The position numbers were made by a program, and so were the translations under genes. Of a DNA stretch of 64,000 bases, positions 1-64,000 are shown piece by piece (position 1 is the stretch's first letter; every line of letters begins with the position of its first letter). The notes under the pieces are model-generated. The model was not told the origin of the DNA. It made no database searches and saw only the letters and a program-made list of their open reading frames with translations. The DNA comes from an uncultured Burkholderiales bacterium (GTDB taxonomy: Bacteria > Pseudomonadota > Gammaproteobacteria > Burkholderiales > Burkholderiaceae_C): contig CAIJIT010000347.1 in NCBI GenBank assembly GCA_903820745.1, positions 41,939 to 105,938 of the forward strand, in the 5' to 3' direction.

Positions 1-1
1 G

Positions 2-835
2 CTTGACCGCGACGTGCAGCGCGAGCAAGTCGACTGCAACGGCGTGGCAGCGCAATGGATCACGGTGCCACAAACCCGCCCGGGCCGGACCCTGTTTTAT
101 CTGCATGGTGGCTCATTTGCATTCCGATTCCCGAATGCCCACGCCGCATTTGCTGCCCGCTTGTGCCGCCGGCTCGGCGCCCGTGCCTTGATTCCCGATT
201 ACCGCTTGTCACCCGAGCATCATTTCCCCGCAGCGCCCAACGATTGCCATACCGCCTATCGCTGGCTGCTCGCCAGTGGCTGCGATCCGGCCGGGATCGT
301 CTTCGTCGGCGACTCGGCCGGCGGCAATCTCGTGCTGGTCACCTTGAACCGCGCCATGCAGGCTGCCGAAGCATTGCCCGCCTGTGCGGTGCTGCTATCT
401 CCGGCGGTCGACTGCACGCTCAACGGCCTCAGCATGGTCGACAACGCCCATCTCGACCCGATGTTGCGCCTGCATGATCTGCTGGTCTTGCGGCGCCATT
501 ACGTGCCTTCGCCGCAGCTTTACACCCATCCCGATGTGTCGCCGCTGTTCGCTGAATTCAAAGGCTTCCCGCCCTTGCTGGTGCAGGCTGGCAGCAATGA
601 AATACTTTGCGACGATGCGCGCCGTATTGCCGGCAAAGCGTATGCGGCGGGCGTCGATGTCAAGCTCGAGTTATGGCCCGAAACGCCCCATGTCTTTCAG
701 ATCGCGGGTTTCTTGCCCGAGTCAGCCCACGCGATCGACCGCATCGAGCAATTCGTTAGCGCTCGTGCAGGCTGGGACCGCGCGCTGCTGCCGGTCAGCC
801 CGGACCGGACTGCGCTGAGCCTGGCATCGCGCTGA
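2..835 (+). CDS. alpha/beta hydrolase (HSL-type esterase), 5' end outside window
   Basis: HGG oxyanion motif (YLHGGSFAF) and GDSAGG nucleophile elbow; frame open to window edge. Confidence 0.85.
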   Translation, partial: LDRDVQREQVDCNGVAAQWITVPQTRPGRTLFYLHGGSFAFRFPNAHAAFAARLCRRLGARALIPDYRLSPEHHFPAAPNDCHTAYRWLLASGCDPAGIVFVGDSAGGNLVLVTLNRAMQAAEALPACAVLLSPAVDCTLNGLSMVDNAHLDPMLRLHDLLVLRRHYVPSPQLYTHPDVSPLFAEFKGFPPLLVQAGSNEILCDDARRIAGKAYAAGVDVKLELWPETPHVFQIAGFLPESAHAIDRIEQFVSARAGWDRALLPVSPDRTALSLASR

Positions 836-2114
836 TCGACTGCGGGTTGAGCAAATAGCGCGCCGCGCCCTCGCCCGCGACCCAACCACTGGCCATGCTG
901 GCCGTCAGCAGATAACCGCCCGTCGGGGCCTCCCAATCGAGCATTTCACCGGCGCAAAAGCATCCCGGCAGCGCTTTGAGCATCAGCCCTGCGTCGAGAT
1001 CCTCCAAACGCAGGCCGCCGGCCGTGCTGATCGCTTCCGCCACCGGGCGCGCGGCCGTCAGCAGCAAGGGCAAACGCTTCAAGGTGCGCGCCAGGACCGC
1101 CACATCGCCATAAGCCTCGCGGCTCAGCACCTCGTGCAGCAGCCCGGCTTTCAGGCCCTCGATGCCCAGGCGGCTCTTCAAATGGGTGGACATCGAGCGC
1201 GGGCCACGCGGCCTGGCGACCTCGGCGCTGACGAACTCCTCGCTGCGTTCGGGCAGCAGGTCGAGATGCACCATTGCCTCGCCGAACTCGGCGATCTCCT
1301 CGCGCAGCAAGGCCGAGGCCGCATAAATCAACGAGCCTTCGACCCCAGTGGCGGTGACAACGAACTCGCCCTTGCGCTGAAAGCGCCTGCCGCTGCGGCC
1401 TTCAAAATGCAGCGCCACCGGCTTCACCGGCAAGCCGGCAAAGCGCGAGGCAAAAAACTCGCTCCAACCGGCAACAGCATTGCCCGGCTTCGCCGCACCG
1501 AGATCAAAACCGCAGTTGGCGGCTTTCAGCGGCGCCACCTCGATGCCCCGCGCAGCCAGCAAGGGCACCCAGGCAGCGTCGGAACCGAGTTGCGGCCAGG
1601 ACGCGCCGCCCAACGCCAGCACCAGCGCATCGGCCCGCACGGTTTGTTCCAGTTGGCCATGGGCAAAGCGCAAGGCGCCGGTTTCGTCCCAGCCCAACCA
1701 GCGCTGGCGCATGTGAAAGCGCACGCCGCTGGCGCGCAAGCGATGCAGCCAGGCGCGCAGCAAGGGCGCCGCCTTCAGGCTGCTCGGAAAAACCCGTCCC
1801 GAACTGCCGATGAAGGTGTCAACGCCGAGCTCAGCGGCCCAGGCGCGCAGCCCAGGACCATCCAGATGCGTCAACCAGGCGCCGACCTCGGCGCTGCGTT
1901 CGGCAAAGCGGCCGAGAAAAGCCGGCAAGGCTTCCGAATGGGTCAGGTTCAGCCCGCCCTTGCCTGCGAGCAAGAACTTGCGGCCGACCGAGGCCATCGC
2001 GTCATAGACATCGACTTCATAGCCCTGCGCGCGCAGCCGCTCGGCGGCCATCAGGCCGGCAGGTCCGCCGCCAATGACAACAACATTTTTCAGGCCAGGA
2101 TTCAAGGTCAGCAT
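795..2114 (-). CDS. NAD(P)/FAD-dependent oxidoreductase, HI0933/BaiN-like flavoprotein
   Basis: N-terminal VVIGGGPAGLMAAERL dinucleotide-binding motif, GRKFLLAGKGGLNLTHSE, C-terminal GEMLDWEAPTGGYLLTASMASG. Confidence 0.88.
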   Translation of the reverse strand: MLTLNPGLKNVVVIGGGPAGLMAAERLRAQGYEVDVYDAMASVGRKFLLAGKGGLNLTHSEALPAFLGRFAERSAEVGAWLTHLDGPGLRAWAAELGVDTFIGSSGRVFPSSLKAAPLLRAWLHRLRASGVRFHMRQRWLGWDETGALRFAHGQLEQTVRADALVLALGGASWPQLGSDAAWVPLLAARGIEVAPLKAANCGFDLGAAKPGNAVAGWSEFFASRFAGLPVKPVALHFEGRSGRRFQRKGEFVVTATGVEGSLIYAASALLREEIAEFGEAMVHLDLLPERSEEFVSAEVARPRGPRSMSTHLKSRLGIEGLKAGLLHEVLSREAYGDVAVLARTLKRLPLLLTAARPVAEAISTAGGLRLEDLDAGLMLKALPGCFCAGEMLDWEAPTGGYLLTASMASGWVAGEGAARYLLNPQSISAMPGSAQSGPG

Positions 2115-2141
2115 GCTCGTAAAACTGCTGACGGTAACAGA

Positions 2142-3035
2142 TCAACCCTTCAGCGCCGCGCGCAGTTTCGCGCCGAGTTCGGGCTTGTCCTTGAACGGGT
2201 CGGTCGGGTTGCGCAACTGCATCACGTCCTCCATCCGGGTCTGCACCGAGGCCAAGGCCTGCGGATGGCTGAAGATGTAGAAGCGCTCCTCGTCCATCGC
2301 TTCGAACAACATCGCCGCGACCTGCGCCGCGCTGACACGCCCGGACGAAACCGCCTTGTCGCTCATCGCCTGCGAAATCATCTGGCTGCGCGTCACGCGC
2401 CCGCTGCTCAATTCACCCGGCCGGTTGCGGTGGCTCTGCGAAATGCCGGTCGGCACGAAGAAAGGGCACAAGACCGAGCAATGCAGTTGCTCGGTGACCA
2501 GCGCGAGGTCCTGAAAGAGCGTCTCCGACAAAGCCACGACCGCATGTTTGGAAACGTTGTAGACGCCCATATTCGGCGCATTGAGCAGGCCGGCCATCGA
2601 CGCGGTGTTGACAATATGGCCTTCGAAATCGGGGTCCGCCGCAGCGGCTTCAAGCATCATCGGCGTGAACAACCGGATGCCGTGCACCACGCCCATCAGG
2701 TTGACGCCGAGCACCCATTCCCAATCGGCGAGGCTGTTCTCCCAGATCAAGCCGCCCGAGCCAACGCCGGCATTGTTGAAGACGAAGTTCGGCGCGCCAA
2801 AGCGTGACTTGACTGCCGCGGCCAGCGCGTCCATCTGCTCGGCCTTGGACACATCGACCAACTGCGTCAGCAAAGGATAGGCAGCAAACTCCGCAGCCGC
2901 TTGGTCGAGCGCATCGGCCTGCACATCGCAGAGCACCAGGTTCATGCCCCGCGCTGCGGCGATGCGCGCGACCTCGCGGCCGAAACCCGAAGCTGCGCCG
3001 GTGATGACGGCGGTCTTGCCTTGATATTGCTTCAT
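2142..3035 (-). CDS. SDR family NAD(P)-dependent oxidoreductase
   Basis: TGAASGFG cofactor motif, NNAG, YNVSKHA active site. Confidence 0.88.
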   Translation of the reverse strand: MKQYQGKTAVITGAASGFGREVARIAAARGMNLVLCDVQADALDQAAAEFAAYPLLTQLVDVSKAEQMDALAAAVKSRFGAPNFVFNNAGVGSGGLIWENSLADWEWVLGVNLMGVVHGIRLFTPMMLEAAAADPDFEGHIVNTASMAGLLNAPNMGVYNVSKHAVVALSETLFQDLALVTEQLHCSVLCPFFVPTGISQSHRNRPGELSSGRVTRSQMISQAMSDKAVSSGRVSAAQVAAMLFEAMDEERFYIFSHPQALASVQTRMEDVMQLRNPTDPFKDKPELGAKLRAALKG

Positions 3036-3491
3036 TCAGTGAGCCCTTTGCATGTCGATATGGTCGATGCCGTCTTCAGAATAAACGCCGGAGACCGGTA
3101 AAAAACCGAAGCTGGCGTAGAACTGCTGCAGATGCGCTTGCGCGCTCAAGGCGATGTCCTGCCCAGGCCACAGCCTGGCGCATTCCGACATGGCCTGCCG
3201 CATCAGCGCCCGCCCTTGGCCCTGGCTGCGCGCCTGCACGGCCACCACCACCCGCCCGATCACCGGACAAGCCTGGTCTGGCCCCTTGCTATGGGGCGGC
3301 AGCAGCCTGGCGCAGGCCTGCAACTCGCCGGCAGCGTCAAAGCCGAGCAGATGCCAGGCCACAAGGTCAAGGCCGTCCGGATCCAGATAGACACATTGCT
3401 GCTCGACCACGAAAACCTTCGAACGCAGCGCCAGCGCCTGATATAGCGCTAGCGGCGCCAGCGTCTGCAAGCGCTGACAGGTCCAGTCCAT
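3036..3491 (-). CDS. GNAT family N-acetyltransferase (ElaA-like)
   Basis: MDWTCQRLQTLAPLALYQALALRSKVFVVEQQCVYLDPDGLD... resembles ElaA; start trimmed from the longer ORF; stop abuts the next gene. Confidence 0.8.
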   Translation of the reverse strand: MDWTCQRLQTLAPLALYQALALRSKVFVVEQQCVYLDPDGLDLVAWHLLGFDAAGELQACARLLPPHSKGPDQACPVIGRVVVAVQARSQGQGRALMRQAMSECARLWPGQDIALSAQAHLQQFYASFGFLPVSGVYSEDGIDHIDMQRAH

Positions 3492-4504
3492 CAGCTCAGC
3501 TTGACCAGTTGTTTGCCGAAATTCTTGCCTTTGAGCAGACCGAGGAAAGCCTCCGGCGCCGCAGCCAGACCTTGCGCCACCGACTCGCGGTATTTCAGCT
3601 TGCCGGAGGCCACCATGCCACCGAGTTCCTGCAGGGCTTCGGGCCAGACTTCCATATGTTCGCTGACGATGAAGCCTTCGATCTTCATGCGGTTGGTCAG
3701 GATCAGCTGCGGCAAAGCCATCGGGATCGGCTCCCCGCTGTAGCCGGAAATCATGCCGCAAATGGCGATGCGGCTGAAGGCATTGGCGCGCAGCATCACC
3801 GCATCCAGAATCATGCCGCCGACATTCTCGAAACAGCCGTCAATGCCCGCCGGGCAAGCTTCCTTGAGCGCCGCCGAGAGCGAGCGCAGATCAGGATGCT
3901 GCTTGTAATCGATGCAGGCATCAAAGCCGAGTTCCTCGACCACATAGCGGCATTTGTCGGCGCCGCCGGCCAGACCGACCGCCCGCGCACCGCGCGCCTT
4001 GGCGAGCTGCCCGACAACCGATCCGACTGCGCCGCTGGCAGCGCTGACGACGACCGTCTCGCCCGCTTTCGGCTTGATGATCTGGTTCAGCCCGTACCAG
4101 CCGGTGACGCCCGGCATGCCGACCAGCCCGAGATAGGCTGACAGCGGCACATGGGTCGTGTCGACCTTCTGCAGCACACCACGCTCTTCGGCACCGACGA
4201 GCTGATATTCCTGCCAGCCGGCCATGCCGACCACCTGGTCGCCGACGCTGAAGCGCTTGTTCCTCGACTGCACCACCTCGCCCGCGGTGCCGCCGATCAT
4301 CACCTGGCCCAGCGGCTGCGGTTGGGCATAGCTCTTGCCATCGTTCATCCGGCCGCGCATATAGGGGTCGAGGCTGAGGAAATGGTTGCGCACCAGCACC
4401 TGACCATCTTCGAGCGCAGGGATATTCAATTCCACCAGCTTGAAGTTGTCGAGCGTGGGTTCGCCCTGGGGGCGCGAGACGAGCTGGATCTGATGGTTGA
4501 GCAT
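3491..4504 (-). CDS. NADP-dependent oxidoreductase, MDR superfamily (CurA-like)
   Basis: SLDPYMRGRM, AASGAVGSVVGQLAKARGARAVGLAGG; internal ATG at 4504 preferred. Confidence 0.86.
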   Translation of the reverse strand: MLNHQIQLVSRPQGEPTLDNFKLVELNIPALEDGQVLVRNHFLSLDPYMRGRMNDGKSYAQPQPLGQVMIGGTAGEVVQSRNKRFSVGDQVVGMAGWQEYQLVGAEERGVLQKVDTTHVPLSAYLGLVGMPGVTGWYGLNQIIKPKAGETVVVSAASGAVGSVVGQLAKARGARAVGLAGGADKCRYVVEELGFDACIDYKQHPDLRSLSAALKEACPAGIDGCFENVGGMILDAVMLRANAFSRIAICGMISGYSGEPIPMALPQLILTNRMKIEGFIVSEHMEVWPEALQELGGMVASGKLKYRESVAQGLAAAPEAFLGLLKGKNFGKQLVKLS

Positions 4505-4699
4505 GCGGATTTCCTGTGGACTGAATTGGATCACTGGATTGAAACATGCCTGCAACCGGTTTCAGCGTCCCTTCGGTGACAGAAAAAGAACGACCGTGCT
4601 TTTTCATCAGAATCAACAACGAGGCCTTGCAGGACTTATCCTCGGGACAGCAATAGAACCGGCAAGCCAGCCTCCCAACGTCAATCCCCGAGAGACCTC

Positions 4700-5671
4700 A
4701 TGCTTCCATTGAAACAAGCGCGGCTGATCCTGGCCGCAATGGCAATCAGCCTTTTACCCGCCGCAGTGATGGCCGACAGCTATCCAAGCCGACCGATCAA
4801 GCTGATCGTGACTTTCGTGCCCGGCGGCGGGGCCGACATCATCGGCCGCTACATCGCGCAGGCCTTGACGCTGTCGATGGGCCAACCCGTCGTGGTCGAA
4901 AACAAGCCGGGTGCGGGCGGACTGCTCGGTGTCGAGGCCGGTATGGCAGCGCCCGCCGATGGCTATACCTTCACGCTGATTTCATCGAGCTACACGGTCA
5001 ATCCGAGCTTGTACAAGATCAAGTTCGATCCGATCAACGACGTCACGCCGATCGTGCAGGTTTCCAAGGGCCCATTGCTGGTGGTGGTCAATCCGTCGCT
5101 GCCGGTCAAGACCTTGCAGGACCTCGCCAACCTGGGCAAATCAAGGCCGGGTCAACTCAGCTATGCCTCGTCGGGCCAGGGCAGCGCCCTGCATCTGGGT
5201 GCTGCGCTGTTTGCCGACATGGCGGGCTTCCAGATGAACCATATTCCCTACAAGGGTGGCGGCGCAGCATTGAACGACCTGCTCGGCGCTCAAGTCGACC
5301 TGTATTTCGCCGCCACGGCCAGCGCCTTGCCGCTGGTCAAAGCTGGCAAGTTGCGTGCGCTTGCGGTCACCAGCGCCAAGCGCATCCCGGCTTTACCCGA
5401 GATCCCGACGATCGCTGAGTCAGGCTACAAGAGCTATGACGTAACGCTCTGGTACGGCTTGATCGGCCCCAAAGGGCTGCCGCCAGAGATCGTCAATCGC
5501 GTCAACCTGGAAGTCAACAAGGTCCTGGCGCTGAAGGAAACGCCGGCGAAGCTGGAAGTTGACGGCGCGTCGGCCGCCGGCGGCAGTGCCGCAGCTTTTG
5601 CGACGATCGTGAGCCATGAGATCGATCAATGGAACAAGATCGTCACCCGGCTCGGCGTCAAGCTCGATTGA
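4700..5671 (+). CDS. Bug family tripartite tricarboxylate transporter substrate-binding protein
   Basis: Signal peptide, YPSRPIKLIVTFVPGGGADIIGR, HIPYKGGGAALNDLLGAQVDL. Confidence 0.9.
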   Translation: MLPLKQARLILAAMAISLLPAAVMADSYPSRPIKLIVTFVPGGGADIIGRYIAQALTLSMGQPVVVENKPGAGGLLGVEAGMAAPADGYTFTLISSSYTVNPSLYKIKFDPINDVTPIVQVSKGPLLVVVNPSLPVKTLQDLANLGKSRPGQLSYASSGQGSALHLGAALFADMAGFQMNHIPYKGGGAALNDLLGAQVDLYFAATASALPLVKAGKLRALAVTSAKRIPALPEIPTIAESGYKSYDVTLWYGLIGPKGLPPEIVNRVNLEVNKVLALKETPAKLEVDGASAAGGSAAAFATIVSHEIDQWNKIVTRLGVKLD

Positions 5672-5681
5672 GCGGCCAGCA

Positions 5682-6137
5682 TCAGCCCTGCGGTAATATT
5701 TTCACGCTGCGGTCGCGGCCGGGCACGGCTCTCATGTACTTGAAGGTGCCGGTGGCATGGGCGCAGAGCTTGCCATCGCCGCCAAAGATCGAGCCTTCAC
5801 AAAAAGCCAGCGTCGCGGTCCGGTGCAGCAATTTGCCGGCCGCGCGCAACTTGCCTTCCCCCGGCCGCATGAAGGAAGTCTTCATCTCGATGGTGACCAC
5901 GCCGGGCCCGAAATCGGGCTGATCGCGGTGAATGCTGCGCGCGGCATGGGCCATCGCAGCGTCGAGCAAGGTCATGATGACGCCGCCATGGGCGACTGAC
6001 CAGGCGTTCATATGGGCGTCGGTCAGATCGACGCGCAGGTCTGACTCGCCGTCGCCGAGGCTGTGCAGTTCAAGGCCCAGTTGCTCGATGAAGGGGATAT
6101 GCACCGGGAACTGCATTGGCCCGCGTTTTGGTTTCAT
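5682..6137 (-). CDS. PaaI family thioesterase (hotdog fold)
   Basis: AHGGVIMTLLDAAMAHAAR hotdog signature; ATG at 6137 overlaps the SDR stop. Confidence 0.83.
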   Translation of the reverse strand: MKPKRGPMQFPVHIPFIEQLGLELHSLGDGESDLRVDLTDAHMNAWSVAHGGVIMTLLDAAMAHAARSIHRDQPDFGPGVVTIEMKTSFMRPGEGKLRAAGKLLHRTATLAFCEGSIFGGDGKLCAHATGTFKYMRAVPGRDRSVKILPQG

Positions 6138-6138
6138 C

Positions 6139-6930
6139 TCAGGCACCATGGATCGCGCTGACGCCGCCGTCAACGGCCAGGATCTGGCCAGTGATGTGCT
6201 TGCCGGCCCGCGAAGCGAACAGCAGCGCTGCGCCCTTCAGATCCTCATCGTCACCGATACGGCGCAGCGGCGCTGCGGCCGCCAGCTTGTCTTCGCCGAG
6301 CGCAGCGAGTAGCCCCTTGGTCATCTTGCTGGGAAAAAATCCGGGCGCCAGGGCATTCACCGTGATGCCGTATTCACCCCATTCGCCGGCCAGCGCACGG
6401 GTGAAATTGACCACCGCACCTTTGCTGGTGTTGTAAGCGATCGTCTTCATCTTGGTGGCATTGCCGGAGAGGCCGGCAATCGATGCGATGTTAATGATGC
6501 GGCCATGGCGGCGCGGAATCATGCTGGCCTTGGCCACCGCCTGTGCGAACACAAAAAGGCTGCGGATGTTCAGGTTCATCACCTTGTCCCAGGCTTCCAG
6601 CGGATGATCCTCGGCCGGAGCGCCCCATGAAGCGCCGGCATTGTTGACCAAGATGTCAATTTGGCCGAGGCGCTGCATGGTCTGCCCGACAACGCCGCGG
6701 GCCTGGTCCTCATCGGCGGCATCGGCCGCGATCCAGCTGGCGTCGATGCCGCGCGCCTGCAAATGTGCAACGGCCTGTTCAAGGTCAGCGGCCTTGCGCG
6801 AGCTCAGCATGATTCTGGCACCAGCGTCCCCCAGACTCTCGGCAATCTGCAGACCCAGGCCACGCGACCCACCGGTCACCAGGGCCACCTGGCCGGTCAA
6901 ATCAAACAATTCATGTACAGATTTTTTCAT
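6139..6930 (-). CDS. SDR family oxidoreductase
   Basis: VTGGSRGLGLQIAE, NNAGASWG, YNTSKGAVVNFTRALAGEW. Confidence 0.88.
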   Translation of the reverse strand: MKKSVHELFDLTGQVALVTGGSRGLGLQIAESLGDAGARIMLSSRKAADLEQAVAHLQARGIDASWIAADAADEDQARGVVGQTMQRLGQIDILVNNAGASWGAPAEDHPLEAWDKVMNLNIRSLFVFAQAVAKASMIPRRHGRIINIASIAGLSGNATKMKTIAYNTSKGAVVNFTRALAGEWGEYGITVNALAPGFFPSKMTKGLLAALGEDKLAAAAPLRRIGDDEDLKGAALLFASRAGKHITGQILAVDGGVSAIHGA

Positions 6931-6955
6931 CTCAATCCCCATCAAGGTCATCAAT

Positions 6956-7147
6956 TCAAGGCCAGCGCGAACGCAGCCAGATCAGCAAAATACCCAGCAC
7001 CACGGCAATACCGCCGGCCACCAACAAGGCAAGCCCACCGCTGCCGTGGAGCATGAACAAACCCAGCGTGCCGCTCAGCATGCCGCCATAAATCAAGACC
7101 CAGACCAGGGCTTCGATCCGGCCCAGCCAGCGTTTGTCCATCGGCAC
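6956..7147 (-). CDS. small hydrophobic (two-TM) hypothetical protein
   Basis: 63 aa ORF fitting between flanking genes; hydrophobic segments; co-directional with the operon. Confidence 0.55.
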   Translation of the reverse strand: MPMDKRWLGRIEALVWVLIYGGMLSGTLGLFMLHGSGGLALLVAGGIAVVLGILLIWLRSRWP

Positions 7148-8980
7148 CTAGAACCAGCGGTCCTGCATCTCGCGGCACAAAGGCTCGCGATTTACCACCA
7201 CGGCCAGCCAGGCGTCGATCTTGGGCAACTCATAGGCGAAGAAATAGCGGGCTGCGGCACGCTTGCCCTGCGCAAAGTCGCTGCGGGTTCCGGCCAGCAG
7301 CGTCACGTCAAGCCAGACCCAGGCCAGCACCAGATGGCCGAAAGCCTGCAGATAGGGCGTGGCATTGGCCAGCGCTTCTTCAGGTTTGCCGCTGGCCCAG
7401 GCGCCGCGGGTTGCGGCTATAACGCTGGCCAAGGCCTGGCTCAAGGCCTGCGCCGCTTCTGCCAGTTCAGCATCCTGGCCCGCGGCCGCAATCGTCTTGC
7501 CGATCCGGTCGGCCAGCATCACCAGCGCCGAGCCGCCATTCATCACCACTTTTCGGCCGAGCAGATCCATCGCCTGGATGCCATGCGTGCCTTCGTGGAT
7601 CATGTTCAGCCGGTTGTCGCGCCAATACTGTTCGACCGGAAAGTCGCGCGTGTAGCCATAGCCACCGAGCACCTGGATCGCCAGGCTGTTGGCCTCCAGG
7701 CACCATTCGCTGGGCCAGCTCTTGGCGATCGGAATCAGCACTTCCAGCAAAATCCCGGCCTGCTTGGCCTGCTCGGGCTGCCCGGTGTGCAACTCGTCGA
7801 TCAAGCGCGCACAGAACAACTCCAGCGCCAAGCCGCCCTCGACATAACTCTTCTGCGCCAGCAGCATGCGCTTGACATCGGCATGTTCGATGATCGGCAG
7901 TTGCGGCTGCGTGGCGTCCTTGCCGCCCACACCCATCGGCCGGCCCTGCAGGCGCTGCCGCGCATAAGCCAGGCTCGCCTCGTAGCCGGCATAACCGAGC
8001 ATGACCGCGCCCATGCCGACGCCAACCCGCGCCTCGTTCATCATGTGGAACATGCATTTCAGGCCTTCGCCTGGCTGCCCCACCAGATAGCCGATGGCTC
8101 CCGACTGGCCGCCCGGTTGAAATTTACCTTCGCCGAAATTCAGCAGACAGTTGGTGGTGCCGCGATAACCGAGCTTGTGATTGAGCCCCGCCAGCGCCAC
8201 ATCGTTGCGCTCACCGGTCAGCAAGCCCTGCGCATCGACCATTTTCTTGGGCACGATGAACAGCGAGATGCCGCGCGTGCCAGGCAGCAATTTGCCGTCG
8301 CCGCCCGGAATTTTTGCCAGCACCAGATGAATGATGTTGTCGCTCAGCTCATGTTCGCCGGCTGAAATCCACATCTTGTTGCCGCGCAGCCGAAAGCGCG
8401 GTCCCAGCGGGTCGGTGGCAAAGTCAGCGCCATCGGCCTCGGCGCGGGTCGCCACATCGGACAAGGAACTGCCCGCCTGCGGCTCGCTCAAGCACATCGT
8501 GCCAAACCAGCGTCCGGCGAATTCATTCCGGGCAAAGACCTCGCGCTGCAAGGGTGTGCCATGGGCCATCAGCAGGTTCGCATTGCCGTTGGTCAGCATC
8601 GCGTAGCCGCCGATCGAAACACTGGCCTTGCTGAAGAAGGCATTGGCTGCCATCTCAATCACGCAGGGCAATTGCATGCCGCCCTGCTCGTAATCCTGGC
8701 TGGCGGCGAGCATGCCCGATTCGACATAGGCGGCCACTGCATGGTGGGTCGCAGCGGGCAGATGGACGCGTTCACCGTCGAAGCGCGGCTCTTCAGTATC
8801 GAGCAGGCGATTGATCGGCGCGAATTTCTCGCGGGCGATTTTTTCGCAGGTATCGAGCACGGCGGCGAAGGTCTCGGCCGAATGGTCGGCAAAGCGCTCA
8901 CGATCGGTCAACTGCTGGACCATGAGCCAGTCGTCGAGCAGAAAATCAAGGGTCTGGCGCAAGGCAACTCCCGCAATCAA
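7148..8980 (-). CDS. acyl-CoA dehydrogenase (about 600 aa family with C-terminal extension)
   Basis: LSEPQAGSSLSDVATRAE, GYGYTRDFPVEQYWRDNRLNMIHEGTHGIQAMDLLGRK. Confidence 0.9.
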   Translation of the reverse strand: MIAGVALRQTLDFLLDDWLMVQQLTDRERFADHSAETFAAVLDTCEKIAREKFAPINRLLDTEEPRFDGERVHLPAATHHAVAAYVESGMLAASQDYEQGGMQLPCVIEMAANAFFSKASVSIGGYAMLTNGNANLLMAHGTPLQREVFARNEFAGRWFGTMCLSEPQAGSSLSDVATRAEADGADFATDPLGPRFRLRGNKMWISAGEHELSDNIIHLVLAKIPGGDGKLLPGTRGISLFIVPKKMVDAQGLLTGERNDVALAGLNHKLGYRGTTNCLLNFGEGKFQPGGQSGAIGYLVGQPGEGLKCMFHMMNEARVGVGMGAVMLGYAGYEASLAYARQRLQGRPMGVGGKDATQPQLPIIEHADVKRMLLAQKSYVEGGLALELFCARLIDELHTGQPEQAKQAGILLEVLIPIAKSWPSEWCLEANSLAIQVLGGYGYTRDFPVEQYWRDNRLNMIHEGTHGIQAMDLLGRKVVMNGGSALVMLADRIGKTIAAAGQDAELAEAAQALSQALASVIAATRGAWASGKPEEALANATPYLQAFGHLVLAWVWLDVTLLAGTRSDFAQGKRAAARYFFAYELPKIDAWLAVVVNREPLCREMQDRWF

Positions 8981-8998
8981 TCGATCAAATCCGGGAAT

Positions 8999-10174
8999 TC
9001 AGAGAACCTCGAAAATGCCTGCCGCCCCCATGCCACCGCCGATGCACATCGTCACGCAGACCTTCTTGGCACCACGGCGCCGGCCTTCGATCAGGGCATG
9101 GCCGGTCAGGCGCTGGCCCGAGACACCATAAGGATGGCCGACCGCGATCGCGCCGCCATTGACGTTCAAACGATCCATCGGAATGCCGAGCTTGTCGGCG
9201 CAGTACAGCACTTGCACGGCAAATGCCTCGTTCAACTCCCACAGGTCGATGTCGGCAACGGTCAAGCCAAGGCGCTTGAGAACTTTCGGGATCGCATAGA
9301 CCGGGCCAATGCCCATCTCGTCGGGCTCGCAACCAGCCACCGCGAAGCCGAGGAAACGACCCAGCGGCTGCAAGCCATGGGCCGAGGCATAGCTTTCGCT
9401 GGTCAGCACGCAGGCGCCAGCACCGTCGGAAAACTGGCTGGCATTGCCGGCTGAAATCACGCCACCGGGCAAAGCCGGTCGCAGGTCCTTGATGCCCTCA
9501 TAAGTCGTGCCTTCGCGCAGGCCTTCGTCGACGCTGACCGTGACTTCCTTGGTCGTCATGCCGCGGACCTTGTCGATCACGCCCATCGTCACCGTGATCG
9601 GCGCGATTTCGGCCGTGAACAAACCGGCGGCCTGCGCTGCGCAAGCCTTTTGCTGGCTGGCTGCGCCGTATTGGTCCATCCGCTCACGCGCGATGTTGTA
9701 GCGCTTGGCGACGGTCTCAGCCGTCTGCAGCATCGACCAATAGACCTCGGGCTTGTGCTGGACCAGCCAGGGGTCGGCCGCCATATGGCGATTGGTTTCG
9801 TTCTGGACGCAGGAGATGCTCTCGACACCGCCCGCAACATAGACATCACCCTCGCCGGCGATGATGCGTTGTGCCGCCAATGCGATCGTCTGCAGGCCGC
9901 TCGAGCAGAACCGATTGACGGTCATGCCTGAGACCGAAATCGGCATGCCGGCGCGCAACGCAATCTGGCGTGCGATGTTGTTGCCGGTGGCCCCGTCCGG
10001 GAAGGCGCAACCCATCAGCACATCTTCGACATCGCTGTCGGCAATGCCGGCGCGGTCGACTGCGGCGCGCACCGCATGGCCGCCCAGCGTGGCGCCGTGG
10101 CTCAGGTTGAATGCACCCTTCCAGCTCTTGGACAAGGGCGTGCGTGCGGTAGAAACAATGACTGCTTTGCTCAT
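8999..10174 (-). CDS. acetyl-CoA C-acyltransferase (thiolase)
   Basis: [23 protein letters not shown] start; [49 protein letters not shown]. Confidence 0.92.
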
Positions 10175-10197
10175 GATGGGTTCTCGCCTGAATCGCT

Positions 10198-12294
10198 TTA
10201 GGAAAAAGTCTTGCTCGCGGCAGCCAGACGGGCCAGCAAGGGTGCGGGCTGCCAGAACTTGGCATCGTCGAGCGGGTTCGTGGCGAAGCGCTTCATGCTG
10301 TGAACAACATTGAACAGACCGACCTGATCGGCATAGCGCATCGGCCCGCCGCGCCACATCGGGAAACCATAGCCGGCGAGGTAGACCATGTCGATGTCCG
10401 AAGCGCGCTGTGCGATGCCTTCTTCGAGCAGATGCGCGCCTTCGTTGACCAGCGCATAAACCAGACGCTGGACGATTTCTTCATCGCTGATCTTGCGCGG
10501 CGTGATGCCCAGCGCAGCGCGGTGCTTGTCGAGCAAGTCAGCCACCACGGTTGACGGGATCGCATCGCGCTTGCCCACCTGGTAGTCGTACCAACCGGCA
10601 CCGGTCTTCTGGCCATAGCGGCCCAGTTCGCACAGGCGGTCGGCGCTCTTCGAATAATGCAAATTGGGTTTTTCCAGATAGCGGCGCTTGCGGATCGCCC
10701 AGCCAATGTCGTTGCCGGCCAGGTCACCCATGCGGAACGGGCCCATGGCGAAACCGAACTTCTCGGCTGCGCGGTCCACCTGGGCCGGCGAGCAACCTTC
10801 GTCGAGCAAGAAGCCCGCCTGACGGCTGTACTGCTCGATCATGCGGTTGCCAATGAAACCATCGCAGACACCCGAAACGACCGCTGTCTTCTTGATCTTT
10901 TTGGCCAACGCCATCACGGTGGCCAGCACATCCTTGGCCGTGGCCGCGCCGCGCACCACCTCAAGCAGCTTCATCACATTGGCCGGGCTGAAGAAATGCA
11001 TGCCGACGACATCTTGCGGGCGCTGGGTGAAATTGGCGATCGCGTTGACGTCGAGGGTCGAGGTATTGCTGGCCAGGATCGCGCCAGGCTTCATCACCGC
11101 GTCGAGTTGCTTGAAGACGGTTTGCTTGACGCCGATTTCCTCGAACACCGCTTCGATCACCAGGTCGGCCTGGCCAATGTCGGCGTAGTCGAGCGTGGTG
11201 CTCAACAAGCTCATTCGCTGTTCGTACTTGTCGGCCTTGAGCTTGCCGCGCTTGACCTGCGATTCGTAGTTCTTGCGGATCGTCGCCACCCCGCGGTCGA
11301 GTGCTTCCTGCTTGGTTTCCAACATCGTCACCGGGATGCCGGCATTGAGGAAATTCATGCTGATGCCGCCGCCCATCGTGCCGGCACCGATCACCGCAAC
11401 CTTGTTGATCGGGCGCAGCGGCGTATCGGCAGGCACATCGGCGATCTTGCTGGCAGCGCGTTCGGCAAAGAAAGCATGGCGTAGCGCGCCGCATTCTGGC
11501 GTCTGCATCAGGGCGACAAAGGCCTCGCGCTCGGCCTTCATGCCGGCATCGAAAGACATCGTCGTCGCTGCCGCCACCGCGTCAACGCAGCGCAGCGGTG
11601 CCGGGAAGTTCTTGCTCATGCCGCCGACCATATTGCGCGCGAACTGCAGGAAAGCTTCCGCGTTCTCATGCCTGGCCTTCAGGTCACGCACACGCGGCAG
11701 CGGCCTCTTTTCGGCGACCTCGGCGGCCAGCGCCAGCGCAGCATCCAGCAGTTGATCGGCATCGACGATGCGGTCGAAAAGTTTCTGCCCGGGGATTTGC
11801 GCAAGCATCTCGCTAGGCACCGGCTCGCCGCTGACGATCATGTTCAAGGCCGGCTCCAGGCCCAGCGCACGCGGCAGGCGTTGCGTGCCCCCGGCACCCG
11901 GCAGCAGCCCGAGTTTGACTTCGGGCAGCGCAACGCTGGTGCCCTTGGCCGCAATACGGTAATGGCAGCCCAGCGCCAGTTCGAGCCCGCCGCCCATGCA
12001 GACGGAATGAATCGCCGCAATGACCGGCTTGGTGCAGCCCTCAATGACGCCAATCAAGCTCAGCAGGTTCGGTTCAGCAAGTGCCAGCGGGCTGCCGAAT
12101 TCCTTGATGTCCGCGCCGCCCGAGAAGGCCTTGCCAGCGCCAGTGATGACCACCGCGACTACGGCGGCATCAGCCTCGGCCTGCTCGATGCCTGCGGCGG
12201 CCGCCTTGCGGGTCTCGTAGCCCAGGCCGTTGACCGGCGGGTTGTTCAAGGTGATCACGGCGACATTGCCGCGCAATTCGTAACTGGCTGTCAT
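10198..12294 (-). CDS. fused enoyl-CoA hydratase / 3-hydroxyacyl-CoA dehydrogenase (FadB/FadJ-type)
   Basis: N-terminal crotonase domain ([15 protein letters not shown]), [43 protein letters not shown]. Confidence 0.92.
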
Positions 12295-12520
12295 GCTGAC
12301 CCCTGCGAAAGACCGGTAAAAAGACAGGCGGCCATTGCCGCCCGACTCCAAAAAAATGCGTCCTCGATTCTAGGCATCAATTGACCGGAGTCCATGTCTC
12401 AGCGGCGACAAAGCCCTGATGCCCCCTTGAACCCCGGGGCGTCGGCAGGCTGACATCTGTCTGCCACCAAATTGCGCTAAGGTACCGGGCTTGCGGCACA
12501 GGCCGGGCCAACACAAAGCC

Positions 12521-13738
12521 ATGACGAACCATTACCGCGAACCCTTTGCCTTGCGCTACCGCGACATTCGAGCCCGCTCGCTCGCGCTGGCTGAACCGCT
12601 CTCGGCCGAGGATCAATCGATGCAATCGATGCCTGATGCAAGCCCGAGCAAATGGCATCAAGCCCACCAGACCTGGTTTTTCGAAACCATGCTGCTGACG
12701 CCCCTGGCAAGCGGCTACCAGCCGTTCGACCCGCGTTTTCGCACTTTGTTCAACTCCTATTACGACGCCATCGAAGCGCGCCATCCGCGGCCACAGCGGG
12801 GTCTGCTGAGCCGGCCCGGGCTCGAAACAATCCTCGCTTACCGCCGCCATGTCGATAACGCAATGCTGGAATTCATCGCCAATGCCGAGCCTGAGCGCTG
12901 GGACTCCGGCTTGCCCTTGCTCGAACTCGGGCTGCAGCATGAACAGCAGCATCAGGAGTTGCTGCTGACCGACATCCTGCATGCTTTTTCCTGCAATCCG
13001 CTGCTGCCAGCCTACCAGCAGCAGCGGCGGGAAAAATTCCCGCAGCGCGAGTTGCAATGGCTGGGTCATCCGGCCGGTTTGATCGAAGTCGGCCATCAAG
13101 GCGCTGGCTTTGCTTTCGACAACGAAGCACCGCGACACCGCGTCTGGCTGCCGGCTTTCGAGATCGCGCAGCGGCTGGTCACCTGCAGCGACTTTGCGCT
13201 TTTCATCGCCGATGGCGGCTACAAGCGCCCGGCCCTTTGGTCGTCCGAAGGCTGGGCAATGGCGCAAGCGCGGGGTTGGCAGCATCCCGCCTATTGGCTG
13301 GCGTCCGGTGACCAACCGAGCGCTTCAGACCAATGGCAGGTTTTCAGCCTTGAAGGCGTGCAGCTGATGGATCCTGACGCACCCGTCATGCAGCTGAGTT
13401 TTCACGAAGCAGCGGCCTATGCGGAATGGGCTGGCGCGCGCCTTCCGACCGAGTTCGAATGGGAGGCCGCCAGCGCCCTGCCCGGCATCACCCAGCTCTA
13501 CGACCAAGCCTGGCAATGGACCCGCTCGGCCTATCACCCTTATCCCGGCTTCAAGCCATTGGCCGGCGCGGTGGGCGAATACAACGGTAAATTCATGATC
13601 AACCAAATGGTGCTGCGCGGCGGCAGTCTGGCCACGCCAGATGGCCATAGCCGGCCGAGCTACCGCAACTTCTTCCCGGCTCACGCTCGCTGGCAATTCA
13701 GCGGTCTGCGACTGGCTCGCGATGGAGCGCAGGCATGA
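12521..13738 (+). CDS. egtB: ergothioneine biosynthesis protein EgtB
   Basis: DinB-like domain with HEQQHQELLLTDILH metal-ligand motif, SUMF1-like C-terminus (LRGGSLATPDGHSRPSYRNFF); next to egtD. Confidence 0.9.
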   Translation: MTNHYREPFALRYRDIRARSLALAEPLSAEDQSMQSMPDASPSKWHQAHQTWFFETMLLTPLASGYQPFDPRFRTLFNSYYDAIEARHPRPQRGLLSRPGLETILAYRRHVDNAMLEFIANAEPERWDSGLPLLELGLQHEQQHQELLLTDILHAFSCNPLLPAYQQQRREKFPQRELQWLGHPAGLIEVGHQGAGFAFDNEAPRHRVWLPAFEIAQRLVTCSDFALFIADGGYKRPALWSSEGWAMAQARGWQHPAYWLASGDQPSASDQWQVFSLEGVQLMDPDAPVMQLSFHEAAAYAEWAGARLPTEFEWEAASALPGITQLYDQAWQWTRSAYHPYPGFKPLAGAVGEYNGKFMINQMVLRGGSLATPDGHSRPSYRNFFPAHARWQFSGLRLARDGAQA

Positions 13739-14658
13739 GCAGCAGCTTCGCTGAAGACCTGCAACTGGCCCTCGGCCAAAGGCCGCGAAGCATTTCGCCG
13801 AAATATTTTTACGATGAGATCGGCTCGGCGCTGTTCGAGCAGATCTGCGATCTGCCCGAGTACTACCCAACCCGCACCGAACTTGGTCTGCTGCAAGCGC
13901 ATGCGGCCGAGATGGCCGAATGCATCGGCCCGCAGGCGCAACTGCTTGAATATGGCGCGGGGGCCCTGCAAAAGGTGCGTTGCTTGCTGGACCGACTCGA
14001 GGCGCCTCATTCTTTCGTGCCGATCGATATTTCTGGCGCCCATTTGCTGTCCGCTTGCGGGCAATTGCAGGCCGCCTATCCAACGCTGCAGATCAACCCG
14101 CTGGTGGCGGACTTCAGTCGCCCGCACAGCCTGCCGCAAGGTTCAGGCAAAGGGCCCAGGGTCGGCTTCTTTCCGGGCTCCAGCATCGGCAACTTCACAC
14201 CCTTGGAAGCGCTGGCGTTCTTGAAGATGGCAGCGTTTGAACTCCGTGGCGGCGGTTTGCTGATCGGTATTGACCTGATCAAGGACCCGGCGATTCTGCA
14301 CGCGGCCTACAACGACAGCGCAGGTGTCACTGCGGCCTTCAATCTGAACCTGCTTGCGCGGGCGCGGCGCGAACTGGGCGCCGACATTGCCCGCGATGGC
14401 TTTGTCCACAGCGCTTTCTACAACTCAGCGTTGCAGCGCATTGAAATGCACCTGATGAGTTTGAAGCGGCAAACATTGCGGATCGCCGAGCGGGTTTACG
14501 AAATCGACGCGGGCGAAACGCTGCATACCGAAAACTCGCACAAATACAGCGTTGTCGGCTTTCAAAGCCTGGCCGCGCAAGCTGGTTTCAGCCCCGGGGC
14601 AAGCTGGACCGATCCGCGCGAATGGTTCAGCTTGCTGTGGCTGCAAGCGCCGGCCTGA
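13735..14658 (+). CDS. egtD: L-histidine N(alpha)-methyltransferase EgtD
   Basis: ISPKYFYDEIGSALFEQICDLPEYYPTRTE, FFPGSSIGNF; 4-nt ATGA overlap with egtB. Confidence 0.93.
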   Translation: MSSSFAEDLQLALGQRPRSISPKYFYDEIGSALFEQICDLPEYYPTRTELGLLQAHAAEMAECIGPQAQLLEYGAGALQKVRCLLDRLEAPHSFVPIDISGAHLLSACGQLQAAYPTLQINPLVADFSRPHSLPQGSGKGPRVGFFPGSSIGNFTPLEALAFLKMAAFELRGGGLLIGIDLIKDPAILHAAYNDSAGVTAAFNLNLLARARRELGADIARDGFVHSAFYNSALQRIEMHLMSLKRQTLRIAERVYEIDAGETLHTENSHKYSVVGFQSLAAQAGFSPGASWTDPREWFSLLWLQAPA

Positions 14659-14679
14659 AAGGCGCTCGCCAACAACAGC

Positions 14680-15423
14680 TCAGGACGTCGCGCCGTGTTT
14701 GGCTGCCAGACGGCTCATATTGCCCATCGACACGCGGTGCATTTCCAGCAACGACAGCAGGCCGCTGCGGTGCAGTTTCAGCACCTCGTCGTCAGGCAGT
14801 TCGGCGAGCTTTTTCTCATCGACGGCGAGGAAGCCATCGACATCGAGCTTGTCGCCGCTGGCCAGCGTCGCTTCGAAGCGCATCTCGCGGAACAGGTCGA
14901 GCTCGTTGAGTTGCTGGCAGATCAACCGAGTGCGTTCAGCCTCCTGCTCAAAACTTTCCAAAAAGTTCTGCACATTCTTCAAGAACTCGCTCGGCTCGTT
15001 GTCCGTGCCGAACAGCATCGTGCCTTCGGTCTGGGAAAACCCGGCCCATTCGCTGTCATAGCAGACCGCCATCGAATCGCTTTCCTGATCGATGCGCGCC
15101 ATCGAGAACGGATAGCGGCGCAGATAAGCCGGCACATAGTTGCCGGTCCAGCTGTTGTCTTTGACAAACAGGTTGCTGCCAGCCTTCAGGCCCAGCACCG
15201 CCAGCGGCGCTACCGCTTGCTTGCCATCGGCGGGGACATCGCCGACGCGAACGAAAACGATCGGGTATTCCTTGCAAGCCTCGGCGAACTCGACCACAGC
15301 CAGGAACAGCGAGTTCAATCCGGCGACCCGGCTGACCACGGGAATTTCCGTATTCAGGCGCAAATTCTGGTGCAAACGACGGTCCAGCGGGACCAGATTG
15401 CCATACATCGGGGGCGTACTCAT
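14680..15423 (-). CDS. SapC family protein
   Basis: NLVPLDRRLHQNLRL...SLFLAVVEFAEACKEYPIVFV, typical SapC-family sequence. Confidence 0.85.
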   Translation of the reverse strand: MSTPPMYGNLVPLDRRLHQNLRLNTEIPVVSRVAGLNSLFLAVVEFAEACKEYPIVFVRVGDVPADGKQAVAPLAVLGLKAGSNLFVKDNSWTGNYVPAYLRRYPFSMARIDQESDSMAVCYDSEWAGFSQTEGTMLFGTDNEPSEFLKNVQNFLESFEQEAERTRLICQQLNELDLFREMRFEATLASGDKLDVDGFLAVDEKKLAELPDDEVLKLHRSGLLSLLEMHRVSMGNMSRLAAKHGATS

Positions 15424-16721
15424 TTCAAATCTCCATCAACGGCCAATTGACTGACCAACACTTTATCGACACGCTTGCCATCCAGGTCAACGACCTCGAA
15501 TCGCCAGCCACTCCACTCCACCACATCGGCCGTGCGCGGCAAACGCCCCAGCAACAGCATGATCATGCCGGCCAGGGTGTTGTAACGACCACGGTCCTCT
15601 TCCGGCAGTTCTTTCAAGCCCAGGCGGTCCTTCAACTCGGGCACCGGGATCAGGCCTTCAATCAGCCAGCTCCCGTCCTCGCGTTGCACCGCCCAGGCTT
15701 CCCCATCGCTGGGGGCATTGAATTCTCCGGCAATCGCTTCCAGCACGTCGCGGACCGAAATCACGCCCTGGACTTCGCCATATTCATCGACGACAAAAAC
15801 CAGTTGCGCGTCCGAGGCGCGGAAATGCTCAAGCAGTTCCAGACCCGACAGCGTTTCAGGCACGAACACCGCCGCCTCGAGGTCTTCGGCCAAGGATAGC
15901 GGCTGGCCGCTGAGCGAGCGCTGCAGCAAGCTCTGCGCCGACACCACGCCCATGACGTCGCCAAGCCCGCCACGGCAAACCGGATAGCGGCTGTAGCCAT
16001 GGGCGCGCAGCATCTCCAGCACCTGAGCCGGTGTGTCGGCCACGTCGAGCCAGGCAATCTCGCCACGCGGGATCATCATCGAGCCAATCTGCCGCTCGTC
16101 GAGCCTGAAGACATTGCGCACCATCTGATGCTCATGCTCTTCGATCACGCCGGCCTCGCGCCCCTCTTCCAGGCTGGCGGCGATTTCCTCTTCGGTCACG
16201 CCGCGTTGCACCCGTCCGCGCAGACCGATCAAGCCCAGCGTCGTCTCGGTCAGGAAAGTCAGCAGCCTGACCAGCGGCCGCACCGCCATCGACAGAAAAT
16301 TCATCGGTGGCGCCACCAGGCGCGCCACCATTTCCGGGTAAATCTGCCCGACCCGCTTGGGCACCAGTTCGCCGAACACGATCGTCAGCATGGTCAGGAT
16401 CACCACCACCATCGCGGTTGCCGTGAAGTCGGCCACCTTGTCATGGAGTTGAAAGTTGTGCATCAGCCATTGCGCCAGCGGCCCCGAAAAAGCCGACTCG
16501 CCGACGATGCCGTTGAGCACGCCGATCGAAGTGATGCCGATCTGCACGGTCGAGAGGAACTTGGTCGGGTTCTCGTGCAGGTCCATCGCGGCCTGCGCGC
16601 CGGCCTCTTCGCTTTCAACCATGACCTGCAACCTGGCCTTGCGGCTGGCGGTCAAGGCCATTTCCGACATTGCGAACAAGCCGTTGATGAAGATCAGAAA
16701 GAGAACGAGCGCCGTATCCAT
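15420..16721 (-). CDS. hemolysin family / CNNM-CBS-CorC_HlyC domain transporter
   Basis: N-terminal TM (CNNM) domain, CBS pair, C-terminal transporter-associated domain (YNTLAGMIMLLLGRLP); start at MDTALVLFLIFINGLFAMSEMAL. Confidence 0.88.
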   Translation of the reverse strand: MDTALVLFLIFINGLFAMSEMALTASRKARLQVMVESEEAGAQAAMDLHENPTKFLSTVQIGITSIGVLNGIVGESAFSGPLAQWLMHNFQLHDKVADFTATAMVVVILTMLTIVFGELVPKRVGQIYPEMVARLVAPPMNFLSMAVRPLVRLLTFLTETTLGLIGLRGRVQRGVTEEEIAASLEEGREAGVIEEHEHQMVRNVFRLDERQIGSMMIPRGEIAWLDVADTPAQVLEMLRAHGYSRYPVCRGGLGDVMGVVSAQSLLQRSLSGQPLSLAEDLEAAVFVPETLSGLELLEHFRASDAQLVFVVDEYGEVQGVISVRDVLEAIAGEFNAPSDGEAWAVQREDGSWLIEGLIPVPELKDRLGLKELPEEDRGRYNTLAGMIMLLLGRLPRTADVVEWSGWRFEVVDLDGKRVDKVLVSQLAVDGDLK

Positions 16722-16823
16722 TGAGACGCGCCTCGCCGGCAAACCGGTGCAAGACGCATGCTGTGACAAGAGGCGAGTAGCGTAGCAGATGGTCTGCCAT
16801 GAAACAGCCCGCACAATCCCGCC

Positions 16824-17651
16824 ATGAACTACCTGATCGGTGACATCCAGGGCTGCTGCAACGAATTGACCCGCTTGCTGGCAAAAATCGACTTCTCGCC
16901 GTCGCGCGACCGGATCTACCTGCTGGGCGATCTGGTCAACCGCGGCCCGGCTTCGCTCGCCACATTGCGGCTGCTCGCCGGGCTGGGCGAGGCCGCCACC
17001 TGCTTGCTCGGCAACCATGACCTGCACCTGCTGGCCATCAACGAAGGCGTGCGGCCGCCGCACCGCAACGACACCGTGAACGACATCCTCACCGCCCCCG
17101 ACCGCGAAGACTTGCTGGCCTGGCTGCGCCAACAGCGGATGGCCTGCCACGAGCATGGCTGGCTGATGGTGCATGCCGGGGTTGTGCCGCAATGGGACTT
17201 GGCCCAAACCTTGCGCCTGGCCGGTGAAGTCGAGGCTCTATTGCGCGGCCCGGACCTGCCGGACTTTCTGCATGAGATGTATGGCAACCAGCCCGGCGCC
17301 TGGGATGAGCAACTGCAAGGCGTCCAACGCCTGCGCTTCATCGTCAATGTGCTGACGCGCCTGCGCTTTTGCGATGCCCAGGGCCAACTCGACTTCAAGA
17401 CCAAGGAAGGTGCAGCCAGCGCACCCGAAGGCTTCACCCCCTGGTACGACGCGCCCGGCCGCCGCACGGCAGGAATCCCGATCGCCTTCGGCCATTGGTC
17501 GACCCTGGGTCCACTCGACCGCCCCGACCTGCTCGCACTCGACACCGGCTGCGTCTGGGGCGGAAAGCTCAGCGCCGCCCGCGTCGAGCAAGGCCGCAAA
17601 CTCGACTTGATCCAGGTCGACTGCGCCCAAGCCCAACAGCCTGGCAGGTGA
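16824..17651 (+). CDS. apaH: symmetrical bis(5'-nucleosyl)-tetraphosphatase
   Basis: YLIGDIQGCCNELTRLL, LGDLVNRGPASLATLR, LGNHDLHLLAI. Confidence 0.93.
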   Translation: MNYLIGDIQGCCNELTRLLAKIDFSPSRDRIYLLGDLVNRGPASLATLRLLAGLGEAATCLLGNHDLHLLAINEGVRPPHRNDTVNDILTAPDREDLLAWLRQQRMACHEHGWLMVHAGVVPQWDLAQTLRLAGEVEALLRGPDLPDFLHEMYGNQPGAWDEQLQGVQRLRFIVNVLTRLRFCDAQGQLDFKTKEGAASAPEGFTPWYDAPGRRTAGIPIAFGHWSTLGPLDRPDLLALDTGCVWGGKLSAARVEQGRKLDLIQVDCAQAQQPGR

Positions 17652-17780
17652 CGCGGCCAGAACCGATCTGAATAGCGGCTAGAATTCGCACTGCGGATCA
17701 CAGCGCTTGACTTCACCCGTTCAGCGACGTAAACCTAGGAAAAACCGGCGATTCGTCACCGGCGTCACTTTGATTTTTCA

Positions 17781-17870
17781 GGAAGCTTGGCCGAGCGGTT
17801 TAAGGCACCGGTCTTGAAAACCGGCGAGGGTTTATCCCCTCCGTGAGTTCGAATCTCACAGCTTCCGCCA
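17781..17870 (+). tRNA. tRNA-Ser (anticodon TGA)
   Basis: GGAAGCT...AGCTTCC acceptor pairing, CGGTCTTGAAAACCGG anticodon arm, variable arm, GTTCGAATC T-arm, encoded CCA. Confidence 0.95.
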
Positions 17871-17945
17871 GTTTGTCAATGGGATAGTGTCTGAAAAGTA
17901 CTCTACTCCCCACACAACCCCACCAAGATATTGCGCTTGCATGAG

Positions 17946-17973
17946 GTGGCGTCCCCCGCCACGGGTCTTTTTT
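17946..17973 (+). terminator. putative rho-independent terminator downstream of tRNA-Ser
   Basis: GTGGCG-loop-CGCCAC hairpin followed by GGGTCTTTTTT. Confidence 0.5.
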
Positions 17974-18136
17974 GCTTGTTTGCCGAAGTCGGCTGACGCA
18001 ATTGAACCGGGTGTTGCACTTGGGGCTTGAAACTGCCAACCAAAATCCATGACCTGTTCACAGGCTATGTCGTCGGCGTGTCTCAGTCACCCAGAATTGG
18101 GTTGATATCGCATCATAATTAAGGCATAGTCAACTC

Positions 18137-18460
18137 ATGAAAGCCAACTTCAAACGGCCCTTTGCGCAGTACGTCAAAAAAGCGCACAAGCCCTTGCAGT
18201 TGGCAATTGAGGATGAGGTGGAGGTCGTCTGCGAGACCCCTGACATCGGAGAGGCCAAGGTCGGGGACCTGACTGGAATTCGAGTGCATAAGTTCCGATT
18301 CAGTCGTCAAGAATATTTGCTTGCCTACAGGGCACCCAAGAAAGACGCGCCTCTGGAGTTTTTGATCATCGACTTCTACCAAGTGGGCGTTCATGAGAAT
18401 TTTTACGCCGAGTTGAAACAGTACCTGCGACAGGAAAAAGCCCGAGGAGCCGCAAAATGA
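18137..18460 (+). CDS. type II toxin-antitoxin system RelE/ParE-like toxin
   Basis: 107 aa; IRVHKFRFSRQEYLLAYR...IIDFYQVGVHENFYAELKQYLRQ resembles RelE-superfamily toxins; overlaps the downstream HTH gene. Confidence 0.72.
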   Translation: MKANFKRPFAQYVKKAHKPLQLAIEDEVEVVCETPDIGEAKVGDLTGIRVHKFRFSRQEYLLAYRAPKKDAPLEFLIIDFYQVGVHENFYAELKQYLRQEKARGAAK

Positions 18461-18768
18461 ATCATGCACTGACTGCACAAGACCTTTTTTCTGAACTGAA
18501 GCGCATGCCTGCGACTGAGCGTGTTAAATTTTTCTCACTGCTGAGCCTCAACGCATTTCGTGACGATGATTTCAGCCACGAACAGGTATTTGGACATTTG
18601 GAGCGGGAGCCTCTGTCGGCTTGGGAGGCCGCTGAGTATTTGGAGGTATCGCTGCCAACTTTGCGTCGCCATGTCCAAGCGGGAAAACTGCAACCCAGCC
18701 ACACCGTTGGCCGCAACCAAATGTTTTCGGCAAGTGACCTGCGCGCTTACAAACGCACCCGTAAGTGA
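18457..18768 (+). CDS. HTH (excisionase/MerR-like) putative antitoxin
   Basis: C-terminal LSAWEAAEYLEVSLPTLRRHVQAGKLQPSHTVGRNQMFSASDLRAYKR HTH_17-like; ATGA overlap with the toxin gene. Confidence 0.75.
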   Translation: MNHALTAQDLFSELKRMPATERVKFFSLLSLNAFRDDDFSHEQVFGHLEREPLSAWEAAEYLEVSLPTLRRHVQAGKLQPSHTVGRNQMFSASDLRAYKRTRK

Positions 18769-18790
18769 ATCGATATTTTGTCTCACCCTA

Positions 18791-18812
18791 CCCGCACCAC
18801 GCGGGGCTTTTT
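18791..18812 (+). terminator. putative terminator of the TA operon
   Basis: CCCGCACCACGCGGGGCTTTTT hairpin plus T-run. Confidence 0.6.
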
Positions 18813-18886
18813 GCTTTGGGCTCCTGACTGCGATCTGCGGCAAGTGACCCGCCATCCTGTGCGCTCTTCGTATCGTCAAATACGCA

Positions 18887-20089
18887 TCACGCCTTTGCAC
18901 ACGCATCCATCAAAGCCAGCATCTCGCTAAACCAGGGGCCTTCGTGTTCGACGGCGGTCTGGACTATGACGGTTTGGGTGGGCATGTCAATCAGCACGCG
19001 TTGGGCATGGTGGCCGTTGAAGTACAGGCGGGTGCCGTTGGCGCGGGCGTGCCACATGTGCGCTTTGTAGCCAGCATTGGGCATGGCGATCCCGTGGCGG
19101 CCAGCTTGGTCGTTTTCGCCCCAGAGAGTGCACTCGTTGATCCACGTCTCTGACACGATCTGCCGGCCATTGGCGTGGCCGCGCTGCGCCACTAGGCGGC
19201 CCAGTCGGGCCCAGTCGCGCAGGCGCGCCGCAAAACCGATGCAGTTGAACTCCTGGTCCTCGCGGTCACAAGTCCAGGTGGCGTCTGCCTCGGCTCCCAG
19301 CGGTTGCCACAGCACCTTCTCGGCAAAGGTAGACAGGCTCACCCCAGTCACCGCGCGGATCACCAACCCGATCGTCAGCGGGCACAGTTCGTTGTAGTTG
19401 TAGCGTGTGCCCGGCGCCTCTCGGCGCGAGTTCCACTCGGCTACCGTGCGCCGCACGCTAGCGCCGCTGCCCATGAAGGCCTTGGGGTAGATCGTGGGAT
19501 TGTCGCGGTCGTGGTTGACGTTGGCGCCGCTGCACATATTGCTCAGGTGCCGCAACGAGACCTGGCCGTGCAGGGTGTCACGCAGCACAGGCACATAGCG
19601 CGCCGGCACATCGTCGTAGCTCTCGATCAGGCGCTGGTCCAGGCAAATGCCCAGCAGCAGCGAGGTCACGCTCTTGGCCATCGACCAACTGGTCATGCGC
19701 ATTTCGGGCGTCCGGTCAAAGCGCTGTGCCTCAAACCAGATCTGGTCGCCCCGGCTGATCAGAAGGCCGGTGATGGGCCAGGCCTGCAGATAGTCCTGCG
19801 GCGTGCGCTCGGACAATCGAAACCGGTAGACAAGATCGTTGCGCGGCGCCGACACCCAAGGCATGGGCATGCCTGCAGAACGGATGGTGTGAAACGGAAA
19901 GAGCTTTTCGTAGCCGCCGCTGTAATTGCCAACGCGCCAGTAGCGTTCGCGGTTGAGTCCACCGGCCAGCCCGATCGGGTAGCCCTGACCGGCACCCCAG
20001 ACATCGAGGTTGGTCTCTGCCCGCAACGATGCCGGGGGTAGGGTGAGGGTAAAAGCCGAGGCGGCAAGTAGCTGGCGTCGATCGATCAT
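18887..20089 (-). CDS. serine hydrolase (class C beta-lactamase-like)
   Basis: SMAKSVTSLLLG (SxxK), YNYNELCP (YxN), signal peptide. Confidence 0.87.
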   Translation of the reverse strand: MIDRRQLLAASAFTLTLPPASLRAETNLDVWGAGQGYPIGLAGGLNRERYWRVGNYSGGYEKLFPFHTIRSAGMPMPWVSAPRNDLVYRFRLSERTPQDYLQAWPITGLLISRGDQIWFEAQRFDRTPEMRMTSWSMAKSVTSLLLGICLDQRLIESYDDVPARYVPVLRDTLHGQVSLRHLSNMCSGANVNHDRDNPTIYPKAFMGSGASVRRTVAEWNSRREAPGTRYNYNELCPLTIGLVIRAVTGVSLSTFAEKVLWQPLGAEADATWTCDREDQEFNCIGFAARLRDWARLGRLVAQRGHANGRQIVSETWINECTLWGENDQAGRHGIAMPNAGYKAHMWHARANGTRLYFNGHHAQRVLIDMPTQTVIVQTAVEHEGPWFSEMLALMDACAKA

Positions 20090-20334
20090 GCGGAATTATG
20101 GTCTGATTCATTGAGTGGTCTCGATGTCAGCCGCCGCGTCACCCAGATGTAGTTTTCAGGTTGTTTCGAATCCCCGGCCCCACCAAAAACAGGGGCTGGA
20201 AACTCACACAACAAGTGGCCAAGGACTAGATTCCTGTGCCCGTTGGAAACTTGGACGGTTGGTGATGAGGAATGCTCTGCCACGTCAATACAAAGACCGC
20301 AAACCTGCTCAGCAGACACTGATGTAGCCGCCGG

Positions 20335-20358
20335 CCCCGCACCTCGCGGGGCCTTTTT
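20335..20358 (+). terminator. terminator-like hairpin similar to the one at 18791
   Basis: CCCCGCACCTCGCGGGGCCTTTTT. Confidence 0.5.
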
Positions 20359-20411
20359 CTATGGGCTCCTGACTTCGACCTGTACAACCGCTCGGGAACC
20401 AGGCCCCGCGA

Positions 20412-20735
20412 TTACACGGCCAGCTTGGCTGACACCAATCGGTTGATGCTGACACCTTGTTCGGCTGCCTCGGTGGCAAGACTGCGGTGCACCGAGGAGG
20501 GAATGCGAACCATAAACCGGCCGCTGTATTTCTTTTCCGCAAGCGCTTCAGGGACTGGCTCACCTGAGGCTGTCAACTCGTCAACCACATCCGCAACCAC
20601 CTGGCGGATGCCGGAGAGGGCTTTTTCAGGTGAAGGGGCCAGCCACGAGAGCGACGGGAATTCTGTGCAAAGACCGACATGCTCCTTGTCTTCGGCCGAC
20701 CAGGTGACCCGATAGGTGTAGTGATTGACGTTCAT
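20412..20735 (-). CDS. hicB: type II TA antitoxin, HicB family
   Basis: YRVTWSAEDKEHVGLCTEFPSLSWLAPSPEKALSGI; C-terminal RHH (GRFMVRIPSSVHRSLATEAAEQGVSINRLVSAKL). Confidence 0.88.
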   Translation of the reverse strand: MNVNHYTYRVTWSAEDKEHVGLCTEFPSLSWLAPSPEKALSGIRQVVADVVDELTASGEPVPEALAEKKYSGRFMVRIPSSVHRSLATEAAEQGVSINRLVSAKLAV

Positions 20736-20980
20736 GGTCTGGTTCCTAGCCGTTCAATTGCGGTCAAAACTTGCCGGACTTGATAGGCCTTCGCTTTGCC
20801 TTTGTCGTTCTGAATATTCACTCTTGGATTTCCTGGCCATGGCGTCTGGTAAATCGCGTGACTACTGCCGGCCTGCCTGGGTTTTCCAAAAAAGGATTCG
20901 CACACACGCTGCAAATCAGCAAAGCGCACATTGGCAGGCTCTGTCCTCATTTGCTCAAGGACTTTGCCAACAGCGATCAT
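20732..20980 (-). CDS. hicA: type II TA toxin, HicA family mRNA interferase
   Basis: GSSHAIYQTPWPGNPRVNIQNDKGKAKAYQVRQVLTAIERLG; overlaps hicB by 4 nt. Confidence 0.85.
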   Translation of the reverse strand: MIAVGKVLEQMRTEPANVRFADLQRVCESFFGKPRQAGSSHAIYQTPWPGNPRVNIQNDKGKAKAYQVRQVLTAIERLGTRP

Positions 20981-20990
20981 GACTCAAAGA

Positions 20991-21004
20991 TATCAATAGT
21001 GATA
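20991..21004. promoter_or_regulatory. candidate HicB operator
   Basis: Palindrome TATCA-ATAG-TGATA 11 nt upstream of the hicA start. Confidence 0.45.
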
Positions 21005-21035
21005 CTGAATGTCAACTCTCAGGCGGAGGCAACTT

Positions 21036-21068
21036 CCCCGCAATCCGCTGCGCTGCTTGTCGGGCTAC
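21036..21068 (+). repeat. 33-bp direct repeat copy 1
   Basis: CCCCGCAATCCGCTGCGCTGCTTGTCGGGCTAC; second copy at 21137 with one mismatch. Confidence 0.85.
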
Positions 21069-21083
21069 GGGATCGGTGGGTAG

Positions 21084-21116
21084 CCCGCATGGTTGGCCCG
21101 AAGGGCCGAATGCGGG
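21084..21116. repeat. REP-like inverted repeat between the two 33-bp repeats
   Basis: CCCGCAT-ggttGGCCCgaaGGGCCga-ATGCGGG style nested palindrome. Confidence 0.65.
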
Positions 21117-21136
21117 GATTTTTCGCGCTTGCAAAA

Positions 21137-21169
21137 CCCCGCAATCCGCTGTGCTGCTTGTCGGGCTAC
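21137..21169 (+). repeat. 33-bp direct repeat copy 2 (overlaps stop codon of the maoC-like gene)
   Basis: CCCCGCAATCCGCTGTGCTGCTTGTCGGGCTAC. Confidence 0.85.
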
Positions 21170-21639
21170 AAGCAGACTTCTGCAACTGGCATTGCTGCTG
21201 CCGGTCGCCGTTTGGCCGATGAGGTCGTCATGACGACGGCCTGGCCTTCAATGACCACCAGGTCGCCGACGCGGCAGGTGGTGTCTAGCGTGACGCGGCG
21301 CCTTGCCAGATCGATCGAGTGGACGACGACGCTGGCATGGACGGTCTGACCCGGGCGCACCGGGGCCAGGAAGTTGAGTTGCTGGCTGAGATAGATCGTG
21401 CCTGGCCCGGGCAATCGGTTGGCCACTGCCGCGGAGATCACGCTGGCGGTCAGGAAGCCATGGGCGATGCGCCCGCCGAAGCGGGTCGTCGCAGCAAACT
21501 CTTCGTTGATGTGCAAGGCGTTGTTGTCACCCGAGACACCGGCAAACAGCACGATGTCGGCCTCGGTGATGGTTTTGGAGAAGGTGGCCCGCATGCCCAG
21601 ATGCAGGTCTTCGATGTCGTAACCGTTCATGTCGTTCAT
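21166..21639 (-). CDS. MaoC family dehydratase
   Basis: FSKTITEADIVLFAGVSGDNNALHINEEFAATTRFGGRIAHGFLTASVIS hotdog hydratase motif. Confidence 0.88.
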   Translation of the reverse strand: MNDMNGYDIEDLHLGMRATFSKTITEADIVLFAGVSGDNNALHINEEFAATTRFGGRIAHGFLTASVISAAVANRLPGPGTIYLSQQLNFLAPVRPGQTVHASVVVHSIDLARRRVTLDTTCRVGDLVVIEGQAVVMTTSSAKRRPAAAMPVAEVCL

Positions 21640-21820
21640 TGCTGCATCCTTGTACGGCTCGACCGTCCGTTTGTCTTCATCAGCCATCACCCAGAGGGTG
21701 ACGGCCCTCGCAGGCGCAAGGCCCTGCGCAGGCAGGCCCTTGGTCCCGCTTAGCCAGTCGGCTTGTATCGCCGCCAGTCCTTCGTCAGCCATAAGGTCCT
21801 GCCGGACCTTATGCGCGGTC

Positions 21821-23617
21821 TTAGAACTGTGCGTCGGTGAGGGCCAGGGTGGTGGCGGCGCCGTGGAGGATGGCGTCGCGCAGCGCACCGGCTTCGGGCA
21901 ACACATGCAGGGCGTAATGATGGGCGGTGATGCGCTTGGCGGACAGGAACTCGGCATCGGTGCCTGAGCTTGCCAATTGCGCGCTGGCAGCGTCGGCTGC
22001 GCGAGCCATCAGCCAGCCGCCAATCACGGTGCCGCAGAGTTTCAGATAGGGCACCGCGCTGGCTGCGGCCGCATGCGGCGTGGCGCCCAGCAGGCCCTCG
22101 GTGGCTTGGCCCAAGGCCCGCAAGCCACGGTCCAGCGCGGCTGCAACTTCGCTCAGCAGGCCATCGCCCTGCCCGGCGATCAGGGCCGCGTCGGCATTCA
22201 TCGTTGCAATCAATTGTTGCATCGCTGCGGCGCCATCGCGGGCCAGTTTGCGGCCGATCAGGTCGTTGGCCTGGATCGCCGTCGTGCCTTCGTAGATGGT
22301 GGTGATGCGCGCATCGCGCAGATGCTGCGAGGCGCCGGTTTCTTCGATGAAGCCCATGCCGCCATGGATCTGCACGCCGTTCGAGGTGATGTCCAGCGCG
22401 TTTTCGGTGCACCAGCCTTTGACGATCGGGATCAGCAGGTCGACCCGTGTTTGGGCGCTGCTGCGCAGCAGCGGATCTTCATGCCCCTGCGCGCGATCCA
22501 TCTGGCCGGCGGTGTAATAGGCCAGCGCGCGCATCGCTTCGATGCGGGTCTTCATGCTCATCAACATACGCCGCACATCGGGGTGGCCGATGATGGTCTT
22601 GCTCGGTGCAGCGCCTGGCTCGGCGCTGCGGCCCATCGTCCGACCCTGCACCCGGTCGAGCGCGAAGCTGCGGGCCTGCTGGTAGGCGCGCTCCGATATG
22701 GCCACGCCTTCAAGGCCGACGTTCAGCCGTGCATGGTTCATCATCGTGAACATGCAAGCCAGGCCCTGATGCGGCTCGCCGACCATCCAGCCGATGGCGC
22801 CCTGCCCTTCACCAAAGCTCATCGATGCGGTGGCGCTGCCGTGGATCCCCAGCTTGTGTTCAATCGAGGTGCACAGCAGGTCGTTGCGCTCGCCCAGCGA
22901 ACCATCGGCGTTGACGAGGAACTTCGGACACAGGAACAGCGAGATGCCTTTGACTCCGGCAGGCGCATCGGGCAAGCGCGCCAGCACCAGATGAATGATG
23001 TTTTCGGCCATGTCATGCTCACCCCAGGTGATGAAGATCTTGCTGCCGCTGACGCGGTAGTGATCCCCCTCGGGGCTGGCTTTGCTGGCGATGGCGGCCA
23101 GATCGGAGCCGGCCTGCGGTTCGGTGATATTCATGGTGCCGGTCCAGCGGCCTTCAACCATCGCCGGCAGATAGATTTGTTGGAGCTCAGCGCTGCCATG
23201 GTGGGCAATCGCCTCGACCGCGCCGAGCGTCAGCATCTGGCAGAGCGAAAAAGCCATGTTCGATGACTTCCACATTTCCAGCACCGCTGTCGACAGCAGC
23301 GTCGGCAGGCCCTGGCCGCCGAACTCGGCACGCGCGGGCATGCCGTTCCAGCCGGTTTCGCAAAAGCCGCTATAGGCTTGCTTGAAGCCGTCGGCCGTGG
23401 TCACGACGCCGTCTTTCCAGCTGCAACCCTGCTGGTCGCCCTGCTGATTGATCGGCGCCAGCACATTGGCGGCAAACTTCGACGCTTCATCCAGGATCGC
23501 TTCGACCAGGTCGGCGCTGAGTTCCTGATTGGCTTGCTGGGCCAGCACGGCATCAAGCCCGCCGATTTCCTGCATCGTGAACAGCATGTCGCGCAAAGGG
23601 GCGGCGTATGGGCTCAT
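21821..23617 (-). CDS. acyl-CoA dehydrogenase
   Basis: ITEPQAGSDLAAIASKA, GGMGFIEETGASQHLRDARITTIYEGTTAIQANDLIGRKL. Confidence 0.9.
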   Translation of the reverse strand: MSPYAAPLRDMLFTMQEIGGLDAVLAQQANQELSADLVEAILDEASKFAANVLAPINQQGDQQGCSWKDGVVTTADGFKQAYSGFCETGWNGMPARAEFGGQGLPTLLSTAVLEMWKSSNMAFSLCQMLTLGAVEAIAHHGSAELQQIYLPAMVEGRWTGTMNITEPQAGSDLAAIASKASPEGDHYRVSGSKIFITWGEHDMAENIIHLVLARLPDAPAGVKGISLFLCPKFLVNADGSLGERNDLLCTSIEHKLGIHGSATASMSFGEGQGAIGWMVGEPHQGLACMFTMMNHARLNVGLEGVAISERAYQQARSFALDRVQGRTMGRSAEPGAAPSKTIIGHPDVRRMLMSMKTRIEAMRALAYYTAGQMDRAQGHEDPLLRSSAQTRVDLLIPIVKGWCTENALDITSNGVQIHGGMGFIEETGASQHLRDARITTIYEGTTAIQANDLIGRKLARDGAAAMQQLIATMNADAALIAGQGDGLLSEVAAALDRGLRALGQATEGLLGATPHAAAASAVPYLKLCGTVIGGWLMARAADAASAQLASSGTDAEFLSAKRITAHHYALHVLPEAGALRDAILHGAATTLALTDAQF

Positions 23618-23638
23618 GGGGATTCTCCGGTAAATTTT

Positions 23639-24607
23639 TTAATGACCTTGCTGCGGCGCCTTGTGGCCGCGCAAGGCCAGCAACTCACCGACCAGGCCGC
23701 GCCTGAAAGCCAGCACGCAGACAACAAAGATCGCGCCCATGATCACGGTGACCCAGGGGCCGACCTTGTCGGCCAATTCGTTCTCGAGCACGACGATGGT
23801 GAAGGCGCCGACCGCCGGGCCGAACAAGGTACCCAGCCCGCCGAGCAGCGTCATCAGCACGACCTCGCCCGACATATGCCAATGGGCATCGGTCAGCGAG
23901 GCCAGCTGGAACACCAAAGACTTCATGCCGCCCGCCACACCGGCGAGAAAGGCCGACAGCACGAAGGCCAGCAGCTTGTAACGCGCCACGTCATAGCCGA
24001 GCGAGATCGCGCGCGGCTCGTTTTCGCGGATCGCCTTGAGCACCTGGCCGAAGGGCGAACTGACGGTGCGCTGGATCAGCCAGAAACCGGCCAGGAAGAC
24101 CGCGAAGACGAAGAAGTACATCGCCAGGTTGTCGGTGAGGTCAATCAGGCCGAACAGCTTGCCACGCGGCACGCCCTGCAGGCCGTCCTCACCGCCGGTG
24201 AAAGGCAATTGCACAGCGAAGAAAAACACCAGTTGCGCCAACGCCAGCGTGATCATCGTCAGGTAGATGCCGGTGCGGCGGATCGACAGCGCGCCGAACA
24301 GCAACCCCAAGGCGGCGGCCGACAAACCACCCGCCAGGATCGACAGTTCGGGCGACAGGCCGAGCGCCTTGCTGAGCCAGGCGCAGACATAGGCCGCCGC
24401 GCCGAAAAACGCCGCATGGCCGAAGGACAGCAGGCCGGCAAAGCCGAGCAGCACGTTGAAAGCGCAGGCGAACAGTGCGAAACACAGCACCTTCATCAAA
24501 AAGGTCGGGTAGACGACGAAGGGCGCGATCAGGCCGATGACGATCAGCAGCCCATAGCCCCAGATCTGGCTCGAGGCTTGCTGGGTGCGAGAAATGTTGT
24601 TGCTCAT
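23639..24607 (-). CDS. branched-chain amino acid-type ABC transporter permease (LivM family), system 1
   Basis: Multi-TM; LLGFAGLLSFGHAAFFG motif; ATG at 24607. Confidence 0.9.
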   Translation of the reverse strand: MSNNISRTQQASSQIWGYGLLIVIGLIAPFVVYPTFLMKVLCFALFACAFNVLLGFAGLLSFGHAAFFGAAAYVCAWLSKALGLSPELSILAGGLSAAALGLLFGALSIRRTGIYLTMITLALAQLVFFFAVQLPFTGGEDGLQGVPRGKLFGLIDLTDNLAMYFFVFAVFLAGFWLIQRTVSSPFGQVLKAIRENEPRAISLGYDVARYKLLAFVLSAFLAGVAGGMKSLVFQLASLTDAHWHMSGEVVLMTLLGGLGTLFGPAVGAFTIVVLENELADKVGPWVTVIMGAIFVVCVLAFRRGLVGELLALRGHKAPQQGH

Positions 24608-24618
24608 GGGGGATTCCT

Positions 24619-25503
24619 TCAAGCCTGTTTGCCGAACAAGCCGGCAGGACGCACCAGCAGCACGGCGATCATCACGATGAAAATCACCACGCCCGAAGCT
24701 TCCGGATAAACGACCTTGGTCAGACCTTCGATCAAACCCAGGCCGAGGCCGGTGACGATGGCGCCGAGGATCGAACCCATGCCACCGATCACGACGACGG
24801 CGAAGACGACGATGATCAGGTTCGAGCCCATCAAGGGGTTGACCTGCACCACCGGTGCGGCTAGCACGCCGGCAAAACCGGCCAAGGCGACGCCGCCGGC
24901 ATAGGTGGCGGTGATCAGCACCGGCACATTGATGCCCAGCGCCTGCACCAGTTGCGGCCGCTCGGTTGCAGCGCGCAGCGTGGCGCCGAGCGAAGTGCGT
25001 TCGATCACGTACCAAGTGCCGAAACAAACCGTCAGCGCCGCCACCACGACCCAGCCGCGATACAGCGGCATGAACATGAAGCCAAGATTGATGCCGCCGG
25101 CCAGCTCTTCAGGCACCGAGTAGCTTTCGCCCGAAATGCCGAAAAAATAGCGCATCGTCCCTTCGGCGATCAGCGCCAGCCCGAAGGTCAGCAGCAGGCC
25201 ATAGAGATGGTCGAGTTTGTACAGGTGGCGCAACATCAGCCGCTCGATCAGCACGCCCAGCAGAGCCAGCAAGGCCGGCACCGCCAGCAGCGCCACCCAG
25301 TAGCTGACGCCGAACTGGGTCAGCCCGATCAAGGCCAGAAAAGCGCCCAGCATGTAGAGCGCGCCATGCGCAAAGTTGATGACGTTGAGCAGCCCGAAGA
25401 TGACCGCCAGCCCCAGGCTCAGCACGGCGTAGAACGAGCCGTTGATGAGCCCGAGCAGCAGTTGCCCGAACAGTTCCTGAGAGGTGATGCCGAAGATTTG
25501 CAT
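24619..25503 (-). CDS. branched-chain amino acid-type ABC transporter permease (LivH family), system 1
   Basis: LINGSFYAVLSLGLAVIFGLLNVINFAHGALYMLGAF. Confidence 0.92.
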   Translation of the reverse strand: MQIFGITSQELFGQLLLGLINGSFYAVLSLGLAVIFGLLNVINFAHGALYMLGAFLALIGLTQFGVSYWVALLAVPALLALLGVLIERLMLRHLYKLDHLYGLLLTFGLALIAEGTMRYFFGISGESYSVPEELAGGINLGFMFMPLYRGWVVVAALTVCFGTWYVIERTSLGATLRAATERPQLVQALGINVPVLITATYAGGVALAGFAGVLAAPVVQVNPLMGSNLIIVVFAVVVIGGMGSILGAIVTGLGLGLIEGLTKVVYPEASGVVIFIVMIAVLLVRPAGLFGKQA

Positions 25504-25585
25504 GCCTGATACCGATTGCTTGAAACCGCTTGCGTGAAACTGCGGCAATCCCCGCCTCGGGGTTGTGCCGCAGGGCCGGTCCGGC

Positions 25586-26794
25586 TTATTTCTTGATCAA
25601 GGGACAGGTCGATGCCGACAGCGGCTGGAAGGCCTCGGCCGCCGGGATCGTGGCACGCACGTTGTAATAGTCCCAAGGCGTCGTCGACTCTGACGGCTTC
25701 TTCACCTGCAGCAGGTACATGTCATGCACCATGCGGCCATCTGCACGGATCACGCCGTTCTTGGCAAAGAAGTCGTTGATCGGCGTCTTCTTCATCTGCG
25801 TCATCACGCGGGCGGTGTCGTCGCTGCCGATGGCCTTGACGGCCTTCAGGTAATGCATCACCGAGGAATATTGGCCGGCCTGGATCATCGTCGGCATGCG
25901 TTTTTGGAGGTCGAAGAAACGCTTCGACCAGGCGCGCGTGTCGTCGTTCAGGTTCCAGTAGAAACCTTCGGTCAGGTACATCGACTGGGTGGTCTTGAGG
26001 CCGAGCGAATGCACATCGGAGATGAACATCAGCAAGCCCGCCAATTGCTGCTTGGGCGTGATGCCGAATTCAGCTGCCTGCTTGATCGAATTGATGGTGT
26101 CGCCGCCGGCATTGGCCAGGCCGATGATCTGCGCGCCTGAAGCCTGGGCCTTGAGCAAGAAGGACGAAAAATCAGCGCCCGGAAACGGATGCCGAACCGC
26201 GCCGAGCACTTCGCCGCCATTGGCCTTGACGACTGCAGCGGCATCTTTCTCGAGCGAATGACCGAAAGCATAGTCAGCCGTCAGGAAGAACCATTTCTTG
26301 CCGCCCGACTGGGTCACGGCCTTGGCCGTGCCATTGGCCACCGCATAGGTGTCGTAGGTCCAGTGCACGGTGACGTCGTTGCAGTCTTCATTGGTGACGC
26401 GCGTCGACGCCGCGCCAGAAATCAAGGCGATGCGGTTCTTTTCCTTGGCGATTTTTTGCACCGCCAGGGCCACCGAAGTCGTGACCAGTTCCGACACCAC
26501 GTCAACGCCGCCGCGCTCGAACCATTCGCGCGCCTTGTTGGCAGCGATGTCGCCCTTATTCTGATGGTCGGCCGAGACCATTTCAATCTTGAACGCCGGC
26601 TTTTCCTTGGCCAGGAAATCGTCAATCGCCATTTGCGTGGCGACCACGGTGCCCTTGCCAGCCACGTCCGAATAGACGCCCGACAAGTCGGTCAGCACGC
26701 CGATGCGCACGACGCCGTCCGAGACCTGCGCCTGGGCGGCAGAGGCGATGGCTGCGCTGAGCGCGGCGACGAGGGTGAGGGTCTTGAACTTCAT
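25586..26794 (-). CDS. ABC transporter substrate-binding protein (LivK-like), system 1
   Basis: Signal peptide, VVRIGVLTDLSGVYSDVAGKGTVVATQMAIDDF. Confidence 0.9.
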   Translation of the reverse strand: MKFKTLTLVAALSAAIASAAQAQVSDGVVRIGVLTDLSGVYSDVAGKGTVVATQMAIDDFLAKEKPAFKIEMVSADHQNKGDIAANKAREWFERGGVDVVSELVTTSVALAVQKIAKEKNRIALISGAASTRVTNEDCNDVTVHWTYDTYAVANGTAKAVTQSGGKKWFFLTADYAFGHSLEKDAAAVVKANGGEVLGAVRHPFPGADFSSFLLKAQASGAQIIGLANAGGDTINSIKQAAEFGITPKQQLAGLLMFISDVHSLGLKTTQSMYLTEGFYWNLNDDTRAWSKRFFDLQKRMPTMIQAGQYSSVMHYLKAVKAIGSDDTARVMTQMKKTPINDFFAKNGVIRADGRMVHDMYLLQVKKPSESTTPWDYYNVRATIPAAEAFQPLSASTCPLIKK

Positions 26795-26842
26795 GGAAAG
26801 TCTCCGGTGCTTTTGAAAAGTGGATGGTGGGTGTTGCGCTGC

Positions 26843-27565
26843 TTAAACCCCGAGGAGTTGGTGCAGCATCTCGGTCTTGGATTCGAGTTCGTCCTGGGTC
26901 ACGGTGGCGACGATGCGGCCATGTTCGAGAACATAGTGGCGGTCGGCCAAGGGCGCGGCAAAGCGGAAGTTCTGCTCGACCAGCACGATCGTGTGGCCGC
27001 GGGACTTGAGCAGGCGGATCACCTCGCCGAGCTTCTTGACGATCACCGGGGCCAGGCCTTCGGTGATCTCGTCAAGCAGCAGCAGGCGTGCGCCGGTGCG
27101 CAGGATGCGCGCCATCGCCAGCATCTGCTGTTCACCGCCAGACAAGCGCATGCCGGGGCTGTCGCGGCGCTCGTAGAGGTTGGGGAACAAGGTGTAGATT
27201 TCGTCCAGCGTCATGCCGCCCGAGCGCACGATCGGTGGCAGCAGCAGGTTTTCTTCGGTGCTCAGGCCCGAGAAAATGCCGCGCTCTTCAGGGCAGTAAC
27301 CGATGCCCAGTCGCACGATATGGTGCGGCGCCAGGGCAGTGATCTCGGTGCCGTTGAGCATCACCGACCCGGTGCGCCGGTCGACCAGACCCATGATGGC
27401 TTTCAGCGTGGTCGAACGCCCGGAACCATTGCGACCCAGCAGCGTGACCAACTCACCTTCGTGGACCGTCAGGTCGATGCCGTGCAGGATATGCGACTCG
27501 CCGTAGAAGGCATGCAGGTCGTTGATGCGCAGGATTTCATTGCCCCTGGAATATGCGGATTTCAT
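26843..27565 (-). CDS. ABC transporter ATP-binding protein (LivF family), system 1; Walker A Arg variant
   Basis: LLGRNGSGRSTTLKAIMG, LSGGEQQMLAMARIL, LLLLDEITEGLAP. Confidence 0.92.
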   Translation of the reverse strand: MKSAYSRGNEILRINDLHAFYGESHILHGIDLTVHEGELVTLLGRNGSGRSTTLKAIMGLVDRRTGSVMLNGTEITALAPHHIVRLGIGYCPEERGIFSGLSTEENLLLPPIVRSGGMTLDEIYTLFPNLYERRDSPGMRLSGGEQQMLAMARILRTGARLLLLDEITEGLAPVIVKKLGEVIRLLKSRGHTIVLVEQNFRFAAPLADRHYVLEHGRIVATVTQDELESKTEMLHQLLGV

Positions 27566-28314
27566 GCTTCCACTCCGACATAAGCTTCCAGAACACGAGG
27601 GTCTTGCGACACCACCGAATAAGGCCCTTCGGCCAGGATCTGGCCGCGCTGCAGCACGGTGATGACATCGCTGAGCTTTTCAACCACCGACAGGTTGTGC
27701 TCGACCATCAGCACGGTGCGCTGGGCAGCCACCTTGCGGATCAGATCGGCGACGCGGTCGACGTCTTCATGGCCCATGCCCTGGGTCGGCTCGTCGAGCA
27801 GCATCAGTTCGGGATCGAGTGCCAGCGTGGTGGCGATCTCGAGTGCGCGTTTGCGGCCGTAAGGCATCTCGACCGCCAGGGTGCTGGCATATTGGCCGAG
27901 GTCGACTTGCTCAAGCAAGGCCATCGCCTGGCCGTTCAACTGGTTCAGGCTGGCGCCCGAGCGCCAGAAATGGAATGAAGTGCCAAGTTTTTGCTGCAAC
28001 GCGACGCGAACGTTTTCAAGCGCGGTCATATGGCCGAAGGTGGCCGAGATCTGGAACGAGCGGATCACGCCGCGCCTGGCGATCTGCGCCGGCTTTTCGG
28101 CTGAAATGTCGACGCCGTTGAAGTGGATGCTGCCCCTGGTCGGCTGCAAGAACTTGGTCAGCAGGTTGAAGACAGTGGTCTTGCCAGCGCCATTGGGGCC
28201 GATCAGCGCATGGATGGTGCCGCGCTTGACGCTCAGGTTGACGTCTTGAACTGCGCTGAAACCCTTGAATTCCTTGGTCAGGCCGCGGGTCTGCAAAATG
28301 ATGTCGTCAGACAT
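27562..28314 (-). CDS. ABC transporter ATP-binding protein (LivG family), system 1
   Basis: IGPNGAGKTTVFNLLTKFL, LMLLDEPTQGMG, MVEHNLSVVEKL; ATG at 28314; ATGA overlap with livF. Confidence 0.92.
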   Translation of the reverse strand: MSDDIILQTRGLTKEFKGFSAVQDVNLSVKRGTIHALIGPNGAGKTTVFNLLTKFLQPTRGSIHFNGVDISAEKPAQIARRGVIRSFQISATFGHMTALENVRVALQQKLGTSFHFWRSGASLNQLNGQAMALLEQVDLGQYASTLAVEMPYGRKRALEIATTLALDPELMLLDEPTQGMGHEDVDRVADLIRKVAAQRTVLMVEHNLSVVEKLSDVITVLQRGQILAEGPYSVVSQDPRVLEAYVGVEA

Positions 28315-28589
28315 GTGGTGGGTCCTCATGCGATGGCCGGAGCCGATTGCCTGGCTGGCGCGGGGCGCAGTCGACAGGGTCCGCCCGTTCCCACAGCAGC
28401 AGGGCGAGCGCAGCAGGCGCGATTTGCCTCGCGACTGTCCAGGCCGATTGGGTAGGGATTCGAACTCGTCATCTTGTCTCCGCATCAAGAATTCGCTTGC
28501 AGCCCGCCTCTTGCCGGGTGGGTCTGCTGCCGATGCGTGAATGATGACGAGGGACTGTTTCAACAGCCGCGCGAGAATGTAACGAATGA

Positions 28590-30629
28590 TTGCAAGGGCG
28601 CCGCTGCGGGGCTCCTATGATGGGCAAGCATCCAGCATCTCTCAGCCACAGGCCCACCTTGACCGATTCCATCGCCAATCTTCCCGATTCACGCTTCAAG
28701 CGTTACGAATCGCTGCAAGCGGCGCTGAATCTGATCGACCAGGGCTTCACCCTGATCGACAGCAATCTCGGCCTGGTGGCCTGGAATTCGACTTTTCTGC
28801 GCTTGCTCGACTTCCCGGCCGAGATGGCTTATGTCGGAGCGCCGTTCGAAAGCTTCATCCGCTTCAATGCCTTGCGCGGCGATTACGGCAGCGGCGATCC
28901 GCAGGCCCATATCGACGCCCGCATGGCAGCCGCCCGGGCTTTCACCGAGCACCAGATCGAGCGCACAAGGCCTGACGGAACCGTCTTGCTGGTGCGTGGC
29001 CTGCCGGTGCCCGAGCATGGCTTTGTGACCCTGTATTCGGACATCAGCGACCAGCGGCGAGCCCAGGCGCAGATCCTCAAGCAGAACCAGACGCTCGAAA
29101 CCCATGTGGCCGAGCGCACTGCGGAGTTGCGGCGCAGCGAGGCGCAGATGCGCTTGATCACCGACTCGATCCCGGCCCTGATTGCCTATTCCGACCGCGA
29201 CCGGATCTACCGCTATATCAACCGCGGTTACCAGGATTGGTTCGGACTCGATCCGGCCGCGCCCGGCAAGGTCAGCGCCAAGGAGTTCCTCGGCGCCGAC
29301 ACCTTTGCCGGCATCAGGCCCTATGTGACGCAAGCCTTCGCCGGCGCGGCCTCCACTTTCGAATATGAAATCCAGCGTATCGACGGCAGCCGGGTGACGG
29401 CCCGCACCACGCTGATTCCGGAGATTTCGGCCAACGGCAAGGTGGCCGGCTGTTTCGAGCTGACTTTCGACATCAGTGCTGAAAAGCGGGCCCAGGATCT
29501 GCTGATCCAGGCGCGCAAGATGGAAGCGCTGGGCCAGTTGACGGGTGGCCTGGCGCATGATTTCAACAATATCCTGACCGTCATCATCGGCAACCTCAGC
29601 GTGCTGGATGAAGCCAGCGGTGGCAAGCAGGCGGTGGCGGATTTCGTCAAACCAGCGCTTGATGCGGCAAGGCGCGGTGCCGGTCTGATCAAGGCCTTGC
29701 AGTCGTTTTCGCGCCGGCAACCGCTGCAGGCCCGGGCCGTCGACATCGTGCCGCTGCTGGAGGCTGGCATCGGTTTGTTGCGCAGCAGCCTGCCCGAAAA
29801 TCTGCAAATCGAGTTGACCGCTGCGGCCACGCCGCTCTGGGCCTGGGTCGATGCGGATCAGTTGCAGCAGGCGCTGCTGAACCTGATTTTCAATGCCCGC
29901 GATGCCTCGCCCGCAGCCGGCCGGATCAGCTTGTGCGCGTCAGCATCTTTGCTCGACGGCGCACAGGCTGCAGACCGGCAACTAACGCCCGGGCCCTATA
30001 TCTGCATCGAAGTCAGCGACCAGGGCAGTGGCATGGACGCGCAGACCTTGGCCCGAGTGTTCGAGCCCTTCTTCACCACCAAGCGGCCGGGTTTGGGCAC
30101 CGGCCTGGGGCTGGCGATGGTGCATGACTTCATCCAGCAGTCGGGTGGCGCGATCGCCATCAAGAGCCGGCAAGGCCAGGGCACCGAGGTTGCGTTATGG
30201 CTGCCGGCCTGTGCGGCCGAGGCCGAGCAACCGCTGCTGGCCGCCGCTGCGGGAACCAGCAGCGCCAGCCGCGGACTGGCCTTGCTGGTCGAGGACGAAG
30301 CCGAAGTCCGCAAGGTGGTGCGGCGCATGTTGCGCGAGCTCGGCTTTGCGGTGATCGAAGCCGGCAGCGGCAGCGAAGCGATGCAGATCCTCGAGCAGAC
30401 CCCGGGTATCGCGCTGCTGCTGTCGGACATGGTGATGCCCGGCGAGGTCGACGGACGGGCGCTGGCTGCCTATGCGAGCGACCCGATCGGACTGCAACAG
30501 ATCCTGCTGATGAGCGGCTATGCGCCGGAACAGCCGGAGCAGCATGGGCAAGGCAGCCTGGTGCCGATCCTGAGCAAACCCTTCACTCGAGCCCAGCTCG
30601 CCGCCAAGCTGGAGGAAATCAGCTCATGA
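28590..30629 (+). CDS. PAS domain hybrid histidine kinase with C-terminal receiver
   Basis: PAS segments, MEALGQLTGGLAHDFNNILTVI H-box, GLGTGLGLAMVHDFIQQSGG ATPase boxes, receiver LLVEDEAEVRKVV...LLLSDMVMPGEVDG. Confidence 0.9.
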   Translation: MQGRRCGAPMMGKHPASLSHRPTLTDSIANLPDSRFKRYESLQAALNLIDQGFTLIDSNLGLVAWNSTFLRLLDFPAEMAYVGAPFESFIRFNALRGDYGSGDPQAHIDARMAAARAFTEHQIERTRPDGTVLLVRGLPVPEHGFVTLYSDISDQRRAQAQILKQNQTLETHVAERTAELRRSEAQMRLITDSIPALIAYSDRDRIYRYINRGYQDWFGLDPAAPGKVSAKEFLGADTFAGIRPYVTQAFAGAASTFEYEIQRIDGSRVTARTTLIPEISANGKVAGCFELTFDISAEKRAQDLLIQARKMEALGQLTGGLAHDFNNILTVIIGNLSVLDEASGGKQAVADFVKPALDAARRGAGLIKALQSFSRRQPLQARAVDIVPLLEAGIGLLRSSLPENLQIELTAAATPLWAWVDADQLQQALLNLIFNARDASPAAGRISLCASASLLDGAQAADRQLTPGPYICIEVSDQGSGMDAQTLARVFEPFFTTKRPGLGTGLGLAMVHDFIQQSGGAIAIKSRQGQGTEVALWLPACAAEAEQPLLAAAAGTSSASRGLALLVEDEAEVRKVVRRMLRELGFAVIEAGSGSEAMQILEQTPGIALLLSDMVMPGEVDGRALAAYASDPIGLQQILLMSGYAPEQPEQHGQGSLVPILSKPFTRAQLAAKLEEISS

Positions 30630-31339
30630 ACAAGCCCTTGCCCGCCGCAATGATCTTTGTCGTTGAGGATGACACCGAAGTCGCCAAACTGGTGGTCGGT
30701 GCGCTGCAGGAATTCGGCTTTGCCACAGAAGCTTTTCGCAGCGGCGGCAGCTTGCTGCGGCGACTGCAACAGGCGCGCCCTGACCTCTGCGTCGTCGACC
30801 TCGGCCTTCCCGACATCGACGGCATCGAACTGGTCAGCCAGATTGCCGCGCTGTCGGGATGCGGGGTGCTGATCCTCACCGGGCGCGGCCATATGGTCGA
30901 CCGCGTGATGGGGCTCGAGCTTGGCGCCGATGACTATATGGTCAAGCCCTTCGAGCCGCGCGAGTTGGTGGCCCGCGTGCGCAGCATCCTGCGCCGCCGC
31001 TCGACCACTGCCGTGCCAGGCAAACAGCGCCGCCATGCGAGCTTTCAGGGCTGGAGCCTCGACTGCGCCGCCAACATCCTGCGCGCCGCCGATGGCAGCG
31101 ATCACCTGCTCGGAACCGCCGAAACCCAGGTGCTGCGCAACTTCCTCGAGCGCCCGCACCAGATCCTCACCCGCGAACAACTGGTCGGCCAACGCGACCT
31201 CTCGCCGCTGGACCGCAGCATCGATGTGCGCATCTCTCGCCTGCGCCGCCGGCTCGAGGAAGATCCCCAGAACCCAAAAATCATCAAGACCGTTTACGGC
31301 GCCGGCTATATGTTCTCGGCCACCGTCACCTGGTCCTGA
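30626..31339 (+). CDS. OmpR-family response regulator transcription factor
   Basis: IFVVEDDTEVAKL receiver, DDYMVKPFEPRELVARVRSIL, winged-helix C-terminus (SIDVRISRLRRRLEEDPQNPKIIKTVYGAGYMF); start overlaps kinase stop. Confidence 0.92.
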   Translation: MNKPLPAAMIFVVEDDTEVAKLVVGALQEFGFATEAFRSGGSLLRRLQQARPDLCVVDLGLPDIDGIELVSQIAALSGCGVLILTGRGHMVDRVMGLELGADDYMVKPFEPRELVARVRSILRRRSTTAVPGKQRRHASFQGWSLDCAANILRAADGSDHLLGTAETQVLRNFLERPHQILTREQLVGQRDLSPLDRSIDVRISRLRRRLEEDPQNPKIIKTVYGAGYMFSATVTWS

Positions 31340-31351
31340 CTCGCAAAAAAA

Positions 31352-31419
31352 TGGGGTCAGAGTGTTTTTAACTGAGCCGCCGCAGGCTGCTCCCCGGGAT
31401 TAAATCGAGTCTGACCCCA
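31352..31419 (+). repeat. 68-nt palindromic repeat, copy A
   Basis: TGGGGTCAGAGT...AGTCTGACCCCA terminal inverted repeats; similar to copies at 32814, 38649, 41269. Confidence 0.85.
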
Positions 31420-31462
31420 GGTACCTGACCCCAGGCACCACCAGGCACCATTCCAGGGTTAA

Positions 31463-31933
31463 TCAGCTTTTCAACCTGTCCGATGCTGATTTGAGATTGC
31501 CCTTGGCTTGAACCAGAGTACCTGCCTTACCCAGGCCAAAGGCGGGCATATTCGCATACACGTTCTCATAGGTACCTGGGCTGGCTTTGTAGGTTTCGTG
31601 CCAAATGCCGACAGTGCCATCGGTGCCGATGGATTTGTTGAAGGCCTGCCAGGCCGGTAAATGCTCGGAGTCCTTGTTTTTGGCATAGTCCATCAATTGC
31701 TCGATGGATCGCCAATATTGAACCAGGATGATGGTGCGTGAAAACCACATCTCATGATGAATGAACCCAAGTTCGGGCTTGGTGTAGAGCTCTTTGAGCA
31801 TTTTTGGCATCGCGCCAAGGACGGGTATCAACTTGTGAAGCATCAAAGGCTTATTGATTCGCATGCCAATCAGAAACACCACGAAGTCGCCCTCCATCTT
31901 CGCGGTCATCCGGTCTTTGTAGATCATTTGCAT
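31463..31933 (-). CDS. DUF4188 domain-containing protein
   Basis: GDFVVFLIGMRINKPLMLHKLIPVLGAMPKMLKELY...MWFSRTIILVQYWRSIEQL. Confidence 0.8.
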   Translation of the reverse strand: MQMIYKDRMTAKMEGDFVVFLIGMRINKPLMLHKLIPVLGAMPKMLKELYTKPELGFIHHEMWFSRTIILVQYWRSIEQLMDYAKNKDSEHLPAWQAFNKSIGTDGTVGIWHETYKASPGTYENVYANMPAFGLGKAGTLVQAKGNLKSASDRLKS

Positions 31934-31985
31934 CCCATTCAGAAATAGAAGATCTTGTGTTTCCGCCCGGCAAATGGCAGTAAAA

Positions 31986-32029
31986 TTGACACCGTCTATT
32001 TATTCTAATCGATATCTAGACACCGTCAA
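31986..32029. promoter_or_regulatory. candidate TetR-family operator pair in divergent promoter
   Basis: TTGACACCGTCTA and TAGACACCGTCAA; inverted relative to each other, 31 bp apart. Confidence 0.5.
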
Positions 32030-32053
32030 GCAAGACTCTTGAAAGTGCCCCAC

Positions 32054-32713
32054 ATGAACGCAAAAAGCCTGGGAAGACCCAAAACCGATCCTTCAAGAGA
32101 CCTCAAACGCGACCTGCTTCTTACCAGTCGACAGTTGTTGGATGAGGGCGGTCCAGCGGCTTTGAGCATGAGGGAAGTGGCAAGGCGTGCCGCTTGCACC
32201 CACCAGGCTCCGTATCACTACTTTGAAAACAGAGAGGCAATCCTCGCATCGCTCGTGGCCGATGGTTTTGACGCTCTGGCTGAGCGCTTGAAAGAGGCCA
32301 ATGACCTAAGCGTCTCCAAGGGATTACGGGCCGCTTTAGTAGCCTCTGGCGCAGCCTATGTCGACTTTGCGCTGGTGCAGCCTGGTGTGTTTCGGATCAT
32401 GTTCAGGCCTGAAGTTTGCGATCCCTCAAGGTTTCCTGCGGTTCAAGCTTCAGGCGCCCGCGCAAGAGATGAGTTGGATCGGCTCAACACCATCGTTCAC
32501 GGCAATAAGGCGCAACCCACCATGGCCACCATACTTTGGGCACATGTGCATGGCCTGGCATGCTTGTTACTGGATGGACCCTTGGCTGTTCAATTTGAAA
32601 CCGAGCTTGAAAGAAAGAAATACCTGCGGAGCGTTGGCGAAAAGTTTGCTGATTTGGTTTTGCCCGAGTCAGTTCCATCGAAAACAAAGCTCATAGCTCG
32701 AGCACATTCGTGA
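32054..32713 (+). CDS. TetR/AcrR family transcriptional regulator
   Basis: N-terminal HTH LSMREVARRAACTHQAPYHYFENREAILASL; divergent from the DUF4188 gene. Confidence 0.9.
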   Translation: MNAKSLGRPKTDPSRDLKRDLLLTSRQLLDEGGPAALSMREVARRAACTHQAPYHYFENREAILASLVADGFDALAERLKEANDLSVSKGLRAALVASGAAYVDFALVQPGVFRIMFRPEVCDPSRFPAVQASGARARDELDRLNTIVHGNKAQPTMATILWAHVHGLACLLLDGPLAVQFETELERKKYLRSVGEKFADLVLPESVPSKTKLIARAHS

Positions 32714-32724
32714 CCTAGAAAAAA

Positions 32725-32881
32725 TGGGGTCAGATTGCAGAAAAAATGGGGTCAGATTGCATTTAACCCGACAGCCGCAGGCTGAACCAAGGGAATAAAC
32801 GGAGTCTAAAAAATGGGGGCAGAGTGTATTTAACTGAGCCGCCTCAGGCTGATCCCCGGGAATAAATCGACTCTGACCCCA
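32725..32881 (+). repeat. tandem/nested cluster of 68-nt palindromic repeat (two degraded units plus one full unit at 32814-32881)
   Basis: Three successive ATGGGG(T/G)CAGA starts; last unit ends ACTCTGACCCCA. Confidence 0.82.
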
Positions 32882-33102
32882 GCAACTGCCCAGTCACTGA
32901 CCCCAGTCACGCAGCGTGTACTCAACCGCCTTTCACCCGTTCAGGCGCTTAAGAAATGGCAGGCTGAAAAGCCTGAATTTTGAGTCAAGCCGGTCTATAG
33001 CCAACCGGAGCTCGGCAAGACCCGGCGCTTCGAATCTTCGAGCAAGCATGTCAAGCCACGACGATCCTTCGGATTTGACTAGCCGGCCTTAAGAAAATGT
33101 GC

Positions 33103-34326
33103 TTACTTCTTGAGAATTTCACCCATTGCCATCTTTCCATTGGAAGCGTCAGGCCCTGCGGCTTGTGGCGCGTAGCAAAAGCCATTGGAGTTGGCGATAG
33201 CCAGTTCCTTGCGTGATATTTCGCCGCTGTAGCAACGCATGGAGGCGTTGTGTTCTTTGACATTCGATGGGAGCACATAGTGGTAGACCCCTTGAGGAAA
33301 CTCGGGGGTCGGACTGGTGATGCCATTGCAGGCGTCCAGTCGGTGGGGTGCGATGGTCTGGCCATTCATGTCCTTGTCGCCATAGATCGGGAAACCGTCA
33401 AGCGCCACACCCATCAGATGCGAGGGGCCGTTACCGTGATCAACCGCGGAAGTTACGCATTCAGACAACCCGTGATAGTGGTAACTGTTGCCCGCGTTGG
33501 TCGGGGTTGGATGTCCATTGCAACGATCAATGAAGCTTGCCGTGATGGCTACCCCTTCGCGGGTCTTGAATGAGTAGGAAGTGTTGTCCTTCAGCGTGGT
33601 GGCCCGGTGGCCCTCAATCTCTGCGGCGCCGAATAGAACAGAACCAGAAATCATGACGCCAATGGCACCGGCGTTTACTGCAGTGGGCACCGAAGCCTTG
33701 CTGGGGCAGATATTGAACTGCATCGGCGCTTGTGCGCCCTGGCCCTGAAAAGGCGTGACCTGCAACGCTATGGAACTGACCTTGGTCAAGCGGGTTCCTA
33801 TGTCTGCCCCCTGCTTCTTGCCGCTTGAGATTGGCGTCAGGTAATAGGCATCGACCGCGTGGCCGGGTCGAGAGCTGGGCCAGACCGTCATGCTGCATTC
33901 GCTGGGAAAGGTGATGGACATGCCGGTTCTCCACGCGGCCTTACGATAACCATCTGCAAGCGAATTGGCAGCATCGGGCTGGGGTGTTACCGAAACAGGG
34001 TTCGATTTTTCACTTGTGCCAGCGGCATTGCTCGCACTGACGACGCAGCCATATTCGACGCCATTCGTCAGCCCAGAAACCTTCAAAGGGCTGACCTCGC
34101 CCCTTGCACTCCGGGCTTCCCCAGCAGCATTGCAGTCAACGACATAGGTGGATATGGCGGACCGCCCGGCGTGCACCGGGGCGACGAACGCAACGGTAGC
34201 ACTGGCATTTCCAGGCCTTGCCGAACTGATCGTCGGCGCCCAGGACAGTTTGCCGAATTCAATGCACCCGGCCAGCCCCATCAAAACCAGCGCGGTCAGC
34301 CCTCCAAAATGGCGCATTGCAGGCAT
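33103..34326 (-). CDS. YHYH domain lipoprotein with N-terminal fibronectin-like segment
   Basis: GNSYHYHGLSECV, GVALDGFPIYGDKDMNG; lipobox LAGC near N-terminus. Confidence 0.85.
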   Translation of the reverse strand: MPAMRHFGGLTALVLMGLAGCIEFGKLSWAPTISSARPGNASATVAFVAPVHAGRSAISTYVVDCNAAGEARSARGEVSPLKVSGLTNGVEYGCVVSASNAAGTSEKSNPVSVTPQPDAANSLADGYRKAAWRTGMSITFPSECSMTVWPSSRPGHAVDAYYLTPISSGKKQGADIGTRLTKVSSIALQVTPFQGQGAQAPMQFNICPSKASVPTAVNAGAIGVMISGSVLFGAAEIEGHRATTLKDNTSYSFKTREGVAITASFIDRCNGHPTPTNAGNSYHYHGLSECVTSAVDHGNGPSHLMGVALDGFPIYGDKDMNGQTIAPHRLDACNGITSPTPEFPQGVYHYVLPSNVKEHNASMRCYSGEISRKELAIANSNGFCYAPQAAGPDASNGKMAMGEILKK

Positions 34327-34329
34327 CGC

Positions 34330-35883
34330 TTACTGCACCAAGAACTGACCCATCAATCCTGCGTCTTCATGATTAACCATGTGACAGTGGTACATATAGG
34401 GATAGGCAGAACCTGCGGCTTCATCGAATTTTGCAACGAAGGTCACTGTCTCGTTGATCGGCACATAGAAGGTGTCCTTCCAGCCACTTTCATACGCTTT
34501 GACTGCATTGCTGCTGCCATTGCGAGAACTGATCTTGAACTGAACGCCATGGATGTGAAACGAATGACCAAAAATGTTTCCACCACTGACCGTCCATGAC
34601 TCCGTCGCGCCCAATGAAACCATCTGATTGATGGTGCTCATGCTGAATCCGACGTTGTTGAATGTGAACGGTGCACCGGGGCCGGTTGCAGTGATGGCAA
34701 GCGTACGCGATTGAGAGGCGGCCGCGGCCGCAGGGAAGTTGTTGCTGACCAAGGCCGTTGGCAAGGCAGTCACTGCGTTGACTGTGGCCGCTGCAACCTT
34801 GATATGCAAAATGTTGAAAGTCTTGTAGTTCAACAGACTGCCAAACTCGCCGCCAGTCGCATTTTCCAGGCCAGCAAAGCCAAAACTCAAGCCCGCATCA
34901 GCGCCGTTATAGGATTTCAGGTCGAGGGTGTTTCCAACGGCATCTCCGCTGAGGTCAAGCAAAATTTCGTAGCGCTCACATGGGGCCATCACCAACCGGG
35001 TCACGGCGACTGGGGCACCGAGAAGCCCGCCATCATTGCCAATGACATAGAAGGTTCGTCCATCACCGAATCCGAGGTTGTAATCGCGCTCGATCTCGCC
35101 GTTCAGAATACGCAGGCGTACGAACTGCTTGGGCAAGGTGACCTGTGCATCCATGACGCCATTGGTCAACATGTAGTCGCCGTAGGCAGTGAGCGCGTAC
35201 TGAAACTGGTTTGCTAAGCCATTGTTCGTGGTGAAACGTCGGCTTGTAAGAATGAGCGGAATATCGTCTGTGCCGTAGGTTCTAGGCAAATTCAATGCCG
35301 CTTCCGCATCATCCTGAACAATGATGAAACCGCCAGCACCCAGGGTAAGTTGCTTTTGGGTCAGCTGGTGCAGATGCGGGTGGTACCAGTAGGTGGCTGC
35401 ATTATTCCTGACAGTGAATGCGTCGGTTAGCCAGCTTGTACCTGCCGCCACGATCTGATGTGGGCCACCATCCACTGGGCCAGGGACCAGCATTCCATGC
35501 CAGTGGGTCGTGGTGTCTTCAGTTAGAGAATTCTTGACCTGCATACGGGCCTGGGTACCCTTTTTCATGACCAAGGTAGGGCCCCAGAAGCTGTTGCCGT
35601 TATATCCGTAGGTCGCTGTCTTGGCTCCTGACTGATATTGAACCGACGAGGCGGCCAACGTGAGTTCATAGGTAGTAACGCCCGCCGATGTAAGCCCTTG
35701 CAAAATTGGAGGAATCCACAGCGTGTTGTAAGACGCCGGGTCTGACGCGGTTGAAGTTTCAGAACTGCTAGAACCGCCGCCACAAGCTACAAGAACTGCA
35801 GATGTGGAGAGAAATCCCCCCGCAATTAATTTCAGACTACCCCTCTTGCTGATTAAATATGGGTCCTTGCGATGGGAATACAT
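34330..35883 (-). CDS. multicopper oxidase, predicted lipoprotein
   Basis: Copper ligand motifs HWHG, YHPHLH, HSFHIHGVQF, YHCHMVNHEDAGLMG; lipobox LVAC. Confidence 0.93.
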   Translation of the reverse strand: MYSHRKDPYLISKRGSLKLIAGGFLSTSAVLVACGGGSSSSETSTASDPASYNTLWIPPILQGLTSAGVTTYELTLAASSVQYQSGAKTATYGYNGNSFWGPTLVMKKGTQARMQVKNSLTEDTTTHWHGMLVPGPVDGGPHQIVAAGTSWLTDAFTVRNNAATYWYHPHLHQLTQKQLTLGAGGFIIVQDDAEAALNLPRTYGTDDIPLILTSRRFTTNNGLANQFQYALTAYGDYMLTNGVMDAQVTLPKQFVRLRILNGEIERDYNLGFGDGRTFYVIGNDGGLLGAPVAVTRLVMAPCERYEILLDLSGDAVGNTLDLKSYNGADAGLSFGFAGLENATGGEFGSLLNYKTFNILHIKVAAATVNAVTALPTALVSNNFPAAAAASQSRTLAITATGPGAPFTFNNVGFSMSTINQMVSLGATESWTVSGGNIFGHSFHIHGVQFKISSRNGSSNAVKAYESGWKDTFYVPINETVTFVAKFDEAAGSAYPYMYHCHMVNHEDAGLMGQFLVQ

Positions 35884-36252
35884 GAGCGCTCCGAAAATCT
35901 ACTGAAAACAGACGGATCTTGAGCGCTGAATGTGTGGGAATTATGTTGTTTTACGCATCCAAAGCGGATGGGCAAAGCCCTTGATGATTTTTCGAAAAGT
36001 TCTCGCATCTCGCCTGATGAAGTCCTGTGGCTCAGCCTGTCTTGGCCGTCAGCCGGTACTGAACAGGCCAAGCCGATGGACAATTCGTTCTCGACGCAAT
36101 TCGAGGATCCTCTTGTAGGCGGGGGTGTCAAGCGCCCGAGAGCCGATTGCGGAAATGGTGTCAGCTAGCATCAACCCGGGCCAGCGCTGTGCCATGTCCG
36201 GGGAAGCAATCGACTCTGACCACCAGGCTGATCGACTAAGGGGCGGGATCGC

Positions 36253-36546
36253 TCAGACGCCTTCGATGATGCGCATATCGCGCACCACCGCATTCGGTCC
36301 AAGTGCCACCAAGGCCAGCTTGTAGCCCGGGCTGTCATAGGCGGCGAGCGCGGCTTCGACGCTGTCAAATTCAATCAGCACGGTGCGTTGCTGAATGCCC
36401 GCCTCCTTCACCGCAGCCGGCAGGCCGCGAGCGAGAAAACGGCCACCGGCGGCGGACAGCGAGGGGCCGGCCAGTTTTGCGTAGGCAGCCAGCGCATCGG
36501 TATCGCTGATGGATTGATAAGCGCTGATCCAGTAAGCCTTGGGCAT
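36253..36546 (-). CDS. DUF1330 domain-containing protein
   Basis: PKAYWISAYQSISDTDALAAYAKLAGPSL...RTVLIEFDSVEAALAAYDSPGYK. Confidence 0.85.
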   Translation of the reverse strand: MPKAYWISAYQSISDTDALAAYAKLAGPSLSAAGGRFLARGLPAAVKEAGIQQRTVLIEFDSVEAALAAYDSPGYKLALVALGPNAVVRDMRIIEGV

Positions 36547-36589
36547 GGTGTTTCCTTCAAAGGTTGATCGAATCGGGATGGGCGAAGTT

Positions 36590-37369
36590 TCAGCTTTCGG
36601 CTTCGACAGGGTAAAGCGGTGCGACCGACAGGCCTTCGACTTGGTGGCGTTGAATCAACTGCGCAACCAGGCCCGACCTTTTGGCTTCTTCCACAAAGGC
36701 GCGCAGAAACGCAGCACCGGCTGAATGTGATTTATGCGTGCCGATCGATTGCTGGATGGCGGTGAACTGCCCCGCCAGAATGCGTGAACCCGGCAGCTTC
36801 TGCACATCGGCCAGCAAGAGCGGACGAAGGCTCGCCATGGCATCCAGGCCATCGCGAACAAAGACCTCGAAGGTGGCATCAAAGCCTTGCGCATGAACAA
36901 GCTTCGCATGCTGGATATTTCGGACCAGCCAGAGGTCATAGGCCGTCCTCTGCGAGACAGCAATTCGAACGCCGGGCCGATCAACGTCCTTGACATCGGT
37001 GAGGGGTGAATTTTCCGGGACGAGGTAGGTGGCCTCGATTTCCACATAGGCGGCGCTGAATGATATTTTTTCGGCGCGGGCCGGTTCCGCTCCAATCAAG
37101 CCGATGTCCCAGACATTGCTCTCCGCAGCATCAGCCAACACACCGGGCGAGGGAAACGAGACCAAGGCCAAGCCGACCCCCAGGTGATCAGCAATCGCGC
37201 GTGCCATGTCAGGCGCCACACCGGTCGGCTCACCAGATGCCGTTCTGCCATTGTTGAGCAGGGAATTGCTCAGATTCAGGCCAGCCCTGAGCACGCCCGT
37301 CGGCGCCAGCTCGCGAATGATCTGCGGGTTGACTTGCAAACTGGAATAAGCCTTGTCGGTGGCATGCAT
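36590..37369 (-). CDS. type 3 periplasmic-binding-fold (transporter substrate-binding domain) protein
   Basis: LRAGLNLSNSLLNN...GEPTGVAPDMARAIADHLGVGLALVSFPSPGVLADAAESNVWDIGLIGAEPARAEKISFSAAY. Confidence 0.82.
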   Translation of the reverse strand: MHATDKAYSSLQVNPQIIRELAPTGVLRAGLNLSNSLLNNGRTASGEPTGVAPDMARAIADHLGVGLALVSFPSPGVLADAAESNVWDIGLIGAEPARAEKISFSAAYVEIEATYLVPENSPLTDVKDVDRPGVRIAVSQRTAYDLWLVRNIQHAKLVHAQGFDATFEVFVRDGLDAMASLRPLLLADVQKLPGSRILAGQFTAIQQSIGTHKSHSAGAAFLRAFVEEAKRSGLVAQLIQRHQVEGLSVAPLYPVEAES

Positions 37370-37536
37370 CGTCGGAAATCTCCTTGTCCTGGCCGCGCGA
37401 AATTCGGTCAATCCGGTCGCGCCTGCCGCATTCTAGGCAATCAGCTTGAAACTGCTTGCCGCATTGACGCGCATTGACGATAACCCCGGCCCGACCTAGA
37501 GTGCGCTACCTTCCCTGCCCACATGACTGTCTGCCT

Positions 37537-38631
37537 ATGACCGCCTTGCCCAATGCCTCTCCTTTCCTGACCCTGCATGAGCTGGTTAAAAAGGCCCGTC
37601 AAAAGCTCAATCAAGACGACTGGGACTACATCGTCGGCGCTACCGAAACCGAAACCACCCTCAGGCGCAATCGCCTGGCGCTGGATTCGCTTGCCTTTCG
37701 ACCCAGGGTCTTGCGTGATGTCAGCCGGATTGACTCATCGCTGAGTTTTCTGGGCCGCAAACTGCGGCTGCCGCTGCTGATGGCACCCGTTGGAAGCCTG
37801 GAACTGTTCTCGCCCGATGCGGCGGTCAGTTCGGCCAGGGCCTGTGAGCAGTTTGGCATCGCCCATATGCTCAGTTCGGTGTGCGAACCAGGCATGACGG
37901 CACTGGCCAAAGCCGTGCCCGATGCGCTGCGGATTTTTCAGCTTTATGTCTATGGCGATGCAGCCTGGATCGACGAGATCATGGCCGAAGCGATCGAGAC
38001 CGGCAATCAAGCCTTTTGCTTTACGGTCGACATGGCGCTTTACAGCCGGCGCGAACGCGATATTGCCAAACGTAACATCCGCCGCGCGGTAGTACCTGGC
38101 CGGGAGTTTCTGGCGCAGTTCAGCTGGAAGGACATTGAGCGGATCCGCGCAAAACACAGCATTCCGCTGATCCTCAAGGGCATTGCCACGGCCGAAGATG
38201 CCCTGATGGCTGTTGAGCATGGCATCGACATGGTCTATGTGTCGAATCATGGTGGCCGTCAACTTGACCATGGGCTGGGCTCGATGGAAGTTCTGCCGGA
38301 AATCGTTGCTGCGGTTGCAGGCCGGGCCAAGGTCATCGTCGACGGTGGATTCAATCGGGGCAGCGACATCGTCAAGGCGATTGCCCTGGGCGCGGACATC
38401 GTCGGACTGGGCCGCATGCAATGCCTGGGCTTGGCCGCCGATGGCGCCGATGGCCTCCTGCGCATGCTGGAACTGCTTGAGCTCGAAGTCAGGATCTGCC
38501 TGGGCCTGCTCGGCGTGACCCGCTTGGACGAGCTCAATGGAGCCCACCTGCGTGCTGTCCAGCCCACCGGGCCGGCTGGTGCTTTGAGTGCATTCCCTTT
38601 GCTGTCGCTGGACGAGGGTGCGCTTTACTGA
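37537..38631 (+). CDS. FMN-dependent alpha-hydroxy-acid oxidase/dehydrogenase
   Basis: IPLILKGIATAEDALMAVEHGIDMVYVSNHGGRQLDHGLGSMEVLPEI, DGGFNRGSDIVKAIALGADIVGLGR. Confidence 0.9.
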   Translation: MTALPNASPFLTLHELVKKARQKLNQDDWDYIVGATETETTLRRNRLALDSLAFRPRVLRDVSRIDSSLSFLGRKLRLPLLMAPVGSLELFSPDAAVSSARACEQFGIAHMLSSVCEPGMTALAKAVPDALRIFQLYVYGDAAWIDEIMAEAIETGNQAFCFTVDMALYSRRERDIAKRNIRRAVVPGREFLAQFSWKDIERIRAKHSIPLILKGIATAEDALMAVEHGIDMVYVSNHGGRQLDHGLGSMEVLPEIVAAVAGRAKVIVDGGFNRGSDIVKAIALGADIVGLGRMQCLGLAADGADGLLRMLELLELEVRICLGLLGVTRLDELNGAHLRAVQPTGPAGALSAFPLLSLDEGALY

Positions 38632-38648
38632 AACCCTTTCTAGGAAAA

Positions 38649-38716
38649 TGGGGTCAGAGTAATTTATTCGGCGGAGCCGCTGGAAGCTTGATCGAGAAAA
38701 AGCGACTCTGACCCCA
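38649..38716 (+). repeat. 68-nt palindromic repeat, copy C
   Basis: TGGGGTCAGAGT...ACTCTGACCCCA perfect 12-bp terminal inverted repeats. Confidence 0.88.
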
Positions 38717-38801
38717 GGCTGTTCTTCATGCGATGCTCGCAGCTCACGCGAATCGCCAGAATGACTAGAACTGGCGACCCACAGCCTTACGGAACGCAAA
38801 G

Positions 38802-40253
38802 ATGCATGCCTCAAACTTGACCGACCTCGATGCCCACCAGCTTTCGGCCGAGATCCACGCCCGCCGCATTTCCTGCCGCGAGGTGATGCTTGGCTATCTG
38901 GCGCGCATCCACCGCCTGAATCCCGCACTCAACGCGATCGTCAATCTCGCTCCCGACGAGCAATTGCTGCGCCAGTCCGATGCTTGTGACGCCGAGTTGG
39001 CGCAGGGCCGATCGCGCGGTTGGATGCATGGCCTGCCGCAGGCGATCAAGGACACTGGCCATGCCCTGGGTTTCCCCAGCACCATCGGCAGCCCCTTGCT
39101 CAAGGATGTGATGCCCACACAGGACAGCATGAGCGCTGCGCGCATGAAGGCGGCCGGCTGCATCGTGATCGGCAAGACCAATGTGCCGGAACTGGCGCTG
39201 GGCTCGCATACCTTCAATCGCTTGTTCGGTGCCACCGCCAATGCCTGGGACCAATCGGTCAGCGCCGGCGGCAGCAGCGGCGGCGCGGCAGTGGCGCTGG
39301 CGCACCGGCTGCTGCCGGTGGCGGATGGATCTGACTTCATGGGCTCGCTGCGCAATCCTGCGGCCTGGGGCCATGTCTTCGGCATGCGGCCCAGCCAGGG
39401 CCGGGTGCCGGCCTGGCCAGTTGCCGATACCTGGGTCGCGCAACTCGGCACCGAAGGGCCGCTGGCGCGCAACGTGCGCGATCTGGCGCTGCTGCTCGGC
39501 ACCCAAGCTGGCCGTGATCCGCATGCACCCTTGTCGATTGCCCAGGGACCGCAAAGCTTTCTACCCGAAGGCGAGCAAGGAGCTTTGCGCGGCCTGCGCA
39601 TCGGCTGGCTGGGCGACCTCGGCGGCCATCTAGCCATGGAAGATGGTTTGATGCCGGTACTGGAAAGCGCGCTGCGGCGCTGCGCCGCCGAGGGCGCGCA
39701 GGTCGAGCCGACCCAATTGGGATTCGATGCCGAGCGGCTATGGTCTGCCTGGCTGGTCTGGCGCCGTGCGCTGGTGGCACCCAAGGTCGCCGGGCTGCTG
39801 GCGAGACCCGGCGCCACCCGGGCGCAGATCAAGCCGGAGGCGCTGTGGGAATACGACAGCGCACAGGATCTGGGCTTCACCGAATTCATGCAGGCGAGCG
39901 AGTTGCGCACTGCTTTTCACGCCCATCTGCTGGGGCTGTTCGAGCGTTTCGACGTACTGGCGCTGCCGGTCACTCAGGTCTGGCCTTTTGCCCTGGACCA
40001 ACGCTGGCCACAGGCCATCGCCGGCCGCAAGATGGATACCTACCACCGCTGGATGGAATCAACGCTTTACGCCACCTTCGCCGGTCTGCCGGCAATCAGC
40101 TTGCCAGCTGGATTCCACGCCAATGGTTGCTGGCCTGCGGGCTTGCAACTGATCGGCCCGCCGCAAGGCGATGCTGCGCTGCTGCGTGTGGCTGCGGCCT
40201 ATGAAGCCATCTCGGGCGATTTGTTGGCGCGCCGGCCGGTCGAGCCCGTCTGA
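38802..40253 (+). CDS. amidase (amidase signature family)
   Basis: GLPQAIKDTGHALGFPST, SAGGSSGGAAVALAHRLLPVADGSDFMGSLRNPA. Confidence 0.9.
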   Translation: MHASNLTDLDAHQLSAEIHARRISCREVMLGYLARIHRLNPALNAIVNLAPDEQLLRQSDACDAELAQGRSRGWMHGLPQAIKDTGHALGFPSTIGSPLLKDVMPTQDSMSAARMKAAGCIVIGKTNVPELALGSHTFNRLFGATANAWDQSVSAGGSSGGAAVALAHRLLPVADGSDFMGSLRNPAAWGHVFGMRPSQGRVPAWPVADTWVAQLGTEGPLARNVRDLALLLGTQAGRDPHAPLSIAQGPQSFLPEGEQGALRGLRIGWLGDLGGHLAMEDGLMPVLESALRRCAAEGAQVEPTQLGFDAERLWSAWLVWRRALVAPKVAGLLARPGATRAQIKPEALWEYDSAQDLGFTEFMQASELRTAFHAHLLGLFERFDVLALPVTQVWPFALDQRWPQAIAGRKMDTYHRWMESTLYATFAGLPAISLPAGFHANGCWPAGLQLIGPPQGDAALLRVAAAYEAISGDLLARRPVEPV

Positions 40254-40332
40254 AACCAGCCTAGGGCAGACCAGGACGGCATTGACTGAGGTGTGAAGGC
40301 AACGAGCCTTTGGCCAGCGACGACAATCAGGC

Positions 40333-41244
40333 ATGACCCAACGCTCCCCCACCACCCTATCAGCCGCCGCCTTTGCCACCTTGCTGCTGGTCGCCCTGAT
40401 GATGGGGGCCAACCATGTGGCCGCGCGGTTGGCCTTCAACCATGGCGTGGATGTGGCCACGGCGGTGAGCTTTCGCAGCAGCGTCACGGCCCTCGTGGTC
40501 GGCTTGCTATTGCTGTTGCAGCCGCCAATCCCGCTGAAGCTGACCCTCCGTCACCGGCGCGCCCTGCTGGCCATTGCCGCCTTGCTGGGCGTGCAGAGCT
40601 TGTGCCTTTATTCGGCGGTGGCGAGGCTGCCGGTAGCGCTGGCGCTGCTGGCCTTCAACACCTACCCGCTGTGGACGGCGCTATGGGCCCGATTGTTCTA
40701 TGGCCACAGACCTGCACCCCATTTGCTGCGCGCGATGCCTGTGATGCTGCTGGGCCTGGCGTTGGCGCTGGATGTGCTGGGCGCATCGTCGGGCCTTGGC
40801 GCCGCCGGACATTGGGCGCAGATCGGCACTGGCGTGGGCTTTGCGCTGACGGCGGCAGCCACTTTCGGCATGGTGCTGGTGCTCACCCAACATGAGGCCG
40901 GCGACCTGGACGGCCGCCTGCGCACCTTCACCACCATGGTCGGCGTGAGCACCATCGCCCTGATCAGCATGGCTTGGCAGGGCGGCCCACAGTTACCCGA
41001 TGCAGCGGCGGGTTGGTGGGGGCTGGGAGCGCTGACCTTGCTCTATGGCACCGCTTTCACGGTGATGTTCACCATACTGCCACGGCTGGGCGTTGTGGCC
41101 AACTCGGCGATCATGAATATCGAGCCGATCTTCGCCCTGGTACTGGCCTGGGCCATCCTGGGCCAGACCATCGCGCCGCTGCAGGTGGTCGGCGGGTTGA
41201 TGGTGGTCAGCATGGTGATGTGGCTGGGCCTGCGTCGCGCTTGA
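40333..41244 (+). CDS. EamA/DMT family transporter
   Basis: Ten hydrophobic segments; C-terminal NIEPIFALVLAWAILGQTIAPLQVVGGLMV. Confidence 0.88.
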   Translation: MTQRSPTTLSAAAFATLLLVALMMGANHVAARLAFNHGVDVATAVSFRSSVTALVVGLLLLLQPPIPLKLTLRHRRALLAIAALLGVQSLCLYSAVARLPVALALLAFNTYPLWTALWARLFYGHRPAPHLLRAMPVMLLGLALALDVLGASSGLGAAGHWAQIGTGVGFALTAAATFGMVLVLTQHEAGDLDGRLRTFTTMVGVSTIALISMAWQGGPQLPDAAAGWWGLGALTLLYGTAFTVMFTILPRLGVVANSAIMNIEPIFALVLAWAILGQTIAPLQVVGGLMVVSMVMWLGLRRA

Positions 41245-41268
41245 TCCCCTTAAATGGGGTCCTTTAAA

Positions 41269-41336
41269 TCGGGTCAGAGTGGATTTATCGGCTGAGCAGC
41301 CGCTTGAAGTCGAAGAAAAAATCGACTCTGACCCCA
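41269..41336 (+). repeat. 68-nt palindromic repeat, copy D, with extra half-repeats on both sides
   Basis: TCGGGTCAGAGT...ACTCTGACCCCA; extra ATGGGGTCCTTT at 41253-41265 and GACTCTGACCCCA at 41346-41358. Confidence 0.85.
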
Positions 41337-41366
41337 GTTTGGGTCGACTCTGACCCCAGTTTGGAT

Positions 41367-41407
41367 CTCCCGCATTCCGGCCTGCGGCCTCCATGTCGGG
41401 CTACGCA
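41367..41407 (+). repeat. REP-like element related to the 21.0-21.2 kb repeats
   Basis: CTCCCGCATTCCGGCCTGCGGCCTCCATGTCGGGCTAC shares CCCGCAT and TGTCGGGCTAC. Confidence 0.55.
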
Positions 41408-41409
41408 AT

Positions 41410-42120
41410 TCAAACCTCGAGCCATTCCTTGCGGATATAGCTGTTGGCGCGCAGATCGGCGGGCGTGCCTTCGAAGACGATGCGGCCATGGCCCATCACA
41501 TAGCAGCGTTCGGAGATTTCCAGCGCGATTGCTAGCTTTTGTTCGACCAGCAGCACGGCGATGCCGCGTTGCTTGAGCCGGGTCAGATAGCCGGCAACCA
41601 GTTCAACGATCTTCGGCGCCAGGCCTTCGGTTGGTTCGTCAATCATGATCAGGTCCGGGTCGCCCATCAAGGTGCGGCACAAGGTCAGCATCTGCTGCTC
41701 GCCGCCCGAGAGCACACCGGCCTCGACATGCTGGCGTTCCTTCAACCGCGGGAAAAGCTCATACATATCGTCAAAACTCCAGCGCGGATTTTTGGCCCCT
41801 GATTTCTGCCCCAGCAGCAGGTTCTGCTGCACGGTCAACTGCGGAAAGATGTCGCGGTTCTCGGGCACATAGCCCAGGCCCAGATGGGCGATTTCATAGG
41901 CTTTGCGACCCAGCAATTGCTGCTCGCCGAAGGTGATGCTGCCCTGCCCGTCGACCTGCCCCATGATGGTCTTGACGGTGGTCGAGCGGCCCGAGCCATT
42001 GCGGCCCAGCAGGCAGACGATTTCGCCCGCCTTGACCTGCATCGTCACACCATGCAGCACATGGCTCTTGCCGTAGAAGGCGTGGACATTGTCGAGTTTG
42101 AGATCGCGCGCTGCGTTCAT
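41410..42120 (-). CDS. ABC transporter ATP-binding protein (LivF family), system 2; Walker A Arg variant
   Basis: LLGRNGSGRSTTVKTIMG, LSGGEQQMLTLCRTL, LIMIDEPTEGLAP. Confidence 0.92.
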   Translation of the reverse strand: MNAARDLKLDNVHAFYGKSHVLHGVTMQVKAGEIVCLLGRNGSGRSTTVKTIMGQVDGQGSITFGEQQLLGRKAYEIAHLGLGYVPENRDIFPQLTVQQNLLLGQKSGAKNPRWSFDDMYELFPRLKERQHVEAGVLSGGEQQMLTLCRTLMGDPDLIMIDEPTEGLAPKIVELVAGYLTRLKQRGIAVLLVEQKLAIALEISERCYVMGHGRIVFEGTPADLRANSYIRKEWLEV

Positions 42121-42902
42121 GCCTGGCTTCCTGCAACTTGCGCTTCGGCCAGTACCGAGCCGAGATAGGCTTCCTGTACCCGCGGATCGGCGCGCACCGC
42201 CTCGGGCACATCGAAGGCGATGATCTCGCCATAAACCAGCACGGCGATCTTGTCGGCCAGACCGAACACGACGCCCATGTCATGTTCAACGGTCAGCAAG
42301 GTCTTGTCCACGGTCACATCGCGGATCAACTGGATGAAGCGCTTGGTTTCACTCTTGCTCATGCCGGCGGTCGGCTCGTCGAGCAGGATCACATCGGCAC
42401 CGCCGGCGATGGTGATGCCGATTTCAAGCACCCTGGCCTCGGCATGAGTCAGGTTCATGGCTAGCACATCGCGGCGCTTGTCCAACTTGAGCAATTCGAG
42501 CAATTCGTCGGTACGGTCGTTGGCGTCGTCAAGCCCGGCCAGGAACTTCCAGAAGGCATAGCGGTAACCCATGCTCCAGAGCAAGGCGCAGCGGATGTTC
42601 TCGAACACCGACAAGCGCGTGAACAGGTTCGAGACCTGGAAACTGCGCGACAAGCCCAGGCGGTTGATCTCGTAAGGCTTGCGGCCGTCGATGCGCTTGC
42701 CATGCAGGCGGATCTCGCCGCTGCTCGGCGCAAAGCGGCCACTGATCAAATTGAACAAGGTCGATTTGCCGGCGCCATTGGGGCCGATGATCGCCACCCG
42801 CTCGCCGCGGCGGACCTGCAGTTGCGTGCCGCGGATGATTTCACTCTTGCCGAAACTCTTGCGCAGGTCGAGCAGTTCGAGTGCAAATTCACTCTGGCTC
42901 AT
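42117..42902 (-). CDS. ABC transporter ATP-binding protein (LivG family), system 2
   Basis: IGPNGAGKSTLFNLISG, VILLDEPTAGMS, TVEHDMGVVFGLADKI. Confidence 0.92.
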   Translation of the reverse strand: MSQSEFALELLDLRKSFGKSEIIRGTQLQVRRGERVAIIGPNGAGKSTLFNLISGRFAPSSGEIRLHGKRIDGRKPYEINRLGLSRSFQVSNLFTRLSVFENIRCALLWSMGYRYAFWKFLAGLDDANDRTDELLELLKLDKRRDVLAMNLTHAEARVLEIGITIAGGADVILLDEPTAGMSKSETKRFIQLIRDVTVDKTLLTVEHDMGVVFGLADKIAVLVYGEIIAFDVPEAVRADPRVQEAYLGSVLAEAQVAGSQA

Positions 42903-44212
42903 AGCAGTTCCCTGCGTTTGATTTCTTTTTCGATTTCTTCCTGCGTCTCGTCCCATTCAAAACTGAACTGCCTTCGGGCAACTTCAAACAAGCCGATGCC
43001 AACCAGCAGCAAAAAGCTGGCGCCGAACCAGGCATCGATTCCCTGGCTGTTCAAAGTCACGCCGATGAACTGCAACTCAGGCCCCAGTGCCTCGTTGAGC
43101 TGGGTGTGATAGATCATCTCGACCAACGCGCCGCCACCGGCGAGCATGGTCAACGCGGTGCCCGCAAGCGCCAGATAGGAAGCCCAGAGCCGGCGCAATT
43201 TCCCGAATGCCGCCACGCGCAGATTCATCATGATCAGACTGGCCAGGCCGCCCGGCGCGTACATCACCATGAAGAGAAAAATCAAGCCCAGATAAAGCAG
43301 CCAGGCCTTGGTCAACTCGGAAAAAAGCACCAGGGCGACAACCATCAAGATCGCGCCGAGGATCGGTCCGAAAAAGAACGTGGCCCCGCCGAGAAAGGTG
43401 AACAGCAGGTAGGCCCCCGAGCGCGCCGCGCCGACGACTTCCGCCGTGACCATCTCGAAATTCAATGCCGCCAGTCCGCCGGCAATACCTGAGAACAGGC
43501 CCGACAGCATGAAGGCCATATAGCGCACCGAATGCGTGTCGTAGCCGATGAATTCGACCCGCTCCGGGTTATCGCGCACAGCGTTGAGCATGCGCCCGAG
43601 CGGCGTGCGAGTCAGCGCGAACATCAGCGCGGTGCAGATGAAGCAGTAGATGGCGACGAGGTAATAGACCTGGATCTGCGGGCCGAAAGTGATGCCCATC
43701 ACGGCTTTTCCGAACACCCGATTGCCCGACACGCCGCCCTCTCCGCCCGAAAACTCGGGCAGCATCAGCGACATCGACCAGATCAGCTCGCCAATACCCA
43801 AGGTGATCATCGCGAACGGCGTTCCGGCTTTCTTGGTCGAGACATAGCCGAGCAAAATTGCGAACCCGAGTCCGGCCAGACCACCGGTCAAAGGCACCAG
43901 GCTGACCGGAATATTCCAGCTGCCGCTGCTGGCCAGATTCAAGCTATGGATCGCCAGGAAACTGCCCAGACCGCTGTAAGCCGAATGTCCAAAGCTGAGC
44001 ATGCCACCCTGGCCCAGCAGGATGTTGTAGGCCAGGCAGGCGATGATCGCGATGCCGATCTGGGTCAGCATCGTTTGCGCCAAGCCGCTGGTCCAGATCA
44101 CGGGTGCGACCAGCAGCGCGAGCGCGAAAAAGCCCCAGATCAGCCAGCGACCGACGTTATAGGGTTTGAAATGAAAATTCGGGCCGGCATGCGGCGTTCG
44201 GGTGAAGGACAT
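42899..44212 (-). CDS. branched-chain amino acid-type ABC transporter permease (LivM family), system 2
   Basis: LAYNILLGQGGMLSFGHSAYSGLGSF; ATGA overlap with livG. Confidence 0.9.
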   Translation of the reverse strand: MSFTRTPHAGPNFHFKPYNVGRWLIWGFFALALLVAPVIWTSGLAQTMLTQIGIAIIACLAYNILLGQGGMLSFGHSAYSGLGSFLAIHSLNLASSGSWNIPVSLVPLTGGLAGLGFAILLGYVSTKKAGTPFAMITLGIGELIWSMSLMLPEFSGGEGGVSGNRVFGKAVMGITFGPQIQVYYLVAIYCFICTALMFALTRTPLGRMLNAVRDNPERVEFIGYDTHSVRYMAFMLSGLFSGIAGGLAALNFEMVTAEVVGAARSGAYLLFTFLGGATFFFGPILGAILMVVALVLFSELTKAWLLYLGLIFLFMVMYAPGGLASLIMMNLRVAAFGKLRRLWASYLALAGTALTMLAGGGALVEMIYHTQLNEALGPELQFIGVTLNSQGIDAWFGASFLLLVGIGLFEVARRQFSFEWDETQEEIEKEIKRRELL

Positions 44213-44213
44213 C

Positions 44214-45230
44214 TCAGTCCTCCCTCGTGCCAAGCAGACCCTTGGGTCTGAAAATCAGGATCAACACCATCAGCAGATAGGGCAAGGTTGGCGCCACCTC
44301 AGGCAGACGCAGGCGCAGGATCGGATACAGCGGGGTTTTCGGCCCGACTGCCCAGCCGAAATCGTTGAGCACCGAGGCCAGCGAGACATCAACCGTCAGC
44401 GGCAGCGTTTGCAGCAGGCCGATCAGGATCGACCCGGCAAATGCGCCCGACAGGGAACCGATGCCACCGACGACCACGACGACGAAGATGATGGGACCAA
44501 CGACGACAGCCATCGAAGGCTCGGTCACAAAGGTGAAACCGCCGATCACGCCAGCCAGCGCCGCCAGCGCGCAACCGCTGCCGAAGACCAGCATCAGCAC
44601 CGCCGGGACGTTATGCCCCAGGGCTTCGACCATCTCGGGATGAGTCAGCGAGGCCTGGATCACCAAACCGATGCGGGTACGGGTCAGCAGCAACCAGAGT
44701 GCCAGCAGCATCAGCAGCGCCACACCCATCATGAACAAACGGGTGATCGGAAAGGTCGAGCAGGCCGCAATGTCGCACAGGCCAGGCGGCTTGCCGCCCC
44801 AGGCGAACAGCAGACCTTGCAAGGGATGCTGCATGATCGTGAAGGCGCTGCCCTGCAGCGATGGTGGCGGCACAAATGGGACGGCAATGCGACCCCAGGT
44901 CAGTTGTACCAATTCGAGCACCACATAGGAGATGCCGAAGGTGATCAGCAATTCGGGCACATGCCCGAACTTATGGACACGACGCAGGGCGAACCGCTCG
45001 AAGCCCGCGCCGAACAAGCCGACCAGCAAGGGCGCAGCGAGCAGCGAAGGCCAGAAGCCGATCACACCGACCAGGCTGTAAGCGACAAACGCCCCCAGCA
45101 TGTAAAAGCTCGCGTGGGCGAAATTCAGCACACCCATCATGCTGAAAATCAAGGTCAGGCCCGAACTGAGCATGAACAACAGCAAACCCGAGGACAGTCC
45201 GTTCAGGACATTGATGAAGATTTGGTCCAC
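44214..45230 (-). CDS. branched-chain amino acid-type ABC transporter permease (LivH family), system 2
   Basis: LNGLSSGLLLFMLSSGLTLIFSMMGVLNFAHASFYMLGAF. Confidence 0.92.
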   Translation of the reverse strand: MDQIFINVLNGLSSGLLLFMLSSGLTLIFSMMGVLNFAHASFYMLGAFVAYSLVGVIGFWPSLLAAPLLVGLFGAGFERFALRRVHKFGHVPELLITFGISYVVLELVQLTWGRIAVPFVPPPSLQGSAFTIMQHPLQGLLFAWGGKPPGLCDIAACSTFPITRLFMMGVALLMLLALWLLLTRTRIGLVIQASLTHPEMVEALGHNVPAVLMLVFGSGCALAALAGVIGGFTFVTEPSMAVVVGPIIFVVVVVGGIGSLSGAFAGSILIGLLQTLPLTVDVSLASVLNDFGWAVGPKTPLYPILRLRLPEVAPTLPYLLMVLILIFRPKGLLGTRED

Positions 45231-45402
45231 TTACGCTCGAAAAAACTACTCAGGTAAAAACCCGGTCAGCGCGGATGCGGCCGTGGCGAATTGCGCCGTC
45301 AAACGCTCATATCCACCCACGTCTGCGCCCACGCCAGCCGGTCAGGCCGAACTTGCGTCCGGCTTGCACCGCTGGTGAGGTCAACGCAAGGCTTGCCGGC
45401 AT

Positions 45403-46641
45403 TCAGGGACGCTTCATATCGCAGGATGTCGGCGTGCTCGAGATATACGGCTCATAGGTCTTGACCGGAGCCAGGGTATAGCCGGTGTTCTCCGGGCTGT
45501 AGGGATACTTCTTGCTGGCCTTTTCCCAGACGGCCATGTACAGCGTTTGCTGCAACTGATGGTCAGCCTTGCGCATCTGCACTTCGCCATTGAAGCTCTT
45601 GACTGACAAACCTTCCAGCGCCGCCGCCACCTTGAGCGGGTCGGTCGACTTGGCATTGGCCATCGCCTGGCTCAGCATGGTGTAGATGTGGATGATGCTG
45701 TCGGTGTAGAAGTCGTCCTTGAACTTGGCCTTGTACTCATTGCTCCAGACATCCATCTGGCCGCCCATGTTGTAGTGGCCATAGCCGATCTGGTAGACGC
45801 GACCGGCCCCACTCGCACCAATCGCCGTTGGCGTGCCCGAGGTGCTGGTGTAGTAGGTGAAGAACTTGCCGTTATAGCCGGCCTCGTTGGCCGCCTTGAT
45901 CAGCAAGCCCAGATCCGAACCCCAGTTGCCGGTGATCACCGTATCGGCGCCACTGGCCTTGATCTTGGCCACATAGGGTGCGAAATCGCGCACCTGAGCG
46001 ATCGGGTGCAATTCCTCGCCGACTATCTTGATGTCAGGCCGTTTCTGGCTCAGCAGGTCCTTGGCATATTTGGCTACCTGATGTCCATGGGCGTAATTCT
46101 GGTTCAGCAAATAAACCTTCTTGATGTCGGCCTGGTCCTTCATGAAGGTGGTCATCGCCTCCATCTTCATCGAGGTATCGGCATCGAAGCGGAAATGCCA
46201 ATAGCTGCATTTGCTGTTGGTCAGATCAGGGTCGACAGCCGAATGGTTCAGGTAAACGACTTCCTTGCCGGGGTTGCGCTCGTTGTGCTTGTTGACTGCA
46301 TCCAGCAAGGCGGCGGCGACGCCTGAACTATCACCCTGGCTCACATAGCGTATGCCTTGGTCGAGGGCGGATTTGAAGGCGTTCAGCGTCTCAGCCGGGC
46401 TGAGCTTGTTGTCGAAGACGACCAGTTCAAACTTAACTCCGGCCGGATTGCTCTTGTTGAACTTTTCCTGCATGAACTGGAAGCTCTTCACCTGGTTCTG
46501 GCCCACAGGCCCGAGCAGACCCGACAGCGGGTCGATGAGGGCGATTTTGACCGTTTCGCCCTTCTGGGCGAAGGCGGCGCCGGCACACAAGCTCAAGGCT
46601 GCGGCCAGGGCCATCAAGGTGGGTTTCTTGTTGCTGTTCAT
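45403..46641 (-). CDS. ABC transporter substrate-binding protein (LivK-like), system 2
   Basis: Signal peptide MNSNKKPTLMALAAALSLCAGAAFA; VKIALIDPLSGLLGPVGQNQVKSFQFMQEKFN. Confidence 0.9.
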   Translation of the reverse strand: MNSNKKPTLMALAAALSLCAGAAFAQKGETVKIALIDPLSGLLGPVGQNQVKSFQFMQEKFNKSNPAGVKFELVVFDNKLSPAETLNAFKSALDQGIRYVSQGDSSGVAAALLDAVNKHNERNPGKEVVYLNHSAVDPDLTNSKCSYWHFRFDADTSMKMEAMTTFMKDQADIKKVYLLNQNYAHGHQVAKYAKDLLSQKRPDIKIVGEELHPIAQVRDFAPYVAKIKASGADTVITGNWGSDLGLLIKAANEAGYNGKFFTYYTSTSGTPTAIGASGAGRVYQIGYGHYNMGGQMDVWSNEYKAKFKDDFYTDSIIHIYTMLSQAMANAKSTDPLKVAAALEGLSVKSFNGEVQMRKADHQLQQTLYMAVWEKASKKYPYSPENTGYTLAPVKTYEPYISSTPTSCDMKRP

Positions 46642-46759
46642 CGTCGTCTCCAACTGGTTTTTGAGGGGAGTAAGGAAAATATCTATGCAATCCGAACGGT
46701 AATTCAAACAGGGGCGGCCCGGCTCGGGGACTTACCCGAGGACGGAACCAAAAATTCGC

Positions 46760-48415
46760 TCAAACTGTGGGCAAGCCAGGCAATCGGTAGGTCCTGAACT
46801 GGTCACGCAGCTTGAGCTTCTGGATCTTGCCGGTCGCTGTATGTGGGATTTCCGTCACGAAAACCACATCGTCCGGGATCTGCCACTTCGGGATCTGGCC
46901 CTCAAAGAACTCCAGCAACTGTTCGCGGCTGAGTTCAGCGTCGGGCTTTTTGATCACTACCAGCAGCGGACGTTCGTCCCATTTCGGATGCGCGCAGGCG
47001 ATCACTGCCGCTTCGAACACCGCCGGGTGGGCCATGGCGATATTCTCGAGTTCGATCGAACTGATCCATTCGCCGCCAGACTTGATCACGTCTTTGCTGC
47101 GGTCGGTGATCTGCATGAAACCATAACTGTCGATGGTGGCGACATCCCCGGTCGGAAACCAGCCCGGCTGGCCGTTCAGGCTGACCAGCGGCGACCCGGT
47201 CTGGCCGAAGTAGCTCTTGATCACCCAGGGGCCGCGCACCAGCAGATTGCCGGAGCTGACGCCGTCCCATGGCAACTCATTGCCCTCGTCGTCGCTGACC
47301 GCCATGTCGACGCCGTAGATCACCTTGCCCTGCTTTTCCAGCAGTCGGCGCTGCGCTTCGGTCGGCAGGCTCATTTGCCTTGCGGTCAACTTCGACAAGG
47401 TGCCAAGCGGTGACATTTCGGTCATGCCCCAGGCATGAATGACCTCGACGCCGAAGTCATCCTCCAGCGTGCGCATCATCGCCGGCGGGCAGGCCGCGCC
47501 GCCGATGACCGTGCGCTTGAAACTGCTGAACTTCAGCTGATTGGCTTTCATATAAGTCAGCAAGCCAAGCCAGACTGTTGGCACGCCGGCACTGAAAGTC
47601 ACGCCCTCGTTCTCGAACAACTCGAACAGCGATTTGCCGTCCATATGCGGGCCGGGCATCACCAGCTTGCAACCGACCAGCGCACAGCTGTAAGGCAGGC
47701 CCCAGGCATTGACATGGAACATCGGCACAACCGGCAGGATCACGTCGAGCGCCGAACAACCCATCGCATCGGGCAAGGCCGAACCATAGGCATGCAGGAC
47801 GCTGGAACGATGGCTGTAGACAGCACCTTTCGGATGCCCGGTCGTGCCCGAGGTGTAGCAGATGCTCGAGGCAGTGTTCTCGTCGAACTCAGGCCAGTCG
47901 TAATCACCGTTTTCCGCTTCAACCAACTCCTCGTAGCAAAGAAGTTCGTTGATGCCGGTCTGCGCTGGCATGTGCGCGCGGTCAGTCATCAACACAAAAT
48001 GTTTGACCGATGACATCTGGGCCGCGAGTTTCTCGATCAGCGGCAGGAAGTTGAGATCGAAGCACAGCACCAAGTCTTGCGCATCATTGGCAATCCAGGC
48101 GATCTGCTCAGGGAACAGGCGCGGGTTGATCGTATGGCAGACCAGTTCGGAGCCGGAGCTGCCGTAATAGATTTCCAGATGCCGGTAACCATTCCAGGCC
48201 AAGGTGGCAACGCGGTCGCCCGCCTGGCAGCCAAGCCCGGCCAATGCCTGCGCGACCTTGCGCGAGCGCAGTTCAGCGTCGCGCCAGGTATAACGATGCA
48301 GATCCCCTTCGACCCGCTTGCTGACGATTTCCGTCTCTGCCGCATGCCTTGCCGCATGCTTGATCAACGATGAGATCAAGAGCGAACCTGCCATCATTTG
48401 GCCCATCAATGCCAT
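46760..48415 (-). CDS. AMP-binding long-chain fatty acid--CoA ligase-type enzyme
   Basis: [58 protein letters not shown]. Confidence 0.92.
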
Positions 48416-48670
48416 CTTCTGTCTCCTTGGAGGGGTACTGCCGAGAATCAACTTGCCCAGTCTAATCGAGTGTTCAAGGTCAAAATAGTCCCCAAAGTTA
48501 CACCAGGGTATTCACTCCAGCCAGGACTTATGAAACCGCTTTCATGGAAATCTACCAAAGTGACCGGCCTTGCCAAGCCGAAGGGCTGGCCCGAGCCATC
48601 ACGCAAGCTCGGCTTCTGAACGCTTCACCCCAACGCAGCAGAGGAGACAGGGGCTGACTACACTAGCCGA

Positions 48671-50176
48671 ATGAACGCCCCTGACAGCATCGCTCGACCC
48701 ATGCCGACTCGCGCCAGCGCCTGGGTGAACCGTTTCGCCGGCCTCGGCGCGCCGTTTTTCACCGCCTTGCCGGCCAGCGGCATGCCCGTCCCTCACTGGG
48801 TGGCCCGAAGCCCCGACTGCGCAGCGCTGCTCGGCTGGCCTGCCGACTGGTGGCAACACCAGGATTGGGATTCGCTGAATGTTCTGAGCGGCAATTCCGC
48901 CTGGCCCGGCAGCAGCCCGCTGGCCAGCGTCTACAGCGGTCACCAGTTCGGCGTCTGGGCAGGTCAGCTCGGCGATGGCCGCGCCTTGCTGCTGGGCGAG
49001 ATCGAAACCGCTGCCGGGCCGATGGAATTGCAGCTCAAAGGCGCTGGCCGTACACCCTATTCGCGCCGGGGCGACGGCCGTGCGGTGCTGCGCTCATCGA
49101 TCCGCGAATTTCTCTGCTCGGAGGCTTTTGCGGCCTTGGGCATCCCGACGACCCGAGCCTTGTGCATCACCGGCTCCAGCCTGCCGGTCTGGCGCGAAAC
49201 TCCCGAAACTGCGGCGGTCGTGACCCGCGTCGCGCCGAGCTTCATCCGCTTCGGCCATTTCGAGCATTTCGCCCATACCGGCCAGCATCAGGCATTGCGT
49301 CAGCTGGCTGATTTCTTCATCAGCCACCATGCGCCTGAATGCCTGGATGCGGCCGACCCCTATGCCGCCCTGCTCGAACGCGTCACACGCCAGACTGCCA
49401 CGCTGATGGCCGATTGGCAGGCGGTCGGTTTTTGCCATGGCGTAATGAATACCGACAATATGTCGATGCTGGGGCTGACGCTGGACTACGGGCCTTTTGG
49501 CTTCATGGACGGATTCGACCCCGGCCATATCTGCAACCATTCCGATGATCAGGGCCGCTATGCCTATGCGCGCCAGCCGAACATTGGCTTCTGGAACCTG
49601 CATGCGCTGGCGCAGGCCTTGCTGCCCTTGATCGACAAGCCTGCCGAAGCTGCGGGCGAAGATTTGCTGGCCGTCCTGGAGGGTTACAAGTCGATCTTTG
49701 CCGAGGCCATGCTGAAGCGCATGCGCGCCAAACTGGGCCTCGCAACGGTGAGGGAAGGTGACAAAGACCTGGTCGACGACTGGCTCAAGCTGATGGCGAG
49801 TTCGCGCGCCGATTTCACCATCAGCTTCAGGCGTCTGGCGGCATTGACCCAGAACGGTGACGCTGAAAGGCTGCTCGACCTGTTCATCGACCGCGAGCTA
49901 TTCGGTGCCTGGGCGACTCGTTACTTGGTGCGCTGCCAGGCCGAGGACAGCGTCGACGCCGAGCGGGCGCTGCGGATGAACGCAGTCAATCCGGCAGTCG
50001 TGCTGCGCAACCATCTGGCTGAAGGAGCGATCCGCATGGCTCAGGCCGGCGACTTCAGCGAGACCGAGCGGCTGCTGAAAGTTCTGCAACATCCTTTCGA
50101 TCTGCCGGCGCGCGCCAGCGACGCCGAAATCCCGCCCGACTGGGCCCAATCACTCGAAATATCCTGTTCATCATGA
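48671..50176 (+). CDS. selO: protein adenylyltransferase SelO (YdiU family)
   Basis: [60 protein letters not shown]-terminal SCSS. Confidence 0.95.
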
Positions 50177-50592
50177 GCAACCAAGCCGACAAACATTACC
50201 CGGTCGAAAAGACCGATGCCGAATGGCGCGACCAGCTCGACCCGATGCAATACCAGGTGGCACGCCATGCCGCCACAGAGAGAGCCTTCACCGGCAAGTA
50301 CTGGGACCATTTCGTGCCGGGTCAATACCGCTGCATCGGTTGCGGCACCACGCTGTTCGAGGCCGACACCAAGTTCGATGCCGGTTGTGGCTGGCCGAGC
50401 TACTTTGCACCGGTCAACAGCGAAGTGATCGACCGGGTCGTCGATCGCCAGCATGGCATGGTGCGGGTCGAAGTTCGCTGCAACAATTGCGGCTCGCACC
50501 TGGGTCATGTATTTCCCGATGGGCCTGAGCCAACCGGCGAGCGTTTCTGCATCAACTCGGCATCGATCGATTTCAATGGGTCCGCCGCATGA
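50173..50592 (+). CDS. msrB: peptide-methionine (R)-S-oxide reductase
   Basis: [56 protein letters not shown]. Confidence 0.95.
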
Positions 50593-51236
50593 AGATTTTT
50601 TTCGATTTCCTGCCGCTGATCCTGTTCTTTGCCACCTTCAAATACGCTGAATCGAGCAAGGATTGGGCGGCCGCTTTTGCCTCCGAGCATTTCGGCTTCA
50701 TGGTCTCGGGCGGCGTGGTCGGTTCGGCCGAGGCGCCGGTATTGCTGGCTACCCTGGTGGTGATGCTGGCGACGCTGACGCAGGCCATGGTCCTGAAACT
50801 GCGCGGCAAGAAGATCGACCTGATGCTCTGGATCAGTCTGGCACTGGTCGTGGTGCTGGGCGGCGCCACGGTCTGGTTTCACAACGCGACCTTCATCAAG
50901 TGGAAGCCGACCGGCCTTTACTGGGCGATGGCCCTGGTGTTCTGGGTTTCGCGGGCGTTCTTCGGCAAGAACCTGATCCAGAGCATGCTCGGCGCCGAGC
51001 TCAAGTTGCCTGCCATCGCCTGGTTGCAGTTGAACCGCGCCTGGGTACTGTTCTTTGCCGCGATGGGTTTGCTCAATCTCTATGTGGCCTTCAATTACTC
51101 GACCTCGACCTGGGCCAATTTCAAGGTCTTCGGTGCCACCGGGCTGATCCTGCTGTTCACGCTGGCCCAGGGTTTTTACATGAGCCGCCACATGCCGAAC
51201 AACGACGTGGCGCCTGATGAGACGTCCAAGCCATGA
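50589..51236 (+). CDS. yciB: inner membrane-spanning septation protein A family (YciB)
   Basis: [53 protein letters not shown]. Confidence 0.92.
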
Positions 51237-51505
51237 GCGCGCGCCCGAGCATTGCCACGATCGAAACCCGGCTGCAGCAGACGCTAGTGCCGCAAAGCCT
51301 GAGCGTGCAGGACGACAGCCACCAGCATGCCGGCCATGCCGGCGCCAAGGAAGGTGGGCATTACAGCGTGCACATCGTCAGCGATCGCTTTACAGGTCTT
51401 AACCGGGTCGCCCGCCACCGGCTCGTATATCATTCCATGGGTGAGTTGATGCAGAACGGCATCCATGCATTGGCGATTGATGCTCGTGCACCCGACGAAA
51501 CCTGA
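51233..51505 (+). CDS. BolA family protein
   Basis: HAGHAGAKEGGHYSVHIVSDRFTGLNRVARHRLVYHSMGELM. Confidence 0.9.
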   Translation: MSARPSIATIETRLQQTLVPQSLSVQDDSHQHAGHAGAKEGGHYSVHIVSDRFTGLNRVARHRLVYHSMGELMQNGIHALAIDARAPDET

Positions 51506-51572
51506 ACAACTCCCGCAATCCAATCCCTTTGCCGGGTGCCGCTGCGGCCCCGCCTTCCAACCTAGCTCCAAC

Positions 51573-52394
51573 ATGTCCATGATGAAAAAGTTTGTGCTCC
51601 TAGCCACTGTCGCTGCCTTTTCGGCCGCGCTGCTGCCCCTGTCAGCCAACGCGCAGAACATCGCCACCGTCAACGGCAAGGCGGTGCCCAAGGCACGTGC
51701 TGACCTGTTGCTCGACCAGGTCACCAAGAGCGGTCAGCAACCACGCACCCCCGAGCTCGAAGCCCAGGTCAAGGATGAAGTAGTGCTGCGCGAGATCTTT
51801 CTTCAGGAAGCTGAAAAACGCGGCATTCCAGCCAGCGCCGACTACAAGGCGCAAATGGAACTGGCGCGCCAGAGCATCCTGATTCGCGAATTGTTCACCG
51901 ATTTCGCGAAGAAGAATCCGGTCACCGATGCCGAAGCCAAGGCCGAGTACGAGAAGTTCAAGGCACAGAGCAGTGGCCAGGAATTCCGCGCTCGCCATAT
52001 TCTGGTCGAGAAGGAAGACGAGGCCAAGGCCTTGATCGCCAAGCTCAAGGCAGGCGCCAAGTTCGAGGATCTGGCGACCCAGAACTCCAAGGACTCGGGC
52101 AGTGCCGCCAAGGGTGGTGACCTTGATTGGGCCAACGGCAACAGCTATGTGCCCGAGTTCAGCCAGGCGCTGGCCAAGCTGAAAAAGGGCGAAATGACTG
52201 ACGAGCCGGTCAAGTCGCAATTCGGCTTCCACATCATCAAGCTCGATGACCTGCGTGAAGCGACTTTCCCGGGTTTCGACGAGGTGAAGGCGCAGATCGT
52301 GCAGCGCCTGGGCCAGCAAAAAACCGGCGCCTTCCAGCAGCAACTCAAGAGCAAGGCCAAGACCGATTACAAGTTCGCAGGCCAGCCGAACTGA
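51573..52394 (+). CDS. parvulin-type peptidylprolyl isomerase (PpiC/SurA-like), secreted
   Basis: Signal peptide; FRARHILVEKEDEAKALIAKLKAGAKFEDLATQNSKDSGSAAKGGDLDW. Confidence 0.92.
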   Translation: MSMMKKFVLLATVAAFSAALLPLSANAQNIATVNGKAVPKARADLLLDQVTKSGQQPRTPELEAQVKDEVVLREIFLQEAEKRGIPASADYKAQMELARQSILIRELFTDFAKKNPVTDAEAKAEYEKFKAQSSGQEFRARHILVEKEDEAKALIAKLKAGAKFEDLATQNSKDSGSAAKGGDLDWANGNSYVPEFSQALAKLKKGEMTDEPVKSQFGFHIIKLDDLREATFPGFDEVKAQIVQRLGQQKTGAFQQQLKSKAKTDYKFAGQPN

Positions 52395-52429
52395 TCAACC
52401 TGGCGGCCGCCGCGCGGTCGCTTGAATCC

Positions 52430-52464
52430 AACCCGCTCGACCCTTTCGGTTCAGCGGGTTTTTT
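52430..52464 (+). terminator. rho-independent terminator
   Basis: AACCCGCT-loop-AGCGGGTTTTTT downstream of the ppiC-type gene. Confidence 0.75.
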
Positions 52465-52479
52465 CATTGTTGAGCGCGT

Positions 52480-53148
52480 TCAAACCAGGCATCCGGCCTC
52501 GATGCGCAACTGGCGCTGGCAGCGCTCGGCAATCGCCTGATCATGGGTGACCAGCACCAACGTCGTGCCGGCTTCCTGGTTCATCTCGAACATCAGCGCC
52601 ATCACCTGCGCACCGGTAGCGAAGTCGAGACTGCCGGTGGGCTCATCCGCCAGCAGCAAGGCAGGCTTTTGCACAAAGGCGCGAGCCAAAGCCACGCGTT
52701 GCTGCTCGCCGCCCGACAGCACACGCGGGTAATGAAACAGCCTCTGCGCCAGTCCGACGCGGCCGAGCATCTGCGTGGCCAGCGCCTTCGCCTCGCGCTC
52801 ACCACGCAACTCGAGCGGCAGCATGACGTTCTCCAGCGCATTCAGATTGGGCAGCAGCTGAAAGCTCTGGAACACAAAGCCGATCTCGGCGCCGCGCAAG
52901 GCAGCGCGCTGATCCTCGTCGAGCGCGAACAAATCCTGACCGCGCAGCCTGACCTTGCCGCTGCTGGGCGTATCGAGCCCGGCCAGGATCGCCAGCAGGG
53001 TACTCTTGCCGGAACCCGAGGCTCCGACGATGGCCACCGACTCGCTGGCACCAAGGCTGAAGCTGATGTCGTGGAGAATGGTCAGCTCGCCGCTGGCGTC
53101 CTGCACCTGTTTGCTGATGCCTTCGACTTCTACAAGATTTGCTGACAT
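52480..53148 (-). CDS. ABC transporter ATP-binding protein (LolD/YbbA-like)
   Basis: GASGSGKSTLLAILAGLD, LSGGEQQRVALARAFVQKPALLLADEPTGSLD. Confidence 0.9.
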   Translation of the reverse strand: MSANLVEVEGISKQVQDASGELTILHDISFSLGASESVAIVGASGSGKSTLLAILAGLDTPSSGKVRLRGQDLFALDEDQRAALRGAEIGFVFQSFQLLPNLNALENVMLPLELRGEREAKALATQMLGRVGLAQRLFHYPRVLSGGEQQRVALARAFVQKPALLLADEPTGSLDFATGAQVMALMFEMNQEAGTTLVLVTHDQAIAERCQRQLRIEAGCLV

Positions 53149-53160
53149 GGACTGATTGTG

Positions 53161-53796
53161 ATGATGAGAAGGCGCGATTGCCTGTTGACTGCCTGCCACT
53201 GTAGCTTGTGGGCCTTGCCTGCAATGGCTGCGGCCCCAAAGGCGCCACTGATCCTGGTCGTTGGTGACAGCATTTCGGCCGAATATGGTCTGGCCCGTGG
53301 CCAGGGCTGGGTGGCTTTGCTGGCGCAGCGATTGACTGAGAAAAAATTGACGCAGCAGGTCCAGAACGCCAGCATCAGCGGCGACACCACTTCGGGTGGC
53401 TTGGCACGACTGCCCGCGCTGCTGCAGCAGTACAGGCCAACGGTCGTCATCATCGAACTCGGCGGCAATGATGCCTTGCGCGGCCTGCCGCTGGCCAACT
53501 CGCGTGCCAACTTGAAGGCGATGGTGCAAGCCTCCAAGTCAGCAGGCGCCAAGGTGCTGCTGCTTGGCATGCAGGTGCCACCCAATTACGGCGCCAGCTA
53601 CCAGCGCGAATTCAGCGCCATGTTCGAACAGGTGGCCCGCGAAGAAAGAACCAGGCTGGTGCCCTTCTTGCTCAAAGGCATTGGCGACCAGGCCGATGCA
53701 CAGGCCTGGTTCCAGCCCGACCGGATTCACCCGCTGGCGCGGGCGCATCCCCTGATGCTGGAACTGGTCTGGCAAGGGCTCAAGCCCTTGCTCTGA
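53161..53796 (+). CDS. arylesterase / SGNH hydrolase (TesA-like)
   Basis: ILVVGDSISAEYGL, IIELGGNDALRG, DRIHPLARAHPLM. Confidence 0.9.
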   Translation: MMRRRDCLLTACHCSLWALPAMAAAPKAPLILVVGDSISAEYGLARGQGWVALLAQRLTEKKLTQQVQNASISGDTTSGGLARLPALLQQYRPTVVIIELGGNDALRGLPLANSRANLKAMVQASKSAGAKVLLLGMQVPPNYGASYQREFSAMFEQVAREERTRLVPFLLKGIGDQADAQAWFQPDRIHPLARAHPLMLELVWQGLKPLL

Positions 53797-53799
53797 GTC

Positions 53800-55551
53800 T
53801 CAGCGTTCGACTTCCTTGTCACGCTTATCGCCTCTGGCCGGCGCATCCTGTTTGCGTTGCTTGTCCTCGCTCCGCTGCGCTGGCGGCTGCTGCGGCCGCA
53901 CTTGCGGCTGCTCCAGCGTCCGTGCCCGCTCAGGCTGACGCTCGATTTGACGCTGCTCGATCGGCCGATCCTGAGCCGGAGCACGGATCGGGAAATTCCG
54001 CTCAATGCCGCGTTCAGTATTGTTCTGTTCGACAGCCCTGGGCAGGGTTTCGACGCGAGGCTCAGCCGGACGCTGTGGCTGTACTTGCTGCAACTGCGGC
54101 TGCTGCGGCTGCTGCACCTGCGGCACCAAGCGCGGCAATTCAGTCGACGGTGCAGCCTGCGGAAAAGCTTGCTGCACCGGGCGCTGGGCGTCACGGTCGC
54201 GCCGGTTGTCGCTGCGCCATGGCAATTCTGCTGCACGCGGGGCTTCAACCGCCGACCGCTGTGCGGGCTGCTGCAGGCCTTGCTCGATGCGGGCCGGCCC
54301 CGTCTGAGGCTCGGGCCGGTTTTCGGGACGCAAGGCACCCCCCTGCCCGCCCGGACTGCTGATCGCCGCACCGAAGTCACGGTTCAGATGCGGTCGTTGC
54401 ACCAGTTCGGGCTTATGCCCGATATTGACGCGCTCGACATAGGCCGGGCTATGCCGATAGCTTGGCATATAGACTTCGCGCGGCGCCAGCGGATACCATC
54501 CCTGGCGCGGCGGCGTTGAGCGCGAGCCGATGCTGATGCCGATGGTCAAGCCCGATCCGCCACCCCAGGCCACCAGAGCCGGCGCGTAAACCGGCCTGGC
54601 CACATAGCTGCCCGGCGACCAGGCCCAGCGCCCTTGCCAATTGACCCAGCGGCCGTAATGAAACGGTGCAAAGCCCCAGGGTGAAGCATCGACCCAGCTC
54701 CAGCCCCATTGATTGGTCCAAACCCAGCGACCATCACGATATGGGGCCCAGTCCGATGCGACCTGCGAAGGAATCCAGACAGTGCCATACTCGGGCGACT
54801 GGGACCATTGGCCATAGCGGTCCAGGTCCTCGGCACCGGTCATCTCGGGCGATACATAGCGTTGGCTGCTGCCGAGGTTATCGCCCTCCTGGCGGCTTTG
54901 TGCCTGCATCCAGTCACCAAAGCTGTCGTTTTGCAAGCGCTGGCGCTCGGTGCGCGGCCCTCCAGCCCACCAGAACTCGGCCTGCTCGCCGGCCGACAAC
55001 CAGACCGGCGGCACATCGCCAGCACGGCCGGATTCGAAACGCAAGCGCCCTTGATAGACATAAGCCAGGCTACCCCGATCAATTTGCTCGACCCGGTATT
55101 GGCCCGGGCTTTCAGCGCTGACCCGGCCCTCACGCATCTGCACCTTGAACTCGTTGACAGCTTCCTGCGAGCGCAAACGCAGCCCCAGATCGCCTTTGTC
55201 GAGTTTGAGCAGTACCTGGCTGTCGTCGAGCCGGTTGAACTCGAGATTGCTGCGCTCATCAAGCCACAAACTGGTTGAACCGATACGCAGCGCCACCCGC
55301 GCCCGGTCGTCAGTGCGCAAACGGTCACCCTCGGCCACCGTCTGGTTGCGCAAGAGTTTCAACCATTCCTTGGTCTCGGCATCGAACAGCCAAGCGTCTC
55401 CGATCACTTCAACAACGCGGCCCGCCCTTGTCGGTGGATCGACGGCATTGCTCGGCTGCGCCAGCGCAGGCTGCAGCCATAGCGCGAACAGCAGAAAAAG
55501 CCAACTCAAGGCAACCCGGCCAATGGTTCGATGCAACACAGCAAGATTCAT
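53800..55551 (-). CDS. FecR/DUF6600-type secreted protein with Pro/Gln-rich C-terminus
   Basis: Signal peptide, YGTVWIPSQVASDWAPYRDGRWVWTNQWGWSWVDASPWGFAPFHYGRWV; low-complexity tail. Confidence 0.83.
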   Translation of the reverse strand: MNLAVLHRTIGRVALSWLFLLFALWLQPALAQPSNAVDPPTRAGRVVEVIGDAWLFDAETKEWLKLLRNQTVAEGDRLRTDDRARVALRIGSTSLWLDERSNLEFNRLDDSQVLLKLDKGDLGLRLRSQEAVNEFKVQMREGRVSAESPGQYRVEQIDRGSLAYVYQGRLRFESGRAGDVPPVWLSAGEQAEFWWAGGPRTERQRLQNDSFGDWMQAQSRQEGDNLGSSQRYVSPEMTGAEDLDRYGQWSQSPEYGTVWIPSQVASDWAPYRDGRWVWTNQWGWSWVDASPWGFAPFHYGRWVNWQGRWAWSPGSYVARPVYAPALVAWGGGSGLTIGISIGSRSTPPRQGWYPLAPREVYMPSYRHSPAYVERVNIGHKPELVQRPHLNRDFGAAISSPGGQGGALRPENRPEPQTGPARIEQGLQQPAQRSAVEAPRAAELPWRSDNRRDRDAQRPVQQAFPQAAPSTELPRLVPQVQQPQQPQLQQVQPQRPAEPRVETLPRAVEQNNTERGIERNFPIRAPAQDRPIEQRQIERQPERARTLEQPQVRPQQPPAQRSEDKQRKQDAPARGDKRDKEVER

Positions 55552-55624
55552 CCGATTTACTCCTGAAGTGCAGATACAACGCTTGGAGCAAGCAGCAGGC
55601 TGACTGAGCTGCAAAAATTTCAGC

Positions 55625-56161
55625 TCAATCGTCCTGCAGCGGATCCTGCGCCGGAAACAGCACCGAGGTAAAACCGAAGCGGGTGAAATCCTTCATCCGC
55701 ATCGGATAGAGGGTCCCGACCAGATGATCGCATTCATGTTGGACGACGCGGGCATGAAAACCGTCGACCTCGCGCATGATCGGCCGGCCCTCGGCGTCCA
55801 CGCCGCTGTAACGGACCCGCGCAAAGCGTTCGACAATGCCGCGCAGGCCTGGCACCGACAGGCAGCCTTCCCAGCCTTCGACCTGTTCATCCGACAGCGG
55901 CGTGATCTGTGGATTGATCAGCACGGTCAGCGGGACCGGCGGCGCCTCGGGGTAGCGCTCATTGCGCTGGTAGCCAAAGATCACCAGTTGCAGATCAACA
56001 CCAATTTGCGGCGCCGCCAGTCCTGCGCCATTGGCGGCCTCCATCGTCTCGAACATATCGGCGATCAAGGTCTGCATCGCCGGCGTGCCGAATTCGGTGA
56101 CTGGCTTGGCTGTGCGAAGCAATCGCGCATCACCCATCTTCAAAATTTCATGTACGGCCAT
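55625..56161 (-). CDS. def: peptide deformylase
   Basis: [46 protein letters not shown]. Confidence 0.95.
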
Positions 56162-56205
56162 CGGGCCTCCGTTACGCTACGAGGCCTCGATTCTAAGGAA
56201 GATCA

Positions 56206-57162
56206 ATGGAAGATTTCATCGAAGCGCTGGGTCAAGGGGTCTATGCGATCGACACCGGGTTTCAAAGACCTCGCTTTGACGCCGCTTATCTGCTGGTCGA
56301 AGATGGCCGGGCGGCCTTTATCGACACCGGCACCAACCACGCGGTACCGCGCTTGCTGGCCGCACTCGATGCATTGCAGTTGCCACGATCAGCGGTCGAT
56401 TGGGTCATCCCGACTCATGTCCACCTCGACCATGCAGGCGGCGCCGGACTGCTGATGCAGTCCCTGCCCGAGGCCAGGCTGCTGGTACATCCACGCGGGC
56501 TGCGCCATATGCTCGACCCGAGCGCGCTTTATCAAGGCGCAATGGCCCTCTACGGCGAGGCCGAAATGCAGCGCTCCTATGGTCAGTTGCAAGCGATTCC
56601 GGCATCGCGGGCACAGGCCAGTACCGACTCGATGACGGTGATGCTGGCCGACCGGCCGCTGCTGTTGATCGACACCCCAGGACATGCCCGCCACCACCAT
56701 TGCATCTGGGACGCAAGAAGCCGCGGTTGGTTCAGCGGCGACACCTTCGGCCTCAGCTATGGCGAATTCAAGGGCGAGAACGGCGCCTTGATCATGCCGA
56801 TCAGCACACCGACCCAGTTCGACCCCGCAGCCCTGCATGCTTCGGTGCGGCGGATGTTGAGCTTTGCGCCCCAAGCCATGTACTTGACCCATTACGGCCA
56901 GGTCGACCGTCCTGAGGAATTGGCAATTTCACTGCTGGAACAGGTTGACCAGATGGTCGCGCTGGGCCTGCAATTGCGGCAGTCCGAAGATCGCCTCAAT
57001 CGCCTCAAGCAAGGCTTGCAGCAACTGACATTGCAACGCGTGCAAGCGCATGGCTGCACGTTGCCGGTCGAGCGTCAACTCGAGTTGCTGACCTTCGACA
57101 TCGAATTGAATGCCATCGGCCTGGGTATCTGGCTCGATGGGCTTGATGCTCCGAAGGCCTAG
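56206..57162 (+). CDS. MBL fold metallo-hydrolase
   Basis: IPTHVHLDHAGGAGLLMQSLPEA, DTPGHARHHHCIWD, FSGDTFGLSY. Confidence 0.92.
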   Translation: MEDFIEALGQGVYAIDTGFQRPRFDAAYLLVEDGRAAFIDTGTNHAVPRLLAALDALQLPRSAVDWVIPTHVHLDHAGGAGLLMQSLPEARLLVHPRGLRHMLDPSALYQGAMALYGEAEMQRSYGQLQAIPASRAQASTDSMTVMLADRPLLLIDTPGHARHHHCIWDARSRGWFSGDTFGLSYGEFKGENGALIMPISTPTQFDPAALHASVRRMLSFAPQAMYLTHYGQVDRPEELAISLLEQVDQMVALGLQLRQSEDRLNRLKQGLQQLTLQRVQAHGCTLPVERQLELLTFDIELNAIGLGIWLDGLDAPKA

Positions 57163-58613
57163 GCGTCCAGCCCCAGTTCCTGGATCTTGCGCGTGATCGT
57201 ATTGCGCCCGATGCCAAGTTTTTGCGCCGCTTCGATGCGGCGGCCGCGGGTGACATCGAGGGCGGTAAGGATCAGGCTGGCTTCAAAGCGGCGCGTCAAG
57301 GCATCCCAGACATCGGTCTCTCCCGCGCTGAGCAAACGCCTGGCTTCGCGGGCCATTTCAGCCACCCAGGTCTCGGGGCTCGAACCAAAGCTCGGCAGGA
57401 TCGGCAAATGCTGAACAGCGGGCGAATGAGTCTCGATTTCGACCGCCGTGGCGACCATGGCCGGAGCCTGCAGTTCAGGCGGTAGGTCCTTGGTCTCTAT
57501 GACCTGACCCGGCGCCATCACGCTCAACCAATGGCAGATGTTTTCAAGCTGACGCACATTGCCGGGATAGTCGAACCCTGCCAGCCTGGCCAAGGCAGGT
57601 TCCGAAATCCGCTTGGCCTCGACGCCGAGTTCGTTGGCGCTGCGTTGCAGAAAAAAGCGCGCCAGCATCGGGACGTCTTCGCGCCGTTCGCGCAAGGCCG
57701 GCAGACGCAGACGGATGACGTTCAAGCGGTGGAATAGATCCTCGCGGAATGCACCGGTACGGACCCGCTCTTCAAGGTTCTGGTGCGTGGCGGCGATCAC
57801 CCGGACATTGCTGCGCATCGGACTGTGGCCGCCGACCCGATAGAACTGCCCATCGGACAGCACGCGCAGCAGCCTTGTCTGCAACTCCAGCGGCATGTCG
57901 CCGATTTCGTCGAGGAACAGCGTGCCGCCATCGGCCTGCTCGAAGCGACCGCGCCGAGTGGCCTGTGCGCCGGTGAACGCGCCGCGTTCATGGCCGAACA
58001 ACTCGGATTCGAGTAAATCCTTAGGGATCGCCGCCGTATTGATCGCAACGAAAGGGCCATCGGCGCGCGGGCTGTGCTTGTGCAAAGCGCGCGCTACCAA
58101 CTCCTTGCCCGAACCCGATTCGCCGGTGATCATCACCGTTACATGGCTCTGGCTAAGACGCCCGATCGCGCGAAACACATCCTGCATTGCCGGCGCCTGG
58201 CCAAGCATCTCGGGCATCTGCCCCGCGCCCTCTTCGGCCACCGCTTCGCGAACACTTTCTTCCTGAGCCCGTCGGATCAACTCGACCGCGCGAGTCAGAT
58301 CAAACGGCTTGGGCAGATACTCGAACGCGCCGCCCTGGAAGGCCGAGACCGCACTGTCGAGATCAGAATAGGCGGTCATGATGATGACCGGCAAGCCGGG
58401 CAACCGGGCCTTGACCTTGGCCAGCAGGTCCAGGCCTGAGCCGCCAGGCATGCGGATGTCCGACACCAGCACCTGCGGGGTGTCGTCATCCAGCGCCGCC
58501 AACAGGTCGCGGGCATTGCTGAAGGTGCGCACAGGCAGCCCTTCGCGGCTGAGGGCTTTTTCCAGCACAAAACGGATGGAATGGTCGTCGTCAACAACCC
58601 AGATAGATTTCAT
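57159..58613 (-). CDS. ntrC: nitrogen regulation response regulator NtrC
   Basis: Receiver WVVDDDHSIRFVLEKAL, GESGSGKELVARALH, GAFTGAQATRRGRFEQADGGTLFLDEIGDMP, Fis-type C-terminus; next to ntrB and glnA. Confidence 0.95.
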   Translation of the reverse strand: MKSIWVVDDDHSIRFVLEKALSREGLPVRTFSNARDLLAALDDDTPQVLVSDIRMPGGSGLDLLAKVKARLPGLPVIIMTAYSDLDSAVSAFQGGAFEYLPKPFDLTRAVELIRRAQEESVREAVAEEGAGQMPEMLGQAPAMQDVFRAIGRLSQSHVTVMITGESGSGKELVARALHKHSPRADGPFVAINTAAIPKDLLESELFGHERGAFTGAQATRRGRFEQADGGTLFLDEIGDMPLELQTRLLRVLSDGQFYRVGGHSPMRSNVRVIAATHQNLEERVRTGAFREDLFHRLNVIRLRLPALRERREDVPMLARFFLQRSANELGVEAKRISEPALARLAGFDYPGNVRQLENICHWLSVMAPGQVIETKDLPPELQAPAMVATAVEIETHSPAVQHLPILPSFGSSPETWVAEMAREARRLLSAGETDVWDALTRRFEASLILTALDVTRGRRIEAAQKLGIGRNTITRKIQELGLDA

Positions 58614-58637
58614 GCACGGCTCCCCTTTGCCTGAGGT

Positions 58638-59756
58638 TCAGGGCAAAGGCAGGGTCAATCGGAAATTCGTCCGTCCCGGTTCACTCTCGCAGTCAATCAT
58701 CCCCTGATGCTGCTGAGCGATTGTCTGTGACAGCGTCAAGCCCAGACCTGATCCACCATCCCGCCCCGACACCAGGGGAAAGAAGATGCGGTCGAGAATT
58801 TCCGCCGGCACACCCGGGCCGTTGTCCTCTACATGCAATTCCAATGCCAAGCGCCAGCGCTGCTTGCCGATCGTCACCTGGCGCGCTACGCGGGTGATCA
58901 AGGTGATGCGCGCATCACCGGCAGCCATACGACCCTGCAGCGCCTGCGCGGCGTTTTGCACGATGTTCAAGGTCGCCTGGATCAACTGCTCGCGATCGCC
59001 TCGGAAGTCGGGCAAGGATGTGTCGTAATCGCGATCAACCTCAAGGCCGCGCGGATACTCGGCCAGGATCACCGAACGCACTCGCTCACAGATTTCATGG
59101 ATGTTGACATCGCCAATCACCTGCGCGTGGCGATGCGGGGCCAGCAGGCGATCAACCAGTGATTGCAGTCGATCGACTTCGTGGACGATGACCTGCGTGT
59201 ATTCAGTCAGTTCAGGCCCCAGGTCGGTCGCCTGCAGTTCCATCGCCAGCAACTGCGCCGCACCGCGGATGCCGCCTAGCGGGTTCTTGATCTCATGCGC
59301 CAGATTGCGGGTCAGCTCCTTCGTCGTCTGCACCTGATCGAGTGAGCGCTCCTCGCGATCCTGTCGGGTCTGCTGGGCATTCTCGATCAGCTCGACCATC
59401 ACCAGTCCGGCGTCAAAGCCCGGGCTGTCGATCTGGGAGACGATCACCTGCACGGGCAGCGGTTCTTCATGTGGCCTTCCGCCGCGGCGCAGCAAGGCAT
59501 CCAGACGGCTGCTCGAATAGGCATTGCTGGCGACCGCCTGAACGGTTTCGCCGAGTTGTCTGGCGTCGACGAACCATTCGAGCAGGTTGCTGCGCTGAAC
59601 GGCACGGCGCGAGAGCAGCAGCACATCCTCGAAGGCCGCGTTGGCAAAAAGGCATTCGCCGCTCGGCCTGACCACCGCGACCATATTGGTCAGCATGTCA
59701 AAGGCTTCCAGACCAACGGCAGTGCCGGGGCTCCCGGCTTGGGTGGAATCGCTCAT
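58638..59756 (-). CDS. ntrB: nitrogen regulation sensor kinase NtrB
   Basis: RNLAHEIKNPLGGIRGAAQLLAMEL, GRDGGSGLGLTLSQTIAQQHQGMIDCESEPGRTNFRLTLP. Confidence 0.94.
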   Translation of the reverse strand: MSDSTQAGSPGTAVGLEAFDMLTNMVAVVRPSGECLFANAAFEDVLLLSRRAVQRSNLLEWFVDARQLGETVQAVASNAYSSSRLDALLRRGGRPHEEPLPVQVIVSQIDSPGFDAGLVMVELIENAQQTRQDREERSLDQVQTTKELTRNLAHEIKNPLGGIRGAAQLLAMELQATDLGPELTEYTQVIVHEVDRLQSLVDRLLAPHRHAQVIGDVNIHEICERVRSVILAEYPRGLEVDRDYDTSLPDFRGDREQLIQATLNIVQNAAQALQGRMAAGDARITLITRVARQVTIGKQRWRLALELHVEDNGPGVPAEILDRIFFPLVSGRDGGSGLGLTLSQTIAQQHQGMIDCESEPGRTNFRLTLPLP

Positions 59757-59781
59757 ATCAGCTCGGGTTGTCAGATCAGAT

Positions 59782-60267
59782 TCAAGGCAGCTTGCTGATC
59801 TCGCGCTTGAGCGCCTGAAGATCGCTTTCCTGACGCGCGATGCTGGCTTTCAGCTCAGCCATCCGGTCCAGATAGCGCTGGTCGTTGCGCTCGTCGCCGC
59901 GCCGCTCGGCATTGCCACCGGCATAGTCGCGTTGGGTCGCAGCCAAGCGGTCTTCGGCCTCGCGCAACTCGGTCTCCAGCACAAAGCGGCGCTCGCCGTC
60001 GCGTGTACGTTGCTGCGCTGGGTCGATACGGGTGTCGCCATGACGGGAGAGATCGGCCGCACTGGCGGCGACTGGGCGCTGCCCCTGCACGATGGTGATC
60101 GGCCCGCCCTCGATCTTGCGGCAGGATTTATCCTGCGCGTCCTTGAGCGTGATCGAGTCGGTATAGAGCACCGGTGGGCCCGGGCAGCGGTAGACAGTGG
60201 AAGCTGTCTGCGCCAAGGCAGTGCCAGCAAAGGCAAGCCAGCAGACAAAGGCGGTACGAACAAGCAT
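59782..60267 (-). CDS. DUF4124-like domain protein, secreted
   Basis: Signal peptide; ASTVYRCPGPPVLYTDSITLKDAQDKSCR then coiled-coil C-terminus. Confidence 0.7.
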   Translation of the reverse strand: MLVRTAFVCWLAFAGTALAQTASTVYRCPGPPVLYTDSITLKDAQDKSCRKIEGGPITIVQGQRPVAASAADLSRHGDTRIDPAQQRTRDGERRFVLETELREAEDRLAATQRDYAGGNAERRGDERNDQRYLDRMAELKASIARQESDLQALKREISKLP

Positions 60268-60287
60268 GGGTCGATTGTGGCCCGGAA

Positions 60288-60315
60288 ATAAAAAGGGACG
60301 ACCGAAGCCGTCCCC
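60288..60315 (-). terminator. glnA rho-independent terminator
   Basis: Minus strand GGGACGGC-TTCG-GTCGTCCC-TTTTTAT, 8-bp stem with UUCG loop. Confidence 0.85.
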
Positions 60316-60362
60316 GTTGCGATTCGAGCCGGCGTCAATTGCACGCCAGCGCCCGAAGCAGT

Positions 60363-61781
60363 TCAGAGCGTGTAGTACATGTCGAACTCGATCGGATGGG
60401 TCGTCATGCGCATGCGCGTGACTTCCTGCATCTTCAGATCGATGTACGCGTCGATGTACGAATCGGTGAACACGCCACCCTTGGTCAGGAAAGCCCGGTC
60501 CTTGTCCAGATATTCCAGCGCTTGATCCAGGCTGTGGCAGACCGTCGGCACCAAAGCGTCTTCTTCCGGCGGCAGATGGTACAGATCCTTGGTGGCGGCT
60601 TCGCCCGGATGGATCTTGTTTTCCACGCCATCAAGGCCGGCCATCAGCAAGGCTGCGAAGCCGAGGTAAGGGTTCATCAGCGGATCGGGGAAACGTGCCT
60701 CGATACGACGGCCTTTCGGATTTGCCACATGCGGAATGCGGATCGATGCCGAGCGGTTTTTCGACGAATAAGCCAGCTTGACCGGCGCCTCGAAGCCAGG
60801 CACCAAACGCTTGTACGAGTTCGTCCCCGGGTTGGTGATCGCGTTCAGCGCGCGGGCATGTTTGATGATGCCGCCGATGTAGAACAGCGCGAATTCCGAC
60901 AGACCGGCATAGCCGTCACCGGCGAACAGGTTCTTGCCGTCTTTCCAGACCGACTGGTGCACATGCATGCCTGAACCGTTGTCGCCAACGATGGGCTTGG
61001 GCATGAAAGTCGCGGTCTTGCCATAGGCATGGGCCACGTTCTGGATCACATATTTCTGCAACTGCACCCAGTCGGCGCGCTGCAGCAAGGTGCTGAAACG
61101 GGTGCCGATTTCCATCTGGCCGGCGTTGGCCACTTCGTGGTGATGGACTTCGACCGGAATGCCGACCGATTCGAGAATCAGCGACATTTCCGAGCGCATG
61201 TCCTGGAACGAGTCGACCGGAGGCGTCGGGAAATAACCGCCCTTGACGGTCGGACGGTAACCTGAATTGCCGTGCTCGTATTCCTTGCCGGTGTTCCATG
61301 CGCCTTCTTCCGATTCGATCTTCGAGAAGCTGCCCGACATGTCAGCGCCCCAACGAACGCTGTCGAATACAAAGAATTCAGGCTCAGGACCAAAGAAGGC
61401 TGCATCACCCAGACCGGAAGCCTTCAGATAAGCTTCGGCGCGCTTGGCCAGCGAACGCGGATCGCGCTCATAGGCCTTGCCATCGCTGGGCTCGACCACA
61501 TCGCAAGTCATGATCAAGGTCGGTTCTTCGAAGAACGGATCAATGTTGGCGGTGTTCGGATCAGGCATCAACAGCATGTCGGAGGCTTCGATGCCCTTCC
61601 AACCGGCGATCGAGGAGCCGTCAAACGCATGACCGGAGACGAACTTATCGTCGTCAAAATGCGAGACAGGCACGGTCACATGCTGCTCTTTGCCACGGGT
61701 ATCGGTGAAACGGAAGTCAACAAACTTGACTTCATTTTCTTTCACCATATTCATCACATCGGCGACGGTCTTGGCCATCAA
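60363..61781 (-). CDS. glnA: type I glutamine synthetase
   Basis: [52 protein letters not shown]. Confidence 0.97.
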
Positions 61782-61863
61782 TCACTCCTAGCTAGCGGAA
61801 AAATAAATTGGGGAAAACTGAAATTCGGCTCGCGCTTTCAGCCGAGCCCGGCAATGCAACCTA

Positions 61864-61879
61864 AGCAGTATATGTGCCA
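61864..61879 (-). promoter_or_regulatory. sigma54 (-24/-12) promoter of glnA
   Basis: Minus strand TGGCACATATACTGCT matches TGGCAC-N5-YTGCW. Confidence 0.8.
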
Positions 61880-61952
61880 ACAAAGCCTTCAAATCAGGCT
61901 TGTCTTTGACTCTGGCAGGGACGGCGAAATTTGTGCGTGAGACAAACCCATC

Positions 61953-61969
61953 CGCACCATAGCGGTGCA
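61953..61969. promoter_or_regulatory. NtrC-like binding site
   Basis: CGCACC-ATAGC-GGTGCA, near-perfect TGCACC-N5-GGTGCA dyad upstream of the sigma54 promoter. Confidence 0.65.
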
Positions 61970-61981
61970 ATAAATCGACGC

Positions 61982-62788
61982 TCAACGCACCATTTCGGCG
62001 CTTACACACGCACCAAACTGAAACACACCCGCCTTCAGCGCCTCATAGGCGGGATCCAGAATCTCGGGCGCGCCTTCAGCCTCGAGCTTGACGCCAAGTT
62101 CGATATGCCGACCCCATTGCGGATGGTCGACGCTGGGCAGGCTGAATACCTTGATGCCCGGGAACTGCGCTTCGACCTCCTGCATCAGCGGCGTCAGGCT
62201 CGCTTCCATCGCGCCCTGGACGATCAATGACTTTTCTTGCAGGTGAACGGCACGATGCAGTTCAGCATGGCGCTCGTCGAGCACCCAGGCGATCATCGGA
62301 TGGGCCATCACCGGGAATCCCGGCACGAAATAGACGCTGCCGATAGAGAAGCCGGGGATCTTGTTGTATGGGTTCGGAATGATCTCGGCGCCTGCGGGGA
62401 AGCGCCCCATCTCGAAACGACGCAGCGCGTCCGGACTGCCGGGATCGATTGTCTGACCCGACTCGGCGGCCATCTCGGAGATGCGCTGCCAGATCAGCTC
62501 GCGTGCCTGCGGATGCAGCAGCAATTCGCGGTCGAGCGCAGCCGCAGCGGCCTGTCGGGTATGGTCATCAGGTGTGGCGCCGATGCCGCCACAACTGAAG
62601 ACCAGGTCACCGCTGGCAAAAGCCTGGCGCAACTGTGCAGTGATGTGATCACGGTCGTCACCCAGGTACTGAACCCAGGACAAACTCATGCCGCGCGCAC
62701 TCAGCAAGGCGATGAACTTGGACATATGTTTGTCCTGGCGCTTGCCTGAGAGGATCTCGTCGCCAATGATGATCAGACCAATTTTCAT
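61982..62788 (-). CDS. CinA-like / molybdopterin-binding domain protein
   Basis: MKIGLIIIGDEILSGKRQDKHMSKFIALLSARGMSLSWVQYLGDD, FSCGGIGATPDDHTRQAAAAAL. Confidence 0.9.
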   Translation of the reverse strand: MKIGLIIIGDEILSGKRQDKHMSKFIALLSARGMSLSWVQYLGDDRDHITAQLRQAFASGDLVFSCGGIGATPDDHTRQAAAAALDRELLLHPQARELIWQRISEMAAESGQTIDPGSPDALRRFEMGRFPAGAEIIPNPYNKIPGFSIGSVYFVPGFPVMAHPMIAWVLDERHAELHRAVHLQEKSLIVQGAMEASLTPLMQEVEAQFPGIKVFSLPSVDHPQWGRHIELGVKLEAEGAPEILDPAYEALKAGVFQFGACVSAEMVR

Positions 62789-62794
62789 GTGAGC

Positions 62795-63679
62795 TCAAAC
62801 CGGAGGAAGTTGCGCCAGCAGCAAGTCGGTATCGACTTGATTGACCGATTGATTGTCGCTGGCAGACGGAGCTTGACGCTGGCGCTGCTGCTGCAAGGCA
62901 GCCAGAACGTAATGCGTGAACCACAGCGTCGAAATAGCAAAGACCAGCATGTACAGCCAGATCGAGACCAGCACCAGCACCGGCGCCAAAGCGACCGCCA
63001 TCACACCGAAGGCCCAGATTGCTGCAGGTGCTGCACCGAGGTAACCGGTCACCAGCCCCATGCCCAGCAACTGCACACGATGTTCTCTGAGCAACTGCTG
63101 CCGCTCCTGGGCATCGGCATGTTCGGCCAGCGCATCAAATGAAAACACCCGGTAGCCAAGCCAGCCCCAGATCAACGGCGGCACCACCAGCACCAGTGGC
63201 GGGATCAACCAGAAGGGGATGCTCACCAGCAGGGCCAGCAAGGCCAGCAAACCATGACCGAGCGACCAGGCCAGGCCCAGCCACCAGGGCGCACCCTGCC
63301 TGAGTTCCAGCCCAGAGAAGCGCCGCTTTGCAACCAGCCGCACCAGCACCGGCGTCATCAGGCCCGACACCAGCAGCAAGCTCAGCACCACGATCACCGG
63401 CAGCGCAAAAGCCAGCACCAACAGCGGCGCCATGACAGAGCGGAATCCGCCGGCGCCCACGTAATCGAGCCAGCCGAGCAGCGTGTCAACCAGCAGCCAG
63501 GACTCCATCATGCTGCGCATGCCGGCCACAGAGGGTTCCCAGAAAAAATAGCCCAGGCCGAAAGCCGTGCTGGCACAAAGCAAGAACGGCAGCAGCGACA
63601 GCATGATCACCTGCGGTCGCAGGCAATAGGCGGCTGCACGCCAAAAGGCATCGGCCATACGGCCCATCGAATTGATCAT
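62795..63679 (-). CDS. EI24 domain-containing membrane protein
   Basis: Multi-TM; WRAAAYCLRPQVIMLSLLPFLLCASTAFGLGYFFW; ATG at 63679. Confidence 0.83.
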   Translation of the reverse strand: MINSMGRMADAFWRAAAYCLRPQVIMLSLLPFLLCASTAFGLGYFFWEPSVAGMRSMMESWLLVDTLLGWLDYVGAGGFRSVMAPLLVLAFALPVIVVLSLLLVSGLMTPVLVRLVAKRRFSGLELRQGAPWWLGLAWSLGHGLLALLALLVSIPFWLIPPLVLVVPPLIWGWLGYRVFSFDALAEHADAQERQQLLREHRVQLLGMGLVTGYLGAAPAAIWAFGVMAVALAPVLVLVSIWLYMLVFAISTLWFTHYVLAALQQQRQRQAPSASDNQSVNQVDTDLLLAQLPPV

Positions 63680-63689
63680 CGGTGATCTT

Positions 63690-64000
63690 TCAAGAAAGCA
63701 ATCGCCTGAGCCCCAGCCATTGCTGTTGCCAGAAACCGCGCCCGTAATCGCGCCCACCCTCGGCAGGCAATTGATCGCGCACGCCAGTGGCATCCCAGCG
63801 CAATTCGAAATTGGCCGTTCCGAAGAGGATGTCCCAGACCGGGAACAGCACCGCAAAGTTGTGCCCGCCAAGCGTACCGGGCCCACTTGATTCATGGCCG
63901 ATGCCGATCGAATGGTGCAGGCGATGAAAGCGCGGGCTGACCAGCAGATATTCGAGGGGCCCGAAGCCCAATTTCAGGTTTGCATGCTGAAGACTTTCCA
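63690..64000 (-). CDS. sterol desaturase / fatty acid hydroxylase family protein, N-terminus outside window
   Basis: LEYLLVSPRFHRLHHSIGIGHE...HNFAVLFPVWDILFGTA; frame open to window edge. Confidence 0.88.
   Translation of the reverse strand, partial: ESLQHANLKLGFGPLEYLLVSPRFHRLHHSIGIGHESSGPGTLGGHNFAVLFPVWDILFGTANFELRWDATGVRDQLPAEGGRDYGRGFWQQQWLGLRRLLS

Follow-up and report, generated by a model that had tools for sequence, protein, structure and literature searches.

The four elements and their surroundings

The window analysed here, a stretch of 64,000 nucleotides from a draft genome of an uncultured Burkholderiales bacterium, contains four full palindromic elements (A to D), which end in TGGGGTCAGAGT and ACTCTGACCCCA and share a single orientation (Table 1). 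The earlier note had placed four units of exactly 68 nt at these positions, and all coordinates and lengths proved correct. The termini are exact at five of the eight ends, the exceptions being the right end of A (one mismatch) and the left ends of B (TGGGGG) and D (TCGGGT). The conserved ends and the near identity of A and B thus stand as first described; the interiors of C and D, which had been called different, do differ from those of A and B but are related to them, with 45-57% ungapped identity in the same orientation and 27-36% in reverse complement, which is above chance (shuffle p <= 0.0024 for the pairs tested).

Table 1. Positions of the 68-nt elements, their partial copies and the segment between A and B in the window.
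Feature	Position	Strand	Remark
Element A, full 68 nt	31352..31419	+	Stop codon of response-regulator gene (30197-31339, +) lies 12 nt upstream
Segment between A and B, 1.39 kb	31420..32813	.	Monooxy_af470-like gene (-), TetR gene (+), truncated element
Solitary left end TGGGGTCAGATT	32725..32736	+	
Truncated copy of the 68-nt element	32747..32807	+	Last 7 nt missing; covariance-model match 32754-32807, 24.6 bits
Element B, full 68 nt	32814..32881	+	Interior 91% identical to A
Degenerate right end AATCGACTCTGACCACCA	36208..36225	+	Near homology breakpoint vs a sister genome, beside the latter's own full element
Element C, full 68 nt	38649..38716	+	Stop codon of FMN-dependent dehydrogenase gene (37474-38631, +) lies 17 nt upstream
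Element D, full 68 nt	41269..41336	+	Stop codon of EamA transporter gene (40333-41244, +) lies 24 nt upstream
Duplicated right end of element D, ACTCTGACCCCA on +	41347..41358	-	

The elements are non-coding hairpin repeats. Folding of each copy, proposed earlier as a check, gave the same answer for all four, which as single-strand DNA fold far better than shuffles (z-scores -3.0, -4.0, -4.3 and -5.5). Allowing up to two mismatches, the terminal 12-mer occurs 14 times in the window, whereas 100 shuffles gave 3.7 on average and at most 8, and its exact form is found 10 times genome-wide, the reversed control giving 0. A covariance model trained on six 68-nt copies, among which covariation was weak, the sequences being too few, was run over the 5.1-Mb draft genome and matched A to D and the truncated fifth copy; no further full copy was found by it, so that all full copies of the genome fall in one stretch of about 10 kb, in a draft assembly whose 357 contigs may hide others. 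Mis-binning of the contig was considered and rejected, since the composition of the window is like that of the other contigs of the bin. A literature text search with the 12-mer returned, among the matches listed, only unrelated, mainly animal, papers.

Elements A, C and D and the solitary left end at 32725 lie 11-24 nt past stop codons, a T run follows A and B on the minus strand, and a minus-strand gene points towards A, B and D. This placement would suit 3'-UTR hairpins retained because they influence RNA, through termination, attenuation or mRNA stability, the transposase described below having no present role. We regard this as improbable: a terminator scan listed 16 sites where 12.0 (sd 3.8) would be expected, which is no clear excess, an Rfam search with the elements matched no family, and no terminator call spans a full element, the scan having a loop limit of 8 that would miss long-loop hairpins.

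A RAYT-like transposase gene with the same motif

The earlier note had proposed mobilisation in trans by a RAYT-type transposase, having seen no such gene in the window. No Y1_Tnp gene was found on the whole contig to which the window belongs, and a single RAYT-like Y1/HUH gene is located on another contig (C291:22247-22945), where two tandem copies of TGGGGTCAGAGT, in inverted orientation, lie directly 3' of it. A link in trans is supported at the sequence level by this gene and its motif, and by the covariation of its flanks with hairpins (see below). The 5' motif copy was lost at this genome's own gene, leaving only the 3' side; the gene bracketed by the same ends, for which a search had been suggested, is present in relatives, which carry the motif on both sides. 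Among the 30 closest relatives, motif copies are found upstream of the orthologous gene in 24 and downstream in all 30.

Of 301 family genomes sampled, 283 have orthologues of the transposase, in most cases as one match. The gene mostly stands between a dgt-like reading frame, upstream in 24 of the 30 closest relatives, and a gltB-like reading frame, downstream in 27, names that we take from conserved peptides rather than from full annotation. The HUH motif and the catalytic tyrosine are intact, and H60, H62 and Y120 are invariant in 18 aligned relatives. All 18 are matched by the Y1_Tnp and NF047646 models (the latter at E<=0.01), and the protein of this genome scores 73.8 bits with NCBIfam NF047646, below the curated cut-off of 80. 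Its best solved relative is E. coli TnpA-REP (4er8); it also has a C-terminal extension, in which Pfam gave no HTH model at E<=1. In four relatives (L245, L169, L170 and L171), and not in this genome, the transposase frame enters the 3' motif, giving a C-terminus ...IDSDPI.

The small size, non-coding middle and inverted terminal repeats of the elements are also those of MITEs of a DDE-type insertion sequence. That origin is highly improbable, as no target-site duplication is visible at any of A to D and it is a Y1 transposase gene that the same ends bracket in relatives.

Other Y1_Tnp matches of the genome, as far as inspected, have different flanking sequences without the hairpin motif. Most of the Y1_Tnp matches of this genome (G000) lie at contig ends (e.g. 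L002, L003, L005, L007-L009 and L011), where several IS200-like fragments are near-identical to one another; the assembly was therefore probably broken by a repeated IS200-like insertion sequence.

Matching variation between gene and hairpins

In several genomes the motif beside the transposase gene and the dispersed hairpins depart from the form found here in the same way. Genome G299 carries TGGGGTCAGGTT at both and lacks TGGGGTCAGAGT; TGGGGTCAGATTCCAATTA occurs in the gene-side motif and the hairpins of G111, AACATTTC/AACTTTTC in those of JACQTO, and CGATTT arms in those of G145. Over 24 genomes, the match beyond the 12-mer between gene-side motif and hairpins of the same genome averaged 6.0 of 9 positions, compared with a null mean of 4.7 and a null maximum of 5.6 (p<1/5000 in 5000 permutations, which ignore relatedness). 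This genome ranks ninth of the 24, its gene-side 3' copies diverging from the window elements just past the 12-mer. The transposase of the Paucibacter MAG G301 is 91% identical to that of this genome, and its 3' motifs bear the CGATT arm of the window elements. In several genomes the transposase found was not the cognate one. An RNA function of the hairpins leaves this species-by-species match to transposase-side motifs unexplained.

The link to the transposase is based on the shared ends, their inverted pairing, the HUH motif and tyrosine, and the covariation of gene flank and hairpin; the 68-nt form itself is restricted to a single locus. The 68-nt units are probably non-autonomous hairpins in which the terminal inverted repeat (TIR) of a RAYT/TIRYT-type Y1 (HUH) transposase, whose single gene lies elsewhere in this genome, is present twice in inverted orientation. 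Small bacterial hairpins that had been uncharacterised are hereby tied to a specific transposase gene through matched variation in many genomes, and the recognition of target by enzyme therefore becomes testable in vitro.

Length of the hairpins across lineages

Hairpins with these ends measure mostly 38-56 nt in the other species of this genus. In other proteobacteria they are mostly of 53-55 or 72-78 nt, the two length peaks among the matches listed in a survey of public genomes for the same exact ends over 53-83 nt. Given this spread, the proposal that an enzyme or structure recognises the 68-nt size as such is not supported; by the criterion set in the earlier note, constancy of length fails as a general rule, but the conservation of the palindrome holds. 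The size of 68 nt is therefore one inherited within a single lineage and no universal requirement.

Sister genomes and local history

Three sister genomes yielded full 68-nt copies, four in each of two and two in the third, all in the same region and accompanied by tandem and partial copies. Genome G301 is 96.6% identical to the window locus over 2.9 kb and has, at the position of A and B, a tandem pair of 68-nt elements only 10 nt apart, the 1.39-kb two-gene segment being absent. The segment is present in G336 (about 95-96% identical), together with extra partial copies. The monooxygenase-like and TetR genes, lying between direct copies, are thus present or absent among sister genomes, and G301 carries an extra near-identical element (C34:5218-5285) beside the end of its homology with the window; the hairpins mark sites where the gene content of close relatives differs. 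Element C is likewise 68 nt long in a sister genome. Neither a transposition event nor a clean empty site for an element was seen in the genomes compared.

Element D of G301 is split by an insertion, its halves lying at two contig ends (C34 and C69; starts of L276 and L281). The inverted ends of the insertion read CTGAAGTTCCAAC...GTTGGAACTTCAG, and CTTAGC may be a short duplication accompanying it.

By analogy with its family, the transposase would recognise a hairpin that the paired ends form in single-strand DNA, probably during replication, and would cut and rejoin these ends, thereby seeding the repeat family. Because the copies share one orientation and include tandem and truncated ones, we infer that local copy number rose mainly by slippage of host replication, or by recombination, at the hairpins, rather than by repeated transposition; local amplification of REPINs has been credited to the host replication machinery (PMC8049555). 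Independent placement of each copy by short-range, transposase-mediated transposition is a variant of this explanation and does not exclude it. The spacing of single copies at 1.4-7 kb and the extra copy of G301 speak for such placement, which we nevertheless consider rather unlikely given the shared orientation and the short periods of the tandem, truncated and half-end copies. The 68-nt form, known from only one locus, gives little direct support for enzyme-driven dispersal. Its fixed length would reflect recent common descent with substitutions but few indels, as 68-nt copies occur solely at a locus common to the sister genomes; REPINs, too, keep their length and hairpin capacity despite diverse spacers (PMC3116915).

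Relation to known systems

TIRYTs are RAYT-like genes flanked by TIRs with the motif GGGGWSAS, whose repeats occur in dimers and clusters, gene and TIRs together forming 'TIRtrons', according to Di Nocera et al. 2013 (PMC3733652). The Y1 gene described here is likewise flanked by inverted repeats (on both sides in relatives, 3' only in this genome), the motif GGGGTCAG of the elements fits GGGGWSAS, the TIR sequences recur as dimers and clusters in the genome, and the 3' TIR overlaps the gene end in some relatives. Unlike TIRYT repeats, the full 68-nt copies are restricted to one locus. Most TIRYTs fall in subclass 2.1 of Quentin et al. 2018 (PMC6006769), and the transposase of this genome probably belongs there; a C-terminal HTH domain, a feature of that subclass, was not seen here with Pfam. 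The elements fit the TIR repeats of TIRYT transposases, as new members of a known, little-studied class. Neither variation of the cognate motif across genomes nor placement between dgt and gltB was found in the accessible portions of PMC3733652 and PMC6006769.

As in the REPIN/RAYT system (Bertels and Rainey 2011, PMC3116915), two inverted ends form a hairpin, the spacer varies at constant length, and a single-copy transposase would act in trans. In contrast to REPINs, which are many and dispersed genome-wide, there are very few copies in this draft assembly, four of them full and at one locus; the individual ends are not themselves palindromic, and the GTAG-type tetranucleotide is absent from all four elements. 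An identity as GTAG-tagged REPs was rejected on this last ground, the working nonetheless being REPIN-like. With IS200/IS605 elements the cognate transposase shares the Y1/HUH chemistry domain (Y1_Tnp), but the 68-nt elements are geneless and the inspected IS200-like copies of the genome lack the motif.

The TIRYT gene may also be an ancient one, single between dgt and gltB in most of the family, whose flanking TIRs are retained by selection for a host function in gene control or DNA processing, the dispersed hairpins tracking its changing specificity. We advance this tentatively, as a reading with somewhat less than even chances; if true, the family would provide a natural series for reading the co-evolution of a transposase and its DNA target.

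A separate, REP-like family of GTAG-tagged palindromes, e.g. GTAGCCCGACATGGAGGCCGCAGGCCGGAATGCGGG, is found at 21037-21068, 21080-21116, 21138-21169 and 41369-41404 of the window. One such palindrome adjoins element D, a similar one lies near a motif pair on contig C272 (L031), and the GTAG-tagged stretch has many more matches in G000 and G301.
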